64,000 nt of DNA from Halalkalibacter suaedae (GTDB lineage Bacteria > Bacillota > Bacilli > Bacillales > Bacillaceae_D), in NCBI RefSeq assembly GCF_017939705.1, contig NZ_JAGKSQ010000008.1:1-64000 (forward strand), given 5' to 3'. The notes below the pieces were generated by a model, which did no database searches, was not told the origin of the DNA, and saw only the letters and a list, made by a program, of their open reading frames with translations. This document shows positions 1 through 64,000 of this stretch, one piece after another. Position numbers and translations under genes: made by a program. The number at the start of each line of letters is the position of its first letter. Positions within the stretch are counted from its first letter, which is position 1.

Positions 1-10
1 GACGTTCGAG

Positions 11-126
11 TCTGGTGGCGATAGCGAAGAGGTCACACCCGTTCCCATGCCGAACACGGTCGTTAAGCTCTTTTGCGCCGATGGTAGTTGGGGGCTTCCC
101 CCTGTGAGAGTAGGACGTTGCCGGGC
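11..126 (+). rRNA. rrf: 5S ribosomal RNA
   Basis: The sequence matches the Bacillus 5S rRNA almost throughout: the GGTGGCGATAGCGAAGAGG start, the CCGAACACGG loop, GCGCCGATGGTAGT, and CCTGTGAGAGTAGGACG near the 3' end. The ends pair (TCTGGTGGCG with GTTGCCGGGC), which sets the boundaries. No 23S end is visible upstream, so this is taken as the last gene of an rRNA operon lying before the window. The length of 116 nt is the usual one. Confidence 0.96.
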
Positions 127-130
127 ACTT

Positions 131-161
131 AAAAAGCATTCCTTTGAGGAGTGCTTTTTTT
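131..161 (+). terminator. rRNA operon terminator
   Basis: A stem AAAAAGCAxTCC / GGAxTGCTTTTTT with a short loop and a T run follows the 5S gene by 4 bases. It is an intrinsic terminator for the rRNA operon. Confidence 0.9.
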
Positions 162-341
162 AATGCATAAAACGAGGAAGCGAACTGTAAAACTGTGGAG
201 TTTGGTCTCTTTTCTGAGTAAGTCAAGCTGTTTCTCATCATAAGAATGGTATCGATAAATTAAAACAATATAAATTATGATTCAGATTATAACAAGCCAT
301 ACATCACGGGTATGTGATCGAAAAAGAAATTAAATTAACAA

Positions 342-563
342 ATTACCAGTTATATGAGCGGAACTAACAGCATGCATTATGATCCAGATCCCCCTTGAAT
401 GAACCTATGACCTTGATAATAGATCGGAAAAGAAGCGAAATTACCAAACTACCAGTTATATGAGCGAGATAAGCAAGATTATGAGCCAAATCTGACGAGA
501 TATGAGCGGAACTAACAGCATTATGATCCAGATTACCCCTTAAATGAACCTATGAACTTTGAT
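342..563 (+). repeat. degenerate direct repeats after the rRNA operon
   Basis: The 570-base spacer from 162 to 733 has no credible gene. It holds an imperfect direct repeat: about 350-416 and 499-563 share TATGAGCGGAACTAACAGCA, a TTATGATCCAGAT block and an AATGAACCTATGA block. A shorter copy of the ACCAGTTATATGAGCG start lies at about 449-466. This looks like duplicated non-coding sequence; no protein or known RNA is recognised. Confidence 0.7.
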
Positions 564-599
564 GGATGATAGAAGGAAGCCTAAGTCAATGCTAACAAT

Positions 600-643
600 A
601 AAGAGCCAAGTAGCATAAATACGACTTGGGCTTTGTTTTTTTT
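600..643 (+). terminator. hairpin with T run upstream of the MATE gene
   Basis: AAAGAGCCAAGT pairs with ACTTGGGCTTTG and is followed by eight T residues, giving a strong intrinsic terminator shape. No gene ends just before it, so it may close a read-through transcript from the rRNA operon or act as a leader element. Confidence 0.6.
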
Positions 644-733
644 ACCAAATCGACTGAGCAACTCGTTTGAACATTATATTACTAATGGTATAACATTAGG
701 CGGTGTGTTCATTAGGAAAGGGGGGAGCTTGGT

Positions 734-2065
734 TTGCCTCAACACGATTTTACCGAGGGTGCGATTAGTAAACAACTTTTTATGTTCGCTGGTCCAATTA
801 TCCTCACGAATTTATTACAAGTCTCATATCAATTCATTGACAGCTTGTGGGTTGGGAATCTTTTGGGGGCGAAAGCATTAGGAGCTGTGACGATTTCTTC
901 TACAGTTGTTGTTACAGTTCTTGCGTTTATTATTGGAATCAATAATGCGACATTGACAATATTATCTCAACAAAAAGGAAGGGATGATGATACAGGTCTA
1001 AAAAGTTATTTAAATGCTTTTGTTGTGCTACTGACCATCTTATCTCTTTTAATTGGGCTTTTTGGGTTGTTTTTTTCGCGTCCTATTTTAGTGATGCTTA
1101 ATACGCCGAGTGAGATGCTTGCTGATGCAACGACGTATTTACAAATAAATTTCGTCGGAATTCTGTTTCTTGTTGGTTATAATTTTATTGGAACTGTTTT
1201 AAGGGCTGTAGGGGATAGTAGAACACCTATGACATTTGTAGCAATTGCTGCTCTATTAAATATCGGATTAGATCCTCTCTTTATTTCTGTTTTGGATTGG
1301 GGAATTGGTGGTGCGGCAGTTGCGACGGTATTGTCACAAGGGATTGCCTTCTTACTTGGGATCTTATATATGATGCGAAGAAAGCTCGTTCCATTTTCAT
1401 TTCCGGTTTTACCAAAAAGAGAGGAAGCGTTTCTGATATTTAAGCTAGGCATTCCTTCTGGTCTACAGATGACAGTTATTTTTGCTGGGGTTACCGCCAT
1501 TATGACCGTTGTTAATTCGTTTGGTGGATCAGTTGTTGCTGGATTTGGAGCGTCTCAGCGAATTGATAGTTTGATTACATTACCTGCTATGGCATTGGGA
1601 ACAGCCGTAAATAGTATGGCTGGTCAGAACATTGGGGCAAATCGTTGGGGACGTGTTCGGGACATCGCAGTTTATGGAACTCTTTACAACTTTGCAATTA
1701 TGCTTGTTATTGCCATCATTGTCTTTCTATTAGCGGAACCGGCTATTCGGTTATTTATCCAAGAAGAAGATGCAGTTAGGTTTGGGACTAATTACTTACG
1801 GATTGTTGCTTTTTTCTATATGTTCATTGGTGTCAATTTTATATTAAATGGCATCGTTAGAGCCTCAGGTGCGATGTATCAAGTATTAGTATTAAACATT
1901 CTTTCATTCTGGGTTTTACGTTATCCACTAACCTATATTTGCTCTAGCCTGTTTGGTCAAAATGGAATAGCGATTGGAATGGGAATTGGTTTTGTTTGTA
2001 GTAGTATTTTCGCGTTCGCCTATTTCAAATGGGGGAACTGGAGAAAGAAACAGTTATTTTCATAA
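734..2065 (+). CDS. MATE family multidrug/Na+ antiporter
   Basis: A 443-residue polytopic membrane protein with about 12 hydrophobic segments in two similar halves, as in MATE exporters. The N-terminal half opens with FAGPIILTNLLQVSYQFIDS and the second half with FKLGIPSGLQMTVIFAG, the repeated MATE signature areas. Family members expel cationic drugs in exchange for Na+ or H+; the substrate cannot be read from the sequence. The start is a TTG at 734, because a strong AAAGGGGGGAG site ends about 7 bases before it. It is a single-gene unit between two terminators. Confidence 0.9.
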   Translation: MPQHDFTEGAISKQLFMFAGPIILTNLLQVSYQFIDSLWVGNLLGAKALGAVTISSTVVVTVLAFIIGINNATLTILSQQKGRDDDTGLKSYLNAFVVLLTILSLLIGLFGLFFSRPILVMLNTPSEMLADATTYLQINFVGILFLVGYNFIGTVLRAVGDSRTPMTFVAIAALLNIGLDPLFISVLDWGIGGAAVATVLSQGIAFLLGILYMMRRKLVPFSFPVLPKREEAFLIFKLGIPSGLQMTVIFAGVTAIMTVVNSFGGSVVAGFGASQRIDSLITLPAMALGTAVNSMAGQNIGANRWGRVRDIAVYGTLYNFAIMLVIAIIVFLLAEPAIRLFIQEEDAVRFGTNYLRIVAFFYMFIGVNFILNGIVRASGAMYQVLVLNILSFWVLRYPLTYICSSLFGQNGIAIGMGIGFVCSSIFAFAYFKWGNWRKKQLFS

Positions 2066-2106
2066 AGAAGAAAACTGTTGCGAATGAGCTTGGTCATGAA
2101 AAATAG

Positions 2107-2150
2107 AACACCTGGTTGATCGTATTAAATACCAGGTGTCTATTTCTTTT
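2107..2150 (+). terminator. terminator after the MATE gene
   Basis: ACACCTGGT pairs with ACCAGGTGT across a 14-base loop, followed by a T-rich stretch. It lies between two convergent genes and may serve both. Confidence 0.8.
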
Positions 2151-2161
2151 CAAAGATATAG

Positions 2162-2674
2162 TTAGTTCCAAGGCTTAGCTGTTGTAATAAAGTTGGCTAG
2201 TTCTTTACTTCGTGCCCTATGTTCTTTCCGTTTAGCCGCTCTTTCTTTTCCGGTTTCGAATAGCTTAATTTCTTCAGCTGTTTCAGGGACAACTTGTGGA
2301 ACTTGTGTGGGTTTACCGCTCTCGTCCAAGGCAACGAATGTTAAAAATGCAGTAGCGGCAATTTTCCGTTCACCGGTTAATAAGTTTTCTGCAATGATCT
2401 TCACGAAAATTTCCATCGAGCTCGTACCTGTATATGTAACAAAGGAAATAAAGTTAACACTATCTTCAGGGGTGATTGGAGAGAGGAAGTCAACAGAATC
2501 CGTTGATGCAGTCACACATTCTCTTCTAGAATGTCTTGTCGCAGAAATCGATGCAATCATATCAACATCACTCATCAATTTCCCTCCAAATAAGGTGTTA
2601 TGATTATTGACATCATTAGGAAATACTCTACTAGTTCTAACCACTCTTGATTCGCTTGCTGTTTTTTTCTCCAT
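2162..2674 (-). CDS. acyl-CoA thioesterase, hotdog fold (YkhA-like)
   Basis: A 170-residue hotdog-fold protein of the YkhA/BACH acyl-CoA thioesterase group. It is recognised by the N-terminal VFPNDVNNHNTLFGGKLMSDVD, which carries the conserved Asn-His-x-x-Thr-Leu-Phe-Gly-Gly active-site helix region, and by the SVDFLSPI strand. It hydrolyses acyl-CoA to free acid and CoA in the cytosol. The C-terminal 40 residues are charged and variable, as in homologues. The start is ATG 2674 with a GGAG site upstream. It is transcribed alone and convergent with the MATE gene. Confidence 0.88.
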   Translation of the reverse strand: MEKKTASESRVVRTSRVFPNDVNNHNTLFGGKLMSDVDMIASISATRHSRRECVTASTDSVDFLSPITPEDSVNFISFVTYTGTSSMEIFVKIIAENLLTGERKIAATAFLTFVALDESGKPTQVPQVVPETAEEIKLFETGKERAAKRKEHRARSKELANFITTAKPWN

Positions 2675-2824
2675 TTGTTTGCTCCATTCAATATGTATTT
2701 ACAAACCTTTTACAATTTCCACATTTTTCAATAAATGTTGTGAGGATGCATATCGATGTTTTATACTTTAAGTATGCTACATATTTTCAGAAAACGATAC
2801 ACTCAGTTTTGAAGGGAGATCTAT

Positions 2825-3643
2825 ATGACAACGAGCTTTAAATTTGATCTACATACTCATAATGAATTGTGTGGACATGCAACTGGTACAATTGAGGATT
2901 ATGTTCAGGCCGCAGTCAAAAATGGATTGAACGTGATTGGGATTTCGGATCACACCCCCTATTTTCATAGTGAGGAGGACCATCCATTTCCTCGTATTAC
3001 AATGGCTCGGTCAGGTTTTTCTAACTATATTGAAGAGGTTCTACGTTTGAAGGAGAAATATGCAAATCAAATTGAGGTTCTACTTGGGATCGAAAGTGAC
3101 TTTTTCCCTGAACTGAATCATGTGTACAAACAATATTTAGAAAAAGAGCCTTTTGACTATATTATTGGTTCGGTTCATTTTGTAGACGAGGTTAGTATTT
3201 TTAAGAGAGGTCGTTGGGAAGGGTTAACGTCGGCTGAGAAAGTGACAACAAAAGAAAATTACTATCGTCTCATTGAACAATCAGCTCGTTGTGGAACGTT
3301 CCAGATTCTTGGACATATCGATGCAATGAAGGGCTATTATCCTGAATTTTCGACGATTGAAGTTGATGCGATTGATCATACATTACGGGTCATTGGTGAA
3401 TCTGATTTAGTTATTGAGATCAATACATCTGGTAAAACAAAGGATTCTGGAGGCTGGTATCCTGCTGATGATATTTTGGAAAGAGCATTGTTTCATAATG
3501 TAGGGGTCACCTTTGGCTCTGATGCTCATATTCCAGAACGTGTTGGTGATGAATTTGATGAAGTAAAGCGACGATTAAAAGAAATAGGATTTACAGAGTG
3601 GAATTACTTTGTTAATAAGCAAAAACAGGCTATTCACTTGTAA
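2825..3643 (+). CDS. PHP-domain histidinol-phosphatase family protein
   Basis: A 272-residue PHP-domain phosphoesterase of the HisJ/HisK (YtvP) group. Metal-binding motifs are visible in order: DLHTHNELCGH near residue 9, ISDHTPYF near 40, a Glu in GIESDF near 88, GSVHF near 119, GHIDAMK near 161, and FGSDAHIPERVG near 236. The group hydrolyses L-histidinol phosphate to L-histidinol with a trinuclear metal site. No other his genes are near, so its role could also be another phosphate monoester. A GAAGGGAGAT site precedes the ATG. The stop codon shares one base with the next gene's start, so the two are translationally coupled. Confidence 0.85.
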   Translation: MTTSFKFDLHTHNELCGHATGTIEDYVQAAVKNGLNVIGISDHTPYFHSEEDHPFPRITMARSGFSNYIEEVLRLKEKYANQIEVLLGIESDFFPELNHVYKQYLEKEPFDYIIGSVHFVDEVSIFKRGRWEGLTSAEKVTTKENYYRLIEQSARCGTFQILGHIDAMKGYYPEFSTIEVDAIDHTLRVIGESDLVIEINTSGKTKDSGGWYPADDILERALFHNVGVTFGSDAHIPERVGDEFDEVKRRLKEIGFTEWNYFVNKQKQAIHL

Positions 3644-4005
3644 TGACAAAGCTACAAACCGTTACAAGTGAGGGTGAGACTAACATAAAAGGTTTTTTTA
3701 GAAATGCTTCGAAGGTATCGCGTCTTTCTCTTATACTCACAATCGTCGTTACATTCGTTTTGTTAACCCTTCCTTATTTAGCTGGTTATGAAGCGAGGTT
3801 CGTTCACGTAATTGGCAGAACGGTTTACGCGGTTGGTTTACCATTTTTAGTATTAAATCCTCTGCTTGGATTCATCTATTCGTTTTTTATAAATGAAAAG
3901 ATTAAAATTGTCTATATACTAGTCCATCTTGTCTTCATTTGTACAATTTCCCTGTTTGCTTTTGTGGTCATTATGTTTAGGTATTTTGTTCCGTTTGCCC
4001 CTTAA
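3643..4005 (+). CDS. small integral membrane protein, function unknown
   Basis: A 120-residue protein with three to four predicted membrane segments (about residues 28-47, 55-82 and 92-115) and a polar N-terminal 25 residues. I do not recognise a family. Its ATG overlaps the TAA of the PHP gene (TAATG) and it has no clear ribosome binding site of its own, which suggests translation by coupling. A strong terminator follows, so the two genes form a bicistronic unit. Confidence 0.6.
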   Translation: MTKLQTVTSEGETNIKGFFRNASKVSRLSLILTIVVTFVLLTLPYLAGYEARFVHVIGRTVYAVGLPFLVLNPLLGFIYSFFINEKIKIVYILVHLVFICTISLFAFVVIMFRYFVPFAP

Positions 4006-4014
4006 TTTCATCCA

Positions 4015-4052
4015 AACAAGTGTGGCTTAGTGTTAGCCGCACTTGTTTCTAT
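4015..4052 (+). terminator. terminator of the PHP operon
   Basis: ACAAGTGTGGCT pairs with AGCCGCACTTGT, followed by TTTCTATTTC. It closes the PHP/membrane-protein pair. Confidence 0.8.
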
Positions 4053-4273
4053 TTCATAAATGACACTAGAAGAATGAAATCACTTCATTGATTGCAATTT
4101 CTGTTTAGTTAATGTCCTAAAAATAGGCATTCATTGCAGTATTGCTGAGTATGATGGTACATATAAGCAATAGTACACTATTCAAAAATAGGCATTTGTC
4201 ACAAGAATGCATTGATTAACGTATAGTATAAAAAGATCGTCAACTGGAATTGTACAGCAAAGGGGTGTGCCTC

Positions 4274-5227
4274 ATGAAGAACCCAGTCGAAGCAAGAAAA
4301 AAAGGACGAATTAATGTTGTGTTGACGAATAAGCCAGTCGACCAAACAGGACACGGTGATTCTCATTCATTTACAGATCACGATAATGAAGAGCATGATA
4401 TTTTAAAACGATTTGAAGATGAGTTGGAAGAGTATGTTGGCTTAGAAGAAGTCAAAAGACTCGTCAAAGAAATTTATGCATGGCTTTATATTAACAGATG
4501 CCGAGAAGAGCAAGGTCTAAAAGTTAGTAAACAAGTTCTTCATATGATCTTTAAAGGAAATCCTGGAACAGGTAAAACGACGGTCGCCCGAATCATCGCT
4601 AATTTCTTACATGAGATGGGTGTTCTTTCAAAAGGTCATATGAATGAAGTCGAACGTGCTGATTTAGTTGGTGAGTACATTGGTCATACCGCCCAAAAAA
4701 CAAGAGAGGTTTTGAAAAAGGCTAATGGCGGTGTCTTGTTTATTGATGAAGCGTATTCGCTCGCACGAGGTGGGGAAAAGGATTTTGGGAAAGAGGCGAT
4801 TGATACGTTAGTGAAGGCAATGGAGGATCGCCAGCATGATTTTGTGTTAATTCTGGCAGGCTATTCACGAGAAATGGACTATTTCTTGTCGTTAAATCCA
4901 GGCCTACCTTCACGCTTTCCAATTGCGATTGATTTCCCTAATTATACAACTGACCAATTGATGGAGATGGTTAGAAGAATGTTAACAGAGCGTCAATACG
5001 AGCTGACAAAAGAAGCAACCCTCCATGTCAAGGAGCACCTTAAACGGATTCGCTATGAGGAAGAACGAACATTCAGTAATGGACGCTATATTCGCAATAT
5101 TATCGAAGAGGCGATTCGGATGCAGGCCGTCCGTTTGCTTCGAGAAGGTAGCTACGATCGGGAGGCCCTTCTAACAATTAAGCGAAATGATTTCCAGTTT
5201 CATTCATCACATGTAAAGGTAAACTAA
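4274..5227 (+). CDS. spoVK: stage V sporulation protein K, AAA+ ATPase
   Basis: A CbxX/CfxQ-type AAA+ ATPase of 317 residues. Walker A is GNPGTGKTT at about residues 96-104, Walker B is VLFIDEA at about 154-160, and an Arg-rich sensor region follows (GLPSRFPIAIDFP). In B. subtilis SpoVK is made in the mother cell and is needed for late spore maturation. Start chosen at ATG 4274 because an AAAGGGGTG site sits 7 bases upstream; an in-frame TTG at 4250 has no such site. The order spoVK-hflX-ynbB-glnA is the B. subtilis order, supporting the assignment. It ends in its own terminator. Confidence 0.93.
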   Translation: MKNPVEARKKGRINVVLTNKPVDQTGHGDSHSFTDHDNEEHDILKRFEDELEEYVGLEEVKRLVKEIYAWLYINRCREEQGLKVSKQVLHMIFKGNPGTGKTTVARIIANFLHEMGVLSKGHMNEVERADLVGEYIGHTAQKTREVLKKANGGVLFIDEAYSLARGGEKDFGKEAIDTLVKAMEDRQHDFVLILAGYSREMDYFLSLNPGLPSRFPIAIDFPNYTTDQLMEMVRRMLTERQYELTKEATLHVKEHLKRIRYEEERTFSNGRYIRNIIEEAIRMQAVRLLREGSYDREALLTIKRNDFQFHSSHVKVN

Positions 5228-5230
5228 GGG

Positions 5231-5263
5231 GAAAGCTGAGAAAAACTCAGCTTTTCTTTTTTA
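5231..5263 (+). terminator. spoVK terminator
   Basis: AAAGCTGAG pairs with CTCAGCTTT over an AAAAA loop, followed by TTCTTTTTT. Confidence 0.9.
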
Positions 5264-5317
5264 TGCATCTTCATGGTATGATGATGCGTATGAGCATAAA
5301 TGAAGGATGTGGCGTAA

Positions 5318-6592
5318 ATGGAAGAAATTATTGAAAGAGAACAAGAGTTTGTCGTTCTCGTTGGTTGTCAATTTGATACAGATGATGAGCGATTTGACTA
5401 TTCACTTGAGGAGCTAAAGAGCCTAGTTGAAACAGCACAAGGAGTTGTTGTTGGAACAATTACGCAAAAGAGACAGAAAGTTGAGCCTTCAACGTACATT
5501 GGACGTGGGAAGGTAGATGAATTAATAGCATTGCTTGAAGAAACGAGTGCTGAGCTTGTTGTATTCAACGATGAGCTTTCTCCAAGCCAAATTCGGAATG
5601 TACACACACGCACAGGGAAAACAGTGATTGATCGTACTCAATTAATTTTAGATATTTTTGCGTCAAGAGCCCAGTCTCGTGAAGGGAAATTACAAGTGGA
5701 ATTGGCACAGTTATCGTACTTATTGCCACGCTTAGCTGGACAAGGGTTAGCTCTATCAAGACAAGGTGGAGGAATTGGTTCAAAAGGGCCAGGGGAAACA
5801 CAGTTAGAATCCGATCGTCGGCATATCCGTAGAAGAATGGATGAAATTAAACACCAGCTTGAGGCAGTCGTTGGTCACCGTCAGCGTTATCGTGAACGTC
5901 GCAAGCGTAATGAAGAACTGCAAGTGGCTATTGTTGGCTACACAAATGCAGGAAAATCAACACTACTAAATCGACTAGCGAAAGCTGATACACTTGAAGA
6001 GAATCAGCTTTTTGCGACACTTGATCCGACTACGAGACAATGCTCACTTGAGAGCGGAATGAAGGTGTTGCTCTCAGACACGGTTGGCTTTATTCAAGAC
6101 TTACCGACAACACTTGTTGCAGCCTTCCGTTCAACCCTTGAAGAGCTGCAAGGAGCTGACCTGTTGCTTCATGTTGTTGATAGTTCGAATGCTGATTATG
6201 TTCAGCATGAGCAGACAGTTAATAAATTGATCCACGAACTCGATGCACAGGGAATCCCACAGTTAATTGTTTATAATAAAAGTGACCAGCAGGTTGTTCC
6301 ATTTGTCCCTTCAAATGAGGATGACTCGATTGAAATGAGTGCTCTAGATGATGACGATATTGCTGAGTTAAAACGTGCAATGGAAGAAAAGCTAATGGAG
6401 CAAATGAGTGAATATCATGTTCATATTCAATCAAATGAAGGGAAGTTGTTATCGAGATGCAAAGAAACCACGCTTGTTCAGAGTCAAGAATGGAACGAAG
6501 ATAAAGAATGGTATGATGTTTACGGTTACGTATTAGAGCGAACAGCGATTGGACAAGAATTATTGAATAGAATGAAGGTAGAGGGACTGTAA
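5318..6592 (+). CDS. hflX: GTPase HflX, ribosome-associated
   Basis: A 424-residue HflX GTPase. The N-terminal HflX domain holds the YIGRGKVDEL motif (about residues 54-63) and the Gly-rich linker GGGIGSKGPGETQLE. The G domain holds G1 GYTNAGKST (about 206-214), G3 DTVGFI and G4 NKSD (about 320-323). HflX binds the 50S subunit and splits stalled ribosomes after stress. The ATG at 5318 is preceded by GGATGTGG. The stop overlaps the ATG of the next gene (TAATG), as in the B. subtilis ynbA-ynbB pair. Confidence 0.95.
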   Translation: MEEIIEREQEFVVLVGCQFDTDDERFDYSLEELKSLVETAQGVVVGTITQKRQKVEPSTYIGRGKVDELIALLEETSAELVVFNDELSPSQIRNVHTRTGKTVIDRTQLILDIFASRAQSREGKLQVELAQLSYLLPRLAGQGLALSRQGGGIGSKGPGETQLESDRRHIRRRMDEIKHQLEAVVGHRQRYRERRKRNEELQVAIVGYTNAGKSTLLNRLAKADTLEENQLFATLDPTTRQCSLESGMKVLLSDTVGFIQDLPTTLVAAFRSTLEELQGADLLLHVVDSSNADYVQHEQTVNKLIHELDAQGIPQLIVYNKSDQQVVPFVPSNEDDSIEMSALDDDDIAELKRAMEEKLMEQMSEYHVHIQSNEGKLLSRCKETTLVQSQEWNEDKEWYDVYGYVLERTAIGQELLNRMKVEGL

Positions 6593-7842
6593 TGTTTAGT
6601 CAATTCAGACATAAAGAAACACTTGAACAAATGACAAAAGAAATAGAACAGCAAATACGCACGCACCATGAAAAGATTGAGCAAGTAGCCCTTACCAATC
6701 AAGCTAAAGTGATGGATTCATTCAGAAAGCATCAAGTTTCAGATTTTCATTTCACTCCATCGACAGGGTACGGTTATGATGATGCAGGTCGTGATACACT
6801 TGAGCAAATATATGCAGATGTCTTTGGCGGCGAGGCGGCACTTGTCCGCCCGCAAATTATTTCAGGAACACATGCGATTGCAACATCCCTTTTTGGGGTA
6901 TTAAGACCAGGAGACGAATTGTTATACATCACTGGAAAGCCCTACGACACACTTGAAGAGATCGTAGGAATTAGAGGAAACGGGAATGGTTCACTAAAAG
7001 AATTTAATATTGAGTATGATGCTATTCCATTACTTGAATCTGGCTGGATCGATGAAGCAAGAATTAAAGAAGCGATATCAGAAAAGACAAAGATGATTGG
7101 TATCCAACGCTCAAAGGGCTACAGTGATCGTTCTTCGTTTACGATTGAGCAAATCGAGAAGATGATTCAATTTGTCCGAGGAATAAAAAAAGATGTTATT
7201 GTGTTTGTCGATAACTGTTATGGGGAATTTGTTGAACTACAGGAACCTTGTGATGTTGGTGCCGATTTAATGGCGGGTTCTCTAATTAAGAACCCAGGTG
7301 GGGGCATTGTGAAAACAGGTGGCTATATTGTCGGTAAGGAAAAGCTTGTAGAACTAGCTTCATATCGATTAGCTGCACCTGGAATTGGTGCAGAAGGTGG
7401 AGCAAGTCTTTATAGTTTACTAGAGATGTATCAGGGTTTCTTTCTTGCCCCGCACGTTGTATCACAAGCTTTAAAAGGAGCGATCTTTACTGCAGCAATA
7501 TTAGAAAGGGTTGGCATGGACTCAGTGCCAAAATGGGATGAACCGAGAACCGATTTGATTCAATCAGTACGATTTACATCCGCTGAAAAGATGATAACGT
7601 TTTGTCAGGCGATACAGTCGGCATCACCAATTAATGCCCATGTTAAGCCACATCCTAGTGCAATGCCAGGATATGACGATCCGGTTATTATGGCTGCGGG
7701 TACGTTTATTCAAGGGGCAAGCATTGAACTTACTGCTGATGGCCCGATACGTGAGCCATATATCGCGTATGTCCAAGGTGGGCTCACCTATGAACACGTA
7801 AAAATTGCCGTATTGCAAGCACTTGATTCTATTCTCGAATAG
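6592..7842 (+). CDS. ynbB: PLP-dependent methionine gamma-lyase family protein (YnbB-like)
   Basis: A 416-residue fold-type I PLP enzyme of the group annotated as methionine gamma-lyase or aluminium-resistance protein. Visible marks are the phosphate-binding area ISGTHAIATSLFG (about residues 85-97), an Asp in VFVDNCYGEF (about 204-213) that should contact the pyridine nitrogen, and the Lys in SLIKNPGGGIVKTGGYI (about 233) that should bind PLP. The true substrate is not established. It overlaps hflX by one base and lies upstream of glnA. In B. subtilis glnR sits directly after this gene; here it does not. Confidence 0.88.
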   Translation: MFSQFRHKETLEQMTKEIEQQIRTHHEKIEQVALTNQAKVMDSFRKHQVSDFHFTPSTGYGYDDAGRDTLEQIYADVFGGEAALVRPQIISGTHAIATSLFGVLRPGDELLYITGKPYDTLEEIVGIRGNGNGSLKEFNIEYDAIPLLESGWIDEARIKEAISEKTKMIGIQRSKGYSDRSSFTIEQIEKMIQFVRGIKKDVIVFVDNCYGEFVELQEPCDVGADLMAGSLIKNPGGGIVKTGGYIVGKEKLVELASYRLAAPGIGAEGGASLYSLLEMYQGFFLAPHVVSQALKGAIFTAAILERVGMDSVPKWDEPRTDLIQSVRFTSAEKMITFCQAIQSASPINAHVKPHPSAMPGYDDPVIMAAGTFIQGASIELTADGPIREPYIAYVQGGLTYEHVKIAVLQALDSILE

Positions 7843-7853
7843 ACCGAATTCAT

Positions 7854-7870
7854 TGACACTATTGATTACA
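7854..7870. promoter_or_regulatory. GlnR/TnrA-like operator upstream of glnA
   Basis: TGACACTATTGATTACA fits the Bacillus GlnR/TnrA consensus TGTNA-N7-TNACA at 7 of 8 fixed positions (A for T at position 3). It lies about 120 bases before the glnA start. It suggests nitrogen control is kept although glnR is not adjacent. Confidence 0.5.
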
Positions 7871-7993
7871 TCTAGTAACATGATAATTGGTGAAGTATAA
7901 GAAGCAATAGTTTTTTAGTACATAATTCATAAGTTAAACAAGCTTTGACTTGTTTTTCTAATAAAATGAGATTTGAAAGGGGACTACATAAGG

Positions 7994-9343
7994 ATGGCAA
8001 AGTACACAAAGGAAGATATTTTGCGTATCGCAAAGGAAGATAACGTTCGCTTTATTCGTCTTCAGTTCACAGATTTGCTTGGAACGATTAAGAATGTTGA
8101 AATTCCAGTAGACCAACTAACAAAAGCACTTGATAACAAAATGATGTTTGACGGTTCATCGATTGAAGGGTTTGTACGAATTGAAGAATCAGATATGTAC
8201 CTATATCCTGATTTAGATACATGGGTGATCTTCACATGGACACCTGAAAAGGGAAGAGTTGCACGTTTGATTTGTGACGTATACCAACCAGGTAAGCCAG
8301 GAGAAGAGCCAACTCCATTTGCTGGTGATCCACGCGGTGCCCTTAAAAGAGTTCTTAAGCAAGCAGAAAAACTTGGTTTTACAGCATTTAACATTGGACC
8401 TGAGCCAGAATTTTTCTTGTTCAAGAACGATGAGAATGGTGAACCAACATTAGAATTAAATGATAAAGGTGGATACTTCGACCTTGCACCAACTGATTTA
8501 GGTGAGAACTGCCGCCGTGATATCGTGCTTGAGCTTGAAGACATGGGCTTTGATATCGAAGCATCCCACCATGAGGTTGCTCCAGGTCAACACGAAATTG
8601 ATTTCAAATATGCAGATGCTATTACAGCTTGTGATAACATTCAAACGTTCAAGCTAGTTGTTAAAACAATTGCTCGTAAGCATGGTTTACATGCGACATT
8701 TATGCCAAAGCCGTTATTTGGTGTAAACGGATCAGGTATGCACTGCAACATGTCATTATTCACAAAAGAAGGAAATGCTTTTTTTGATGAATCAACAGAA
8801 TCACAACTTAGTGAAACAGCAATGCAATTCCTAGCAGGTATCTTGGACCATGCTGAAGGATTCACTGCAATTACGAACCCAATTGTAAATTCATATAAGC
8901 GTCTAGTTCCAGGCTACGAGGCACCTGTCTATGTTGCATGGTCTATGCGTAACCGTAGTCCGCTTATCCGTATCCCGTCATCACGTGGAGTAAGTACACG
9001 TGTTGAAGTACGTAGCCCAGACCCAGCTGCAAATCCATACCTAGCGATGGCTGCAATGTTAGCTGCAGGTCTTGATGGAATTAAAAAGAAGAAGACGCCA
9101 CCGACTGCGACAGATCGTAATATCTACGTGATGAGCAAAGAAGAGCGTATCGAAGAAGGAATTGCTGATCTACCTGCAACATTAAAAGAAGCAATAGATA
9201 AGCTAATTTCTGACGATGTTCTTGTTCGTGCACTTGGTGAGCACATTGTTGAGAACTTTGTTGAAGCAAAAGAAATCGAATGGGATATGTTCCGTACGCA
9301 AGTTCACCCGTGGGAACGCGATCAATACCTAGAAACATACTAA
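7994..9343 (+). CDS. glnA: glutamine synthetase, type I-alpha
   Basis: A 449-residue GSI-alpha glutamine synthetase, which makes glutamine from glutamate, ammonia and ATP. Signatures are FDGSSIEGF with the regulatory Arg that follows (VRIEESD, about residues 56-62), the Glu ligands in GPEPEFFLF, the ATP-binding [18 protein letters not shown], and the terminal [21 protein letters not shown] used for GlnR/TnrA contact in Bacillus. Start ATG 7994 (MAKYTKEDI) matches the family; an in-frame TTG at 7973 is less likely. The last 18 codons and the terminator are duplicated at 11844, marking the insertion site of an integrative element. Confidence 0.97.
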
Positions 9344-9388
9344 GAAGTAAGACCCTTGACACAATTGGTGTTGAGGGTTTTTTCTTTT
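9287..9388 (+). repeat. left copy of the glnA-end direct repeat (attL-like)
   Basis: This 102-bp segment covers the last 18 codons of glnA and its terminator. It recurs ungapped at 11844-11945 with about 14 differences. All six differences inside the coding part are synonymous. This is the pattern left by site-specific integration into a gene 3' end. Confidence 0.88.
9351..9383 (+). terminator. glnA terminator
   Basis: ACCCTTGACAC pairs with GTGTTGAGGGT and is followed by a T run. A near-identical hairpin occurs at 11908-11942. Confidence 0.9.
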
Positions 9389-9412
9389 GGGGGCACACTT
9401 TAATCAAGGTAA

Positions 9413-9649
9413 TTAATTGGAGGATTGCTCCCGATTTGCCCCCTGTTTAAAAATTTCTTCAGTATGTTTTTCGAAGTGACTAATGGCATCCGATTCGATC
9501 TTCTTACTAACATGAGCATACACATCAGATGTAATTTGCATTGAGCTATGCCCCAATGCCTCCTGAATGTATTTCATTTCAGCTTTCGACTCCAACATTA
9601 GAACAGCATGTGTGTGTCTTAGTGAGTGTATTGGGAGGGGAGGTAGCAC
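9413..9649 (-). pseudogene. tyrosine recombinase (phage integrase), C-terminal remnant
   Basis: This frame encodes 78 residues equal to the end of a phage-type tyrosine recombinase: the box II HSLRHTHA (His-x-x-Arg), LGHSSMQIT with the conserved His, and the nucleophile Tyr in DVYAHVSK. The N-terminal arm/core-binding domains and the box I Arg are missing. It points toward the glnA end, as integrases usually do next to their attachment site. Upstream, its DNA continues in a different frame as the tail of the gene at 9579-9947, so a deletion near 9645 fused two genes out of frame. Confidence 0.85.
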
Positions 9650-9947
9650 CTACCATTTCTTTCATAGCTTCAATTTTCCCAATAGCTACAACTACTTCGT
9701 CACCAGCAGAATCATCGTCAGGTGTCAATCTAACAATTCTTTTTTTGTCACCATCATAATCAATAACTATATCATGAAAAAGGTCTCTTAATCGATGGAG
9801 TTCTTTTAATTCGGTTATACGCTTTAGTCTCTCCATCTGTTCAAGGAGAGGTGTGTAGTTAGACAAACTTATCTCTGTCATTCTCACATCTATACCATCT
9901 ACTCTAAGACTGTGAGTCCCAATTATTGGTTCAGTGAAACTCATCAT
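9579..9947 (-). CDS. phage-type small protein with a scrambled C terminus
   Basis: A 122-residue frame with a good start: AGAAGG lies just before two adjacent ATG codons at 9947 and 9944. The first 100 residues look like a real protein (a helical EQMERLKRITELKELHRLRDLF stretch followed by an acidic strand region). The last ~22 residues are the DNA of the integrase remnant read in another frame and are probably not native. I do not recognise the family. The gene is likely truncated by the same deletion that removed most of the integrase. Confidence 0.5.
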   Translation of the reverse strand: MMSFTEPIIGTHSLRVDGIDVRMTEISLSNYTPLLEQMERLKRITELKELHRLRDLFHDIVIDYDGDKKRIVRLTPDDDSAGDEVVVAIGKIEAMKEMVGATSPPNTLTKTHTCCSNVGVES

Positions 9948-9949
9948 TG

Positions 9950-10158
9950 AACCTTCTCAATCTAGTTTACTTGAAGAAAAACCTAAGGATAATCATGAAG
10001 GCATTGAATACACTGTTGACGTTACTAGCGGAGTAGAAGTGAAGAAGAAAGAAGAAACGGCAGATCCTGAAACAGAGGACATGCTAGCAGCTGCTCGTGA
10101 AACGGATGAAGAAATGGATGACGAATCCATGTGGGATGATGACGATCTACCAAACTAG
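9950..10158 (+). pseudogene. C-terminal fragment of a phage protein with an SSB-like acidic tail
   Basis: An open frame ending in EMDDESMWDDDDLPN. It could start at GTG 9934 but has no ribosome binding site, and its beginning overlaps the start signals of the divergent gene, so it is probably the tail of a longer phage gene. The very acidic end with DDDDLP resembles the C-terminal tail of single-stranded DNA-binding proteins (DDDLPF), but the OB fold is absent and the last Phe is Asn. The assignment to an SSB or recombination protein is only a suggestion. Confidence 0.4.
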
Positions 10159-10217
10159 TATAACGAGCCCTGGCATAAGTCCGGGCTTTCCTTTTAATCA
10201 ATTGCGAGGTGTTGTCA

Positions 10218-10661
10218 GTGAGCTTTGAATTACCTGAATTGGACAGAAGACAGACTCAAGCTGCAGTAGAGAAGGCACTTTCTAAGTATCGAATTTCCAA
10301 GTATGTTGCTTTTGACGATAGAGAAGCCACGACAACAGCTTCTTACCAGGAAAGGCTTCACGGTCCAACCAACACAACAAGTGATCAAACAGCGCAGGTA
10401 GCCATAGAGAATGTGGATCAAAGAAGAAAACAAAAGGAATATTGTGAACGTATTGAACGAGCGGTTAAGCGACTACCTCCGATGGAGCGGTTCTTAATTG
10501 AACAAAGATACCTCGCAGATGATGCCGAATATATCACTGATTACAACGTGTATTCATTTAAGTTCCAGCCTCCTATAAGCGAAGGGAAATACCGGATTAT
10601 TCGTTGGAAAGCTTTTTACAAGCTTTCCCTTAATTTGAATTTAGCTATTAACAAAGAGTAG
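10218..10661 (+). CDS. ArpU-family phage transcriptional regulator
   Basis: A 147-residue protein resembling the ArpU/late-gene regulators that sit before the packaging genes of many Gram-positive prophages. It shows the N-terminal FELPELDRRQTQAAVEKAL-YRISKYV block, a Lys/Arg-rich middle, and a sigma-like ERIERAVKRLPPMERFLIEQRYL segment. The C-terminal part, where a helix-turn-helix is expected, reads less typically, so the end may be altered. Start GTG 10218 was chosen because GCGAGGTG lies 6 bases upstream. No packaging genes follow, which fits a decayed prophage. Confidence 0.68.
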   Translation: MSFELPELDRRQTQAAVEKALSKYRISKYVAFDDREATTTASYQERLHGPTNTTSDQTAQVAIENVDQRRKQKEYCERIERAVKRLPPMERFLIEQRYLADDAEYITDYNVYSFKFQPPISEGKYRIIRWKAFYKLSLNLNLAINKE

Positions 10662-10664
10662 GTG

Positions 10665-10694
10665 TAGACAGACACTATTAAAATGTAATATAAT
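10665..10694 (+). promoter_or_regulatory. promoter of the secreted-protein gene
   Basis: TAGACA (10665-10670) and TATAAT (10689-10694) are separated by 18 bases, a good sigma-A-type promoter just after the ArpU gene. Confidence 0.6.
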
Positions 10695-10704
10695 TTAAAA
10701 TATG

Positions 10705-10727
10705 GTAAATTAATCCAATTAATTTAC
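10705..10727. promoter_or_regulatory. palindrome between promoter and start codon
   Basis: GTAAATTAAT (10705-10714) and ATTAATTTAC (10718-10727) form a perfect inverted repeat with a 3-base centre. It sits just downstream of the -10 box and is a candidate repressor site. Confidence 0.5.
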
Positions 10728-10760
10728 TATAATTGAAAAAAAGGAGTGTTCTAAATAATT

Positions 10761-11282
10761 ATGGGTAAGAAAAAGGTCTTTAGCTTTTTAGGTTTTGTTG
10801 TGTTGTTTTTGCTAGTATTTCCATTTTCTCTAACAAGTGAGCCGAGTGAAGTAAGTGCTGGCCCAATTAGTTGTAAGGGCCTAGGTGATACCGAGATAAT
10901 GGATGTAAATGAAACTAGTTTAGTAAGTGATGATTTTGTTACAATACAATGCGGTGGCGTGAATCTATGGATCAGTATTAGATCAGCTGCCAATTACGGT
11001 GGGGGAAATAACCAATACCACAATTATAACACAACAGGTGGTTATCAACGAGCTAAATCAAACTTCGATTCATTACCAGGGACCGTAACCAAAACTAGTC
11101 CAATGACAAAAAGAACACCTGATGGTCATAATGTAACTTTATACCAGGCTACAGGTACCACTGGCAGACCATGGACTGTACAGTATAGTCCACGTCCACG
11201 AACAACTAATCAAATTGATAAAATCAGATATTATGACTCAAACGCAACCTTTCCGATGTATCTACCAAGTGAGGAATATTAA
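10761..11282 (+). CDS. small secreted protein, candidate toxin
   Basis: A 173-residue exported protein. It has a Lys-rich N terminus, a hydrophobic segment (about residues 8-25) and a likely signal peptidase site after VSA (about residue 34). The mature part has two Cys (ISCKG, TIQCGG), a Gly/Asn-rich middle (YGGGNNQYHNYN) and a C-terminal part, ending in a KIRYY motif, that recalls the short nuclease-like ends of bacterial polymorphic toxins. That resemblance is from memory and is weak. A gene for a cytosolic protein follows after 2 bases, the usual toxin/immunity layout. The function is not proven. Confidence 0.5.
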   Translation: MGKKKVFSFLGFVVLFLLVFPFSLTSEPSEVSAGPISCKGLGDTEIMDVNETSLVSDDFVTIQCGGVNLWISIRSAANYGGGNNQYHNYNTTGGYQRAKSNFDSLPGTVTKTSPMTKRTPDGHNVTLYQATGTTGRPWTVQYSPRPRTTNQIDKIRYYDSNATFPMYLPSEEY

Positions 11283-11284
11283 AT

Positions 11285-11749
11285 ATGAGAGAACCAAAAT
11301 TCTCTGTCTGGCAACCGGATGAGAATATTCTAAAGGGAGATGGAATTTATCATCACCAAATTATTGATAATGAAAATGGTTTAATCATCTCATTAACTGA
11401 CCAATTTGGTTCAAAAGTTAATATTACTTATAATGAACTATCTAAACATATAGGGAATTATGTTTGGTCTTATCGCTTTACCAATGAAATTTGTATGCAG
11501 TTTATGGTAGACGTTTTAGATGAAGCGGAAAAAAGAGTTATACAGAACGGAATGAAATTTGAAAAGGATGCTTTCTGGTTTTATAAATCACAGGATTCAG
11601 AATATATTAAGGGTTTTAGTAAAGAAATAGAAAGTTCTATTAACTCAGTTCCAGAGATGGAAGTCCATATATTCCGTATCGTTGGTGGTTTTATAGAAGT
11701 CATTAGTGACTATAACCCAGAAATTGTAATCGTGACCTCATTAAAGTAA
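11285..11749 (+). CDS. cytoplasmic partner protein, candidate immunity
   Basis: A 154-residue soluble protein without signal peptide or membrane segment and rich in acidic residues. I do not recognise a family. Its GTGAGG ribosome binding site lies inside the end of the secreted-protein gene and its ATG is 2 bases after that gene's stop, so the pair is co-transcribed and probably coupled. The size, acidity and position fit an immunity protein for the preceding secreted protein, but this is inferred from layout only. Confidence 0.5.
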   Translation: MREPKFSVWQPDENILKGDGIYHHQIIDNENGLIISLTDQFGSKVNITYNELSKHIGNYVWSYRFTNEICMQFMVDVLDEAEKRVIQNGMKFEKDAFWFYKSQDSEYIKGFSKEIESSINSVPEMEVHIFRIVGGFIEVISDYNPEIVIVTSLK

Positions 11750-11843
11750 ATGGAATCCATAGTGAGTTTAGCATTCTTTATAGTTTATTGAGATCAATGT
11801 AATATTTACGAGAATCTCACATTAAAGTATTATAGGAAGAAAC

Positions 11844-11945
11844 ATGTTCCGTACACAAGTTCATCCGTGGGAACGTGACCAATACTTAGAAACATATTAA
11901 GAAGAGGGGCCCTTGACACTGCTGGTGTTGAGGGTTTTTTCTTTG
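11844..11945 (+). repeat. right copy of the glnA-end direct repeat (attR-like)
   Basis: This segment encodes the same last 18 residues as glnA ([18 protein letters not shown]) plus a terminator, with no upstream glnA sequence. It begins abruptly after unrelated DNA. Six synonymous codon changes separate it from the copy in the intact gene, so the two copies have different histories rather than being a recent duplication. Confidence 0.88.
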
Positions 11946-12026
11946 ATGTATGAAAAACCAACAAATAAATAAACTATTCATGATAGTATTAACGTTACAA
12001 TTTTAAGATCAGGAGAGGACAACAAT

Positions 12027-12461
12027 ATGAAAAAAAGTTTAGTGACAATTCTAATCGCTACACTCACCTTAATTGGATGCCAAGAACAAACAAATAATAT
12101 CAACCCCGTAATAGAGAAAAATGTTCCTACATCAACAGAAACGGTGACATTTGAACGTTCCTTGGATGATGTCATTAATTACTTTGGACATATGGGCTTT
12201 GAGATTGGGGAACGAAGCAACAAGGTAGCGGAACTTCTTGGAGCAGCAAAAGGTGTCGGAGTACAATTAAATGGACAGGAAGTAGAGCTCTACTTATACG
12301 ATGAGAAATCGGTTGACCTTGAAGAAATACATACATCTGGTTCGTATGCATTGAACGGAGTGGAATCACCAGCGATTGTTAATGGGGTGATCGTACTTTT
12401 ACGCTATGAAGATCATCCTTATAAAGAAGCGATATTAGAAGCATTTACGAAGTATCAATAA
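12027..12461 (+). CDS. small lipoprotein, function unknown
   Basis: A 144-residue protein with a lipoprotein signal: MKKSLVTILIATLTLIGC, Cys 18 being the likely lipidated residue. The mature part is acidic and has no family I recognise; the C-terminal half (VELYLYDEKSVD, VIVLLRYEDHPYKEAILEAF) looks like a small alpha/beta domain. A GGAGAGGA site precedes the ATG. It lies just beyond the right end of the integrated element and is probably native chromosome. Confidence 0.7.
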   Translation: MKKSLVTILIATLTLIGCQEQTNNINPVIEKNVPTSTETVTFERSLDDVINYFGHMGFEIGERSNKVAELLGAAKGVGVQLNGQEVELYLYDEKSVDLEEIHTSGSYALNGVESPAIVNGVIVLLRYEDHPYKEAILEAFTKYQ

Positions 12462-12476
12462 GCGACTAGGAATGAA

Positions 12477-12758
12477 CTAGCGAATAAAGAATACATAATA
12501 AATAAATGATATTGTCATCGGAAATACAGAACCAAGTATGACTGTCGGTAGAACTCTGCGATTGGTTATAATATATGAGATGACGTAAAGGCCAAAAGCA
12601 AGCGAAAAAATGGCTAAAAAAGGGATTCTCCATACAGAAGCAAAAACAATAAATCCACTTACACTAGTCAGGAGTCCTAATGAAATCAGTATAAGCTGCT
12701 TTGCTGAAAACTCTTCTGTTTTCTCTTGTTTCTCTTTCTTTCTTTTTTGCTTATCCAT
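12477..12758 (-). CDS. small membrane protein, function unknown
   Basis: A 93-residue protein with a charged N terminus (MDKQKRKKEKQEKTEEF) and three hydrophobic segments (about residues 22-42, 45-63 and 71-90). GTGAGGATA lies before the ATG. No family is recognised. It is convergent with the lipoprotein gene. Confidence 0.6.
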   Translation of the reverse strand: MDKQKRKKEKQEKTEEFSAKQLILISLGLLTSVSGFIVFASVWRIPFLAIFSLAFGLYVISYIITNRRVLPTVILGSVFPMTISFIYYVFFIR

Positions 12759-12787
12759 AAAAATATCCTCACTTTTTTCATTTGTAA

Positions 12788-12826
12788 AAAGGGTGTTCTA
12801 AAGGTCGCTGACCTAGAACACCCTTT
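12788..12826 (-). terminator. terminator of the SASP gene
   Basis: AAAGGGTGTTCTA and TAGAACACCCTTT form a long stem with an inner AGGTC/GACCT pair. Read on the minus strand it follows the SASP gene and ends in a T-rich stretch. Confidence 0.85.
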
Positions 12827-12851
12827 AATCCATTACTTATTTAATTATAGA

Positions 12852-13058
12852 TTAAGCTCTGCCTTGCATTTGTTGCTGTGCAACTTGAACTAAACGCTTT
12901 GTGATTTCTCCACCTACAGAACCATTAGCTCGTGAAGTTGTATCTGCTCCAAGGTTTACCCCGAATTCAGACGCAATTTCATATTTCATTTGGTCTAATG
13001 CTTGTTGTACTCCAGGTACTAATAATTGGTTTGAGTTATTGCTGTTGTTGTTTGCCAT
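12852..13058 (-). CDS. alpha/beta-type small acid-soluble spore protein
   Basis: A 68-residue SASP that coats spore DNA and is degraded at germination. The germination-protease recognition site EIASEFGV is at about residues 27-34, and the conserved [10 protein letters not shown] stretch follows. An AAAGGAGTG site lies before the ATG. Such genes are normally read in the forespore by sigma-G; I could not fix the promoter with confidence. Confidence 0.95.
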
Positions 13059-13223
13059 GATGTATCACTCCTTTGCGTAATGTAGTTCTAGTATGTTTCG
13101 TATTTCAAAGCTTATTCATAAAAAAAGAAATTTTTTTGAATTTCTTTTTTTTACAGCTATATAAATCATTTGAAAGCTCATGTAAAATGAGACATACAAG
13201 TTAACCTAGTGAGGTGATCACAA

Positions 13224-13415
13224 TTGAGTAAAAAAACAGTTATTCTAATTGCTTATGCATTAACGACAATGTTCTTTTTGAGAAGTATTTATTATCAAAT
13301 TTTTCTTGAAGGAACGGGAGGGTATGGGATGATCATCGTTAGTGCTTTGGTTATGACCTTTCTTCTCCGTTTGTATTTGAAAGAGCGAGCAAAGGGAGCA
13401 AATCAGACCGTCTAA
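13224..13415 (+). CDS. small two-helix membrane protein
   Basis: A 63-residue protein with two hydrophobic segments (about 6-26 and 34-50) and a basic C-terminal tail. It starts at TTG 13224, 4 bases after GAGGTGATC. No family is recognised. A strong terminator follows directly. Confidence 0.6.
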   Translation: MSKKTVILIAYALTTMFFLRSIYYQIFLEGTGGYGMIIVSALVMTFLLRLYLKERAKGANQTV

Positions 13416-13426
13416 TCAACAGAAAA

Positions 13427-13467
13427 AAGGTGCCTGAAAGTCGCAATCGACTTTCAGGTACCTTTTT
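13427..13467. terminator. bidirectional terminator
   Basis: GGTGCCTGAAAGTCG pairs with CGACTTTCAGGTACC, flanked by A and T runs. It serves the membrane-protein gene and the convergent YjcZ-type gene. Confidence 0.9.
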
Positions 13468-13472
13468 TATTT

Positions 13473-13619
13473 CTACTTATACCAACTCGCTCCAATGATG
13501 ATTAACAGGATAATCAACACGACGATAAGTGCGAATCCAAATCCCGATCCGCCTCGGCGTGGTGCTGGTACAGGTGGAGGACAACAGTAACCGCCATACC
13601 ATGGTCCGTAATAGCCCAT
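13473..13619 (-). CDS. YjcZ-family sporulation micropeptide
   Basis: A 48-residue peptide read from the minus strand: MGYYGPWYGGYCCPPPVPAP, a Gly/Arg linker, then a hydrophobic end GFGFALIVVLIILLIIIGAS. The FALIVVLxILLxIxGxS pattern marks the YjcZ/YtzB-like group of tiny spore-associated membrane peptides. The Cys-Cys and Pro-rich head makes it longer than the 29-residue copies at 27 kb. A GGTGG site lies upstream. Confidence 0.8.
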   Translation of the reverse strand: MGYYGPWYGGYCCPPPVPAPRRGGSGFGFALIVVLIILLIIIGASWYK

Positions 13620-13749
13620 AATGACACCACCTTTCGTTGAAGATTTACTATAACCTATGTGTAAATGTCTAAAAGGGACTAGGTATTCGCGGATACTACT
13701 ACATCTTTTGAAAAAAAGATGTCATAAACAATTTGAATAAGAATAAGAA

Positions 13750-13781
13750 TAAAAAAAAGAGCTTGTCCAAGGACAAACTCA
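13750..13781 (-). terminator. lexA terminator
   Basis: On the minus strand GAGTTTGTCC pairs with GGACAAGCTC and is followed by eight T residues, just after the lexA stop. Confidence 0.88.
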
Positions 13782-13787
13782 ATATTC

Positions 13788-14411
13788 TTAGTGAATGGTT
13801 CTAAATAGTCCGATAACCTTACCAAGGACTTTACAATCTTTCAAAATAATTGGTTCCATTGTGGAGTTTTCGGGCTGTAGTCTAATGTAATCCTGTTCTT
13901 TAAAAAATCGTTTTACCGTTGCTTCATCTTCTTCAGTCATTGCAACAATAATATCGCCGTTATTAGCCGTTTGCTGTTGACGAACAATAACCATATCGCC
14001 GTCGAAGATGCCTGCTTCGATCATACTATCACCTTCAATGACAAGAACATAAGTATTGTCACTTGTTGCAAGATGTTCAGGTAGGGGTAAGTAATCTTCA
14101 ATATTTTCTACTGCGGTAATAGGTATACCAGCAGTGACCTTACCAATAACGGGTACGTAATTTGCCTTGCGATCAGGACTAGGCATGATGTCCGCATCAA
14201 GATCAAGAACTTCAATGGCCCTAGGCTTTGTTGGATCTCTTCGAATATAGCCTTTTTTCTCAAGACGAGATAAATGACCATGAACGGTGGAGCTTGATGC
14301 AAGCCCGACAGCCTCGCCAATTTCACGAACAGAAGGTGGATACCCTTTTTTCTTAACTTCTACCTTTATGAATTCTAGTATTTCTATTTGACGTTTTGAT
14401 AGTTTAGTCAT
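13788..14411 (-). CDS. lexA: LexA, SOS repressor
   Basis: A 207-residue LexA. The N-terminal winged helix ([33 protein letters not shown]) binds SOS boxes. The C-terminal S24 peptidase has the Ala-Gly cleavage site in KVTAGIP (about residue 92), the catalytic Ser in GDSMIEAGI (about 129) and the Lys in EATVKRFF (about 167). RecA-stimulated self-cleavage relieves repression. Start at ATG 14411 is chosen because GAGGTG lies 7 bases upstream; an in-frame codon 15 bases earlier lacks this spacing. The divergent region to yneA holds three SOS boxes. Confidence 0.96.
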
Positions 14412-14459
14412 CTTACAACACCTCACTTCATCTCTATTAATTAGCTAAATTATACCATG

Positions 14460-14473
14460 CGAACATATGTAAC
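14460..14473. promoter_or_regulatory. SOS box 1
   Basis: CGAACATATGTAAC fits the Bacillus LexA consensus CGAACRNRYGTTYC with one mismatch, and lies on the lexA side of the divergent region. Confidence 0.75.
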
Positions 14474-14497
14474 GCAAACATTAGTTCTGAAAAGTAG

Positions 14498-14526
14498 TTG
14501 ACAAGAAACATACGTTCGTATAATAT
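14498..14526 (+). promoter_or_regulatory. yneA-side promoter overlapped by an SOS box
   Basis: TTGACA (14498-14503) and TAATAT (14521-14526) have 17-base spacing. SOS box 2 fills the spacer, so LexA would block RNA polymerase directly. Confidence 0.7.
14505..14518. promoter_or_regulatory. SOS box 2
   Basis: GAAACATACGTTCG, read on the other strand as CGAACGTATGTTTC, is a perfect match to the Bacillus LexA consensus. Confidence 0.88.
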
Positions 14527-14532
14527 AAAAGA

Positions 14533-14546
14533 CGAACAAACATTCC
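14533..14546. promoter_or_regulatory. SOS box 3
   Basis: CGAACAAACATTCC fits the LexA consensus with one mismatch (A for G in the second half) and lies just upstream of the yneA-position gene's ribosome binding site. Confidence 0.7.
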
Positions 14547-14562
14547 TATTGAGGTGATAATA

Positions 14563-14745
14563 ATGATTAAGAAACTAACTGGACAAGAAAGATTTATAAT
14601 TATATGTGCAATTGCAGCCCTACTATTTATGTATGCATCGATTATCGTACCTTCTTCATCAGAGGTTGTTGAGTCAGATATAGAGCAAATAAATCAAGAA
14701 CAAGAAGAAGATCAAGAACTTGTTGTGCTTGGTAAGGATAGATAA
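14563..14745 (+). CDS. YneA-position SOS membrane protein lacking LysM
   Basis: A 60-residue protein with one membrane segment (about residues 14-30) and a short acidic tail (SDIEQINQEQEEDQEL). By place it equals yneA, the SOS-induced division suppressor: divergent to lexA, behind SOS boxes, and directly before yneB. B. subtilis YneA is about 105 residues and carries a C-terminal LysM domain; here the frame stops well before such a domain. It may be a reduced YneA or a different SOS peptide. ATG 14563 has GAGGTG 6 bases upstream. Confidence 0.65.
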   Translation: MIKKLTGQERFIIICAIAALLFMYASIIVPSSSEVVESDIEQINQEQEEDQELVVLGKDR

Positions 14746-15393
<648 letters not shown>

Positions 15394-15460
15394 GCTTATT
15401 TCTTGAAATAACGCCCCTAGATCGTGTAAAGTAGGAGAAGGAAAAAAGAGGGGTGTAACA

Positions 15461-15700
15461 ATGCTATCAAAACAAGAGTTGGCAAGAATTAACGAGTTGG
15501 CTAAATTAGCTAAAACAACGGGTTTAACTGCTGAAGAAGCGAAAGAACAGAAAGAATTACGTGAAGCTTATTTGCAAACATTTCGAAAATCCTTTACTAA
15601 TCAATTACACCAAGTAACAGTTGTTGATGAGAATGGAAATGATGTAACACCAGATTCTTTAAAAGAAAGTAAAAAACGAAAAAATGAAAGATTTCATTAA
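15461..15700 (+). CDS. ynzC: DUF896 protein YnzC
   Basis: A 79-residue DUF896 protein. The N-terminal helical hairpin (LSKQELARINELAKLAKTTG followed by LTAEEAKEQKELREAYL) is diagnostic. B. subtilis places ynzC in the same SOS operon. The role is unknown; the structure is a two-helix bundle with a flexible basic tail. An AGAGGGGTG site lies before the ATG. Confidence 0.93.
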   Translation: MLSKQELARINELAKLAKTTGLTAEEAKEQKELREAYLQTFRKSFTNQLHQVTVVDENGNDVTPDSLKESKKRKNERFH

Positions 15701-15729
15701 TGTCTCCTATAACAGGAGGCATTTTTTGA
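15700..15729 (+). terminator. terminator of the yneA-yneB-ynzC operon
   Basis: TGTCTCCT pairs with AGGAGGCA over a 5-base loop, followed by six T residues. Confidence 0.85.
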
Positions 15730-15823
15730 TTCGACAATCTCCTCACAATACTTGTGAAAATGGCGAATAAGGTATATGATGGTAGGGAGAGCGAAGTTTT
15801 CAGTTAATTTAGGAAGGTAGTGA

Positions 15824-17830
15824 ATGAAAATTATGTCAGTACAAACAGAATTACTTGCAGTAAATACGATTAGAACGTTATCAATCGACAGTATTGAAAA
15901 AGCAAATTCAGGTCATCCAGGTTTACCAATGGGTGCAGCACCTATGGCTCTTAGTCTTTGGACTAAATTTATGAACCATAACCCAGCTAATCCATCATGG
16001 GCCAACCGTGATCGTTTTGTTTTATCTGCTGGTCATGGTTCAATGCTTCTTTATAGCCTTTTACACTTAACGGGATATGATCTTTCTCTAGAAGAACTTC
16101 AAAATTTCCGTCAATGGGGAAGTAAAACTCCAGGACATCCTGAGTTTGGTCATACTCCTGGTGTTGAAGCAACTACAGGTCCACTTGGACAAGGTGTTGC
16201 TATGGCTGTTGGTATGGCAATGGCAGAGCGTCATTTAGCTGCTACATACAATACGAATGATTTTAATGTTGTAGACCACTTTACATATTCTATTTGTGGT
16301 GATGGCGATTTAATGGAAGGTGTTTCTGCTGAAGCTGCTTCATTAGCTGGTCACCTTAAGCTAGGTCGTTTAATTGTCATGTACGATTCAAATGATATCT
16401 CACTTGATGGAGATCTTAATTTATCATTTTCTGAAAGCGTAGAAGATCGTTATAAAGCATACGGCTGGCAAGTGATCCGTGTCGAAGATGGTAATGACTT
16501 AGAAGCAATTAATAAAGCGATTGCAGAAGCGAAAGCAGACGAGCGTCCAACATTAATTGAAGTGAAAACTGTCATCGGTTATGGTTCGCCAAATAAATCT
16601 GGTAAGTCTGCATCTCATGGTGCACCACTTGGTAAAGAAGAAGTTGCATTAACGAAGTCTGCTTATAAGTGGGAAGCAGAAGAGGAATTCTATATTCCTG
16701 CTGAAGTAAAGGAATTCTTCACTGCTGTTAAAGAAGAAGGAGCGAAGAAAGAGCAAGAATGGAATGAATTATTTGCGGCTTATAAAGAAGCAAATCCAGA
16801 ACTTGCAGCTCAGTTCGAATTAGCACATCGTGGTGAACTTCCTGAAGGTTGGGATGCAGAAGCTCCTGTTTATGAGCCAGGTTCAAACGAAGCGACTCGT
16901 AATTCATCAGGTGCTGCTTTAAATGCATTTGCAAAAACCGTTCCACAAGTATTTGGTGGCTCTGCTGACCTTGCTGGTTCAAATAAGACATACATGAAAG
17001 ATTTAGGTGATTATTCTAGAGAGAATTATGAAGGCCGTAACATTTGGTTCGGTGTTCGTGAATTCGCTATGGGTGCAGCTGTTAACGGTATGGCTCTTCA
17101 TGGAGGTTTGAAAGTATTCGGAGCAACATTCTTTGTTTTCTCTGACTACCTACGTCCAGCAATTCGCCTAGCGGCTCTAATGAATCTACCGGTAATCTAT
17201 GTGTTCACACATGATAGTATCGCTGTTGGTGAAGATGGTCCAACGCATGAGCCTGTTGAACAGCTTGCTGCTCTTCGTGCAATGCCAGGTCTTTCTGTTA
17301 TTCGCCCTGGTGATAGTAACGAGACAGTTGCTGCTTGGAAGCTTGCCCTTGAGAGCACAGATACTCCAACCGCTCTTGTATTAACTCGCCAAAATCTTAA
17401 GACTCTTGATTCAACAAAAGAATCAGCTTACGAAGGCGTGAAGAAGGGTGCATATGTTGTTTCAAAATCATCTGGAACAACAGATGTGTTACTTCTTGCA
17501 TCTGGTTCAGAGGTTCCTCTTGCAGTTGAAGCACAGGAAGCCCTTGAAAAAGACGGTATACATGCTGATGTTATTAGTATGCCAAGCTGGGATCGCTTTG
17601 AGAAGCAACCTAAGGCTTACAAAGACGAAGTTATTTCTCCAAACGTGAAAGCACGTCTTGGTATTGAAATGGGTTCTTCTCTTGGATGGGCTAAGTATGT
17701 TGGTGATCAAGGTGATGTACTTGCAATCGATACATTTGGTGCTTCGGCTCCTTATGACAAAATTATCGATGAGTATGGCTTCACAGTTGGTAATGTTGTA
17801 GCGAAAGTAAAAGCATTACTACAAAAATAA
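15824..17830 (+). CDS. tkt: transketolase
   Basis: A 668-residue transketolase of the pentose phosphate pathway, transferring two-carbon units with thiamine diphosphate. Signatures are [24 protein letters not shown] near the start, the ThDP/metal motif [13 protein letters not shown] (about residues 155-167), and the C-terminal half with [17 protein letters not shown] and [18 protein letters not shown] (about 459-480). AGGAAGG lies 6 bases before ATG 15824. It is a single-gene unit with its own terminator, following ynzC as in B. subtilis. Confidence 0.97.
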
Positions 17831-17836
17831 TACTCG

Positions 17837-17874
17837 AAAAACGATTCAGAAGTTCTCTTCTGAATCGTTTTTTT
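17837..17874 (+). terminator. tkt terminator
   Basis: AACGATTCAGAAG pairs with CTTCTGAATCGTT over TTCT, followed by a T run. Confidence 0.93.
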
Positions 17875-17932
17875 ATTTGATATTATTCAATGTCACAAAT
17901 TGAATGTTGTACAATCATTAATCGATTTCTGT

Positions 17933-17939
17933 TTCGACA
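17933..17939 (-). promoter_or_regulatory. Spo0A box upstream of sirA
   Basis: TTCGACA, read on the minus strand as TGTCGAA, is the exact 0A-box core. It lies about 55 bases before a TATACT -10-like element at 17993-17998. sirA is a known Spo0A~P target in B. subtilis. Confidence 0.6.
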
Positions 17940-18028
17940 AAACTAGTGTAACTCTGCTCCGCACTCAGACAAGTATTTTACTAGATCTCTCGTATACTAG
18001 AGAAAATAGATACGAGAGGGTGTCCAAC

Positions 18029-18475
18029 TTGAGACATTATGAATTGTATATATTTGAAGAAGATGTCGTTCGTCATTATTACGGTCAGGAATCGAAATTA
18101 TTTTATTTATTTTATGATTTTGAAAAAGCGAATGAACCGCAAAAAGAACTTATTCGAAAGCAAATTGATTTTATTACCAAACCCATTCCAACACTACTAT
18201 TACAACAAAAAGTCAAGCAGGCCTTGTCTTCCTATAGTGGTTATTCTCAAAAAAAGAATACACATCTTCTTCAATTACAAAATGGAACAAAAGCAGAACT
18301 TGTCATTGGGGCCAATGCCCTTTATTTAACCGCTGATGGCTCTCAGGAAGTTGAAACAATGTTTTTTGAAATTTTGCGTAAATGTGAACCGACATTTTTT
18401 GCTTATAGTTTTGATGGGCATCGCTATGGCTGGCTTAAACCGATCACACCGCTTGTTCAATCAAATCACCTATAG
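18029..18475 (+). CDS. sirA: SirA, sporulation inhibitor of replication
   Basis: A 148-residue SirA (YneE) homologue, which binds DnaA domain I and blocks new replication rounds in sporulating cells. It is recognised by the start RHYELYIFEEDVVRHYYGQESKLFYLF, QIDFITKPIPTLLLQQK in the middle, and FFEILRKCEPTFFAYSFDGHRYGWLKPI at the end. The TTG at 18029 is taken as the start because GAGAGGG lies 8 bases upstream and the length then equals the B. subtilis protein; an earlier in-frame start at 17900 would add 43 unrelated residues. It lies between tkt and yneF as in B. subtilis. Confidence 0.9.
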   Translation: MRHYELYIFEEDVVRHYYGQESKLFYLFYDFEKANEPQKELIRKQIDFITKPIPTLLLQQKVKQALSSYSGYSQKKNTHLLQLQNGTKAELVIGANALYLTADGSQEVETMFFEILRKCEPTFFAYSFDGHRYGWLKPITPLVQSNHL

Positions 18476-18613
18476 AGACTTATGATTTAGCGAGAGGGAG
18501 AAATGAAATGTTTAAACGGGCAACTTTTGTGTTTTTCGATTATCTCCTTTTAAATCGCTTACCATTAAGATATAATAGGTAAGGTATTTAGCAAGAAGGA
18601 GGACGTTGGACTT

Positions 18614-18829
18614 ATGATTTGGCATATTCTGGGTTATACAGTAGCTGTTGTTGCTGGTATTGCAATTGGATTCTTTATTGCACGTAAGACAATGATGTCT
18701 TATTTAAAGAAAAATCCACCATTTAATGAGCAAATGCTTCGTGTAATGATGATGCAAATGGGTCAAAATCCGTCGCAAAAGAAAATCAATCAAATGATGA
18801 AAGCGATGCAGAAGCAACAATCTAAATAG
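18614..18829 (+). CDS. yneF: UPF0154 membrane protein YneF
   Basis: A 71-residue UPF0154 protein with one N-terminal membrane segment (about residues 4-24), the conserved [28 protein letters not shown] block, and a Gln/Lys tail. The function is unknown. AAGGAGGACG precedes the ATG. Confidence 0.93.
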
Positions 18830-18842
18830 TACGGTTGGACAA

Positions 18843-18866
18843 GCACCTCATATATGAGGTGTTTTT
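18843..18866 (+). terminator. yneF terminator
   Basis: CACCTCATATATGAGGTG hairpin followed by five T residues. Confidence 0.85.
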
Positions 18867-18989
18867 CTGCTTGAACAATCTATTTTTCTGACTAATCCTC
18901 GCTTAATGAAGCGAACAAGTATTTTCAGTAGGGATTGCTCACCGTTATATACTATGCCTTAGTTATTAAGGAAAGAGGAGTAAAATGGA

Positions 18990-20039
18990 ATGTCAACCGT
19001 AGATGTTAAGACAATTACACTTAATGAGGTACTATTTCAAGATGATCTGATTATTGATGTTCGTTCTCCAGCAGAATTTGCTGAGTATCATATTCCGAAT
19101 GCAGTGAACATTCCACTATTTTCAAATGAAGAACGAGCCAAAATCGGTACAGTTTATAAACAGAAAAGCCAAGCAGAGGCAATTGAGTTGGGAGTTTCTT
19201 TATATGGACCAAAGCTTCCAATATTGTATCAAAAAGTGAAGAGCCTGAAACAGAAAAAAGGTGAATCACGTATCGTGATTTATTGCTGGCGTGGAGGGAT
19301 GAGAAGCAAAACGGTGGCAGGAACACTAGGTCTTGTTGGCATCGATTGTTTTCAACTTGTTGGTGGAATTCGCTCATTTAGAAAATTGACCCAAGATCGT
19401 TTGGATGCTGAGAGTAAAAGAGAGAGAAAGTACATTGTCATTGCAGGTCATACTGGAACAAGAAAGACAGAAATCTTGGAAAGGCTTCAAGGAGAGGGTT
19501 TTCCTGTGCTAGATCTGGAAGGGCTTGCAGCACACAGAGGATCCATTTTTGGGCATATTGGTCTTACACCAAACAGTCAGAAGCAATTTGAGTACAATTT
19601 AACGAAGAGATTAGAAGAATTAAAGGATGCAGATACGTTGATCATCGAGGCTGAAAGTAAGCGGATTGGTCATATTATCATTCCAGAATTTATATTAGCA
19701 GGGAAAGAAAATGGAATTAGAATTGAACTCGATTATCCATTTTGGTCTCGAGTAGAGCATATATACAAGACATATAAACCTGAAAAAAATGAAGAAGCCA
19801 TAAATGAAGCAATTACGAAAATGAATAAATTTCTTTCATATGAGCTGAAGCAAGAGTTGGATAAGCTTATTGAAGAAAAAGAGTACAGGATAGTCTTTGC
19901 TAGACTATTGGAGTATTACTACGATCCAAGATACTCTCATTCATCTCATACGTATCAATCAGATGCCATACATCTATCATTTGAGTCAATAGATGAAGCC
20001 GTTGAAAAATTAAAAATGATGATTCTGCGTTATTTGTAA
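18990..20039 (+). CDS. mnmH: tRNA 2-selenouridine/geranyl-2-thiouridine synthase
   Basis: A 349-residue MnmH/SelU (YbbB). The N-terminal rhodanese domain ends with the active-site Cys in IYCWRGGMRSKT (about residue 93). The C-terminal P-loop domain begins at about residue 148. The enzyme replaces sulfur in wobble 2-thiouridine of tRNA with selenium by way of a geranylated intermediate. Oddly, the Walker A loop reads GHTGTRKTE, with Arg where Gly is expected before Lys-Thr. No selD is nearby. GAGGAG lies 9 bases before ATG 18990. The gene is not in this place in B. subtilis, so it is an insertion relative to that order. Confidence 0.88.
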   Translation: MSTVDVKTITLNEVLFQDDLIIDVRSPAEFAEYHIPNAVNIPLFSNEERAKIGTVYKQKSQAEAIELGVSLYGPKLPILYQKVKSLKQKKGESRIVIYCWRGGMRSKTVAGTLGLVGIDCFQLVGGIRSFRKLTQDRLDAESKRERKYIVIAGHTGTRKTEILERLQGEGFPVLDLEGLAAHRGSIFGHIGLTPNSQKQFEYNLTKRLEELKDADTLIIEAESKRIGHIIIPEFILAGKENGIRIELDYPFWSRVEHIYKTYKPEKNEEAINEAITKMNKFLSYELKQELDKLIEEKEYRIVFARLLEYYYDPRYSHSSHTYQSDAIHLSFESIDEAVEKLKMMILRYL

Positions 20040-20051
20040 GGGGACGATGAA

Positions 20052-21815
20052 ATGCTTGTATTTAAAGAATTATGGTGGTTTTTTAAAAAGGAAAAGGTAG
20101 CATATGGTTTTGGAATTATCGCTTTAGCAATTGTTTCGTTGCTTTCTTTGCTACCTCCCTATGTGATAGGTGTTGTTGTTGATCATATTCTAAGACAGAC
20201 ACTGGATGTTCGAACTCTAGTTATTTGGATTAGTGTTTTAGTAGGTGTCGGTGTTTTTTCTTATTTATTTCGATATCTTTGGCGAATCCTTATTTTCGGT
20301 GCATCCATTCGGTTAGCACGCCTCTTACGAAATCAGTTGTACGAACACTTCACAAAAATGTCTCAACGGTTTTATCAGCGGCATCGTACTGGTGATTTGA
20401 TGGCACATGCTACAAATGACATTCGTGCGGTTCAGATGACTGCTGGCCAAGGTGTCTTGACATTAGTCGATTCAATTACAATGGGTGGGTTTGTTGTATT
20501 AACGATGGCTTTCACTATTAGTTGGAAATTAACGCTTATCTGTTTATTGCCGATGCCTTTTATGGCCTGGCTCACTAGCTATTATGGTTCTCTTTTACAT
20601 AAACGCTTTCATCTAGCACAGTCAGCATTTTCTGATTTGAATGATACTGTACAAGAAAGTGTGACTGGAGTAAGGGTAGCGAAAGCCTTTGGTCAAGAAA
20701 AAAGTGAAATAGATCAATTCCGAGCTAAGTCAGAGGATGTCGTAAAAAAGAATGTATCTGTTGCAAGGGTCGATGCATTATTTGATCCTACAATTTCATT
20801 TATCGTTGGAATTTCTTATTTTCTAGCTGTTGTTTTTGGAGCTAGGTATGTAATTGCAGAAGAACTAACGATAGGTCAGTTAACAAGTTTTTCAATTTAT
20901 TTAGGGCTATTAATTTGGCCAATGCTCGCATTTGGATGGTTGTTTAATATTGTAGAGCGTGGAAGAGCTTCGTATGATCGTATACTAGCTATTCTATCTG
21001 AAAAACAAGAGATTACTGATGAGCGAGCAGAAGTCTATGAGCGGTTGGAAGGTGATATATCAGTAGATATTAAATCCTTTTCCTATCAAGGAAGTGAAAA
21101 GATTTCACTTAGTAATATCAATTTTTCACTGAAAGAAGGTCAAACGCTTGGCATTGTTGGCAAAACAGGTAGTGGAAAGTCGACGTTAATTCGTTTATTG
21201 CAAAGGGAATATGATCTCGATGATGGGACGATAACAATTGGTGAACATTCACTTCAAACGTACTCACTTGATCGTCTCAAGCAGGGCTTCGGTCATGTGC
21301 CACAGGATCATTTTTTGTTTTCGGCAACAATTGCTGATAATGTTGCCTTTGCTAAACCAACTGCATCGATTCGTGAGATTATAAATAGCTGTCAATTAGC
21401 ACAGATCCATGAAGATATTGTCAGGTTTCCTCAAGGGTATGAAACGATTGTTGGCGAACGGGGTGTAACGTTATCTGGGGGACAAAAGCAGCGGATTTCA
21501 ATTGCGAGAGCAGTATTGCCTAATCCAGAGATACTCATTTTAGATGACTCCCTATCAGCAGTAGATGCAAAGACAGAAGAGCAAATTCTTTCTGGATTAA
21601 GGGAGAATCGGCAAGACAAAACAACAATTATTACCGCACATCGGCTCAGTGCGATCAAACATGCTGATTTAATATTGGTACTAGATCAAGGGAAAGTGAT
21701 TGAACGTGGAACTCATACCAACCTAATGAAAGAAGCCGGCTGGTATCGTCGTATGTATGAACAGCAGCAATTAGAGGAGATCGTTGAACAAGGAGGGCGT
21801 GCTGATGCAACATAA
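20052..21815 (+). CDS. yheI: heterodimeric multidrug ABC exporter subunit, YheI/BmrC-like
   Basis: A 587-residue half-transporter: six membrane segments (about residues 15-290) and an ATPase domain with Walker A GKTGSGKST (about 373-381), signature LSGGQKQR and Walker B ILILDDSLSAVD. The usual catalytic Glu after Walker B is Asp, as in the degenerate site of BmrC/BmrD-type heterodimers. The end GWYRRMYEQQQL also resembles B. subtilis YheI. It pairs with the next gene, which overlaps it by 11 bases. It likely exports drugs or other hydrophobic compounds. Confidence 0.88.
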   Translation: MLVFKELWWFFKKEKVAYGFGIIALAIVSLLSLLPPYVIGVVVDHILRQTLDVRTLVIWISVLVGVGVFSYLFRYLWRILIFGASIRLARLLRNQLYEHFTKMSQRFYQRHRTGDLMAHATNDIRAVQMTAGQGVLTLVDSITMGGFVVLTMAFTISWKLTLICLLPMPFMAWLTSYYGSLLHKRFHLAQSAFSDLNDTVQESVTGVRVAKAFGQEKSEIDQFRAKSEDVVKKNVSVARVDALFDPTISFIVGISYFLAVVFGARYVIAEELTIGQLTSFSIYLGLLIWPMLAFGWLFNIVERGRASYDRILAILSEKQEITDERAEVYERLEGDISVDIKSFSYQGSEKISLSNINFSLKEGQTLGIVGKTGSGKSTLIRLLQREYDLDDGTITIGEHSLQTYSLDRLKQGFGHVPQDHFLFSATIADNVAFAKPTASIREIINSCQLAQIHEDIVRFPQGYETIVGERGVTLSGGQKQRISIARAVLPNPEILILDDSLSAVDAKTEEQILSGLRENRQDKTTIITAHRLSAIKHADLILVLDQGKVIERGTHTNLMKEAGWYRRMYEQQQLEEIVEQGGRADAT

Positions 21816-23589
21816 GGATCAAGTATTAACGAGTAAAGATCAGCAAGCGGTGCTAAAACGGCTTCTTGGCTATGCTAAGAAGCATCGAGTGGCACTATCT
21901 TTGGCATTTCTTTTGCTATTGCTTGGAACGGCTGCTGAACTAATCGGTCCAATTCTTGTCAAAATCTTCATTGATGACTACTTGACGCCAAGGGAGTTTC
22001 CTTTTGAGCCTCTCCTATGGCTAGCGGTCATTTATATTATCTTACATGTATCGTCAGTTTTTATTACTTATATTCAATCGTTTATGTTTCAGCATATTGC
22101 CCTTAAGATTATTCAACAGCTCAGGATCGATGTGTTTTCTAACGTTGAACGTCAAGGTTTGTCTTTCTTCGATCGAACCCCTGCAGGTGCTCTCATCTCA
22201 AGAATGACGAACGATACTGAATCAATTAAAGATTTATATGTAACCGTACTCGCGACCTTCGTGCAAAACATTATGTTTCTGATTGGAATTTTTGCCGCAA
22301 TGTTTTATTTGCATGCAAAACTAGCTTTGTTTTGTCTAGTACTGTTACCAATAATCTTTTTATTAATGCAGCTGTATCGGAAATTAAGTGCTCGCTTTTA
22401 TGAAGATATGAGTGAAAAACTTAGCATTCTTAATTCTAAAATGAATGAAACCATACAAGGTATGACGATTGTTCAGATGTTTAGACAAGAACAACGCTTA
22501 AGAAAAGAATTTAGTGAGGTCAATGATGAGCATATGAATGCAGGGATGAAAAGTATGAAGCTTGATGGACTTTTGCTGCGACCTCTGGTTGATTTAATTT
22601 CAATTCTCGCTTTAATTCTGATTTTATCGTATTTTGGTTGGTTGTCTTTCGTTAGTCCGGTAGAAGTAGGGGTCTTATATGCATTTGTAAATTATTTAGA
22701 TCGCTTTTTCGAGCCGGTCAATCAAATGATGATGCGACTGTCAATGTTTCAACAAGCGATTATTTCAGCCGGGCGCGTATTTAAGTTAATGGATCATAAG
22801 GAGTATGCACCTGAGCAAAGAAAATCGGAACAAGCTTTGATCACAGAAGGGGAAATTGAATTCCGTAATGTATCTTTTTCCTACGACGGAGAAACGGATG
22901 TTTTGAAGAATATTTCTTTTAAGGCAAAGCAAGGTGAGACGATTGCATTAGTTGGTCATACGGGGAGTGGGAAAAGCTCAATTATTAATTTATTTATGCA
23001 TTTCTATCCTGTCGAACGAGGCGAAATATTGATTGATGGTTTCGCACTTAATCAATTTAAGAATGAAGAGTTGAGAAAAAAGATCGGGTTGGTACTCCAG
23101 GATCCATTTTTGTATAGTGGGACGATTGCTAGCAATATTCGCTTAAGCCGTAAAGAAATAAGCGAGGAAGATATTGTGAATGCAGCAACATTTGTCAAAG
23201 CAAATGAATTTATTGAAAAGTTGCCGGAGCAGTATGAAGCTGAAGTAACTGAACGTGGTTCGACCTTTTCAAGTGGTCAGCGTCAGCTTATTTCTTTTGC
23301 GAGGACAATTGCAGCAAATCCAAATATACTCATTTTAGACGAAGCAACCGCGAGTGTTGATACTGAAACAGAAGAAGCTATACAAATAGCGTTGAAACGA
23401 ATGCAGGAAGGACGAACAACGATTGCCATCGCACATCGATTATCAACGATAAAGGATGCAGATCAAATATTGGTGCTTCATAAAGGAGAAATTGTGGAAA
23501 GGGGTATTCACTCTGAATTAATCCAAAAAGCAGGACTCTATCAAAAGATGTATAAATTGCAAAGGGGAAAAGAAATAAGTTCAGACTAG
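21805..23589 (+). CDS. yheH: heterodimeric multidrug ABC exporter subunit, YheH/BmrD-like
   Basis: A 594-residue half-transporter, partner of the preceding gene. Six membrane segments are followed by Walker A GHTGSGKSS, an altered signature FSSGQRQL, and a complete Walker B ILILDEATASVD with the catalytic Glu. Together with its partner's LSGGQ and missing Glu, this gives one active and one degenerate ATP site, typical of asymmetric exporters. ATG 21805 was chosen because AAGGAGGG lies 8 bases upstream; the reading frame also opens earlier at TTG 21784. B. subtilis YheH is longer (673 residues). Confidence 0.87.
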   Translation: MQHKDQVLTSKDQQAVLKRLLGYAKKHRVALSLAFLLLLLGTAAELIGPILVKIFIDDYLTPREFPFEPLLWLAVIYIILHVSSVFITYIQSFMFQHIALKIIQQLRIDVFSNVERQGLSFFDRTPAGALISRMTNDTESIKDLYVTVLATFVQNIMFLIGIFAAMFYLHAKLALFCLVLLPIIFLLMQLYRKLSARFYEDMSEKLSILNSKMNETIQGMTIVQMFRQEQRLRKEFSEVNDEHMNAGMKSMKLDGLLLRPLVDLISILALILILSYFGWLSFVSPVEVGVLYAFVNYLDRFFEPVNQMMMRLSMFQQAIISAGRVFKLMDHKEYAPEQRKSEQALITEGEIEFRNVSFSYDGETDVLKNISFKAKQGETIALVGHTGSGKSSIINLFMHFYPVERGEILIDGFALNQFKNEELRKKIGLVLQDPFLYSGTIASNIRLSRKEISEEDIVNAATFVKANEFIEKLPEQYEAEVTERGSTFSSGQRQLISFARTIAANPNILILDEATASVDTETEEAIQIALKRMQEGRTTIAIAHRLSTIKDADQILVLHKGEIVERGIHSELIQKAGLYQKMYKLQRGKEISSD

Positions 23590-23751
23590 TTAATTATAGT
23601 TCTTATTATTTGTAGTATAAGAATTAAGTAAATCATCTAACTCTTGGCTTAAAATGAGAACAGCGTTTGAAGACATCCCCTCTTCTTGTGCTGTTTTGAT
23701 TAATTCAGTTCTTTTACGTTCGATTAGCTCTAGTAAACAATTAATGTTCAT
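23590..23751 (-). CDS. Spo0E-like aspartyl-phosphate phosphatase
   Basis: A 53-residue Spo0E-family protein, recognised by the SQELDDLLN motif at about residues 36-44 within two short helices. Such proteins remove phosphate from Spo0A~P and delay sporulation. Start ATG 23751 has AAAGGA 7 bases upstream; an in-frame ATG 30 bases earlier has no site. It is convergent with the ABC exporter pair. Confidence 0.85.
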   Translation of the reverse strand: MNINCLLELIERKRTELIKTAQEEGMSSNAVLILSQELDDLLNSYTTNNKNYN

Positions 23752-23935
23752 GAGGGTGTCCTTTCTACTTTCATTTGTCATAATTATACAAATTTAAGTA
23801 TTCATTTACAATGGTTTTCTTTGGATTGTCTTATTTCCTAGCATATTGTCTAAATTCATTTGAAACAATTCATTCTTTACTGTATCTTTAAATAGTATGG
23901 TTTGTACACGGAAAGGTAGAAAGGGGTGAAAACCT

Positions 23936-24442
23936 TTGGATGATATCTATATTTATTTAACAACTGTTGGGGCAATTATAATGGGATCGCTAGCAATGGT
24001 CATTCGCCTCAAATCGGTAAAGCGTCCTGCATCTGTTAAGAAAATTATTTTGCCACCATTATTTATGTCAACTGGATTCATGATGTTTTTATATGAACCA
24101 GCTAGACCGGCAACTCTGCAAGTAATCGAAGCAATTGGAGTGGGCATGATTTTTTCAATTTTACTTATTAAAACATCTGCTTTTGAGATTAGAGATGAAC
24201 AAATCTATCTAAAGCGTTCAAAGGCGTTTGCTTTTATCCTAGTGGGGTTATTATTAATTCGCATTGTCTTCAAAGTGTTAATAGGAGACGCTATTAATAT
24301 AGAAGAACTTGCAGGAATGTTTTTCTTACTTGCTTTTGGAATGATTTTCCCTTGGCGTGTATCAATGTATATGAAATACCGTAAAATCGAAAAGGAATTA
24401 AGTAAGACTAAACAAAATAGCTATGTTCCAGCTGAAACATAA
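23936..24442 (+). CDS. ccdC: CcdC-family membrane protein
   Basis: A 168-residue protein with about five membrane segments of the CcdC/DUF1453 group (B. subtilis YneJ), linked by name to cytochrome c maturation although its role is not clear. The order (upstream tkt-sirA-yneF, downstream yneK) matches B. subtilis, but ccdA and yneI, its usual neighbours, are absent here. It starts at TTG 23936 after AAAGGGGTG. Confidence 0.82.
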   Translation: MDDIYIYLTTVGAIIMGSLAMVIRLKSVKRPASVKKIILPPLFMSTGFMMFLYEPARPATLQVIEAIGVGMIFSILLIKTSAFEIRDEQIYLKRSKAFAFILVGLLLIRIVFKVLIGDAINIEELAGMFFLLAFGMIFPWRVSMYMKYRKIEKELSKTKQNSYVPAET

Positions 24443-24494
24443 AAAAGGATGTCTCAAAAGATCGTAATGATTTTTTGAAACATCCTTTTTTTAG
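24443..24494. terminator. bidirectional terminator between ccdC and yneK
   Basis: AAAAAAGGATGT and ACATCCTTTTTTT form the outer stem, with TCAAAA/TTTTGA inside, so it can stop transcription from both convergent genes. Confidence 0.85.
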
Positions 24495-24497
24495 GCT

Positions 24498-24932
24498 CTA
24501 AGACGATTCTAGCAATTCATGATATGGACTCATATCAATATTCTTCTCTTTAAGTTTCTTAATAAGAAATTTATGATCACGCTTAGGTGTAGCAAGAATA
24601 TAACCTTTAATAATATCGTCCTGTGTCAGTACATTGACTTTATCTTTCAGTGCTAATTCACCGATTTTCCCAGCAATTTTACCTTTTGCTACATCTCGAA
24701 ATAGTTCAGGTACTGGCTCTACAAGATCATTTAGTAACTGTTTTTGTTCGTCGTTCCATAGGTGGAGAGTTTGTTCGATATAGTAATCTTGCCAATCTAG
24801 AATTGACTTTCCGTCTTCCTTCGGCAACCGTTTTAGGAATTTGCGGAACATGAAGTACCCACCAATAAACATCATCGTAATTAAGAAAACCGTCCAAAAA
24901 ACAATAAACCACATAAACCATTGATTAGGCAT
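24498..24932 (-). CDS. yneK: DUF2621 protein YneK
   Basis: A 144-residue protein with one N-terminal membrane segment (about residues 7-28) and a soluble helical domain (ILDWQDYYIEQTLHLW, LVEPVPELFRDVAKGKIAGKIGELAL) characteristic of DUF2621/YneK. The function is unknown. ATG 24932 lies 7 bases after GAGGTG; the GTG one codon earlier is a weaker choice. It is convergent with ccdC. Confidence 0.88.
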   Translation of the reverse strand: MPNQWFMWFIVFWTVFLITMMFIGGYFMFRKFLKRLPKEDGKSILDWQDYYIEQTLHLWNDEQKQLLNDLVEPVPELFRDVAKGKIAGKIGELALKDKVNVLTQDDIIKGYILATPKRDHKFLIKKLKEKNIDMSPYHELLESS

Positions 24933-25046
24933 CACTTTTCACCTCAGCTTATCTTCTTTAATATCCTACCACAAAATGTTGAATTCTGCTATTAGTGATG
25001 TTATATCAATGTTACATTTGGTATGATAGATAACTGAGGTGAAAAA

Positions 25047-25466
25047 ATGACATATATAATTTCATATGGAGTGCATTTATTATTTTCGGTCTTTTTCTTT
25101 CTATTAATTCCTTTGCCTTATTTAATCAAAGGGAGTCTGGACGAAATAGAACGATTTCAGTTGTTGTTGAAAATATACAAACCAATTATAGCTGGAGCTC
25201 ATATCGGTGTAATCGTTTCACTGGCTACCGGTATCTTCCTTGCTGAGAGTTGGTTAAGCATTTGGTTTGCTGCTGTTACTATCATTTGGTTAGCGATCAG
25301 TGCCTTTTTAGGAATAACAGCTAAACAAATGAGAATCTTATCAGAACAGATCGAGGCAGGAACCAAAATGACCCAAGAAACGATTACTGCCTGTAAGCAA
25401 TCAAGCTTATTATTAATGGTCACAATTATAATAATGTTTGCTTTGAAGGTGCTTCGTTATTTTTAG
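25047..25466 (+). CDS. four-helix membrane protein, function unknown
   Basis: A 139-residue protein with four hydrophobic segments (about residues 4-27, 44-66, 70-90 and 117-137) and a polar helix between the third and fourth. The topology recalls DUF2269-type proteins but I do not claim the family. GAGGTG precedes the ATG. It lies divergent to yneK. Confidence 0.6.
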   Translation: MTYIISYGVHLLFSVFFFLLIPLPYLIKGSLDEIERFQLLLKIYKPIIAGAHIGVIVSLATGIFLAESWLSIWFAAVTIIWLAISAFLGITAKQMRILSEQIEAGTKMTQETITACKQSSLLLMVTIIIMFALKVLRYF

Positions 25467-25581
25467 ATTTGTGTAAAATCCACAAATGAATCGTGGAATA
25501 TTTTGCTACAATGCACAATGCTAAATAACTAGGAAACGTCTATACTAATCGTATCAACCATTTGATCAGGAGGCGTATAGA

Positions 25582-26703
25582 ATGTTAATTGGTGTACCTA
25601 GAGAAATCAAAAATAATGAAAATCGTGTCGCGATGACACCGGCCAGTGTAATGACACTTGTACAAGCAGGTCATCAGGTATTTATTGAAGAAAATGCTGG
25701 AATTGGGAGTGGCTTTGAAGATGAAGCTTACCGTTTAGCAGGAGCAGAGATAATCGCTGACCCAGCACAATTATGGAAAACAGTGGATATGGTTATGAAA
25801 GTTAAAGAACCGCTTTCCTCAGAGTATAAGTACTTCCGTAAAGGTTTAATTCTCTTTACGTATCTTCATCTTGCTGCAGAACCTGAGCTTGCAAAAGCAC
25901 TTATTGAACATGAAGTTACAGCAGTTGCATATGAGACTGTTCAGGTTGGTCGAACATTGCCATTACTTACTCCAATGAGTGAAGTAGCAGGAAGAATGGC
26001 TTCACAGATTGGTGCTCAATTTCTTGAGAAGCCACATGGTGGTATGGGTGTACTCCTATCCGGTGTGCCGGGAGTTAGCCGCGGTAAAGTAACTATTATT
26101 GGTGGAGGGGTTGTAGGGACGAACGCAGCCAAAATAGCAATGGGTTTAGGTGCTAATGTAACAATCATGGATTTAAGTCCAGAGCGTCTTCGTGAGCTTG
26201 ATGATTTATACGGGAATGATCTTCAAACCATGATGTCAAATCCATTAAATATTGCTGAAGAAGTGGCGACCTCTGATTTGGTTATTGGTGCGGTTTTAAT
26301 TCCTGGTGCTAAAGCTCCAAAATTAGTGACGGAAGAAATGATTAAGCAGATGAAGCCAGGTGCTGTTGTGGTCGATGTAGCAATTGACCAAGGGGGAATA
26401 TTTGAAACCGTTGACCGTATTACAACCCATGATCAACCAACTTATGTGAAGCACGATGTTGTTCATTATGCTGTAGCCAATATGCCAGGTGCGGTTCCGC
26501 GCACTTCAACGATTGCACTAACGAATGTGACGATTCCTTATGCCTTACAAATCGCCACAAAGGGTGTACAGAGAGCATTATCAGAAAACCCTGCATTGCT
26601 CTTAGGATTAAATGCAGCTACAGGTGCAATTACGTATGAAGCAGTCGCAAGAGACTTATCTTTAACATATTTTCCAGCATTACAAGCAATCGAAAAGCTA
26701 TAA
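25582..26703 (+). CDS. ald: alanine dehydrogenase
   Basis: A 373-residue NAD-dependent L-alanine dehydrogenase, interconverting L-alanine and pyruvate plus ammonia. Visible marks: [20 protein letters not shown] with the substrate-binding Arg 15, the catalytic Lys in VKEPL (about 75) and His in YLHLA (about 96), the Rossmann loop [10 protein letters not shown] (about 174-183), and [11 protein letters not shown] near 300. In Bacillus it supports growth on alanine and helps sporulation. AGGAGGCG precedes the ATG. It is a single-gene unit. Confidence 0.97.
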
Positions 26704-26714
26704 TAACTACGAAA

Positions 26715-26766
26715 AGCAGGGCATTGAGTAAGGGAACGTGTTCCTTGTTCAGTGTCCTATTTTTGT
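26715..26766 (+). terminator. ald terminator
   Basis: An imperfect long hairpin (GGGCATTGAGTAAGGGAAC with GTTCCTTGTTCAGTGTCC) followed by TATTTTTG. Confidence 0.75.
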
Positions 26767-26822
26767 ATGAGTTATGGTAAGATATAACTACTGATAATGT
26801 GAAGAGGATGAGGGGAACGGAA

Positions 26823-27017
26823 ATGGAAAAAGAAGAAGTAGAGGTTATTTTGGATCAGCTTCGCAGTGGTGAGCTAACCTTTTACCGCGTAAAGAAAGAA
26901 GATTTTCTATCATTTCGTGATGTGTTTATTAAACAAGCAGATATGATTGATTTTAGAGGAAACGCCCAACACGGTGGAGAAACGATCTATACCTACGAAC
27001 CTAATTGGACGAAATAA
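26823..27017 (+). CDS. conserved small protein, function unknown
   Basis: A 64-residue soluble protein (EVEVILDQLRSGELTFYRVK near the start, GNAQHGGETIYTYEPNW at the end). I do not recognise a named family. ATG 26823 has AGGGGAA just upstream; in-frame codons before it have no site. A good terminator follows. Confidence 0.65.
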   Translation: MEKEEVEVILDQLRSGELTFYRVKKEDFLSFRDVFIKQADMIDFRGNAQHGGETIYTYEPNWTK

Positions 27018-27020
27018 GCA

Positions 27021-27063
27021 AAGGGTACCAAAAGGAAGAATGACCTTTTGATACCCTTTTTTT
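27021..27063. terminator. bidirectional terminator
   Basis: AAGGGTACCAAAAGG pairs with CCTTTTGATACCCTT followed by T residues. It lies between convergent small genes. Confidence 0.9.
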
Positions 27064-27068
27064 AATCA

Positions 27069-27158
27069 TTAAAGAACGTAAGCAGATCCAACGATCACTA
27101 GTAAAATGAACAATACAACAATCAACGCGAAACCGCCGCCAGCATAGTGACTCATCAT
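27069..27158 (-). CDS. YjcZ-family sporulation micropeptide
   Basis: A 29-residue peptide: a short polar head (MMSHYAGGG) followed by FALIVVLFILLVIVGSAYVL. This is the YjcZ pattern of tiny spore-related membrane peptides. AAGGAGG lies 5 bases before the first ATG and 8 before the second, so either may be used. It has a near-identical copy 180 bases away. Confidence 0.82.
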   Translation of the reverse strand: MMSHYAGGGFALIVVLFILLVIVGSAYVL

Positions 27159-27252
27159 ACATTCCTCCTTTTTTTGTTACACTTTATCCTATGTTAGACA
27201 TTTCATTTTGTTTGGATGAATGCCTAACTTTTTCATTTTCAATGAACTCAAA

Positions 27253-27342
27253 TTATGCGATATACGCAGATCCAACAATCACTAGTAAAATAAACAACAC
27301 AACAATCAACGCAAAGCTGTTACCGCCAGTAAAATGTGTCAT
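27253..27342 (-). CDS. YjcZ-family sporulation micropeptide, second copy
   Basis: A 29-residue peptide: MTHFTGGNS then FALIVVLFILLVIVGSAYIA. Its hydrophobic part is the same as in the neighbouring copy at 27069-27158, which shows a local tandem duplication. GGGAGG precedes the ATG. Confidence 0.82.
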   Translation of the reverse strand: MTHFTGGNSFALIVVLFILLVIVGSAYIA

Positions 27343-27566
27343 GTGTAAATCCTCCCTTTTGGTTGATTCTAGATATTCCTATGTCAGCAGGACTACAATT
27401 GGGTGGGCGTTCGTCTAATAAAAGTAAAACTGGTGAATCTGCCTAGATCAAACTAGCAGCATTGGAATTCGGCTGAAGGACTTTCTCGACATTTGCTCAA
27501 CGTATCTTTTCACAACTTAGCCCATCAAGAATAAACTATAATGTCGAAATGGTTGGGGGTGGAAAG

Positions 27567-28310
27567 ATGCTATTATTTAATAATGAAGCAATTGAAGAAT
27601 ATCAATTAGCTCCGTGGAAACGTGATGCGATCAAACAATTTAATCGAAAAATGACTGATAAGGACAATCCTTTTCCTTGTATTCCTGCAACGCAAGGTTA
27701 CGCTTTAAAGCATTTTAAATATGGTTTTGTTGCTGATCCTAGAACAGATCATTCTATTGACGAATTAGCCGCTTTATTGACTGAGTACACAAAGCATTCT
27801 AAGAACTATGGAAAATACACTTCCCTAGTTGTTTTTTATGATACGTCTGACAATTTGGCTAATCAGGATGTAATTCAATTAGAGCAGTTGTTTTGGAAGC
27901 AGCTTAATGGTTTAACTGAACGTGATCAATGTCTCTGGCCAGAAGATGTTCCGGCAGATCCACATGATTCACTTTGGGAATTTTGCTTTCATGATGAACG
28001 GTATTTTATGTTCTGTGCAACACCTGCCCATAGCAATCGCCAAAGTCGATCATTTCCTTATTTCATGCTAGGTATTACACCACGGTGGGTGTTAGACAAA
28101 TTTCATTCCTCGCCAATGTTAGCAAACAAAATTAAATCAGAAATACGTCATAGGTTAGAAAACTATGATTCGATTCCTACCCATCCTGATTTAAATAGCT
28201 ATGGTAAGAAAGATAATTATGAGTGGAAGCAATATTTTCTACATGATGATAAATCATCGCTATCACAATGCCCTTTTCATAGCTTATGGTCAAAGGAGAA
28301 GGATAAATAA
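27567..28310 (+). CDS. YqcI/YcgG family protein
   Basis: A 247-residue protein of the YqcI/YcgG family, with the typical FPCIPATQGYALKHFKYGF block near residue 35, FHDERYFMFCATPAHSNRQSR near 145, and a C-terminal CPFHSLW. The family has no established reaction; the conserved Cys/His residues hint at a redox or metal role, which is inference. ATG 27567 has GGGGGTGG upstream; the in-frame ATG 27549 precedes that site. Confidence 0.85.
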   Translation: MLLFNNEAIEEYQLAPWKRDAIKQFNRKMTDKDNPFPCIPATQGYALKHFKYGFVADPRTDHSIDELAALLTEYTKHSKNYGKYTSLVVFYDTSDNLANQDVIQLEQLFWKQLNGLTERDQCLWPEDVPADPHDSLWEFCFHDERYFMFCATPAHSNRQSRSFPYFMLGITPRWVLDKFHSSPMLANKIKSEIRHRLENYDSIPTHPDLNSYGKKDNYEWKQYFLHDDKSSLSQCPFHSLWSKEKDK

Positions 28311-28383
28311 TTGAGAGCCTCATAATTATAGATGTCTGACGTGCATTGCTCCTAACAGAGAACTTTGATCAACCGATTGATGA

Positions 28384-28563
28384 CAGCTACACTCGGAGGA
28401 TGAAGACGAAGCAGAACGTCTGAGACTGAGCCGTCATTTCATCGAATGTATCGTTAACGGTAAAGAACCAATCTCGAACGCACTATCTGGTTATACAAAT
28501 AATTTAATCCTAAGTCCGATATATGAGTCATCACGAACTGGACGTGAAGTCGTACTAAATTAG
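28384..28563 (+). pseudogene. C-terminal fragment of a Gfo/Idh/MocA oxidoreductase
   Basis: Within the 440-base gap after the YqcI-like gene, one frame reads RLSRHFIECIVNGKEPISNA, then SGYTNNLILSPIYESSRTGREVVLN and a stop. This is the usual end of a Gfo/Idh/MocA sugar dehydrogenase. The frame is closed upstream by stops (TGA TGA at about 28375-28382), and the N-terminal NAD-binding part is gone. It is a dead remnant, evidence that a sugar gene once lay here. Confidence 0.7.
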
Positions 28564-28610
28564 GACGTTTTGGGAGATATAATAGGTTGAAATCAAACAT
28601 TTAAAGAAAC

Positions 28611-28647
28611 AGTTGTGTGCTCATTAGGAGAGCATACAACTTTTTTA
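28611..28647 (+). terminator. terminator after the pseudogene
   Basis: GTTGTGTGCTC pairs with GAGCATACAAC, followed by six T residues. It probably ended the lost gene's transcript. Confidence 0.8.
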
Positions 28648-28754
28648 TTTTTGCAATTAAAGCTCTCTTTCCGCAGAAATAAACTTGAAAATATACTATA
28701 CTATTAAACAATGAAACAATATGTATACATGACTGAACGTATAGGAGTTTAAAA

Positions 28755-29657
28755 ATGAATTTCATTTTGATTGTACTACCAGCATTTATTATATTTGCGG
28801 TTGGGTTTATTGGCCAAAAGAAAATTGGATTTGACCCGAAATCTGCTTCTGTAATTGCGATATACTTAATGTCACCGTTTCTAGCCTTTCGAACCTTTTA
28901 TATGAATGAGATCACGGTTGATTACGTGTATATTGTTAGTTTTTGTTTGTTGCTTTGTTTTGGGTTGATTGGGATTACGTTAATTGTCAGTAAATTAATG
29001 AGGTCGTCTCAATCGAAAACATCTGCCTTTGTGTTGTCTGGAGTATTTATGAACAGTGGCAATTATGGTGTTCCTATAATGTTGTTTTCCTTTGGAGAGA
29101 TTGGGTTTGATTATGCGGTCATTATGATGGTCATTCAATCATTTTTGATGAGTACAGTTGGTTTATATTATGCAGCAAGAGGAAGTAGGGGTGGCGATAG
29201 TGTTCGGGAATCCTTATTAAAGGTAGCTAAAATGCCGTTGCTGTATGGTGCAGCTCTAGGTCTAATGTTTCAAGTACTGTCAATTGAAACACCACTCTTT
29301 ATATTTCAAGCGGTTGATATGATTGCAGATGCGACGATTCCAACAATTATGATTGTACTCGGTATGCAGCTAGCAACGATCAAACGCCAGAAAGTACAAA
29401 TGAAGGAACTGTCTTTTATTATACTAATGAGAGTGATCATTTCACCGCTTGTTGCTTATGTGATCATCTTAGCTCTATCGATTGAAGGGGAGTTAGCAAC
29501 CATCCTTCTTATTCTATCTGCAATGCCTTCCGCTGCTAACACAACGATGTTTGCTGTGCAATTTGACACTGAACCTGACCTTGTCTCATTCAGTACTCTA
29601 GTCACCACGGCATTAAGTATTATTACAATCCCTTTCATGCTAATGCTTTTAAGCTAA
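28755..29657 (+). CDS. AEC (auxin efflux carrier) family transporter
   Basis: A 300-residue polytopic protein with about ten membrane segments in two halves. Marks of the AEC family are SGVFMNSGNYGVPIMLFSFG (about residues 95-114) and the C-terminal LSAMPSAANTTMFAVQF. Bacterial members move organic acids such as malate or malonate; the substrate is not readable here. It is a single-gene unit ended by a bidirectional terminator. Confidence 0.88.
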   Translation: MNFILIVLPAFIIFAVGFIGQKKIGFDPKSASVIAIYLMSPFLAFRTFYMNEITVDYVYIVSFCLLLCFGLIGITLIVSKLMRSSQSKTSAFVLSGVFMNSGNYGVPIMLFSFGEIGFDYAVIMMVIQSFLMSTVGLYYAARGSRGGDSVRESLLKVAKMPLLYGAALGLMFQVLSIETPLFIFQAVDMIADATIPTIMIVLGMQLATIKRQKVQMKELSFIILMRVIISPLVAYVIILALSIEGELATILLILSAMPSAANTTMFAVQFDTEPDLVSFSTLVTTALSIITIPFMLMLLS

Positions 29658-29660
29658 AAA

Positions 29661-29708
29661 AGGTGAATCAAGGACCGTGAGAAACGATCTTGATTCACCT
29701 TTTTTTAA
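29661..29708. terminator. bidirectional terminator
   Basis: AAAGGTGAATCAAG pairs with CTTGATTCACCTTT over a 17-base loop with A and T runs on either side. It lies between two convergent transporter genes. Confidence 0.9.
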
Positions 29709-30979
29709 ACAGCGACATTTGCTGTCGTTGCTTTTTCTGGTTTCTTGGCAATCGAGGCACAGATGATTCCGATTACCGGAAACAGTAATGTCATTAGTAA
29801 CACAGGCGTGTAACTATGAAACAAGTCATAACCCACCCCAAATGGTAACGGCCCAAATGCAGAAGCAATCACTCCAATTGTTGCAGCGACGCCTTTAATA
29901 CTTCCAATGTATTTGCGGCCGAAATAATTGGGCCAAATGATAGCAAAGGTAATTCGCTCAAGTCCTCCTGCCGTTCCCCAGAGGATCCCAAAAATAATGG
30001 CAAAAGTAAAATTCTTTGTTACTAGCAGCATAAGCAATAACATAATCTCAATTACGAAAATCAGTAAGACTAATAGATTTGTTTTCACTTTTTCCAAAAT
30101 GAAGCCTGACGCAAAAGAAATAGGGAAACCAACGATCGCCATTAAACTTAAAACGGTTGCAGCAATTTGTGGACTTAAACCATTTTCTCCGAGAATGGAG
30201 AGGAGGTGAAAGGTAATACCTGTGTTTACTAAGGCTGGGATACCAACACAAATTAATATGGCCCAGAAAGCTACAGTTTTCCTTGCTTCCTTCAATGTCC
30301 AATTTTCCTCGGATACAGGAATTACTGTTCCAATTGTCTCACTTGTTTGATCTTGTTTCTCGACTTTGCCATCAGGGACTAAGCCGATATCCTCTGGCTT
30401 GTTCCTAACACCTAGTAAAACAACGGGGACAAATAAGAATAATAGAAGACAGCCCCAGACTTGCCATGATGTTTGCCAGTCCCATCTGCTAATCATCCAT
30501 GCATTTGCTACAGGGAAAAAAGCTGCACTTGCAAAGCTACCTATTGCCATAAAACTTAAGGCGCGTCCTCGCTTAACGATAAACCACTGTGGAACAAGTG
30601 TCCCTGGAATAAGCGACATGCTTCCTTGACCGAATAATCGTATCATAAAGAATCCAATCGCCATCATCCAAATGTTTGAAACGAAACTGTTAAAGAAGCA
30701 AGCTAAACCAAGAACGGTCCCGACAATCACCATCATTTTTCGTTGACCTAATTGATCAATGAGGCGACCGACGAAAAACATTAAAATACCAGCACAAAAG
30801 GTCGCAATTGAGTAGATCCCCGAAACTTCTGAACGTGACCAGCCAAAATCAGCAATATATTGGTCAATATAGACGGAATTTGAATACGTTTGCCCGGGCC
30901 CTGAGAAAAAGACTCCAAACCCTGCAATGAAGACGATCACCCATCCGTAATAAAAGGATTGTGACATTCGTTTAATCAT
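29705..30979 (-). CDS. MFS transporter, OFA (oxalate/formate antiporter) type
   Basis: A 424-residue 12-helix MFS protein. It opens with YYGWVIVFIAGFGVFFSGPGQT and the SRSEVSGIYSIATF stretch typical of OFA-type monocarboxylate carriers, with the MFS loop GRLIDQLGQRK (about residues 68-78). The substrate is probably a small organic acid; this is inferred from the subfamily. ATG 30979 is chosen because GGGGTG lies 7 bases upstream; an in-frame ATG at 31012 has none. Confidence 0.85.
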   Translation of the reverse strand: MIKRMSQSFYYGWVIVFIAGFGVFFSGPGQTYSNSVYIDQYIADFGWSRSEVSGIYSIATFCAGILMFFVGRLIDQLGQRKMMVIVGTVLGLACFFNSFVSNIWMMAIGFFMIRLFGQGSMSLIPGTLVPQWFIVKRGRALSFMAIGSFASAAFFPVANAWMISRWDWQTSWQVWGCLLLFLFVPVVLLGVRNKPEDIGLVPDGKVEKQDQTSETIGTVIPVSEENWTLKEARKTVAFWAILICVGIPALVNTGITFHLLSILGENGLSPQIAATVLSLMAIVGFPISFASGFILEKVKTNLLVLLIFVIEIMLLLMLLVTKNFTFAIIFGILWGTAGGLERITFAIIWPNYFGRKYIGSIKGVAATIGVIASAFGPLPFGVGYDLFHSYTPVLLMTLLFPVIGIICASIAKKPEKATTANVAV

Positions 30980-31190
30980 GTTGAACACCCCATTTGTAGT
31001 TTCAAAGGTCATAAAAGAAACTATACCATATTTCAGTTATTTTTAGTCCCGAAAATTACAATAATGCATTAATTTCAGACTTGCATATTCTCATCCTTAT
31101 AAAAACATTTGTTGTATTTAGGTGTGAATCAGCTAGCTTATTTATCTTTTTCCGACAGAAGACTCCCCGGACTCAAGAAGATAGTATTAT

Positions 31191-31206
31191 TGTGACTTAG
31201 ATCACT
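31191..31206. promoter_or_regulatory. Fnr/CRP-type palindrome upstream of the uspA pair
   Basis: TGTGACTTAGATCACT fits TGTGA-N6-TCACA with one mismatch. The surrounding 297-base gap (31013-31309) holds no gene. The site lies about 110 bases before the first universal stress gene, but I see no strong -10 at the ideal distance. Confidence 0.5.
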
Positions 31207-31309
31207 GAATAGGTTTAGAAAAATCAATTAAAGTGAAGATAAAAATAAAAGAAATATCTGACTGAATGGCTACGACAAATCGTTCATATATTTAAAGGGA
31301 GTGAGTTGT

Positions 31310-31726
31310 ATGTATAATAAAATACTCTTAGCTGCTGATGGGTCTAAGCATTCTCTTCGTGCTGCTGAAAAAGCCATTGGATTGGTGAAGAAAAATCAAG
31401 GGGTTATTGATATTGTATATGTTGTAAGTGGCACTGATTCAAAAGCAGACGTTCTTCACTATTCAAGTAAGGAGGAAATAAGAATTCGTCGAAAAGAAAA
31501 ATTAGCTGAACTTGAAGCACTCCTTCAGAAAGAAGCTGCTACATACGATATTCACATTTTACACGGAGAGCCAGGTCCAACGGTTGTCGATTTTGCTAAT
31601 AACAATCCCTATGACTGTGTTGTAATCGGAAGTCGTGGGCTTAATCAAGTACAAAGTTTAGTGCTTGGAAGTGTTAGTCATAAGGTTGCAAAGCGAGTCG
31701 AGTCACCAGTACTGATCGTTAAGTAA
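31310..31726 (+). CDS. universal stress protein, UspA family
   Basis: A 138-residue UspA-fold protein. The start ILLAADGSKHSLRAAEKAI and the end VVIGSRGLNQVQSLVLGSVSHKVAKRVESPVLIVK contain the Gly-x2-Gly-x9-Gly-Ser nucleotide-binding pattern of ATP-binding Usps. ATG 31310 is the start, after AAAGGGAGTGAG. It forms a two-gene unit with a paralogue of the same length. Confidence 0.92.
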   Translation: MYNKILLAADGSKHSLRAAEKAIGLVKKNQGVIDIVYVVSGTDSKADVLHYSSKEEIRIRRKEKLAELEALLQKEAATYDIHILHGEPGPTVVDFANNNPYDCVVIGSRGLNQVQSLVLGSVSHKVAKRVESPVLIVK

Positions 31727-31743
31727 AAGTGAGGAGGGATAGC

Positions 31744-32160
31744 TTGTTTAAAAAAATATTACTACCGACAGATGGATCAGAGCATTCACAACGTGCAACA
31801 GAGAAGGCAATTGGACTTGCTGAATTATTTGATGGTGAAATTGAAGTTGTATTTGTCGTTGATAGTAAAAAATCAAAAAATGACGTTCTCCACAATACAA
31901 GTAAAGTTGAAATAGAGCTTAATCGTAAGGAAATGCTAGCACCTGTTGTACAACAAATGACGAAAGCTGGTATTCCATTTACTACAGAATTTCTAAATGG
32001 TGAGCCAGGTCCTACGATAGTCGAGTATGCTAATAATGGGGACTATGATGTCGTCGTGCTTGGGAGCAAAGGATTAAATAAATTGCAGACTATGGTTCTA
32101 GGTAGTGTAAGTCATAAAGTAGCTAAGGATGTAAAGTGTCCAGTGATGATTGTAAAATAA
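31744..32160 (+). CDS. universal stress protein, UspA family, paralogue
   Basis: A 138-residue paralogue of the preceding gene (ILLPTDGSEHSQRATEKAIGL; VVLGSKGLNKLQTMVLGSVSHKVAKDV). It has the same ATP-binding loop. TTG 31744 is preferred because GAGGAGGG lies 6 bases upstream and the length then equals its paralogue; a GTG at 31729 lies before that site. A tandem duplication gave the pair. Confidence 0.9.
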   Translation: MFKKILLPTDGSEHSQRATEKAIGLAELFDGEIEVVFVVDSKKSKNDVLHNTSKVEIELNRKEMLAPVVQQMTKAGIPFTTEFLNGEPGPTIVEYANNGDYDVVVLGSKGLNKLQTMVLGSVSHKVAKDVKCPVMIVK

Positions 32161-32171
32161 GAATAGTAGCT

Positions 32172-32253
32172 AAGACCTGTTCAAATGAAAAGTCTACTAA
32201 ATTGGGTGAACAATTTCTATTTAGTAGTCTGTAGTTTGGACAGGTTTTTTAAT
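32172..32253 (+). terminator. terminator of the uspA pair
   Basis: A large hairpin: ACCTGTTCAAA with TTTGGACAGGT outside, and AGTCTACTAAAT with ATTTAGTAGTCT inside, followed by six T residues. Confidence 0.8.
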
Positions 32254-32300
32254 TTAATTGTTTATGTATTCTATTCTACAGTAGATATGATACTATTTTA

Positions 32301-32315
32301 ATGAAAACGCTTAGA
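32301..32315. promoter_or_regulatory. cre-like site upstream of the SGNH esterase
   Basis: ATGAAAACGCTTAGA fits WTGNAANCGNWNNCA with one mismatch, 20 bases before the esterase start. Confidence 0.5.
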
Positions 32316-32334
32316 TCATGAAGGAGGAGAACGT

Positions 32335-32973
32335 ATGTTATTTAAAACAGGCGATCGCATTTTATTCATCGGTGACAGTATTACGGATAGCGACCGAAGA
32401 GAGGATCATGATGAACGACTAGGTTGGGGATATGTTCGAATGATTAGGGATTACTATCAAGCATCCTATCCTAATACTAGAATGAACATTGTTAATCATG
32501 GGATAGGTGGAGACAGAGTCACTGATTTACAATCTAGATGGCAAGAGGATGTAATTAAGCATTCTCCAGACTACGTATCGATCTCAATTGGGATCAACGA
32601 CGTATGGAGACAATTAGATAGTCCGGAAATGAAACAAGTCTATCCAGATCAATTTAAAGAGGTCTATACTGAGCTACTAAAAATCGTCAAGGAGAAGACT
32701 TCAGCCCAAATAATCTTAATGGAGCCTACAATCATTGAGGAAGATATTGAAGCAAAAGGCAATCTCTTATTAAAGGAGTATGTTCAAGTTATCCATGACT
32801 TAGCTAAACAGTTCGAAGCGATTATTGTTCCAACACACCAAGCATTTATCACTTATTTGAAAGCTGACAGTAAAGTGAGTATAACAACAGATGGAGTACA
32901 TATGAACTCGATTGGAAATCTGCTAATGGCCAAGACATGGATAGAGAGTTGCCATGAAGCTCAGAGGAAATGA
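32335..32973 (+). CDS. SGNH/GDSL-family esterase
   Basis: A 212-residue SGNH hydrolase. Block I is FIGDSITDSDR with the catalytic Ser at about residue 15, block II has the Gly in HGIGGDRV, block III is SIGINDVWR with the Asn, and block V is DGVHMN with the Asp/His pair (about 186-189). No signal peptide, so it acts inside the cell. Related cytosolic enzymes remove acetyl groups from pectin or xylan oligosaccharides. A cre-like site just upstream and the nearby pectin region fit that, but the substrate is inferred. AAGGAGGAG precedes the ATG. Confidence 0.88.
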   Translation: MLFKTGDRILFIGDSITDSDRREDHDERLGWGYVRMIRDYYQASYPNTRMNIVNHGIGGDRVTDLQSRWQEDVIKHSPDYVSISIGINDVWRQLDSPEMKQVYPDQFKEVYTELLKIVKEKTSAQIILMEPTIIEEDIEAKGNLLLKEYVQVIHDLAKQFEAIIVPTHQAFITYLKADSKVSITTDGVHMNSIGNLLMAKTWIESCHEAQRK

Positions 32974-33519
32974 TTATTTAGGTATACCTGGAGGAATGAA
33001 GTAGGGTGGAATTCGAATCCATCCTCTTTTTCTCATTAACACTTTTAATGTTGAACCAAAGCTGACCATTTCTAGATAAAACTCAAGCCATAATGCCCCA
33101 ACATCTGTTCGAACGGCTTGTGCTTGTCCAGCAGCACTATTTGTTAGGGCGATGACGAGCTTCATTGAAACACCATTTGCAAGTTCGTCATCATTTAGCT
33201 TAACACCAAGAGGAATAGCATTAATTTCAGTTTTTGGTTTTTGTGCAGGTAATGATGGTAATGGTACACCTTCTTTTATTAGAAATGCTTCTAAGCGCTT
33301 CGCTTGTGACTCACACATTTTTAACGCATCTGTTAACATTTCCTTTAGATCTTGATCTTCTGACGTGTTCAGCCCGATTTCTTCATATCGAATAAATTCA
33401 TTAATTGCAGTGTAATAAACCCAAAGTGTGGACACTTCCCCTGTATGGAGGGGAGGCTTAGGTTCGTTATCCACGGTTGTCTTAAATGAATGAAACAATG
33501 ATTCAAACACATTAGGCAT
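32974..33519 (-). CDS. DUF3231 protein
   Basis: A 181-residue DUF3231 protein, a helical-bundle family common in spore formers and often linked to the spore coat. The block LWVYYTAINEFIRYEEIGLNTSEDQDLK, a Pro/Lys linker near residue 90, and the end GWIRIPPYFIPPGIPK are typical; many members carry two such units while this has one. AAGGAGGT precedes the ATG. It is directly convergent with the esterase, the two stop codons touching. Confidence 0.85.
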   Translation of the reverse strand: MPNVFESLFHSFKTTVDNEPKPPLHTGEVSTLWVYYTAINEFIRYEEIGLNTSEDQDLKEMLTDALKMCESQAKRLEAFLIKEGVPLPSLPAQKPKTEINAIPLGVKLNDDELANGVSMKLVIALTNSAAGQAQAVRTDVGALWLEFYLEMVSFGSTLKVLMRKRGWIRIPPYFIPPGIPK

Positions 33520-33578
33520 AGTAGTACCTTACCTCCTTTTAAAAGTAGTGTGCCCCAATTTCTTGTTTAAACATAATA

Positions 33579-33613
33579 AAAAAGCGCAGTATCAAACTAC
33601 GCTTTTTTTTTAA
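33579..33613. terminator. short bidirectional terminator
   Basis: AAAAAAGCGCAGT pairs with ACTACGCTTTTTT. On the minus strand it lies upstream of the DUF3231 gene and ends the transcript from the small gene at 33634. Confidence 0.75.
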
Positions 33614-33633
33614 ATATATGATATAAGAAATAG

Positions 33634-33831
33634 TCAAGCGGTATTTCGGTTGATCTTTCTTAACTTAATTGCCTTAATTTTTTCGATATTTAAAACATAA
33701 TGGTCATCTGTAACAATACAATCTTTACCATCGATTGTTTGACGAAACATATCCTTACGAATATCCGATTTCGTCGTGAAACTGATTTGCTGTCCACTTT
33801 CAAATTCTACAAAGACTTGAAATTTACGCAT
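33634..33831 (-). CDS. small protein, function unknown
   Basis: A 65-residue basic beta-rich protein (FQVFVEFESGQQISFTTKSD, IEKIKAIKLRKINRNTA). No named family recognised. ATG 33831 is chosen because AAAGGAG lies 6 bases upstream. Confidence 0.6.
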   Translation of the reverse strand: MRKFQVFVEFESGQQISFTTKSDIRKDMFRQTIDGKDCIVTDDHYVLNIEKIKAIKLRKINRNTA

Positions 33832-33970
33832 ATGATCAGCTCCTTTAGCAAAGTATACCATATTTCATCTAATTCCAAACATTTGAAAAATGTGAATACA
33901 ATAATCATATACGTTTTAACGACTTAACATGCATTTATCGATTATCTTTACAAAAAAAAATCAAATACAT

Positions 33971-34012
33971 AAAAAAGGTTGATCTAAGAGGAAGGAAACC
34001 TCTTAAATCAAC
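33971..34012 (-). terminator. terminator of the lmo0937-like gene
   Basis: On the minus strand GGTTGATTTAAGAGG pairs with CCTCTTAGATCAACC, followed by six T residues. Confidence 0.88.
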
Positions 34013-34033
34013 CGAACTCCTATGTAGAACTTG

Positions 34034-34180
34034 TTAGGACCTACCTCTACCACGAATCATGTTTATAATGAATACAACTAGGGCCACAACGAGTAGAAGG
34101 TGAACGAGCCCTCCTGCAATTTCGAATAATACCCCGAGAATCCATAATAATATGATTATCCCAATAATTGTCCAAATCAT
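34034..34180 (-). CDS. lmo0937-like small membrane protein (DUF5670-type)
   Basis: A 48-residue peptide read from the minus strand: MIWTIIGIIILLWILGVLFE, a GGLVHLLLVVALVVFIINMI second helix, and a basic end RGRGRS. The two-helix layout and sequence match the lmo0937 family of short membrane peptides found in Firmicutes. AAAGGAGTG precedes the ATG, and a good terminator follows. Confidence 0.8.
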   Translation of the reverse strand: MIWTIIGIIILLWILGVLFEIAGGLVHLLLVVALVVFIINMIRGRGRS

Positions 34181-34422
34181 GAGCTTTCACTCCTTTTATT
34201 TTGTTAGTAGATGTATTCCCGATTACTTAAATTGCAAACCTAGGTACTAGTAATCGCTAGAAAGAGAAAGATATAAAAAAACAATGAAGATTATTGTTAT
34301 CTAAAGAAATCTGCGAATTGCATTGAATCTAAAATGAATATTCCTTAATTTAGAGAGACCTTATTTGATTTCAGCATAGTACTCATTTGTTCTAGACTTA
34401 ATTATTAAAGGAGTGATTATTA

Positions 34423-35208
34423 GTGAAAAAGCTACAAGGGAAAGTGGTTGTTGTCACGGGTGGTAGTTCGGGGATCGGTCGTGCATCTGCTATACAATTA
34501 GCAGAACAAGGTGCAAAGGTTGCCTTACTTGATGTAAATGATGAACGAACAGAACAGACGAAGCACCAAATCGAAGCAACGGGCGTCGAGGCACTGTCTC
34601 TTCATTGTAATGTAGCGAATTCGTTAGAAGTTCAACGAAGTATTGCTAGTATTGTTGAGAAATGGGGTAGGATTGATGTTGTTTGTGCGAATGCTGGAAT
34701 TGTAGGCACGCTTTCTTCTATTGAAACAATGGCTCTTGAACAGTGGCACGAAACAATTGATATCAATTTAAAAGGCACGTTTTTAACTGTTAAGCACACA
34801 ATCCCTTTTTTGAAAAAGAATGGTGGAAGCATTATTATCACTAGCTCTGTTAGTGGCAACCGAGTCTTTTCACAGCCAGGCTTTTCTGTGTACAGTACAT
34901 CAAAAGCAGGGCAAATAGCCTTTATGAAAATGGCAGCATTAGAGTTAGCTCAAAGTAAAATAAGAGTCAACGCTATTTGTCCTGGGGCGATTGAAACAAA
35001 TATAGGAGATAGCATTACCAAAACTTCCAATGCTGATAATGTCACGGTGCCATTGAAGTTTCCGGAAGGGGATAAACCGTTAGAGCATAGACCAGGAACT
35101 CCAGATCAAGTAGCCAAGCTAGTTCTATTTCTAGCGACTGATGCTTCTTCACATATAACAGGGACAGAAATTTATATAGACGGTGCAGAATCGTTGCTCA
35201 GAGGATAA
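34423..35208 (+). CDS. short-chain dehydrogenase/reductase
   Basis: A 261-residue classical SDR. Cofactor loop TGGSSGIGRAS (about residues 12-22), NAG motif at about 89, catalytic Ser in ITSSVSG (about 143) and Tyr-x3-Lys in YSTSKAG (about 158-162), and the C-terminal SSHITGTEIYIDGA. It starts at GTG 34423 behind GGAGTG. It stands just before the sugar region; it could act on a sugar or sugar acid, but nothing in the sequence fixes the substrate. Confidence 0.87.
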   Translation: MKKLQGKVVVVTGGSSGIGRASAIQLAEQGAKVALLDVNDERTEQTKHQIEATGVEALSLHCNVANSLEVQRSIASIVEKWGRIDVVCANAGIVGTLSSIETMALEQWHETIDINLKGTFLTVKHTIPFLKKNGGSIIITSSVSGNRVFSQPGFSVYSTSKAGQIAFMKMAALELAQSKIRVNAICPGAIETNIGDSITKTSNADNVTVPLKFPEGDKPLEHRPGTPDQVAKLVLFLATDASSHITGTEIYIDGAESLLRG

Positions 35209-35419
35209 TGATTATTGAAGCAAAAAGAATGGCATTAATCAATACTGTCGTAAGTATGATGAACAGTAAAATATAAAGGATAGAATACACTTGTATAAAT
35301 AATTAATCTAGGCTCATTTAGACCTATTTAACAAACTATTTTATAATATTGTTACTTTTTTATAGCTTTTTAACTTTTATTATCTATCAAGGGAATATGT
35401 TACAGTTTATAATGTTAAA

Positions 35420-35433
35420 TGTAAGCACTTACA
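35420..35433. promoter_or_regulatory. cre-like palindrome before yesO
   Basis: TGTAAGCACTTACA is nearly palindromic and fits the CcpA cre consensus with one mismatch, 24 bases before the yesO start. Similar TGTAAG-N2-TTACA-type sites occur at 40337, 49578 and 52144. Confidence 0.6.
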
Positions 35434-35456
35434 AAAAGATTAATGGGGGGAACAAA

Positions 35457-36788
35457 ATGAGAGTTAAAATGATGAAATGGTTGATGTTCTTAATGATGAT
35501 CTGTGTCATTGGATTAGTTGCTTGTAGTTCTGAAACGAACAATGAAACCGAAGGAAATGGTACGGATGACTCGACCGAAACTTCAGATGAGTCAGCTGAT
35601 GGGGACGTCACCATTCGTGTTGCTTGGTGGGGAGGCCAAGAGCGTCATGATATGACACTCGAAGCAATTGAGTTATTTGAAGCTGAATACCCTCATATTA
35701 AAGTTGAACCGGAATACACAGGCTGGGACGGCTATTGGGAGCGTCTAAATACGCAAGCAGCAGGTAGCAATCTTCCAGATGTTATTAATATGGATAATTC
35801 GAAACTTAATGAATATAACAGTCGCGATCTCTTAGTAGATTTGGCTCCATTCATCAATGATGGAACAATTAATTTAGAAGATGTTGACGATGTTTATCAG
35901 GAAATTAATCGTGATGGTGAAAGAGTTCTAGCCGTTTCATTAGGTGCGAATGCTCTAGCAACTGTTTACAATAAGGATTTATTTGAAGAGCATGGGATTG
36001 TGCTTGAACCTGGATATACGTACGAAGATTTATACGATGCAATGATCAAAATCAAAGATGGAACAGATGGTGAATTTTACGGCTTTGATCTTGCAAATGC
36101 TGAATATGAAATGTTCTTCTCATATGCACGTCAAAACGGGCAATCTGTTTTCACCCCTGATGGAACAGGCTTAGGCTTTGAAGAGCATGTATTAGTGGAT
36201 TTCTTTAGTCTAATTCAGAAAATGGTGAAAGATGGTGCGGCTCCCTCACATGACATTACTATGTCGTATATAGACGGTGGTAACGCTATGGTTGGAGACG
36301 GCACTGGTGCAATGCAAATGGCAGCGAGTAACCAGATTATCGGAATCTCGCAAACAACTGATTATGAACTAGGATTGAACCTTCTTCCATCACTAGAAGG
36401 CGGAGAACATGGAAACTGGATTCGTCCAAGTATGTCGTTCTCAATTTCTCAACATTCAAAACAACAAGAAGCAGCTGCACAATTTATTGATTTCTTCACC
36501 AACAGTTTAGAAGCACATGAATTGTTAAAAGCAGACCGAGGTGTTCCAATTTCTTCAAAAGTACGTGAACATTTAGCTCCACTTGTAGAAGGTCCTGTTC
36601 AAGAGACATTTGAATTCTTAGAACTAGTAGCAGATTATACAAGTCCTGCAGATCCACTATCACCACCAGGAGAATCTGAAGTTCGTGGTTCGTTCTTACG
36701 TTTAGTCGAGACAATTAAGTACGATCAAATCACACCAGAGGAGGCAGCGAAGCAATTTATGCAAGAGGCTGAAGGAGTATTGAAATAA
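35457..36788 (+). CDS. yesO: ABC sugar-binding lipoprotein, YesO-like
   Basis: A 443-residue extracellular solute-binding protein of the MalE/UgpB type. It has a lipoprotein signal ending LVAC (Cys about residue 22), an acidic linker, then TIRVAWWGGQERHDMTLEAIELFE. In B. subtilis YesO delivers rhamnogalacturonan oligosaccharides to YesPQ. ATG 35457 is the start, after GGGGGG; the frame is open further upstream but that part covers the cre-like site. It heads the module yesO-P-Q-R-L-M-N. Confidence 0.85.
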   Translation: MRVKMMKWLMFLMMICVIGLVACSSETNNETEGNGTDDSTETSDESADGDVTIRVAWWGGQERHDMTLEAIELFEAEYPHIKVEPEYTGWDGYWERLNTQAAGSNLPDVINMDNSKLNEYNSRDLLVDLAPFINDGTINLEDVDDVYQEINRDGERVLAVSLGANALATVYNKDLFEEHGIVLEPGYTYEDLYDAMIKIKDGTDGEFYGFDLANAEYEMFFSYARQNGQSVFTPDGTGLGFEEHVLVDFFSLIQKMVKDGAAPSHDITMSYIDGGNAMVGDGTGAMQMAASNQIIGISQTTDYELGLNLLPSLEGGEHGNWIRPSMSFSISQHSKQQEAAAQFIDFFTNSLEAHELLKADRGVPISSKVREHLAPLVEGPVQETFEFLELVADYTSPADPLSPPGESEVRGSFLRLVETIKYDQITPEEAAKQFMQEAEGVLK

Positions 36789-36860
36789 CTGTCTTGTCGG
36801 TGACGAGACTGGGACATAACTAAAGTGTCTAACTGGAAACACCGAATAAAGCAATTACGT

Positions 36861-36977
36861 AGCGGATGAAATATACGTAGACTCCTGCGGAATGATAAAG
36901 CCAAAGGTGAGACTCCACAGGCGTAGACGAGGAGGCTCACCGGCTTCCCGCGGAAAGCGTAGTATATTTCAGGAGCG
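36861..36977 (+). repeat. Bacillus-type hairpin repeat, copy 1
   Basis: A 117-bp element between yesO and yesP. Its ends (GAAATATACGTAGACTCCTG and GCGTAGTATATTTCAGGAG) are roughly inverted and the centre has GGTGAG/CTCACC, so it can fold as a long hairpin. A near-identical inverted copy lies at 38939-39054. Such elements are dispersed in alkaliphilic Bacillus genomes. Confidence 0.85.
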
Positions 36978-37075
36978 GCTTATGTCCGCCAACTATTATT
37001 GTTCGGTTTTTCTATTAGTTAGATAACTTTTATCCTAGCCTCAGTTACCTTTTAAAAAATAGGAGGGACACGATT

Positions 37076-38041
37076 ATGTCTAAACCAGAAGAAGTGATTC
37101 GGACTACAATACCAACGCCGCAACCGTCCGAGCAAACAAAGAAACAGGAGAAGCGGAAGGCATTAAAAGATAATTTAACAGGGTATGCAATCATTTCACC
37201 ATGGTTAATCGGATTTATCGTGTTAATCATTGGACCAATGATTGTTTCGTTTTACTTATCCTTTACAAACTATGATTTGCTTTCGAGTCCAAGTTGGATT
37301 GGAATTGAAAATTATATCCAAGTATTAACAAATGATCCACGCTTTATTAATTCATTGAAAGTCACCTTTATATTTGTTTTTGTATCAACACCACTTAAAT
37401 TAATTTTTGCTCTCTTTCTTGCGATGCTCTTTAACACAGGTCGTAAAGGAACAAGTTTTTTCACAACAATTTATTATATCCCTTCTATCATAGGAGGAAG
37501 TGTTGCTATTGCCGTTGTTTGGAAGCAAATGTTTGGGAGAACAGGTGCTGTAAATGAATTTGTTACATCACTAGGATTTTCCGGAATGAACTGGATTGGA
37601 AATCCTGATACAGCGTTATCCGTTTTAATCTTATTAGTTGTATGGCAGTTTGGGTCGCCAATGATTATTTTCTTAGCAGGCTTGAGACAAATTCCTGCTG
37701 ATCTATATGAAGCTGCGAGTGTTGATGGGGCCAATGCGGTTACTAAGTTTTTCAAAATCACTCTACCAATGCTAACGCCAGTCATTTTCTTCAACTTAAT
37801 TATGCAAACAATAGGCGGTTTTATGACTTTTACACAGTCATACCTCATCACAAAAGGGGGACCCATGGATTCTACACTTTTCTATGCGGTTTATCTTTAT
37901 GAGGTTGCCTTTGAATATTTACGAATGGGATATGCTTCAGCGATGGCCTGGATCTTGCTCGTCGTCATTGGGGTTATTACATTAATCCTGTTTAAAACAT
38001 CAAAATACTGGGTCTATTACGAATCAGAAGGAGGACGTTAA
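37076..38041 (+). CDS. yesP: ABC sugar permease, YesP-like
   Basis: A 321-residue MalF/UgpA-type permease with six membrane segments after a 40-residue charged N terminus. The EAA loop reads YEAASVDGANAVTKFFKITLP (about residues 211-231), where the ATPase docks. No ATPase gene is in the cluster, so a shared MsmX-type ATPase is expected. GGAGGG precedes the ATG. Two bases separate it from the next permease gene. Confidence 0.88.
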   Translation: MSKPEEVIRTTIPTPQPSEQTKKQEKRKALKDNLTGYAIISPWLIGFIVLIIGPMIVSFYLSFTNYDLLSSPSWIGIENYIQVLTNDPRFINSLKVTFIFVFVSTPLKLIFALFLAMLFNTGRKGTSFFTTIYYIPSIIGGSVAIAVVWKQMFGRTGAVNEFVTSLGFSGMNWIGNPDTALSVLILLVVWQFGSPMIIFLAGLRQIPADLYEAASVDGANAVTKFFKITLPMLTPVIFFNLIMQTIGGFMTFTQSYLITKGGPMDSTLFYAVYLYEVAFEYLRMGYASAMAWILLVVIGVITLILFKTSKYWVYYESEGGR

Positions 38042-38042
38042 C

Positions 38043-38885
38043 ATGGACATAAAGCCACTACTAAAAAACATAATTTATTATTTCTTTGTTATCGTCTTTG
38101 GATTTGTGATGGTCTATCCAATTCTGTGGATGTTTGCAAGTTCGTTAAAGCCATCTGAAGAAATTTTCAACAATGCGTTGTCACTTATACCGAGTATTTT
38201 TGTATGGGAGAATTACCCACAAGGCTGGGAAGGCTTTGGGAATATGGGGTTTGATATCTTCTTTAAGAACTCAGCAATTGTTACGTCACTCGTTGTTGTC
38301 GGGGCAATTTGTTCAAGTAGTATTGTTGCATATGGGTTTGCTAGATTGAATTTCAAATTCAAAGGCCTCTTATTTGCCTGCTTAATGGGGACGATTATGC
38401 TCCCAGTTCAGATTACGTTAATTCCTCAATATATCTTGTTCCACAACATTGGTTGGGTGAATACGTTTTATCCTTTGATCGTACCAGCCTTCTTGGGTGG
38501 AACACCGTTCTTTGTTTTCTTACTCATTCAGTTTATTAGAGGGATTCCACGAGAGCTTGATGAAGCAGCGATTGTAGACGGTTGTTCAACGTTTGGTGTC
38601 TTTTGGCGTATCATCCTACCATTATTGAAACCGGCACTTGTAACTGTGGCATTATTCGCTTTTATGTGGACATGGGACGATTTCCTCGCACCTTTAATTT
38701 ACTTAAATAATGCTAATTTACACACAGTTACGATTGGTTTAAGAAATTTCATGGATGCAGATGGTAATACATCATGGGGACCACTTCTTGCAATGTCTTC
38801 ATTATCGCTTGTGCCTCAATTCGTCTTATTCGCATTCTTTCAAAAGTATTTAGTAGAAGGAATCGCAACGACAGGATTAAAGTAA
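38043..38885 (+). CDS. yesQ: ABC sugar permease, YesQ-like
   Basis: A 280-residue MalG/UgpE-type permease with six membrane segments and the EAA loop DEAAIVDGCSTFGVFWRIILP (about residues 173-193). It works with YesP as the membrane channel for rhamnogalacturonan oligosaccharides. GGAGG in the end of yesP provides its ribosome binding site. Confidence 0.88.
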   Translation: MDIKPLLKNIIYYFFVIVFGFVMVYPILWMFASSLKPSEEIFNNALSLIPSIFVWENYPQGWEGFGNMGFDIFFKNSAIVTSLVVVGAICSSSIVAYGFARLNFKFKGLLFACLMGTIMLPVQITLIPQYILFHNIGWVNTFYPLIVPAFLGGTPFFVFLLIQFIRGIPRELDEAAIVDGCSTFGVFWRIILPLLKPALVTVALFAFMWTWDDFLAPLIYLNNANLHTVTIGLRNFMDADGNTSWGPLLAMSSLSLVPQFVLFAFFQKYLVEGIATTGLK

Positions 38886-38938
38886 ATTGTATTTTAATTT
38901 AATGAAAAGCCGAATAATCATAGGTGGTGTAGAAACAC

Positions 38939-39054
38939 CGCTCCTGAAATATACTACGCTTTCCGCGGGAAGCCGGTGAGCCTCCTCGGCTACGCCTGTG
39001 GGGTCTCACCCTTGGCTTTATATCCCGCAGGAGTCTACGTATATTTCATCCGCT
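38939..39054 (-). repeat. Bacillus-type hairpin repeat, copy 2 (inverted)
   Basis: The reverse complement of this segment is nearly identical to 36861-36977. The two copies bracket the permease pair in opposite orientation. Confidence 0.85.
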
Positions 39055-39150
39055 AAGTTATTGATTTGTGCAGAATTTTAGTTAAACACCTTAATTTTAT
39101 CCGGGTCTTTTTATATATGAAAAATACGAAACGATACTGGAGGATGAACA

Positions 39151-40179
39151 ATGCCTAGATTAGAGTTTGACGAAAACCAAATAAAAGAGATTATTGACCG
39201 GATCGTTGATCGAACATTTAAAATGGATTTTAGCTGGGATTGGCCAGGGGGGGTTGCCTTTTACGGTGTAACAGAAGCATATGAAGTAACTGGGGAAGAA
39301 AAATACATTCATATGATTAAGGAATGGATTGATGCAGAGCTAGAAGACGGTCTGCCAAAGTTAACAGTGAATGCCTCCTCAATTGGTCATATTCTATTAA
39401 CCTTATATAAAGTAACAGAGGAAGAAAGATACTTAGAGATTGCAACTCAAATGGCTGATTATTTACTAAATGATGCTGAGCGTTTTGATGATGACGTACT
39501 TCAGCATACAGTAAATGGAGAAAAATATAATTTTCCGGAACAAGCATGGGTTGACACAATGTTTATGGCAGGCTACTTCTTATTAAGAATAGGAAAGCTA
39601 TTAGATCGGGAGGATTATTTTGAGCTTGGATTGAAGCAGTACCATGGTCATGAGAAGTTTTTACAGAGTGATGATACCGATTTGTATTATCATGGTTGGG
39701 ATAATATAAATGGTAATAATATGTCTAGTGTATTTTGGGCACGTGGCAATAGCTGGGCAGCGATTACGATGGCTAGAGCACTAGAATTAGTCGAGGTACA
39801 GCATCCATCCTATATGATCATTGATGGATCACTGCGAGACCAACAAAGTGCATTAGTGAGGTTGCAAGGAGAAACAGGTCTTTGGCATACTGTCTTAACT
39901 GATCCTACTTCTCCTATAGAAGTGTCTGGTTCAGCTGGAATTGCAGCTTCACTATTGGTTAGAGGGAAACTCTATAATAAATGTATCCAACATTCAATCG
40001 CAGGCATGCTTGAAAATGTGAAGGAAGATGGCTCGGTTACTAGAGTGTCAGCAGGTACGGCTGTAATGAATGATATTCAAGGATATAAGGATGTACCTGA
40101 CAAACGTGTACAAGGATGGGGGCAGGGACTAGCATTAGTCTTTTTTGCTTCATTGTTAAAGAATAGAAATATAGGATAG
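39151..40179 (+). CDS. yesR: unsaturated rhamnogalacturonyl hydrolase, GH105 (YesR-like)
   Basis: A 342-residue GH105 enzyme with an (alpha/alpha)6 barrel that removes the unsaturated galacturonyl residue from lyase-made rhamnogalacturonan oligosaccharides in the cytosol. Seen in order: WDWPGGVAFYGVTEAYE near residue 30, QAWVDTMFMAGYF (about 130-142) with the probable catalytic Asp, FWARGNSWAAITMAR near 193, and GSVTRVSAGT near 292. GGAGG precedes the ATG. A second GH105 gene (yteR-like) lies at 58738. Confidence 0.87.
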   Translation: MPRLEFDENQIKEIIDRIVDRTFKMDFSWDWPGGVAFYGVTEAYEVTGEEKYIHMIKEWIDAELEDGLPKLTVNASSIGHILLTLYKVTEEERYLEIATQMADYLLNDAERFDDDVLQHTVNGEKYNFPEQAWVDTMFMAGYFLLRIGKLLDREDYFELGLKQYHGHEKFLQSDDTDLYYHGWDNINGNNMSSVFWARGNSWAAITMARALELVEVQHPSYMIIDGSLRDQQSALVRLQGETGLWHTVLTDPTSPIEVSGSAGIAASLLVRGKLYNKCIQHSIAGMLENVKEDGSVTRVSAGTAVMNDIQGYKDVPDKRVQGWGQGLALVFFASLLKNRNIG

Positions 40180-40250
40180 TGTTAAAGTGAAGTCGACCTC
40201 AGTTGTGGCTGTATGTATTTAGACAATCAACAATTAAATAAATTAATCCA

Positions 40251-40282
40251 AGCAGCAAAGTATCAGCTTTGTTGCTTTTTTA
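40251..40282 (+). terminator. terminator after yesR
   Basis: AGCAGCAAAG pairs with CTTTGTTGCT followed by a T run. Confidence 0.75.
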
Positions 40283-40336
40283 TACAATTTTAACATTTTT
40301 TATCTTCACTGCAATTTTAAAAGAAGATATAATTAT

Positions 40337-40350
40337 TGTAAGCGGTTACA
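40337..40350. promoter_or_regulatory. cre-like palindrome before yesL
   Basis: TGTAAGCGGTTACA fits the CcpA cre consensus with both CG and the flanking arms intact. It lies 19 bases before the yesL start. Confidence 0.65.
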
Positions 40351-40368
40351 AGTTGAGGAGTGGTACAA

Positions 40369-41007
40369 ATGAATGTAACAGGTTTCACAAGTGCAATCAA
40401 TGAAATATGTGAATGGTTGATGAAACTAGCATTTATAAATACATTATGGTTACTTTTTACGATAGGTGGTCTAGGTGTTTTTGGATGGGCTCCTGCGACG
40501 GCAGCTTTGTTTGCTGTTTTACGGAATCAATTCATGTCAAAAGGGGATGCAAAGGCATTTAAATTGTTCTTAGCGGTTTATCGAAAAGAATTTATTAAAG
40601 CAAATCTCATTGGTCTATTTATAGTTGTTGGGGCATTTTCGCTTTATGCTAGTATTCAAACATTACCATATCTTCATCAATACGGAGTAATCCTATTAGG
40701 AACAATCTTTATTATTTTTTCTTTATTATTCCTAGTATTATGTTTGTTTATCTTTCCTGTATTTTCACATTATGATACGTCCTTACTTAATTGTTTCCGT
40801 TATGCGTTATTACTAGGAATCTCGCATTTGCATTATTGTCTTTTAATGATAGTTGGTATCGTTATTACTTATATTCTCTTCCATTCATTTCCTGGCCTTC
40901 TCTTGTTTTATGCGATCAGTTTGCCAGCAGCATGTATCATCATTATCGCATTAAACGCTTTTCGTACATTAGAAAAGAAGGAGAATGCGTTAACCTTAGT
41001 GAATTAA
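40369..41007 (+). CDS. yesL: DUF624 membrane protein, YesL-like
   Basis: A 212-residue DUF624 protein with about five membrane segments and the family start NEICEWLMKLAFINTLWLLFTIGGLGVFGWAPAT. DUF624 proteins accompany sugar ABC importers and YesMN-type sensors; their role is not known. ATG 40369 follows GAGGAG; the GTG at 40360 overlaps that site. A second DUF624 gene is at 59933. Confidence 0.88.
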   Translation: MNVTGFTSAINEICEWLMKLAFINTLWLLFTIGGLGVFGWAPATAALFAVLRNQFMSKGDAKAFKLFLAVYRKEFIKANLIGLFIVVGAFSLYASIQTLPYLHQYGVILLGTIFIIFSLLFLVLCLFIFPVFSHYDTSLLNCFRYALLLGISHLHYCLLMIVGIVITYILFHSFPGLLLFYAISLPAACIIIIALNAFRTLEKKENALTLVN

Positions 41008-41081
41008 GTAGGTGATTAGCAATTTTTGATAACCTATTATGATAGCTACAGCGGAGAAGGTCAGTCTGGAGGATGTAGTGA

Positions 41082-42806
41082 ATGAATCTTTTTAAGAAAT
41101 ACCGAATTAGGTATTTGTTATTTGGTAGCTTTTTCTTTTTTATTTTTGTATTGCTTTGTATCATCATCCTTGTTAGTTATCAGTATTCTGTTAGAGGGAT
41201 TGTAAATACTTCAACTAATTATCAAGAAGATCAATTGAAGTTAATAAGTGAAGACTTAACTGGAAAACTCGAGACATTTGAAGGGTATTCAATTGTCCTA
41301 TCGAGACAGAAAATCTTTCGTGATGTCATTAGTGGAAACCGAATGTTTCACGGGAGTTCGGTAAATTCATTAACACAGGACTTTTCTAATATTGTCTATA
41401 GTATTCCCCCGATCCATTCAATTGAGATCTTTCTTGCTTCACCGCCAGTAGATAATATTCAATATCCAGTGAGGTATACAGAGTTGTCTACTGTCTATGA
41501 GGAAAAATGGTATCAAAAGATTGAAGAAGAAAGTTCATCATGGTTAGGAAAGCGCATGGTCGATACGGTTGCCGGTAATAAGCCTGTTATTAGTTACGGA
41601 CGAAAGATCACCACCTCACGTGGGGAACTACAATCTGTCATTATCATTAATTTAGACCCTTTAACACTTCAAGGCTGGCTTCTTGGATTTAGTGAGCAAG
41701 CAAATCTAGTCTTACTCGATAATAATGGGCAGGAAATTTCAAGTACTAGTTCGACTGAAATTGATCGTCACTTTTATGAAAATTTAATCAATGCAAGGGA
41801 TTCAAAGCCTGAGGATGAATTAACCTTTCAAGTGAGACATGAAGATGATTTTGTTGTTGCGACGACGATTCCTTCTGTTGATTGGACATTAATGGAGATT
41901 ACACCATATGAAGAGATGATTTCAACTAGTAAGAGGATGGCGAAAGCTTTGATCATTATTGGGGCAATTGCTGTATTTTTGGCCTTCATTGGAACATTAG
42001 TACTTACTAGAAGCTTCACGAAGCCTATTTTACATTTGGCTTCAGTAATGAAGACATATGATATCAATCAACCGAGTCCAGAACTGCCTACAGGCTACAA
42101 AAATGAGTTTGGACAACTTTTTAAAGGGTTTCAAGATCTTACCAGTCGTTCAAAGATGCTATATCAATCATTGGACGATCAAAATAGAAGACAGAGAGAA
42201 GCCGAGATTAAGGCATTGCAAGCGAACATCAATCCACATTTTTTATATAATACATTGGATCAGTTAAATTGGATTGCGATTGAACGTGGAGACAATGATA
42301 TGAGTAAAATGTTTGAACTATTAGGAAAGATGTTACGAATTGGTCTGTCAAAAGGCGAAAGTATTATTACACTAAAAAATGAATTGAAGTATTTGGAGTA
42401 CTACTTGCAAATTCAAAAAATCCAGCTAGAAGAACGTTTTGATTATCGTATTAATTTAGTTGGGAATGAGAATTATTTGATTCCGAAGCTAACATTGCAA
42501 CCTTTTGTTGAAAACGCTGTCATACATGGTTTTCAAGATGGTAGAAAGGGCATAGTCGATATTCAGGTCGATGAGGAATCAAATCATTTAGTTATTAAAA
42601 TACTAGATAACGGAATAGGATTACAGAAAAAGTCGCCAACTTCTTATCATCTTGAAACTGGAGGATATGGGATTCGTAACGTGAAGGAACGACTCGATGT
42701 TTATTATGGAGATGAAGCAAGTGTTGAAGTGATGAACCGAGAAAATGGTGGAACTATTGTGAAGATACGAATTCCGAAAGTGATGGAGCAAGAAAAGGGT
42801 ATTTGA
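41082..42806 (+). CDS. yesM: sensor histidine kinase, YesM-like
   Basis: A 574-residue membrane sensor kinase. One membrane helix at about residues 12-33, an extracellular sensing region to about 280, a second helix at about 284-306, a HAMP linker, then the LytS/YesM-type kinase domain with the phospho-acceptor His in NINPHFLYNTLDQLNW (about 385) and the ATP-binding DNGIGLQ and GGYGIRNVKERL loops. It should sense a pectin-derived sugar outside and phosphorylate the next gene's product. GGAGG precedes the ATG. Confidence 0.92.
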   Translation: MNLFKKYRIRYLLFGSFFFFIFVLLCIIILVSYQYSVRGIVNTSTNYQEDQLKLISEDLTGKLETFEGYSIVLSRQKIFRDVISGNRMFHGSSVNSLTQDFSNIVYSIPPIHSIEIFLASPPVDNIQYPVRYTELSTVYEEKWYQKIEEESSSWLGKRMVDTVAGNKPVISYGRKITTSRGELQSVIIINLDPLTLQGWLLGFSEQANLVLLDNNGQEISSTSSTEIDRHFYENLINARDSKPEDELTFQVRHEDDFVVATTIPSVDWTLMEITPYEEMISTSKRMAKALIIIGAIAVFLAFIGTLVLTRSFTKPILHLASVMKTYDINQPSPELPTGYKNEFGQLFKGFQDLTSRSKMLYQSLDDQNRRQREAEIKALQANINPHFLYNTLDQLNWIAIERGDNDMSKMFELLGKMLRIGLSKGESIITLKNELKYLEYYLQIQKIQLEERFDYRINLVGNENYLIPKLTLQPFVENAVIHGFQDGRKGIVDIQVDEESNHLVIKILDNGIGLQKKSPTSYHLETGGYGIRNVKERLDVYYGDEASVEVMNRENGGTIVKIRIPKVMEQEKGI

Positions 42807-42837
42807 TCATTCTGCTTAAAAAAGAGGGGGATAATCG

Positions 42838-44064
42838 ATGTGGCGTGTAGTAATTGTAGACGATGATCATAAAGTGTTACGTGGAATGAAGAAAGTAATA
42901 CCTTGGAGTGAACTGAATTGTCAATGGGTCGGAGAGGCACATAACGGTCAAGAAGGAATGGATGTTATTAAGCAGACCAAACCGGATATCATCATTACTG
43001 ATATTTACATGCCTGTTATGAATGGTCTTGAGATGATTGAGAAAATTAAGGAAGAAACCACTTCTGCGAAAGTGATCATCTTAAGTGGTTTTAATGACTT
43101 CGAGTATGCTCGTCAGGCAATGAGATTAAGGATCGCTGATTATTTATCCAAACCGGCATCAATTGATACGATTAAAGAAGTACTAGTGAATGTCATTGAA
43201 CAACTGAAGAAGGAGAATGAAGAGAAACGAAAGGTTGTTGAACTACAAAATAAATTAGAGACATATAAGCCAATGATCGACAGTTTTGACGACCATTTAG
43301 GAGATATATCAAAGGAGGCTCTTACTCAGTTTAGAAATCAATTTTTAACTACTGAAATAGTAGAAGAGCTAGGTTCAGAGTTCAGTGATTCAGAGGACAT
43401 TTGTGTTGAATCAATGGAGGCGTGTCAAAAATTATCTGAGGCTATTCGATATGCTGACGGAAAAACAGCTTGTCATGTGATAGATGAATTTTTTGATGAG
43501 ATGGTTAAACATCCATATTCGAGAGCGAATGCAGTTCGAATCGGCATTGAGATGTGGACATTGATCACATATTCTTTACATGATATTGGCATTCGTATGA
43601 ATGATGTGCTCCTAGAGAAAGTTGATTTACTAAATGACCTCTCTTCGTGCAAAAAGTGGCCTGATCTTAGGGATTATTTGAGTGGGAAAATCAATCAAAT
43701 ATGCGAGCACCATCATTGGGATGAAAATACAAAACATAAGCAGTTAGTCGAACAAATGATTGATTATGTTAATAAGAATTTAAGTGAAAATATTACTCTT
43801 CAGGATATTGCAAATGAATTATATATTTCTCGAAACTATCTAGGACAAATTTTTAAAAATATAGTTGGAGAGTCTTTTAAAAACTATATGACTAGAGCAA
43901 GAATGGAAAAAGCGAAGAAAATGATTCAAGAAGGCAATTATTTAATATATGAAGTTTCTGAGAAAGTTGGCTATGTGAATCCAGCATACTTTACCACAAC
44001 ATTCAAAAAGTATACTGGCTATACCCCAACTGATCTCATTCATAGAAAATCAGTAGGTCAATAA
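42838..44064 (+). CDS. yesN: AraC-type response regulator, YesN-like
   Basis: A 408-residue two-domain regulator. The receiver has the acidic pair VDDDH (about residues 8-12), the phospho-acceptor Asp in IIITDIYMPVMNG (about 56) and the Lys in YLSKPAS (about 105). The C-terminal 100 residues hold two helix-turn-helix units (ITLQDIANELYISRNYLGQIFK; YEVSEKVGYVNPAYFTTTFKKYTGYTP). A 150-residue linker makes it longer than B. subtilis YesN (368). It likely activates yesO-P-Q-R. Confidence 0.92.
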   Translation: MWRVVIVDDDHKVLRGMKKVIPWSELNCQWVGEAHNGQEGMDVIKQTKPDIIITDIYMPVMNGLEMIEKIKEETTSAKVIILSGFNDFEYARQAMRLRIADYLSKPASIDTIKEVLVNVIEQLKKENEEKRKVVELQNKLETYKPMIDSFDDHLGDISKEALTQFRNQFLTTEIVEELGSEFSDSEDICVESMEACQKLSEAIRYADGKTACHVIDEFFDEMVKHPYSRANAVRIGIEMWTLITYSLHDIGIRMNDVLLEKVDLLNDLSSCKKWPDLRDYLSGKINQICEHHHWDENTKHKQLVEQMIDYVNKNLSENITLQDIANELYISRNYLGQIFKNIVGESFKNYMTRARMEKAKKMIQEGNYLIYEVSEKVGYVNPAYFTTTFKKYTGYTPTDLIHRKSVGQ

Positions 44065-44078
44065 GAAAGGGTGAGTTT

Positions 44079-44450
44079 ATGAATACAAGAAAAGGTGAAC
44101 ATTGCTGGTACATTCCTGATGGTTATATTCCACCAACAAGTGCTGGTCAATTAACAAGTCATGAAGCGATCTGTGTACTAAACTGTAATGAGGAAAATAC
44201 CAGGCTTGAAATCACGATTTATTTTGAAGATCGAGATCCCATCGAATCCATACTAGTTGAAGTTGCTGGTAAGAGAACTAAGCATATTAAAACAAATGAG
44301 TTGCATAAGGAAGGGCGTACAATTCCTCTAGGAGTTCCTTATGCAATTGAGGTTGAAAGTGACTATCCAATTATCGTTCAATACAGTCGCTTAGATTCTA
44401 CTCAAAAAGAGCTAGCTCTAATGTCAACAATAGCCTATCCACTAAAATAG
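44079..44450 (+). CDS. ASRT-family (sensory rhodopsin transducer-like) protein
   Basis: A 123-residue protein of the Anabaena sensory rhodopsin transducer family. Marks are CWYIPDGYIPP, SHEAICVLNCNEENTRLEITIYFEDRDPI, GKRTKHIKTNEL and PIIVQYSRLDS. The fold is a small beta-sandwich tetramer proposed to bind small molecules, often found beside sugar genes in bacteria without rhodopsins. No rhodopsin gene is here. It follows yesN by 14 bases and is probably the last gene of that unit, so a sugar-binding sensory role is likely but inferred. Confidence 0.83.
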   Translation: MNTRKGEHCWYIPDGYIPPTSAGQLTSHEAICVLNCNEENTRLEITIYFEDRDPIESILVEVAGKRTKHIKTNELHKEGRTIPLGVPYAIEVESDYPIIVQYSRLDSTQKELALMSTIAYPLK

Positions 44451-44482
44451 AAACTTAATCAGTTTAAGACATTGCCAATGGA

Positions 44483-44530
44483 GAGATGTCTCAAAAGCTA
44501 ATAACAAACCTTTTGAGACACCTCTTTTTG
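44483..44530 (+). terminator. terminator of the yesL-M-N unit
   Basis: AGATGTCTCAAAAG pairs with CTTTTGAGACACCT followed by CTTTTTG. Confidence 0.85.
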
Positions 44531-44538
44531 TTTACAAA

Positions 44539-44554
44539 TGTTCATATTTGTTCG
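44539..44554. promoter_or_regulatory. candidate DeoR operator 1
   Basis: TGTTCATATTTGTTCG, read on the other strand as CGAACAAATATGAACA, shares the CGAACA-N6-AACA pattern with a site before kduD at 45422-45437. It lies 39 bases before the DeoR-type gene, so autoregulation is likely. Confidence 0.5.
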
Positions 44555-44592
44555 ATAATAGAGAGGGTTAAATAAACAGTGGAGGCGTTTTA

Positions 44593-45354
44593 ATGCTCTC
44601 GGTCGAAAGATACGAAAAAATATTAAAAGAATTAGAAAAGAATAAAACGGTTAAAGTGTCAGAGTTAAGCTTAAACATTGGTGTAACAGAAAAAACAATT
44701 AGACTTGATTTAGAAGCTCTCGAACATAAAGGTTTATTAAAAAGAATTCATGGTGGTGCGATCCTGCAAGAAGAGAATGTACGAATCTTTCCAGTCGATG
44801 AAAGACAATCCAAGAATAACGAGAACAAGTTAAAAATTGCTATAGAGGCAATGAAACGAATCGAACCAGAAGAAACGATATTAATGGACGGTGGTAGTAC
44901 GACATTGGCTCTTGCAAAATTGTTAGGTCAATTCCCAGTGACGGTTATAACCAATGACATTAGGATAGCAAATGAACTTATCGACAAGGAGAAAGTACAG
45001 CTAATGGTTCTCGGTGGTTCAAGGATTGGTACAACTTCTTCATTATTTGGCGTACAGGCATCTGATCTACTGAAGCGTATTCGTGTAAACCGCTTATTTT
45101 TTGGGACGACAGGTGTATCGATCGATCATGGATTAACTGTATTTAATAGTTTCCATGTTGAATGGAAGCGTAAAATTATTGATTGTGCAAACCATGTAAC
45201 CTTGCTAGCTGAATCAACTAAATTTGAAAAAGTGGGTTTGATCCAATTTGCCACATTAGATGATCTTGATGAAATCATAACCGATGATCAGTTAGATCAA
45301 GCCATTAAAGCTAAGCTAGAGAATCTTTCCATTCCCTTAGTCATCAGTAATTAA
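44593..45354 (+). CDS. DeoR-family transcriptional regulator
   Basis: A 253-residue DeoR regulator. The N-terminal winged helix is RYEKILKELEKNKTVKVSELSLNIGVTEKTIRLDLEALEHKGLLKRIHGGA; the C-terminal sugar-phosphate-binding half has MDGGSTTLALAKLL (about 97-110), VITNDIRIANEL, and FFGTTGVSIDHGLT. These proteins usually repress an adjacent sugar operon until a phosphorylated or acidic sugar binds. Its place directly before kduD-kduI suggests control of the uronate steps. GGAGGCG precedes the ATG. Confidence 0.9.
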   Translation: MLSVERYEKILKELEKNKTVKVSELSLNIGVTEKTIRLDLEALEHKGLLKRIHGGAILQEENVRIFPVDERQSKNNENKLKIAIEAMKRIEPEETILMDGGSTTLALAKLLGQFPVTVITNDIRIANELIDKEKVQLMVLGGSRIGTTSSLFGVQASDLLKRIRVNRLFFGTTGVSIDHGLTVFNSFHVEWKRKIIDCANHVTLLAESTKFEKVGLIQFATLDDLDEIITDDQLDQAIKAKLENLSIPLVISN

Positions 45355-45421
45355 AAAAAGTAAGAAAAATGGGAAGTCATGATTGCTACTCTTTCCCAGT
45401 AGTGTTATAATCGAACCATAA

Positions 45422-45437
45422 CGAACATAAACAAACA
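45422..45437. promoter_or_regulatory. candidate DeoR operator 2
   Basis: CGAACATAAACAAACA lies 37 bases before kduD and matches the site before the DeoR gene at CGAACA and AACA. Confidence 0.5.
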
Positions 45438-45473
45438 AAAGTAGGAATTATAATAATTGAGGGAGGGAAGATA

Positions 45474-46232
45474 ATGGTACAACCATCGTTTTCATTGACT
45501 GGTAAAGTAGCTCTAGTAACAGGAGCAAGTAGAGGTCTTGGTCAAGGAATGGCTGTTGGACTAGCCGAGGCTGGTGCAGATGTCATTGGTGCTGGTATTA
45601 GTAATATGACCGAGACTAGAGAACAAGTAGAAGCACTTGGTCGAACATTTTATGAGATTAAGGCCGATTTATCTGAGGCTATGGCAGCTAAGCAGCTTGT
45701 CATTGAAGCAATTAATCAGGCTGGTAAGATTGATATTCTAGTAAATAATGCTGGTATTATCAAACGTTCAGAGGCTGAAAGTTTTTCAGATGAGGATTGG
45801 AATGCGGTCATTAATGTTAATTTGAACTCAGTTTTTCAATTATGTCGTGAGGTTGGTCAACATATGCTAGAAAGAGGCTCTGGTAAGATTATTAATATAG
45901 CCTCAATGCTATCCTTTCAAGGTGGTTTAAGAGTTCCAGCATATACTGCGAGCAAGCATGCTGTAGCGGGGCTTACGAAATCATTAGCAAATGAATGGGT
46001 TAGTAAAGGAATTAATGTAAACGCTATCGCACCTGGTTATATGGAAACAGATAATACGGAAGCATTACGTGCGAATGAAGAAAGGAATGCCTATATTACA
46101 TCTCGTATACCGAAAGGCGAATGGGGGAAGCCGGAGGATCTTAAAGGACCTGTTGTCTTTTTAGCTTCAGATGCTTCTTCCTATGTTAATGGTCATATTT
46201 TATGTGTAGATGGTGGATGGATGAGTTCTTAA
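45474..46232 (+). CDS. kduD: 2-dehydro-3-deoxy-D-gluconate 5-dehydrogenase
   Basis: A 252-residue SDR that converts 3-deoxy-D-glycero-2,5-hexodiulosonate to 2-keto-3-deoxygluconate in the pectin pathway. Cofactor loop TGASRGLGQGMA (about residues 17-28), NNAGIIKRSEAE (about 91-102) and catalytic YTASKHA (about 159-165). NNAGIIKR and the end SYVNGHILCVDGGWMSS are typical of KduD rather than other SDRs. GGGAGG precedes the ATG. It is followed after 29 bases by kduI. Confidence 0.93.
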   Translation: MVQPSFSLTGKVALVTGASRGLGQGMAVGLAEAGADVIGAGISNMTETREQVEALGRTFYEIKADLSEAMAAKQLVIEAINQAGKIDILVNNAGIIKRSEAESFSDEDWNAVINVNLNSVFQLCREVGQHMLERGSGKIINIASMLSFQGGLRVPAYTASKHAVAGLTKSLANEWVSKGINVNAIAPGYMETDNTEALRANEERNAYITSRIPKGEWGKPEDLKGPVVFLASDASSYVNGHILCVDGGWMSS

Positions 46233-46261
46233 ATTAGACGAAATGGAAGGGGATTTTTAAC

Positions 46262-47092
46262 ATGGATATAAGATATGCTGCAAATCCAGAAGATACAAAG
46301 AAATATACAACTGAGAAGTTGAGAAACGAATTCTTAATCGAGTCATTATTTGAAAATGGTGCAATTAATATGGTCTACTCTCATCATGACCGTGTTATTG
46401 TAGGCGGAGCGATTCCGACAAGCAGTGCACTTCGACTAGATGCAGGAGATGCACTTAGAACCGATTTCTTTTTAGAAAGAAGAGAAATTGGAATTGTCAA
46501 TATTGGACCAAAGGGTAAGGTCGTTGTTGATGGTGAAGCATTTGAACTAAACAAACGTGATTGTTTGTATGTCGGGTTAGGGAAAAAGGAAGTCCTATTT
46601 GAAAGTGATGATCAAGCAAATCCCGCCCGTTTTTATCTTGTTTCGTCACCTGCACATAAGGAATACCCAACGAAAAAGTTACCTATTGCTGAAGCTCAAC
46701 CAACAAAGCTTGGCTCAGACAGTGAGTCTAATAACCGAACAATTTACAAATATATCCATGACGAAGGGCTTCAAAGCTGTCAGTTGATGATGGGGATGAC
46801 TTTACTAGAACCTAATAATATGTGGAATACAATGCCTGCCCATGTTCATGATCGCCGAATGGAAGTGTATTTGTATTTTGATATGGATGAGGAATCACGT
46901 GTGTTTCATTTTATGGGTGAGCCAGGAGAAACAAGACATCTAGTTGTCAAAAATGAGGACGCGATTATCTCGCCACCATGGTCCATTCATTCAGGTGTTG
47001 GCACAAAGAACTATACATTTATATGGGCAATGGCAGGCGAAAATTATACATTTAAGGACATGGACTTCGTGAAAATGGAAGATCTTAAGTAA
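46262..47092 (+). CDS. kduI: 5-dehydro-4-deoxy-D-glucuronate isomerase
   Basis: A 276-residue KduI, which isomerises 5-keto-4-deoxyuronate, made from unsaturated uronic acids, to the substrate of KduD. The start MDIRYAANPEDTKKYTTEKLR, and the cupin metal site MPAHVHDRRMEVYLYFD (His, His, Glu at about residues 195-202) with a later His in PPWSIHSG (about 244), are family marks. GGAAGGGG precedes the ATG. A terminator follows, so DeoR/kduD/kduI form the first catabolic block. Confidence 0.95.
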   Translation: MDIRYAANPEDTKKYTTEKLRNEFLIESLFENGAINMVYSHHDRVIVGGAIPTSSALRLDAGDALRTDFFLERREIGIVNIGPKGKVVVDGEAFELNKRDCLYVGLGKKEVLFESDDQANPARFYLVSSPAHKEYPTKKLPIAEAQPTKLGSDSESNNRTIYKYIHDEGLQSCQLMMGMTLLEPNNMWNTMPAHVHDRRMEVYLYFDMDEESRVFHFMGEPGETRHLVVKNEDAIISPPWSIHSGVGTKNYTFIWAMAGENYTFKDMDFVKMEDLK

Positions 47093-47106
47093 TGTTCTAG
47101 CAGAGG

Positions 47107-47157
47107 GGCTGACTTAATAGATATCATTACTAATATCTAAAAGTTAGCCTTTTTTTG
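47107..47157 (+). terminator. terminator after kduI
   Basis: GGCTGACTT pairs with AAGTTAGCC, an inner AGATAT/ATATCT pair extends it, and seven T residues follow. Confidence 0.8.
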
Positions 47158-47165
47158 AAGAGTAA

Positions 47166-47179
47166 TAACAACGTTGTTA
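47166..47179. promoter_or_regulatory. LacI-type operator before uxaC
   Basis: TAACAACGTTGTTA is a perfect palindrome, 15 bases before the uxaC start. Identical sites lie before yteT (60617) and the LacI gene (62979), and a one-base variant before ytcQ (52103). Confidence 0.8.
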
Positions 47180-47194
47180 ATGAGGAGGATTGAA

Positions 47195-48595
47195 ATGAAA
47201 CCATTTATTCATGAGGATTTTATGCTTAATAATGATGCAGCGAAAATTCTCTATCATGATTATGCGAAGAATATGAAGATTTATGATTATCATTGTCACT
47301 TAAGTCCTGAAGATATTGCTGAAAATCGTCAATTTAAAAATCTAGCAGAAATTTGGCTCCATGGTGACCATTACAAATGGCGAGCAATGCGAACAATGGG
47401 GATTGATGAAGCATTAATAACTGGTGAAGCCTCAGATTATGAAAAGTTCAAACAGTGGGCTAAAGTTGTCCCTCGTACAATCGGCAATCCGTTATATCAT
47501 TGGACACATCTCGAACTTAAACGGTATTTTGATATTGATCTTCTTCTTAATGAGGAAACAAGTGAGGAAATTTGGCATCATTGTAATCACTTATTAGCAA
47601 CAGATTCATTTAAAACCCAAATTCTTATTGAGAAAAGCAATGTTGATGTAATTTGTACAACCGATGATCCTATCGATCTATTAGACAGTCATCTCAAAAT
47701 AAAAGAAAACGAATCGTTTCAAACGACAGTAGTGCCAGCTTTTAGACCAGATAAGGCCATTGATATTTCACGACCTGTATTTAATCAATATATTAACGAA
47801 CTAGGTCAGATTGTTGGAGAGGAGATAGCTAATTATCAAGAACTCCTAGCAGCACTTGAAAATCGAGCTCGTTTCTTTGATCGAGCTGGATGTAAAATAT
47901 CTGATCATGGAATTGAGGAAGTCCCTTTTGAACAATGCTCAAAAGAAGAAGCCTCACTGATTTTCAAAAAAGCAAGAAATGGTGAAGTGATTTCAAAAAA
48001 GGAAGAAATGAAATACAAAACCCATCTTCACCTATTTTTAGGTAGATTGTATGCCTCTTTAGGTTGGGCAATGCAGCTGCATATCGGAGCAATACGTAAT
48101 AATAATGACCGAATGTTTGCCGAGCTTGGACCAGATACAGGGTTTGACTCGATCCATGATCTAGAACTTGCTAGACCGCTCAATCGGTTCTTAAATGAAC
48201 TTGATAAGACAAATGAATTGCCGAAAACGATTCTCTATCATTTAAACCCAGTTCATAACTATGTAATCGGTTCCGCAATTGGTAATTTTCAATCGAGTGA
48301 AGTAAATGGCAAGATTCAGTTTGGGTCTGGTTGGTGGTTTAATGATCAAAAGGACGGGATGATCAGACAGATGACAGATCTAGCGAACCTAGGTTTTTTA
48401 AGTAGTTTCATTGGTATGTTAACAGATTCAAGAAGCTTTCTTTCCTATCCAAGGCATGAGTATTTCAGAAGGATTTTATGTGATTTGGTCGGTAGTTGGG
48501 TTGAGAAGGGGGAAGCACCAAGGGATTTTAAACTATTAGGAAGTATGATCGAAGACATTAGTTACAATAATGCGAAACATTATTTCAAGATCTAG
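47195..48595 (+). CDS. uxaC: glucuronate/galacturonate isomerase
   Basis: A 466-residue uronate isomerase, converting D-galacturonate to D-tagaturonate and D-glucuronate to D-fructuronate. Family marks: MKIYDYHCHLSPEDIAENRQFKN (metal His at about residues 33-35), DVICTTDDPIDLLDSH (about 150), MQLHIGAIRNNN (about 293) and GSGWWFNDQKDGM (about 376). ATG 47195 follows GAGGAGG; an earlier in-frame start at 47174 lies inside the operator. It starts a new unit under the LacI-type operator. Confidence 0.94.
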   Translation: MKPFIHEDFMLNNDAAKILYHDYAKNMKIYDYHCHLSPEDIAENRQFKNLAEIWLHGDHYKWRAMRTMGIDEALITGEASDYEKFKQWAKVVPRTIGNPLYHWTHLELKRYFDIDLLLNEETSEEIWHHCNHLLATDSFKTQILIEKSNVDVICTTDDPIDLLDSHLKIKENESFQTTVVPAFRPDKAIDISRPVFNQYINELGQIVGEEIANYQELLAALENRARFFDRAGCKISDHGIEEVPFEQCSKEEASLIFKKARNGEVISKKEEMKYKTHLHLFLGRLYASLGWAMQLHIGAIRNNNDRMFAELGPDTGFDSIHDLELARPLNRFLNELDKTNELPKTILYHLNPVHNYVIGSAIGNFQSSEVNGKIQFGSGWWFNDQKDGMIRQMTDLANLGFLSSFIGMLTDSRSFLSYPRHEYFRRILCDLVGSWVEKGEAPRDFKLLGSMIEDISYNNAKHYFKI

Positions 48596-48606
48596 GAGGT
48601 ATTTTC

Positions 48607-49431
48607 ATGACTGTAGGTGTATTAGCTCATTTATTTGGGCAAAAGCCATATCAACAATTAGCAGAGGAAATTGGATCTTATGGATTCAATCATATACAAC
48701 TTGCGATTTGGAAAGCACTTGGTGATTATGATTTCACAAAGCCAGGCAAGTTAACACCAGGATTAGTAAGAAATATTGCAAAAGAGTTTCAAAAGAACAA
48801 TATCTCAATCTCAGTGCTTGCTTGTTATCTGCATCTTTTTGAACAAGATGATCATCAAAGAAATGAAAATCTTGCAAGATTTAAGGAATTACTTCGTTAT
48901 GCACCAATCTTTGGGACTCCGATGGTAGCTGTGGAAGTTGGTGTACCAAATGGGGATGGTCATGAGCAAGATTGGTTGAGGTTAAAATCTTCCCTTTCAG
49001 AGTTAGTGAATGAAGCGGAGAAGTGGGGGGTAACAATTGGTTTAGAACCAGCAAATGGACACCTAATTGGCACTGCAAAAGAATTACGACAAATGTTGGA
49101 TGAACTCCCATCATCACATTTTGGCGTTGTATTAGATCCCGGTAATTTGTTGACAACAGAAAATTTTCATCGCCAAGATGAGGTGATTAAGGAAGCGTTT
49201 GATCTATTGGGTGACCGAATTGTGGCCTGTCATGCTAAAGACAGGATGTTGGATGAAAAGGGGAACATTCAAACGGTTACACCAGGAAAAGGTAGGATGA
49301 ACTATGAGTTATACCTAACATTATTAAACCATTACAAACCCGAATGCGACATAATTATTGAAGAAACGAAGCCAGAAGATATGCCGGATACAAGAGAATT
49401 CATTGAGAAGCTCAGAGCCAGTATTTCATAA
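48607..49431 (+). CDS. TIM-barrel sugar isomerase/epimerase-like protein
   Basis: A 274-residue protein of the xylose-isomerase-like TIM-barrel family (IolE/IolI relatives). The probable metal ligands are Glu in TIGLEPANGH, Asp in VVLDPGNLL, His in VACHAKDRM and Glu in IIIEETKPEDM. The exact substrate is unknown; its place after uxaC, 11 bases away, suggests a ketose or uronate derivative. AGGAGG precedes the ATG. Confidence 0.82.
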   Translation: MTVGVLAHLFGQKPYQQLAEEIGSYGFNHIQLAIWKALGDYDFTKPGKLTPGLVRNIAKEFQKNNISISVLACYLHLFEQDDHQRNENLARFKELLRYAPIFGTPMVAVEVGVPNGDGHEQDWLRLKSSLSELVNEAEKWGVTIGLEPANGHLIGTAKELRQMLDELPSSHFGVVLDPGNLLTTENFHRQDEVIKEAFDLLGDRIVACHAKDRMLDEKGNIQTVTPGKGRMNYELYLTLLNHYKPECDIIIEETKPEDMPDTREFIEKLRASIS

Positions 49432-49441
49432 ATTGATGGTC

Positions 49442-49485
49442 AGTCTGTTGTCCTAGCAAGTAGTAGCAGGCGACAGACTTTTTTT
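49442..49485 (+). terminator. terminator of the uxaC unit
   Basis: AGTCTGTTGTCCT pairs imperfectly with AGGCGACAGACT and is followed by a T run. Confidence 0.8.
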
Positions 49486-49521
49486 CATTCATAAATGATT
49501 AAGCCGAGTTGAAAATGAATA

Positions 49522-49530
49522 TGTTATAAT
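49522..49530 (+). promoter_or_regulatory. extended -10 promoter of the ytdP-like gene
   Basis: TGTTATAAT gives a TG-extended -10 (TATAAT at 49525-49530). No good -35 at 17 bases is seen. The start of transcription would fall near 49537, so the palindrome at 49561-49608 lies in the leader. Confidence 0.5.
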
Positions 49531-49560
49531 AAATTCGACGAGAGGAAAAAAATGTAAGTT

Positions 49561-49608
49561 AATCATATACAGAAATATGTAAGTGCTTACATATTTCTGT
49601 ATATGATT
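49561..49608. promoter_or_regulatory. 48-bp near-perfect palindrome with a cre-like core
   Basis: Two 23-base arms are exact reverse complements around a 2-base centre. The core TGTAAGTGCTTACA (49578-49591) resembles the cre-like sites elsewhere in the region. It ends 22 bases before the TTG start of the ytdP-like gene. It may be a DNA operator (roadblock), an mRNA hairpin, or both; it has no T run, so it is not a plain terminator. Confidence 0.85.
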
Positions 49609-49630
49609 ACAGCTTTGAGGAGGTGTACAG

Positions 49631-51922
49631 TTGAAGAATCGAAGTTTACTAACAAAAATGATAATCTTTGCAAGCATAGCTAGCATTATTCCTGTCATCA
49701 TTGTTGGCGTCTTTTCTTATTTTCAATCATCCAAACAAATTCAGGAAAAAGTGAATTATGAAAAGGTACAAATTATTAGACAAATACAGTCTAATGTTGA
49801 GCAAGTTCTTGTGACTGTGCATCATAGTGTAAGTGATACATTAGATTCACCATTAATTGATTCTGTTATCAGAAGACCTTTGGTTGGAGAGGATTTTTCT
49901 ATCTATCGTGAATTAAGACAAGAGCTTAGTAATATTCAATCCTACGACACGAAGGTTGACGAGATGATTCTATTAAACTTTAAAGAAGACTGGGTTGTAG
50001 ATAATTCTGGTATAAAGAGATTGCATGCACACCCTGATAAGGATATTTACTTATCTTTTCTAGATTTGGCACATAATACGACCTGGTTACTATTGGATAA
50101 TGAAGATTTTACTGTTCCCATTTCAGGACGTAATTGTGATTACACATTAAGTTTAGTGAAAAAACTCCCACCAAGGCTAAGTTCCAAATACGGATTATCA
50201 TTTACTAATATAGCAGCATGTAGTGTAGCAGAAATGATAAATGTTGATGAGCTTTCGGATGATGTTATGATTACGGACGAAAATTTTCAAATCATTGTTC
50301 ATCGCGACCCGTCACTAATTGGGACATCATTAGTTGAGACACCTTATATTGATTCTACTGAAGCCTTTATTCATCAGTCAGGTCAATTTGATGTGAAATC
50401 GAATGGCCAGTCATATACTGTTACTTATCAGAAATCAGATTTTAATGATTGGTATTATATTTCCTTTAACTCGTTTGACTTACTTACAGAAGAAAGTAAG
50501 AAAATAGGTTGGTTCATTTTTTTAATGATTACTTTTATTATTCTAACATGTGTTCTCTATATCTATGTAATTAGTCGTAGATTGTATTCACCTGTAAATA
50601 AGCTTGTAGCTTATATTGAGACGAACTGGCCGGATAAAAAAAGTCAGGAGAAAAATGAACTAGAAATTATTGAAACACATATAAATGATTTGTTTTCTTC
50701 TAATGCCAATTTAGAGAGCGAATTATTAGAACATACTCAACAATTAAAATCTCTTTTTATTAATAGATTGTTTACAGGTAGTTACAAAACCGATGAAATT
50801 ATTAACAAATTAACGTATTTTGAACTTATAAGATTTGTTGACATGTGGGATGAGATGATTGTTTGTACATTACATGTAGATCAGGCAGAAACCTATGAGG
50901 CAAGTGATTACGAGAAAATGAGTTTTGCAATTAAGAATATAGTAGAAGACCTTATTGAAATTGAAAAGAGATTACCAGTCGTTTGGATTGACCAAACATT
51001 GGTTCTACTTATCGGATGTACCGAAACGGATAATGTTGATAATATCGTGTACGAGGCCACCGAAAAGATTCAAAGCAAGATAAAAGAAGCACTCGCTCTT
51101 TCTGTGAGTATTGGTGTAAGTATGCCCTTTTCTGAAATAAAAGAAGCAAAACGGGGTTATAAAGAAGGAGTTGAAGCATTAAAACACCGAATGAAACTAG
51201 GCAATGGGGTCATTATACATTTTAGCAATTTCAACTCCGGAAAGCATTCTGTCATATTTGATTATCCTAGTCGAACAGAAGATGATTTGCTTGTTGCAAT
51301 TAAACTAGCTGATAAGGAAAAAGCGATGGAACAGTTATCGATCTGGATGAAAAAAGCATTTAAAAATACACAATCACCAAGAGAATACCAAATTTCGATG
51401 ATGCGTTTGTTGAATAACTTACTTATCGTTAAGCAAGAAAGTAGTGTGAGTTTCCAACAGATAGACGTCTTTCATGCATCTCTATATGAAGAATTACTTA
51501 AGCTTCAGACGAAAAACGAAGTAGAAGATTGGTTTAAGAAGCGATTGATTTTACCGCTTATCAGCGTATTCAACGATCGAAAGGAATCACAATTTCAAAA
51601 CCTCTCAGAGAAGATGATTGATCTTATTCAAAAGAATTATGATACGGAAATTACGTTAGAAGAATGTGCTAGTAAACTTCATTATAATGCTAATTATTTG
51701 AGTAGCGTTTTTAAACAAGAAACTAGTTATACATTCAGTGAATACTTGGCAATGTATCGCTTTAATATGGCCAAAATGTGGTTGACTGAGACAAATATGA
51801 CTATAAAAGAAATTGCTGATCGTCTACAATACAAAAATTCTCAAAACTTTATTCGGTCATTTAAGAAACAAGAGGAATTAACTCCGGGTCAATACCGTGA
51901 AAAATATAAAGACATTTCTTAA
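49631..51922 (+). CDS. ytdP: membrane-bound AraC-family regulator, YtdP-like
   Basis: A 763-residue one-component regulator. A membrane helix at about residues 10-30 and another at about 290-312 enclose an extracellular sensing domain. The middle of the protein includes SVSIGVSMPFSEIKEAKRGYKEGVEAL, a GGDEF-like region often seen in these regulators. The end has two helix-turn-helix units (ITLEECASKLHYNANYLSSVFKQ; MTIKEIADRLQYKNSQNFIRSFKK). It likely activates the following ytcQ unit on sensing an extracellular oligosaccharide. TTG start at 49631 after GAGGAGGTG. Confidence 0.85.
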   Translation: MKNRSLLTKMIIFASIASIIPVIIVGVFSYFQSSKQIQEKVNYEKVQIIRQIQSNVEQVLVTVHHSVSDTLDSPLIDSVIRRPLVGEDFSIYRELRQELSNIQSYDTKVDEMILLNFKEDWVVDNSGIKRLHAHPDKDIYLSFLDLAHNTTWLLLDNEDFTVPISGRNCDYTLSLVKKLPPRLSSKYGLSFTNIAACSVAEMINVDELSDDVMITDENFQIIVHRDPSLIGTSLVETPYIDSTEAFIHQSGQFDVKSNGQSYTVTYQKSDFNDWYYISFNSFDLLTEESKKIGWFIFLMITFIILTCVLYIYVISRRLYSPVNKLVAYIETNWPDKKSQEKNELEIIETHINDLFSSNANLESELLEHTQQLKSLFINRLFTGSYKTDEIINKLTYFELIRFVDMWDEMIVCTLHVDQAETYEASDYEKMSFAIKNIVEDLIEIEKRLPVVWIDQTLVLLIGCTETDNVDNIVYEATEKIQSKIKEALALSVSIGVSMPFSEIKEAKRGYKEGVEALKHRMKLGNGVIIHFSNFNSGKHSVIFDYPSRTEDDLLVAIKLADKEKAMEQLSIWMKKAFKNTQSPREYQISMMRLLNNLLIVKQESSVSFQQIDVFHASLYEELLKLQTKNEVEDWFKKRLILPLISVFNDRKESQFQNLSEKMIDLIQKNYDTEITLEECASKLHYNANYLSSVFKQETSYTFSEYLAMYRFNMAKMWLTETNMTIKEIADRLQYKNSQNFIRSFKKQEELTPGQYREKYKDIS

Positions 51923-51930
51923 GATCCTAA

Positions 51931-51964
51931 TGGTATCCAGAAAAACATTTGGATACCATTTTTA
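51931..51964 (+). terminator. terminator of the ytdP-like gene
   Basis: TGGTATCCA pairs with TGGATACCA, followed by TTTTTAT. Confidence 0.88.
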
Positions 51965-52102
51965 TGTAAGGGATTACGCTTAAACTAGATAATCATTATG
52001 TTAGATTCCTTGAAATAAACAGCTTAAAACGTACAAAATGAGCTTTTGATTATATACCGATTACGAAACGTTGAATATGATCATCTTAACGTTCAACAAA
52101 AG

Positions 52103-52116
52103 TAACAGCGTTGTTA
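52103..52116. promoter_or_regulatory. LacI-type operator before ytcQ
   Basis: TAACAGCGTTGTTA differs by one base from the perfect palindrome found at three other places. It lies 121 bases before ytcQ, upstream of a cre-like site. Confidence 0.65.
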
Positions 52117-52143
52117 GTAGGTCGAATAACGGAGGTGAATTTT

Positions 52144-52157
52144 TGTAAGGGCTTACA
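52144..52157. promoter_or_regulatory. cre-like palindrome before ytcQ
   Basis: TGTAAGGGCTTACA, a variant of the TGTAAG-N2-CTTACA palindrome. The 314-base gap 51923-52236 holds only the terminator, this site and the LacI-type operator. Confidence 0.55.
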
Positions 52158-52236
52158 AACATAAAAGTTGTTCGTTAAAATACTTCTTCTTTTTTTAACC
52201 GTAAAAAAAATTAACTAAGAATGTGGGGGATTAGTA

Positions 52237-53790
52237 ATGATGAAGACAAAGAAACTAGTTAGTTATCTAGGTGGGATCGGATTAACCTTCGTTTTACTTA
52301 GTGCATGTGGTAATGAAGAGGCTTCGACAGGAGAGAAGGAAACAACAGCTGTTGACGGAGTCGATTCGGAATCTGTTGAAGAAAACCAAACAATTGAACC
52401 AATTGCCTTTTCAATCATGACAAATCTTCACACAGCAGAAACGCCTGATAAGAAAATTGAAGAATTAATGGAAGAGAAAACTGGCTACACACTAGATATT
52501 CAATGGGTCCCAGATAGTAACTATGAAGAGAGATTGAATACTGCGTTTGCTACAGGTTCTTTCCCAGAGGCGGTACGTGTCGGCTTTGGCCAGTTAAATC
52601 AATTTAAAGATGCGATCCGTAGTGACCAATTTTGGGAGATCGGACCATATCTTGATCAATTTGAAAATTTAAGTAAATTAAATAAGGATATATTAAATAA
52701 CGGTTCGGTCGATGGCAAGATTTATGGAGTGTATCAAGGCAGACCACTCTCTCGCCAAGGTGTTATCTATCGAAAAGATTGGGCAGATAAACTTGGACTT
52801 GCAGCACCAGAAACGACTGAGGATTATATGGAAATGGTTAGAGCCTTCACAGAAGATGATCCAAATGGAACGGGTCGTGATGACACGATTGGTTTAGCTG
52901 ATCGGAGTGATTTAGTCTACGGTGGTTTCAAAACAGTTGCCTCATGGTTTGGCACTCCTCATGAGTGGGGAGAAAAGGATGGCGAGCTGCTTCCAGAATT
53001 TATGTTCCCTGAATTTATGGAGACATTAGATTTCTATCGAGAAATGCATTCAAATGGGTATATAAATCAAGATTTCCCTGTGACAAGTAAAGAGGATCAG
53101 GTCGCTTTATTAACGAATGGAACAGCTGGAACGTATGTTGGTTCGATGGAAGATGTTACGAAATTAAACAACGAAGCACTTGCACAAAATCCAGATGTTG
53201 AATTTGATGTTCATAATCATGTTACAGGACCAAATGGGGAATTTGCTATCTGGGCAATACCTGGATTTAGCGAAATTGTAATGTTCCCTAAATCCTCAGT
53301 TGATTCAGAGGAGAAACTGCTTAACATTCTAGGTTTTTATGATCAACTTATGACACCGGAAATTGCTAATATTATGTACTGGGGAATTGAAGGCGAGCAT
53401 TATGAGGTTGTTGACGGAAAAGCATCACCACTGACTGATGATCAACAAAAAATCGATCGAGAAGTCAGACCATATACAACACTTGAGGTTGGTGAGCCAG
53501 CGACGAACGGAAGATATGAGATTTACACTGATTATGAAGTAAGAAAGAAAGCAGATACGTTAATTCTGGAAAACAATGATTACTTGATTCATAACCCGAC
53601 AGTAACGTTGGATTCAGATACATTCATCCGAGATGGAGATCGTCTAAAGCAAATGATTGATGATGCAACAGTACGCTACATCCTTGGACAGACAGACAAA
53701 GCAGGATTTGAAAAAGTAGTTGAAGATTGGAAGTCTCAGGGCGGAGATGCCATTATCGAAGAATACAATGCGTCTTACAAAGACCAGTAA
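52237..53790 (+). CDS. ytcQ: ABC sugar-binding lipoprotein, YtcQ/LplA-like
   Basis: A 517-residue solute-binding lipoprotein of the LplA type, longer than the MalE type. Signal with lipobox LLSAC (Cys about 25), acidic linker, then FSIMTNLHTAETPDKKIEELMEEKTGYTLDIQWVP. It pairs with the LplB/LplC-type permeases that follow. The yteR, yteU and yteT homologues downstream favour the B. subtilis YtcQ/YteP/YtcP system for pectin or rhamnogalacturonan oligosaccharides. GTGGGGG precedes the ATG. Confidence 0.85.
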   Translation: MMKTKKLVSYLGGIGLTFVLLSACGNEEASTGEKETTAVDGVDSESVEENQTIEPIAFSIMTNLHTAETPDKKIEELMEEKTGYTLDIQWVPDSNYEERLNTAFATGSFPEAVRVGFGQLNQFKDAIRSDQFWEIGPYLDQFENLSKLNKDILNNGSVDGKIYGVYQGRPLSRQGVIYRKDWADKLGLAAPETTEDYMEMVRAFTEDDPNGTGRDDTIGLADRSDLVYGGFKTVASWFGTPHEWGEKDGELLPEFMFPEFMETLDFYREMHSNGYINQDFPVTSKEDQVALLTNGTAGTYVGSMEDVTKLNNEALAQNPDVEFDVHNHVTGPNGEFAIWAIPGFSEIVMFPKSSVDSEEKLLNILGFYDQLMTPEIANIMYWGIEGEHYEVVDGKASPLTDDQQKIDREVRPYTTLEVGEPATNGRYEIYTDYEVRKKADTLILENNDYLIHNPTVTLDSDTFIRDGDRLKQMIDDATVRYILGQTDKAGFEKVVEDWKSQGGDAIIEEYNASYKDQ

Positions 53791-53799
53791 AAGAGAAAA

Positions 53800-53850
53800 G
53801 AATCGGGGTGTTGCTAAAGACTATTTGTAACCTTTTTGTGGCACCCCGAA
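53800..53850 (+). other. stem-loop between ytcQ and yteP
   Basis: TCGGGGTG pairs with CACCCCGA across about 30 bases and is not followed by a T run. It may lower expression of the permeases relative to the binding protein or protect the upstream mRNA. The 323-base gap also holds an inverted repeat ACTATCTA/TAGATAGT at 53920-53949. Confidence 0.55.
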
Positions 53851-54057
53851 ATGATAATTAATCGACTCTAACATCGATTCCTTTAATTGTTGAATGGATA
53901 AATGGTCATACGTATCTACACTATCTATTTAACGACAATTGTAGATAGTAATCATAAGCTTAGTTTTAGATGACTTCTTAGGAAATGGCTAGATTTATTG
54001 ACTCTTATGAGGAAATGATTATGGCTGTAATTAAAACTAAAGAATAGTATCTAAATT

Positions 54058-54072
54058 AGAAAACGCTTACAA
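54058..54072. promoter_or_regulatory. cre-like site before yteP
   Basis: AGAAAACGCTTACAA, read on the other strand as TTGTAAGCGTTTTCT, fits the CcpA cre consensus with one mismatch, 42 bases before yteP. Confidence 0.6.
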
Positions 54073-54113
54073 GTTGATTGTGACATGTCACTTCAAAAGA
54101 AAGGAAACTAACA

Positions 54114-55076
54114 ATGGAGAATAACATTGCCTTAGAAAGAGCCAATCCGCAATTACCACATCATAATAAACGGACAGAACTAATTAAAAAAATTAAAAAG
54201 AATAAGTGGATTTATCTAATGATTGCACCAGGAATTTTGTATTTTTTCATATACAAATACATTCCTATGTATGGCCTAATTATTGCTTTTCAGGAATATA
54301 AACCGTATCTAGGAATCTCAGGTAGTGAATGGGTAGGTTTGAAGCATTTCGAGAGATTGTTTACAAGTCCTGACTTTTGGATGATTTTTAGAAATACGCT
54401 CGTGCTATTTGCCTTGCAAATCATTGTGTTTTTTCCAGTCCCAATTATTATCGCGTTAATGTTAAACGAAGTTAGAAATGTAGCATTCAAGAGAAGTGTC
54501 CAGATGTTAATTTATATTCCGCATTTTATGTCATGGGTCGTTATCGTTTCTATCAGCTTTGTCATGCTGACTCTAGATGGTGGGATTATTAACTCATTAT
54601 TAGAAGCAATGGGTTTTGAGAAAATCAACTTTTTAATGAATCCTGACACATTTAGACCGATGTATATTCTCCAAGTGATGTGGAGAGAAGCTGGATGGGG
54701 AACGATTATCTTTCTAGCCGCGATTGCAGCAGTAGACCCTCAGCTATATGAAGCTGCAAAAATGGATGGTGCCAATCGGTTACGTCAAGCCTGGCATATC
54801 ACCTTACCGACGATCCGCAGTGTAATTGTAGTTTTGCTTATTCTGAAAATTGGAGATGTGTTAGAGCTTGGATTTGAACATGTCTATTTACTTTTAAACG
54901 CATCCAACCGTGAAGTAGGAGAAATTTTTGATACGTATGTCTATACAGCAGGTTTGAAGCAAGGACAGTTCAGCTACAGTACAGCTGTTGGGTTTTTCAA
55001 AGGAATTGTTGGATTGATTTTAGTGATCTGTGCGAATTGGCTAGCAAAAAAAGCAGGAGAAGAAGGAATTTATTAA
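54114..55076 (+). CDS. yteP: ABC sugar permease, YteP/LplB-like
   Basis: A 320-residue LplB-type permease: polar N terminus, six membrane segments, FIYKYIPMYGLIIAFQEYKPY near residue 45 and the EAA loop YEAAKMDGANRLRQAWHITLP (about 212-232). AAAGGAAA precedes the ATG. It acts with the next gene as the membrane pair for the YtcQ-like binding protein; the ATPase is elsewhere. Confidence 0.9.
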   Translation: MENNIALERANPQLPHHNKRTELIKKIKKNKWIYLMIAPGILYFFIYKYIPMYGLIIAFQEYKPYLGISGSEWVGLKHFERLFTSPDFWMIFRNTLVLFALQIIVFFPVPIIIALMLNEVRNVAFKRSVQMLIYIPHFMSWVVIVSISFVMLTLDGGIINSLLEAMGFEKINFLMNPDTFRPMYILQVMWREAGWGTIIFLAAIAAVDPQLYEAAKMDGANRLRQAWHITLPTIRSVIVVLLILKIGDVLELGFEHVYLLLNASNREVGEIFDTYVYTAGLKQGQFSYSTAVGFFKGIVGLILVICANWLAKKAGEEGIY

Positions 55077-55109
55077 TTTGTCACTTTAATAGATTTAGGA
55101 GGAATGATT

Positions 55110-55985
55110 ATGGTTGGGGATAAGTCTTTTGGCGGTCGTTTATTCAACATTACAAACATTACAATACTAACGATCATTGCCCTACTTTGTGTTTTACCAT
55201 TTATCCATGTTGTCGCGTCATCATTTACAACAAGTGCAGAGCTAGCTCAAAAATCATTTGTTTTAATCCCGACTGTTTGGAGTTTGGATGCATATAAGTA
55301 TATTTTTTCGACTGATACGATCGTGAAAGCAATGTTAATTTCAATTGCTGTCACAGTTGGTGGTACGCTCTTCAGTATGTTTTTGTCGACGTTAACAGCA
55401 TACGGACTATCTCGAAAGGATTTAGTTGGTAGAAGGTTTATTATGTTCTTTATCGTCTTTACGATGTTGTTCAACGGCGGAATGATCCCGACATTTCTAG
55501 TTGTCCAACAAACTGGATTATTAAATTCGTTAGCTGCTCTTGTCATTCCAGTTGCCATTAACGCATTTAATATGATCATTCTAAAGAGTTTCTTTCAAAA
55601 CTTGCCACAAGGATTAGAAGAGTCAGCGAAAATTGATGGGTGTAGTGATTTCGGGATTCTATTTCGTATCGTTATTCCATGCTCGATGCCGGCTATCGCA
55701 ACGATTTCATTGTTTTATGCTGTGACATATTGGAACACATATATGCATGCAATCTTATATTTAAGTGATTCTTCTAAGTGGCCTGTCCAAGTATTGTTAA
55801 GACAGATAGTTGTTCTTGCAAGTGGTTTAAATTATGACGGGGCTGAGTTTACTAGTGTACCACCCCCAGAAATTACCGTTAAGATGGCAGTTATCGTTGT
55901 GGCAACGCTACCCATTCTTCTCGTATATCCTTTCCTGCAAAAGTATTTTGCTAAAGGGGCATTAATTGGGTCGATAAAAGGTTAA
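55110..55985 (+). CDS. ytcP: ABC sugar permease, YtcP/LplC-like
   Basis: A 291-residue LplC-type permease with six membrane segments, STLTAYGLSRKDLVGRR near residue 95, the EAA loop EESAKIDGCSDFGILFRIVIP and an end PFLQKYFAKGALIGSIKG typical of the family. ATG 55110 is chosen because AGGAGGA lies 7 bases upstream; the ATG at 55104 touches that site. Confidence 0.9.
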   Translation: MVGDKSFGGRLFNITNITILTIIALLCVLPFIHVVASSFTTSAELAQKSFVLIPTVWSLDAYKYIFSTDTIVKAMLISIAVTVGGTLFSMFLSTLTAYGLSRKDLVGRRFIMFFIVFTMLFNGGMIPTFLVVQQTGLLNSLAALVIPVAINAFNMIILKSFFQNLPQGLEESAKIDGCSDFGILFRIVIPCSMPAIATISLFYAVTYWNTYMHAILYLSDSSKWPVQVLLRQIVVLASGLNYDGAEFTSVPPPEITVKMAVIVVATLPILLVYPFLQKYFAKGALIGSIKG

Positions 55986-56013
55986 TAATCTACAAGCTGA
56001 AAGTGGTGAAAAG

Positions 56014-57123
56014 ATGGGGTTTCATGAAAAGAGCTTTCAAACCATTCTTGAAAAAATGGATCAACCATTCTCTGGTCTTATGCATTGGTTGGCAGGACAA
56101 TACGATGAATCAACAGGTGGCTTTTATTATGCTAGAAGCTCAATTAATGATCATCGTTTTTCCCCTGATATTGAATCGACTGCACAAGGATTGAATATCC
56201 TTTCACGAAATCAACTAATTGAGAAAATACCTAAGGCAATGAAACAACAGATGATTCGCTTCTTTCAAAAGAAACAAGTTGAAGCAAGTGGCTATTTCTA
56301 TGATGAAAATCCCTTGATGGCACAAGATGAAGTGATGGTGCATCGGGCTATACACTACTCGGCTAACTCTCTAAAACTACTTGGTGACAAACCATTATTT
56401 CTACTTCCACTTGCAGCAAAAAGTGCACCCGACTATGTCAAGACACCAGAGACTTATTTGGAAAAATGGAAGAGCATCGATCTACGCAATAGTTGGAGAG
56501 GCTGTGATCTGATCGCAACTTCATGTGTGTATATTAGTGAACTACCAGATGATAAACAACCACCATTTTTGGATGCGGCAATCAACTACTTAAGCTCAAT
56601 TCAAGATCAAGAAACAGGCTTATGGGGTGGGGGGAGTTTATATGTTCGAATTTCTGGAACGTTTAAACTGTATACATTTTATAACAGATATCAAATTCCG
56701 ATACCAAACGCTGATAAAATCTATCAAAGCATTTTGAGATGTCTTCGAACAGAAAAGGCTGTTGATATGTGCTACATTAGGAATCCTGTGGATCTGCTTG
56801 CATATATGAAAATCGACATCTCAGCTAGCGACCTTGCGGAAATTATAGAAATTACTTCGGATAATATTAGAAAGCTCAAACGGGATGATGGTGGGTTTTC
56901 AAGAGAAATGAATCACTCGCCGCAAGCTCCTAATGTTGCTCAAGTGAAAAAAGGCGACTATTATCCGAATATGCCAGAGGCTGTTTGTTTAGGGAAGGGA
57001 TTATATGAAGGGGATATGAATGCCAGTACTCAGGCAACATTGATCAGGTTGCAATGTTATCGATTGGCTGGAATGAAGGCTGAACCAATCAAGGGTTCGA
57101 GTGAATTTTTTTCTTATTTTTAA
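56014..57123 (+). CDS. predicted alpha/alpha-toroid protein, function unknown
   Basis: A 369-residue soluble, mostly helical protein. Repeated Gly-containing helix turns (DESTGGFYYARSS, QDQETGLWGGGSL, KRDDGGFSREMNH) resemble the QW/prenyltransferase-type alpha/alpha-toroid fold, which GH105-like and lyase enzymes also use in part. No signal peptide. I cannot assign a family. It sits between the permease genes and an MFS carrier and starts 28 bases after ytcP, so it is probably an intracellular enzyme for an imported oligosaccharide. This is inference from layout. Confidence 0.7.
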   Translation: MGFHEKSFQTILEKMDQPFSGLMHWLAGQYDESTGGFYYARSSINDHRFSPDIESTAQGLNILSRNQLIEKIPKAMKQQMIRFFQKKQVEASGYFYDENPLMAQDEVMVHRAIHYSANSLKLLGDKPLFLLPLAAKSAPDYVKTPETYLEKWKSIDLRNSWRGCDLIATSCVYISELPDDKQPPFLDAAINYLSSIQDQETGLWGGGSLYVRISGTFKLYTFYNRYQIPIPNADKIYQSILRCLRTEKAVDMCYIRNPVDLLAYMKIDISASDLAEIIEITSDNIRKLKRDDGGFSREMNHSPQAPNVAQVKKGDYYPNMPEAVCLGKGLYEGDMNASTQATLIRLQCYRLAGMKAEPIKGSSEFFSYF

Positions 57124-57162
57124 ACCCTTTACTAATTAGGGTAGAGAGAAGTGTCTTAGAAC

Positions 57163-58362
57163 ATGAAACTACTAAATAGACAGCAAAAGAAAAGCCTGTC
57201 AGATCAGGCTGTTACTACTCTTGTTAACCATTTTATTTTCCAACTTGGAAATTCACTATCTTCCCTTTTTATTAATCTCTATTTATGGCGTTTAACAGAG
57301 AGCTTATATATCAATGGGTTGTATAACCTAATTGCAATTTTAGCTCAGGGACTGTCCTCAATCTTAATTGGGAGAATCACTAAGCGAAAAGGTCACTTGA
57401 TTATTTATCGTTATGGAATTTTTTTAACAGCCTGTTTTTATTTATGTATTATCATTATGCAAGAACAGATGATTCACTATTTCGTCTGGTTTGCATTACT
57501 CATTGGAGTTGCACAAGCTGCATACTGGCTAAGTTATTTCACATTAGCACATGAGGTCTCAAGTAATACGAACCGTCATCGGTACTTGGGATGGAATCAA
57601 ATACTAATGGGATTAGCAAATTTAGTTGGGCCTGCAGTTGCAGGTATTGTTATTAGTCTGAACTCGGGACTAACTGGGTATATCATTGTCTTTATTATGG
57701 CGTTTATCCTTTTCTTTTTTGCTACTATTGGCAGCTTTCGCTTGAATATGGAACTCAAGCATCATAAAGAGTACTACATGAAGTATCTCTCATTAATGAT
57801 CAAGAAGAAGAGGCACTTTGGAACGTCCCTTATCGGTTGGTTTATCATCGGGTTTCCACAAGGAATATTAATGTATGTACCTTCGATTTTACTATTTACG
57901 ATTCTACCCAATGAAAGCTTCATTGGTTATATGAATGTGTTCTTTCTTAGTCTATCAATTATCGCTAGTTATTTATTAGCGAGGGTTGCCAAGCTTGATT
58001 CAACTAAGTTCTATCTGTTCATTGCCGCATTTGGAATGGTATGTGCAGCTACGTTCCTCTTGTGGGAAATTGCGATATGGTCAGTTGTGTTGTTTATGAC
58101 TGTTCAATCAATTTTCAGACCGCTTCAGGCTACAACATATGCAGTCTATTACTATTCTTGGCTTGATCTAATTCCTTTGAAGGATAACTTCCGTGTCGAG
58201 TCAGTTGTTTTACGTGAAGCGATCATTAATTTCGGAAGAGCGATGGGGATTTTTATATTTATGATTTTCTCAACAAGCATTAATCTTGATACAATTCCTT
58301 GGATTCTTGTTTTCGTGATGGGAATTCAATTATACATTCCTGTACTTATTAAAGAAAAATAA
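57163..58362 (+). CDS. MFS transporter
   Basis: A 399-residue MFS protein with about 11-12 membrane segments. It starts with a Lys/Gln-rich cytoplasmic end, then NHFIFQLGNSLSSLFINLYLWRL, and has the loop GRITKRKGH (about residues 70-78). It is unlike the YteP/YtcP importer, so the region has a separate secondary carrier, perhaps for monomers or disaccharides. The ribosome binding site is weak. It lies between the unknown toroid gene and kdgF. Confidence 0.82.
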   Translation: MKLLNRQQKKSLSDQAVTTLVNHFIFQLGNSLSSLFINLYLWRLTESLYINGLYNLIAILAQGLSSILIGRITKRKGHLIIYRYGIFLTACFYLCIIIMQEQMIHYFVWFALLIGVAQAAYWLSYFTLAHEVSSNTNRHRYLGWNQILMGLANLVGPAVAGIVISLNSGLTGYIIVFIMAFILFFFATIGSFRLNMELKHHKEYYMKYLSLMIKKKRHFGTSLIGWFIIGFPQGILMYVPSILLFTILPNESFIGYMNVFFLSLSIIASYLLARVAKLDSTKFYLFIAAFGMVCAATFLLWEIAIWSVVLFMTVQSIFRPLQATTYAVYYYSWLDLIPLKDNFRVESVVLREAIINFGRAMGIFIFMIFSTSINLDTIPWILVFVMGIQLYIPVLIKEK

Positions 58363-58379
58363 AAAAGGAGGCCATAGTT

Positions 58380-58697
58380 ATGGGGCTAATTGGAGAGTGG
58401 GAAGTAGTTGATAATGGTGTGAAGCGACTGATTCATCAACCAGGAAAACAATTAATGATGATGGAAGTGCAGTTTGAGCAAGGGGGAATAGGGGCTGAAC
58501 ATAGTCATCCACATGAGCAGTATACGTATTGCTTGGCTGGTGAATTTCAATTTAAGGTTGATGGAAAAGAAATCATATTAAAAAAAGGTGAGTCCCTCAA
58601 TATTCAAGGTGGAGCTGTTCATGGCGTCGTAGCAATCAGAGCGGGATCTTTGTTAGATATATTTACCCCTTTAAGAGAGGACTTGCTAAATAACTAA
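58380..58697 (+). CDS. kdgF: cupin protein KdgF
   Basis: A 105-residue single cupin domain. The metal-binding motif HSHPHEQYTYCLAGEF (about residues 42-57) and the later His in GGAVHGVVAI (about 81) match KdgF, which converts the unsaturated uronic acid released by GH105/GH88 enzymes to linear 5-keto-4-deoxyuronate, the KduI substrate. The C-terminal LLDIFTPLREDLL is also typical. AAAGGAGG precedes the ATG. It is directly followed by the GH105 gene that makes its substrate. Confidence 0.87.
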   Translation: MGLIGEWEVVDNGVKRLIHQPGKQLMMMEVQFEQGGIGAEHSHPHEQYTYCLAGEFQFKVDGKEIILKKGESLNIQGGAVHGVVAIRAGSLLDIFTPLREDLLNN

Positions 58698-58737
58698 ATC
58701 GATATGAATAGAATTCTGAAATTAGAGGAGAGATTTT

Positions 58738-59844
58738 ATGAAGAATCAATTCAGCACCAATGGGATAACTGCATTAGAATGGGCAGAAAGAGCAAGTGAA
58801 AGCTTAATGACTCAATTTGAGCCGATCCTTTTACCGCCTGAAAATAGATGGCATTATCATCAAGGTGTGTTCTTATGCGGCATTTATAGTCTTTGGCAAG
58901 AAACAAAAGACAAAGTCTACTTTGATTATTTTAAAGAATATGTAGATAAGCTCATCGATGAAAACGGAAATTTTTATTTTGAACGTGATCAATTAGATGC
59001 AATACAGCCGGGTTTATTATTGTTACCTTTATATGAATTGACAGGAGAAGAACGATACAAAATAGCGGCAACTAAGCTCCGAAACATACTAAATACGATT
59101 AACAAGACAAGTGAAGGTGGGTTTTGGCATAAAGATAAGTATCCTTATCAAATGTGGCTTGATGGGCTATATATGGCTGGACCGTTCACGCTACAATTCG
59201 GTCAACAATTTAATGAACCTGAATTAATAGACCTTGTGTTGCATCAAGAAGAATTAATGAGAAAGAACACAAAGGATGCACGAACAGGCTTATACTTTCA
59301 TGGCTGGGATGAAAGAGGTCAAACGCCTTGGAGTGTGCCGGAAACGAATACAGCTCCAGAAATATGGGGACGATCATTAGGTTGGTACGGATTGGCACTT
59401 GTAGATATTATTAGTATGCTTTCAGATACTCATAGCAAAAAGGCAGAGTTAACAAGTGTGTTGCAACAATTAGTAGAGAATATCGTTCGTTATCAAGATG
59501 ATGAAACAGGGCTATGGTATCAAGTTATTGATAAAGGCTATGAAGAGGATAATTGGTTGGAGAGCTCGTGTTCATGTTTGTTTATTTATACGATTGCTAA
59601 GGCAGTTAATGAAGGCTATATTGATAAAAGGTATCTTGAGCATGCCAATAAGGGCTATCAAGGTGTAATTAAACACGCTATAAAATTAGATGAAGATGGT
59701 CATGTTAATTTGACTGGAATTTGTATTGGGACGTCAATTGGCATATATGATTATTATGTCAATCGTGAAACTAGTGAAAATGATCTACACGGAGTTGGGG
59801 CTTTTATTTTAGCCAGTGTACAACTTCAAAAATGTAATAAATAG
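58738..59844 (+). CDS. yteR: unsaturated rhamnogalacturonyl hydrolase, GH105 (YteR-like)
   Basis: A 368-residue GH105 enzyme close to B. subtilis YteR. Shared blocks are PPENRWHYHQGVFLCG (about residues 39-54), TSEGGFWHKDKYPYQMWLDGLYMAGPF with the catalytic Asp at about 143, EIWGRSLGWYGLALVD and DNWLESSCSCLFIYTIA, and ICIGTSIGIYDYYVNRETSENDLHGVGAF. It frees the unsaturated galacturonate from rhamnogalacturonan disaccharides in the cytosol. AGAGGAGAG precedes the ATG. Confidence 0.95.
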   Translation: MKNQFSTNGITALEWAERASESLMTQFEPILLPPENRWHYHQGVFLCGIYSLWQETKDKVYFDYFKEYVDKLIDENGNFYFERDQLDAIQPGLLLLPLYELTGEERYKIAATKLRNILNTINKTSEGGFWHKDKYPYQMWLDGLYMAGPFTLQFGQQFNEPELIDLVLHQEELMRKNTKDARTGLYFHGWDERGQTPWSVPETNTAPEIWGRSLGWYGLALVDIISMLSDTHSKKAELTSVLQQLVENIVRYQDDETGLWYQVIDKGYEEDNWLESSCSCLFIYTIAKAVNEGYIDKRYLEHANKGYQGVIKHAIKLDEDGHVNLTGICIGTSIGIYDYYVNRETSENDLHGVGAFILASVQLQKCNK

Positions 59845-59847
59845 TTA

Positions 59848-59862
59848 GTAAAGCGTTTTCAA
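59848..59862. promoter_or_regulatory. weak cre-like site before yteU
   Basis: GTAAAGCGTTTTCAA fits the cre consensus with about two mismatches when read on the minus strand. It lies 71 bases before the DUF624 gene. Confidence 0.35.
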
Positions 59863-59932
59863 AACCTGGATAAACATATATACTTGTAATATAAAGCTAT
59901 AGAGCTGAAGTTACTGAGAGGAGGATTGCTTC

Positions 59933-60583
59933 ATGGAGATGACTGGCTTAATGGGGAGCTTCTACAGAGTGAGTGTGTTTATATCGCGGCTTGCGTATAT
60001 AAATTTGTTATGGATCTTCTTTTCACTCGTTGGACTTGTTGTAATCGGTGTAATGCCGGCAACTGTTGCGATGTTTACGGTCATGAGAAAGTGGCTTGAC
60101 ACAGAAGATGTTCCAATTTTTAAAACATTTCTACAAACATATAAATCTGAGTTTATTAAATCAAATTTATATGGTTTGTTTTTTATCTTTGTTGGCTATA
60201 TCTTATATGTCAATTTTATTCTCGCCGCCGATCAAGTGATTTGGATGATGGTAGTAAGGTATTGTCTACTTGTGGTTAGTATTTTATTTATCACGACGCT
60301 TTTATTGTTTTTTCCCATTTATGTTCGTCTAGAGCTCCAGGGCACGCAGTATATTAAAACAGCCCTGCTACTTGGGGTGGCTTATCCTCAGTATACTTGT
60401 ATGATCGTTATCGGAATTGTTGGGATTCAGTATATGATGATGACCCTGCCTGGATTAACTCTATTCTTTGCTGCTAGTTTAGTAAGTTATTTTATCACTC
60501 GAGTTGTAAATATTATTTTTAAGGTTGTTGAAAGAAAGAAGGAACATATGCTTAATGAAGCAACAGAAATTACAAGCATGTAG
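59933..60583 (+). CDS. yteU: DUF624 membrane protein, YteU-like
   Basis: A 216-residue DUF624 protein with about five membrane segments, paralogous to the one at 40369: SVFISRLAYINLLWIFFSLVGLVVIGVMPATVAMFTVMRKW. It has the place of yteU beside yteR and yteT. The role is unknown. GAGGAGG precedes the ATG. Confidence 0.87.
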   Translation: MEMTGLMGSFYRVSVFISRLAYINLLWIFFSLVGLVVIGVMPATVAMFTVMRKWLDTEDVPIFKTFLQTYKSEFIKSNLYGLFFIFVGYILYVNFILAADQVIWMMVVRYCLLVVSILFITTLLLFFPIYVRLELQGTQYIKTALLLGVAYPQYTCMIVIGIVGIQYMMMTLPGLTLFFAASLVSYFITRVVNIIFKVVERKKEHMLNEATEITSM

Positions 60584-60616
60584 GTAACGAACAAGAAGAA
60601 TATCTTTTTATGAAAA

Positions 60617-60630
60617 TAACAACGTTGTTA
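60617..60630. promoter_or_regulatory. LacI-type operator before yteT
   Basis: TAACAACGTTGTTA, part of an 18-bp perfect palindrome (60615-60632), ends 15 bases before the yteT start. Confidence 0.8.
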
Positions 60631-60644
60631 TTAGGGGGAGCACA

Positions 60645-61931
60645 ATGCAAAAAATCGTAGTATGTGGTTTAAGTAATCGAGCACTTGATATGTTTATTAA
60701 GCCGGTACAGACAAAGTTTTCTGAGGAAAATGAAATTGTAGGTTTACTAGACTCTGATCAAAAGCGAATCGAGCTTTGTCAGCAAGTATTTCCAGAATTA
60801 GCGATGATTAGAACGTACAGACCAGAGCAATTTTCTCAGATGGTAAAGGAAACTGGTGCAACAACGGTTATTGTCACAAGTCGGGATGACACCCATGTCG
60901 ATTATATCATTCAAGGGTTGGAGCATGATTTAGATATTATTAGTGAAAAGCCAATGGTCACAACCTGTACTGATGCAAATAGGGTTATGGAGGCAGAGAA
61001 GAAGAGCAAGGGAAAAGTGACTGTAGCGTTCAATTACCGATACAATCCATTCCATCGCAAAATAAAAGAAATGATTTTAGATGGAAAGCTTGGTCGGATT
61101 ACATCGATTGACTTAAATTGGTATATTGATACGTATCATGGGGCTAGTTATTTTAAGCGCTGGAACCGAATGAGAGAGTATTCAGGAGGGTTATCTGTCC
61201 ATAAGTCGACACATCATTTTGATTTAGTGAACTGGTGGATTGATCAGAAGCCTGAGCAGGTGTTTGCATACGGTGCCTTAAATTACTATGGAAAAGATGG
61301 TGAATTAAATCCTAGTCCAATTGACAATCGCTATTGTGGCACCTGTAGTCAGAGGCGCGAATGTGATTATTACACGCGCTGGACAAACCGAACAGATTCG
61401 TTAGCTGTGAAAGATGATCATATAAAATCTGGAGGGAACCAGCCATATACTAACTACCGGACAGATGCCTGTATTTTCGATCATGAAATTGAAATTGAAG
61501 ATACGTATGTCGCTACAGTGAAATATGATCTGGGTGCTCTATTGAGTTATTCAATTAATTTCTCTCTTCCATATGAAGGGTATCGCCTAGCAATCAATGG
61601 CACAAAAGGAAGACTTGAAACACAGGAATTTCATGAATTATCAAGGGTTCCGTTTCCAGTCCCTGAGCAAACCATTGATTATTTCCCTCTGTTTGGTTCA
61701 AAAGAAATTATTCACGTCGTTCAGTCTGAAGGCGGTCATGGTGGAGGAGATCCAATTATTCAAGAAGATCTTTTTTTAGGTAGTGATCCATATCGACGTT
61801 ATGATATTTTAGCTGGGGCAGAAGCGGGTGCTTACTCGATTGCTGTCGGCGAGGGTGTCTGGAGATCAAGTATCGAAAACAAACCAATGAATATCGAAGA
61901 TCTTCTTAAAGGTTCTAGGGTGAAGCAATAG
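60645..61931 (+). CDS. yteT: Gfo/Idh/MocA-family oxidoreductase, YteT-like
   Basis: A 428-residue NAD(P)-dependent sugar dehydrogenase-type protein. An N-terminal Rossmann fold (VVCGLSNRALDMFI), the family motif SEKPMVTTCTDANRVM (about residues 103-118), NYRYNPFHRKIKEMI, and GGLSVHKSTHHFDLVNWW (about 182-199). Inserted near residue 227 is a Cys-rich part CGTCSQRRECDYY with another Cys at DACIFDHE. The length equals B. subtilis YteT. The substrate is unknown; a uronate or unsaturated sugar is likely. It has its own LacI-type operator. Confidence 0.86.
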   Translation: MQKIVVCGLSNRALDMFIKPVQTKFSEENEIVGLLDSDQKRIELCQQVFPELAMIRTYRPEQFSQMVKETGATTVIVTSRDDTHVDYIIQGLEHDLDIISEKPMVTTCTDANRVMEAEKKSKGKVTVAFNYRYNPFHRKIKEMILDGKLGRITSIDLNWYIDTYHGASYFKRWNRMREYSGGLSVHKSTHHFDLVNWWIDQKPEQVFAYGALNYYGKDGELNPSPIDNRYCGTCSQRRECDYYTRWTNRTDSLAVKDDHIKSGGNQPYTNYRTDACIFDHEIEIEDTYVATVKYDLGALLSYSINFSLPYEGYRLAINGTKGRLETQEFHELSRVPFPVPEQTIDYFPLFGSKEIIHVVQSEGGHGGGDPIIQEDLFLGSDPYRRYDILAGAEAGAYSIAVGEGVWRSSIENKPMNIEDLLKGSRVKQ

Positions 61932-61937
61932 GCAGAA

Positions 61938-61980
61938 GGAAGTAGGACATAGAACTTATCTACTTATGTCCTACTTTTAA
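61938..61980. terminator. bidirectional terminator
   Basis: AGTAGGACATA pairs with TATGTCCTACT and is followed by TTTTA. It lies between convergent yteT and the LacI-type gene. Confidence 0.75.
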
Positions 61981-62959
61981 TAGTGGCACAGGAATCACCA
62001 CTGCTAAGCTCTGGTTCAAGAATGATTGAATTCTCTATTTCATCCTCTTCAATAATGGATAATAATGTCTCGCAGATTTTTTGTGCGATACGGGGAATCG
62101 GAACTCCGACTCGGGTTACTTGCACATCAAATTCTTCTGTCAGTGTAATATTATCATAGCTTATTATCGATAAGTCACTAGGTATTTTTAGACCAAGCTC
62201 AGTCGTTGCTCGCAAAATACCTCTTGTTAAATCGTAGCTTCCACTAATGATCGCTGTCACTGATTGTTTGTCAGAAAGCAAGGATTTCGCAGCCTGATAG
62301 CCATCATGAATATCTAATCCATTTGTCGGAACAAGGAAATGCTTACTATTTTCAGTCTGATTTACATTCATTGCTTCTAAGTACCCTAATCTCTTTTCTA
62401 TTTGTAACGGATCCTCATCTGTTAAATCGCCAATATAAGCAATCCGTTGATGACCAATCCTTTGCAAATATTCTGTCGCCATTTTTATTGCAAAGCGGCG
62501 GTTCACATCAATCGTTGGGAACAGAGTATGTTCCTTGATTCCATAATATAAAATTGGAACCTTTGTCTTGAAGGAAGAATGATGAATCGTTCCTCTATTA
62601 TCACCAAAGACAACGATCGCATCGATTTGAAAACGATTAAAGGTTGCGATAGCTGAGTCTATTTTATTAATAGAGAGAAGGGTTGAATACGAATGTTCCT
62701 CTAACAAATCAGTTATTTTCGTAATTAATACTGCAGGAGCCATTCGCTTAACACTTGGCCAAATGACACCAATTGTATATGACTTTTTTTGTACTAGGCT
62801 ACGAGCTGCAATATTAGGTTGATAGCCGAGTTCTTCAGCTATTTTAATTATTTTCTTTTTTGTAGGCGATTTTACGAGAGGGCTATCTCTTAATGCTTTT
62901 GAAACGGTCGAATAGCTTACACCAGCTTGTTTAGCGATATCTTTAATCGTCACACTCAT
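61964..62959 (-). CDS. LacI-family transcriptional regulator (KdgR-like)
   Basis: A 331-residue LacI-type repressor. The N-terminal helix-turn-helix is TIKDIAKQAGVSYSTVSKAL with hinge GYQPNIAARSL; the rest is a periplasmic-binding-protein-like effector domain (YTIGVIWPSV, DLSIISYDNI). A perfect copy of the TAACAACGTTGTTA palindrome lies 20 bases upstream, with further copies before uxaC, ytcQ and yteT. It is therefore likely autoregulated and the regulator of this uronate regulon. It is not certain that it is the orthologue of KdgR. GGAGGATG precedes the ATG. Confidence 0.88.
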   Translation of the reverse strand: MSVTIKDIAKQAGVSYSTVSKALRDSPLVKSPTKKKIIKIAEELGYQPNIAARSLVQKKSYTIGVIWPSVKRMAPAVLITKITDLLEEHSYSTLLSINKIDSAIATFNRFQIDAIVVFGDNRGTIHHSSFKTKVPILYYGIKEHTLFPTIDVNRRFAIKMATEYLQRIGHQRIAYIGDLTDEDPLQIEKRLGYLEAMNVNQTENSKHFLVPTNGLDIHDGYQAAKSLLSDKQSVTAIISGSYDLTRGILRATTELGLKIPSDLSIISYDNITLTEEFDVQVTRVGVPIPRIAQKICETLLSIIEEDEIENSIILEPELSSGDSCATIKSRT

Positions 62960-62978
62960 GAAACATCCTCCAATTAAT

Positions 62979-62992
62979 TAACAACGTTGTTA
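62979..62992. promoter_or_regulatory. LacI-type operator between the lacI-type gene and uxaA
   Basis: TAACAACGTTGTTA in the divergent region; a site here can control both the LacI-type gene and uxaA. Confidence 0.8.
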
Positions 62993-63080
62993 TTGATGAA
63001 CCTATTATAGCAAAGAGAACCAATTGTAAAAAGGTGTTGCCCGAAAACCTTTGAATTTCTTAAATATTAAGGAGGTTAAT

Positions 63081-64000
63081 ATGAAAACAGATTATCTATT
63101 AGTCAACAAAGCCGATAATGTCGTCGTCACTCTTAAACATTATCATAAAGATGAACGATTACTATTTGAAGGCAAAGAGATTGTTGTAAAAGAAGATATT
63201 GATGTTGGCCATAAGATTGCGATAAGACAAATCAACCAAGGTCAAAATTTAATCAAGTATGGATTTCCAATTGGCCATGCAACAGAAGACATTAAAGCAG
63301 GCTGCTGGGTTCATACTCATAATACAAAAACGAATCTATCGGGAGAATTAGATTATACCTTTTATCCGAAAGAGGGAGAGGATCCAACTTCTACTGCGAC
63401 TGTGGTGGAAGAACGAACATTTAAAGGCTATCAACGAGCAAATGGGGACGTAGGCATTAGAAATGAGATTTGGGTTATTAATACGGTTGGCTGTATTAAT
63501 AAAACATCGGAACTAGTCGCCAAAACAGCAGACGATCAATACCGTGGCAAGGGTATCGATGGTGTCTATCATTATCCACATCTATTTGGTTGCTCTCAGC
63601 TAGGAGATGACCTCCATCACACACAGAAAATATTGAGTAATTTAGTTCATCATCCTAATGCCGCTGCTGTGCTCGTACTTGGATTAGGTTGTGAAAATAA
63701 TTATATAGAGGAATTTAAAAAGGTAATCGGTGACCATGACAATAAGCGAGTGAAATTTTTAAGTGTGCAAGAAGCGGATGATGAGTTGGAAGAAGCAATG
63801 GAATTAATGGAAGAACTGATTGATTATGCACAGAAATTCACACGCGAAGATATTCCAGTGTCAAAACTTAAGGTCGGTTTGAAATGTGGGGGCTCGGATG
63901 GCTTTTCTGGTATTACAGCTAATCCATTAGTTGGTTCGTTCTCAGATAAGCTAATATCCTATGGTGGAACTACGGTATTAACCGAAGTGCCAGAAATGTT
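63081..64000 (+). CDS. uxaA: altronate dehydratase (cut by the window end)
   Basis: An open frame from ATG 63081 (after AAGGAGG) that runs off the end, giving 306 residues of an enzyme usually near 500. The N-terminal SAF domain has KIAIRQINQGQNLIKYGFPIGHATEDI with the metal His residues and WVHTHN; the main domain has GYQRANGDVGIRNEIWVINTVGC, GCSQLGDD, LGLGCENN and GLKCGGSDGFSGITANPLVG. UxaA turns D-altronate into 2-keto-3-deoxygluconate. It is divergent to the LacI-type gene and shares its operator. Confidence 0.93.
   Translation, partial: MKTDYLLVNKADNVVVTLKHYHKDERLLFEGKEIVVKEDIDVGHKIAIRQINQGQNLIKYGFPIGHATEDIKAGCWVHTHNTKTNLSGELDYTFYPKEGEDPTSTATVVEERTFKGYQRANGDVGIRNEIWVINTVGCINKTSELVAKTADDQYRGKGIDGVYHYPHLFGCSQLGDDLHHTQKILSNLVHHPNAAAVLVLGLGCENNYIEEFKKVIGDHDNKRVKFLSVQEADDELEEAMELMEELIDYAQKFTREDIPVSKLKVGLKCGGSDGFSGITANPLVGSFSDKLISYGGTTVLTEVPEM

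What the first reader, a model, noticed from the sequence alone, without database searches (positions are those of the whole stretch)
9287..11945. Integrative element in the 3' end of glnA, with a donor-type glnA terminus
Seen: two ungapped ~102-bp copies of the glnA end flank 2.45 kb of phage-like DNA with an integrase remnant beside the left copy. Both copies encode the same 18 residues, but differ at six synonymous positions and several places in the terminator region. Inference: the element carried its own glnA 3' end from a different host and rebuilt the gene on insertion, a way of using an essential gene as an attachment site without damaging it. tRNA ends are the usual site; glnA is unusual.
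Basis: partly seen in the sequence, partly recalled or inferred. Interest (0 to 1): 0.75.

Follow-up and report, generated by a model that had tools for sequence, protein, structure and literature searches.

The report
Prophage remnant rebuilding the glnA end
A decayed phage sits at the tail end of this bacterium's glutamine synthetase gene and most likely supplied that gene's last codons; related elements use the same spot in many Bacillus-type bacteria, so an essential gene serves as a docking site without being broken.

Summary
The last 17 codons, stop and terminator of glnA (9287-9387) recur ungapped at 11844-11944 (101 nt, 87%), around 2456 bp that keep an integrase C-terminus and an ArpU phage regulator. 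Best reading: a decayed prophage whose attP carried its own glnA end, rebuilt the gene on insertion and displaced the native end.

Evidence is mostly comparative. 37 of 397 genomes sampled from the order have an intact glnA plus an orphan glnA end on the same contig and strand. Of the 80 best-matching integrases in named genomes, 75 end about 100-225 bp from a glnA end. Two phage records carry a glnA end beside int. In two genomes of another genus the orphan end is 91% identical to an element-free congener, and the int-side end is not, so the int-side end is the newcomer.

Corrections: glnA is not a rare site in this order. For this window, which end is foreign is only suggested. The mechanism is a known kind (e14 in icd), and one paper names the glutamine synthetase gene as a staphylococcal phage site. 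My searches found no description of a Bacillales-wide glnA integrase family. Four pairs suggest that lysogeny can change GlnA's last residues.

The parts
7994..9343 (+). glnA, glutamine synthetase, intact; its last codons lie in the first repeat
   Evidence: ORF list; 449 residues aligned end to end with solved glutamine synthetases such as 4s0r
9287..9387 (+). copy A of the glnA end, joined in frame to glnA (attL-like); by analogy with kin, the incoming end
   Evidence: direction shown for other elements only
9311..9318 (+). codons 8 to 10 of the repeat, the most likely zone of strand exchange (inferred)
   Evidence: conserved stretch across 41 pairs and host-like versus foreign sides in G083 read by eye; not mapped
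9352..9383 (+). terminator of copy A
   Evidence: hairpin plus T run
9389..9443 (.). arm-like words: one forward (9389-9394) and two inverted (9426-9432, 9437-9443)
   Evidence: positions; the same layout with other words in intact elements seen by eye
9413..9649 (-). C-terminal remnant of a tyrosine integrase, convergent with glnA
   Evidence: PF00589 E 3.4e-10; phrog_1 E 3.6e-16; 61% identical to the glnA-adjacent integrase of G037 over the aligned part
9579..9947 (-). ORF holding a fragment of phage family phrog_2695, overlapping the integrase remnant in another frame
   Evidence: E 9.2e-9
9934..10158 (+). ORF matching the C-terminal part of phage family phrog_5494
   Evidence: E 3.3e-5
10209..10661 (+). 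ArpU-type phage late regulator
   Evidence: TIGR01637 E 4.2e-15, above its cut-off; phrog_248 E 4.3e-28; up to 65% identity to phage proteins
10761..11282 (+). ORF without recognised relatives; N-terminus looks like a signal sequence (by eye)
   Evidence: no family match, no phage match
11285..11749 (+). ORF without recognised relatives
   Evidence: no family match, no phage match
11831..11843 (+). element-side flank of copy B, shared with elements in G023, G081 and G104
   Evidence: listing of the 60 nt upstream of orphan copies
11844..11944 (+). copy B of the glnA end, orphan (attR-like), with its own terminator at 11910-11940

Best explanation
This is a decayed temperate phage (or phage-derived element) that entered the 3' end of glnA by site-specific recombination with a tyrosine integrase. 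Its attP carried a substitute for the last codons of glnA, the stop codon and a terminator, followed by arm-type sites and int. Strand exchange within the repeat, probably around codons 8-10, joined the host's 5' part of glnA to the element's 3' part, so the enzyme stayed readable, and pushed the host's own end to the far side as an orphan copy. Later deletions left 2.45 kb. Shown here: the repeats, intact glnA, integrase and phage remnants, the same layout in many genomes, phage records with a glnA end beside int, and the direction (int-side end incoming, orphan end native) in two other genomes. Inferred: the exact crossover, the direction in this window, the host of origin, and loss of activity.
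For: Repeat and synonymous differences. Integrase C-terminus next to copy A and ArpU. 37 of 397 order genomes with an in-frame and an orphan end; in 18 of the 38 genomes with pairs the ends are 36-57 kb apart, prophage size (positions). 75 of 80 best integrase relatives end beside a glnA end. Glna ends beside int in the phage records SPbetaL5 and vB_SpsX-DS11. Direction: orphan ends of G324 and G344 are 91% identical to element-free congeners, int-side ends of G135, G324 and G344 are 98-100% identical to each other. In codons not fixed by the search motif, 58 synonymous and 10 non-synonymous differences over 41 pairs, expected synonymous share 0.20. The window remnant falls in a starred six-row subclade with four glnA-adjacent integrases.
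Against: Only 2.45 kb is left and the integrase is truncated, so nothing about activity can be tested. In this window the sequence after the stop does not tell which end is native, and codon 6 points against the simple left-right split. One of the six rows of the window's integrase subclade (L161) has no glnA end beside it. In 12 of 38 genomes with a pair no integrase was recognised near the in-frame end. The glnA label needs six changes on the integrase tree, so it is clustered but not one clean clade.
Confidence: 0.92

Rival explanations
1. The element came from the same species, the two ends were identical at insertion, and all differences arose in place afterwards.
For: The element is decayed and may be old; in several pairs the two ends are identical or nearly so (for example G204, G395, G080, G104). 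The end after the stop does not discriminate in the window.
Against: An orphan copy free of selection should gain amino-acid changes; here 6 of 6 codon differences are synonymous (about 8e-5 if changes were random). G352 and G083, with open integrases, also have diverged ends.
Confidence: 0.12
2. The repeat is a plain tandem duplication of the glnA end, with unrelated DNA between the copies and no site-specific recombination.
For: One pair elsewhere lies only 259 bp apart with no integrase recognised (G357).
Against: Integrase and ArpU remnants between the copies; 26 of 38 genomes with pairs have integrase sequence 122-197 bp from the start of the in-frame repeat; integrase kin found without regard to glnA adjacency lie beside glnA in 75 of 80 cases.
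Confidence: 0.02
3. The element is not a phage but a small integrative island using the same kind of integrase.
For: Several pairs are only 2-10 kb apart; the 7-kb element of G037 has a full integrase, an ORF that looks like a transposase and no structural phage gene that I recognised in its ORF list (by eye). The window has no structural genes.
Against: ArpU in the window matches regulators of complete phages, and 18 of 38 genomes with pairs have prophage-sized intervals.
Confidence: 0.2

Closest known systems
Prophage e14 in icd of Escherichia coli K-12
   Same: A prophage replaces the 3' end of a core metabolic gene with its own version and leaves a displaced copy on the far side; PMC11148124 (passages read) gives 165 bp, 12 nucleotide changes, two conservative residue changes and an intact frame.
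   Different: Other gene, other host phylum, longer replacement (54 residues against about 17, stop and terminator).
Phage phi909 at the glutamine synthetase gene of Staphylococcus epidermidis
   Same: Same target gene, as stated in PMC6368776 (section 13 read); that paper also places an incomplete S. aureus phage in this context.
   Different: The source paper is not held, so whether the phage carries a replacement end was not seen; host order sublineage differs.
Extended att identity blocks of tyrosine-integrase islands (fis, icd; PMC10111431, passages read)
   Same: States the principle: attP carries a replacement sequence so that the target gene stays functional, and the block can run into the terminator.
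   Different: Proteobacterial islands; glnA does not occur in its main text.
Bacillus phage SPbetaL5 (OQ921345.1)
   Same: Integrase 43% identical to that of G037 and a glnA end 170 bp (repeat start to int stop) away.
   Different: A 127-kb complete phage; its integration site was not seen in print and PMC8270828 (passages read) lists other sites for SPbeta-like phages.
Tn7 at glmS
   Same: Spares an essential gene by choosing its 3' end.
   Different: Inserts downstream by transposition (PMC4046053 passage) and brings no replacement coding end.

Membership tests
Tyrosine-integrase elements in the 3' end of glnA | direct repeat of the glnA end flanking the element, one copy in frame with glnA | tested here: met
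Tyrosine-integrase elements in the 3' end of glnA | integrase gene convergent with glnA beside the in-frame copy | tested here: met
   C-terminal remnant ending 123 bp from the repeat start
Tyrosine-integrase elements in the 3' end of glnA | integrase related to other glnA-adjacent integrases | tested here: met
   starred six-row subclade, four of them glnA-adjacent, one (L161) not; window row fills 18% of columns
Tyrosine-integrase elements in the 3' end of glnA | arm-type repeats between terminator and int | tested here: inconclusive
   words present and similar layout elsewhere by eye; no statistical test
Tyrosine-integrase elements in the 3' end of glnA | integration and excision at the repeat | not testable with these tools
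   needs experiment; integrase here is truncated
Prophages carrying a replacement 3' gene end (e14/icd type) | phage DNA outside the chromosome carries the replacement end | tested here: met
   for kin only: SPbetaL5 and DS11 records; not for the window element
Prophages carrying a replacement 3' gene end (e14/icd type) | orphan end is the native one, joined end the incoming one | tested here: inconclusive
   met in G324 and G344; undecided in the window
Tn7-like transposons at glmS | transposition genes; insertion downstream of the target without a replacement coding end | tested here: not met
   tyrosine-integrase remnant, duplicated coding end
Integrative and conjugative elements | relaxase and conjugation genes | tested here: inconclusive
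   none found among the six tested ORFs of the remnant, but most of the element is lost

The most novel reading that the evidence does not exclude
A family of integrases largely dedicated to glnA has made the last residues and terminator of glutamine synthetase an exchangeable, phage-borne module across Bacillales. In some lysogens the incoming tail changes the enzyme (joined against orphan end: G083 SQY/SMY, G352 RMY/TMY, G371 RMY/SMY, G370 TTF/TQF), and such swaps may tune the enzyme's assembly or its dealings with nitrogen regulators.
Probability: 0.12. Interest if true: 0.8.

Novelty: new member of a known kind. Interest (0 to 1): 0.5.

Why it matters
It shows that glnA, the central nitrogen-assimilation gene, is a recurrent docking site in Bacillales: 37 of 397 sampled genomes, a lower bound because only exact matches to one motif were counted. 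In such genomes the end of an essential enzyme and its terminator are likely phage-supplied, which gives a defined set of host proteins with phage-written tails to test. An orphan glnA end is also a simple signature for mapping element boundaries.

Tried and rejected
tRNA gene as target: no tRNA in the window. Cargo ORFs 10761-11282 and 11285-11749: no family or phage relatives. Listeria and Enterococcus phage records hit by the 21-residue GlnA tail: records marked unverified, aligned over all 21 residues including the part that host glnA would encode, so possible host DNA; fetched but not analysed. PhiSepi-HH1: a GlnA-like tail at 30853 but int at the record start, so not counted as an int-side attP. 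G046: two in-frame glnA-type ends 166 kb apart, taken as paralogs and dropped; G063: only orphan copies on the contig examined, dropped. L086: chance match to the motif. G028, G034, G038 and G039: second matches far apart, and the G028 copy is a different glnA type. Deciding native against incoming end in the window by the sequence after the stop: no discrimination. Exact crossover: bracketed only. The G083/G121 pair stays unclear: int-side ends 0.96 alike, orphan ends 0.69, but two element-free congeners (G273, G314) are closer to the int-side end than to G083's orphan end. In the G368 group int-side and orphan ends do not separate. G003, which I first counted as an empty site, has an integrase fragment 212 bp from the repeat start; leaving it out lowers the counts by one for the codons ACG, CAT, CGT, GAC and TAT, and changes no majority.
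Full report
1. Observation. The window carries glnA at 7994-9343. The 101 nt at 9287-9387, holding the last 17 codons, stop and terminator, recur at 11844-11944 with 87% identity and no gap. A search of the whole genome with this end finds these two places only. Six codons differ, all synonymously. Both terminator regions fold into hairpins. Between the copies lie 2456 bp: a tyrosine-integrase C-terminus convergent with glnA, fragments of two phage families of unknown function, an ArpU regulator and two ORFs without relatives in the searches made.

2. Is the site used by others? Whole genomes were searched for the motif FRxxVHPWE, exact matches only, so counts are lower bounds. Genus: 12 of 13 genomes match and only the window's own has two ends; one congener, G003, has an integrase fragment beside its single glnA end. 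Family: 39 of 41 match; close same-strand pairs in G000, G023 (42 kb), G037 (7 kb) and G040 (5.4 kb). Order: 354 of 397 match. The match list was cut, so genomes with two or more same-strand matches that were not listed were searched again, and both copies were fetched (plus loci). Genomes with one match on each strand were not followed up. Result: 37 of 397 order genomes have one end in frame with glnA and at least one orphan end on the same contig and strand, 0.26 to 126 kb away (G040 is outside the order sample; G046 and G063 were set aside). Together 38 genomes give 41 pairs. In 18 of the 38 the ends lie 36-57 kb apart (positions). In 26 of 38 an integrase or fragment ends 122-197 bp from the start of the in-frame repeat, 19 of them with an open stretch of 383 codons or more; in 12 none was recognised.

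3. Reverse test, starting from the integrase. An alignment of 17 glnA-adjacent integrases and the window remnant was used to scan named bacterial genomes: 235 relatives, best 80 kept. 75 of 80 have a GlnA-type tail about 100-225 bp beyond the integrase stop. By the printed upstream residues, 66 continue into glnA, 6 stand next to an orphan copy and 3 are cut by the contig end. Of the other five, L196 shows a decayed tail at a contig end and L161, L178, L199 and L217 show none. Hosts include Bacillus, Halobacillus, Domibacillus, Brevibacillus and Paenibacillus, and the tails differ by host group (for example VHQWERDQY in many Paenibacillus). As the query was built from glnA-adjacent integrases, this measures how constant the site is among their kin, not among integrases at large. 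Ten of the 80 were not open over the matched range and were left out of the tree. In the tree of 84 rows the window remnant (18% of columns filled) falls in a starred subclade with four glnA-adjacent integrases and L161. The glnA label needs six changes (shuffled mean 10.5, none of 500 as low), so it is clustered but not one clean clade.

4. Phages carry the gene end. SPbetaL5, a complete phage record from soil, has [17 protein letters not shown] and stop, 170 bp from repeat start to int stop. DS11, a staphylococcal phage record marked unverified, has YRTQVSEWEVEQYMKQY and stop beside its integrase. In IMG/VR 38 stretches match the motif; 14 of 38 have an integrase-like ORF ending within 104-296 bp, and one (L086) is a chance match.

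5. Which end is the newcomer? In one genus with 14 genomes searched, G135, G324 and G344 share int-side ends whose 45 nt after the stop are 98-100% identical. The orphan end of G324 is 0.91 identical to the single end of G213 (int-side end 0.53 to it), and the orphan end of G344 is 0.91 identical to that of G304 (int-side ends 0.67-0.69); no integrase was recognised beside the ends of G213 and G304. So the orphan end is native and the int-side end incoming in these two genomes. G135's orphan end has no such match. Two other single-end genomes resemble the int-side end at 0.82-0.84: G383, with an integrase fragment, and G163, without one. The G083/G121, G204/G395 and G368 groups do not decide the matter.

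6. Selection on both ends. Over 41 pairs there are 84 synonymous and 10 non-synonymous codon differences. The motif fixes some codons; in the others the counts are 58 and 10 against an expected synonymous share of 0.20 (p 2.4e-30; related genomes are not independent, so p is too small). Nine of 41 pairs differ in protein. By inspection five look like decay of the orphan end (G145, G347, G121, G387, G198) and four like alternative tails (G371, G352, G083, G370). In G083 the orphan tail SMY also occurs in two congeners without a recognised integrase, L243 and L246, while the joined tail is SQY, which other congeners have too.

7. The window itself. At codons 10, 11 and 17 the orphan copy has the codon commonest in 11 congeners (6, 9 and 9 against 4, 2 and 2 for the joined copy). 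At codon 3 the joined copy has it (7 against 2). Codon 6 goes to the orphan copy (8 against 3) and codon 14 is uninformative (one of the 11 is G003). This fits an incoming right part in copy A, weakly; the stretch after the stop does not decide. Next to the orphan copy a short flank is shared with G023, G081 and G104. After the copy A terminator the window keeps one forward and two inverted arm-like words, a layout also seen by eye in intact elements.

8. Mechanism. Most likely the integrase recombined attP with glnA around codons 8-10; the host gained the phage's last codons and terminator and its own end moved to the far side, the gene staying readable. PMC10111431 states this principle and PMC11148124 and PMC6379469 describe it for e14 in icd (passages read). 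That the C-terminal region of glutamine synthetase takes part in ring contacts and regulator binding is recalled, not tested; solved Bacillus-type structures exist for comparison.

9. Literature. PMC6368776 (section 13 read) says the glutamine synthetase gene is an integration site of phi909 of S. epidermidis; the source paper is not held. PMC8270828 (passages read) lists other sites for SPbeta-like phages. Searches showed me no paper on a glnA integrase family in Bacillales or its replacement ends; this covers the open-licence library only, and most hits were judged from listings.

10. Verdict. Right in substance; the site is common rather than unusual. A new member of a known kind; the breadth of the family and the tail-changing cases carry most of the interest.

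Noticed in passing
window 7842-7994: No glnR between the upstream gene and glnA, although G023 has a GlnR-like ORF there. Two GlnR/TnrA-like genes lie elsewhere in the genome.
   Followed up: partly
L044 (G391), L131-L138 (G368, G219, G308): Two or three glnA ends in a row, some orphan ends with an integrase or fragment of their own: elements stacked in tandem at glnA.
   Followed up: partly
L055 and L159 (G258): A 126-kb interval with a full integrase at glnA, about the size of SPbetaL5 (127 kb), whose integrase groups near that of Terribacillus aidingensis L184 in the tree; possibly an SPbeta-like prophage at glnA.
   Followed up: no
L336-L339 (G204, G395): Within each genome both ends have identical coding sequence, yet the two genomes differ in the first codons while their flanks are 92-94% alike: looks like homogenisation between the two ends.
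   Followed up: no
L005 (G003, same genus as the window): Integrase fragment 212 bp from the start of the last 17 codons of glnA but no second motif-matching end: another decayed element of this kind.
   Followed up: partly
downstream of glnA in the elements listed: Each element has its own arm-like word (for example GTGGGTGA, GTGGTCAA, GGGGACA) in the same forward/inverted layout.
   Followed up: no
window 10761-11282: ORF beside the orphan end with a signal-like N-terminus and no relatives found; could be cargo of the element.
   Followed up: partly
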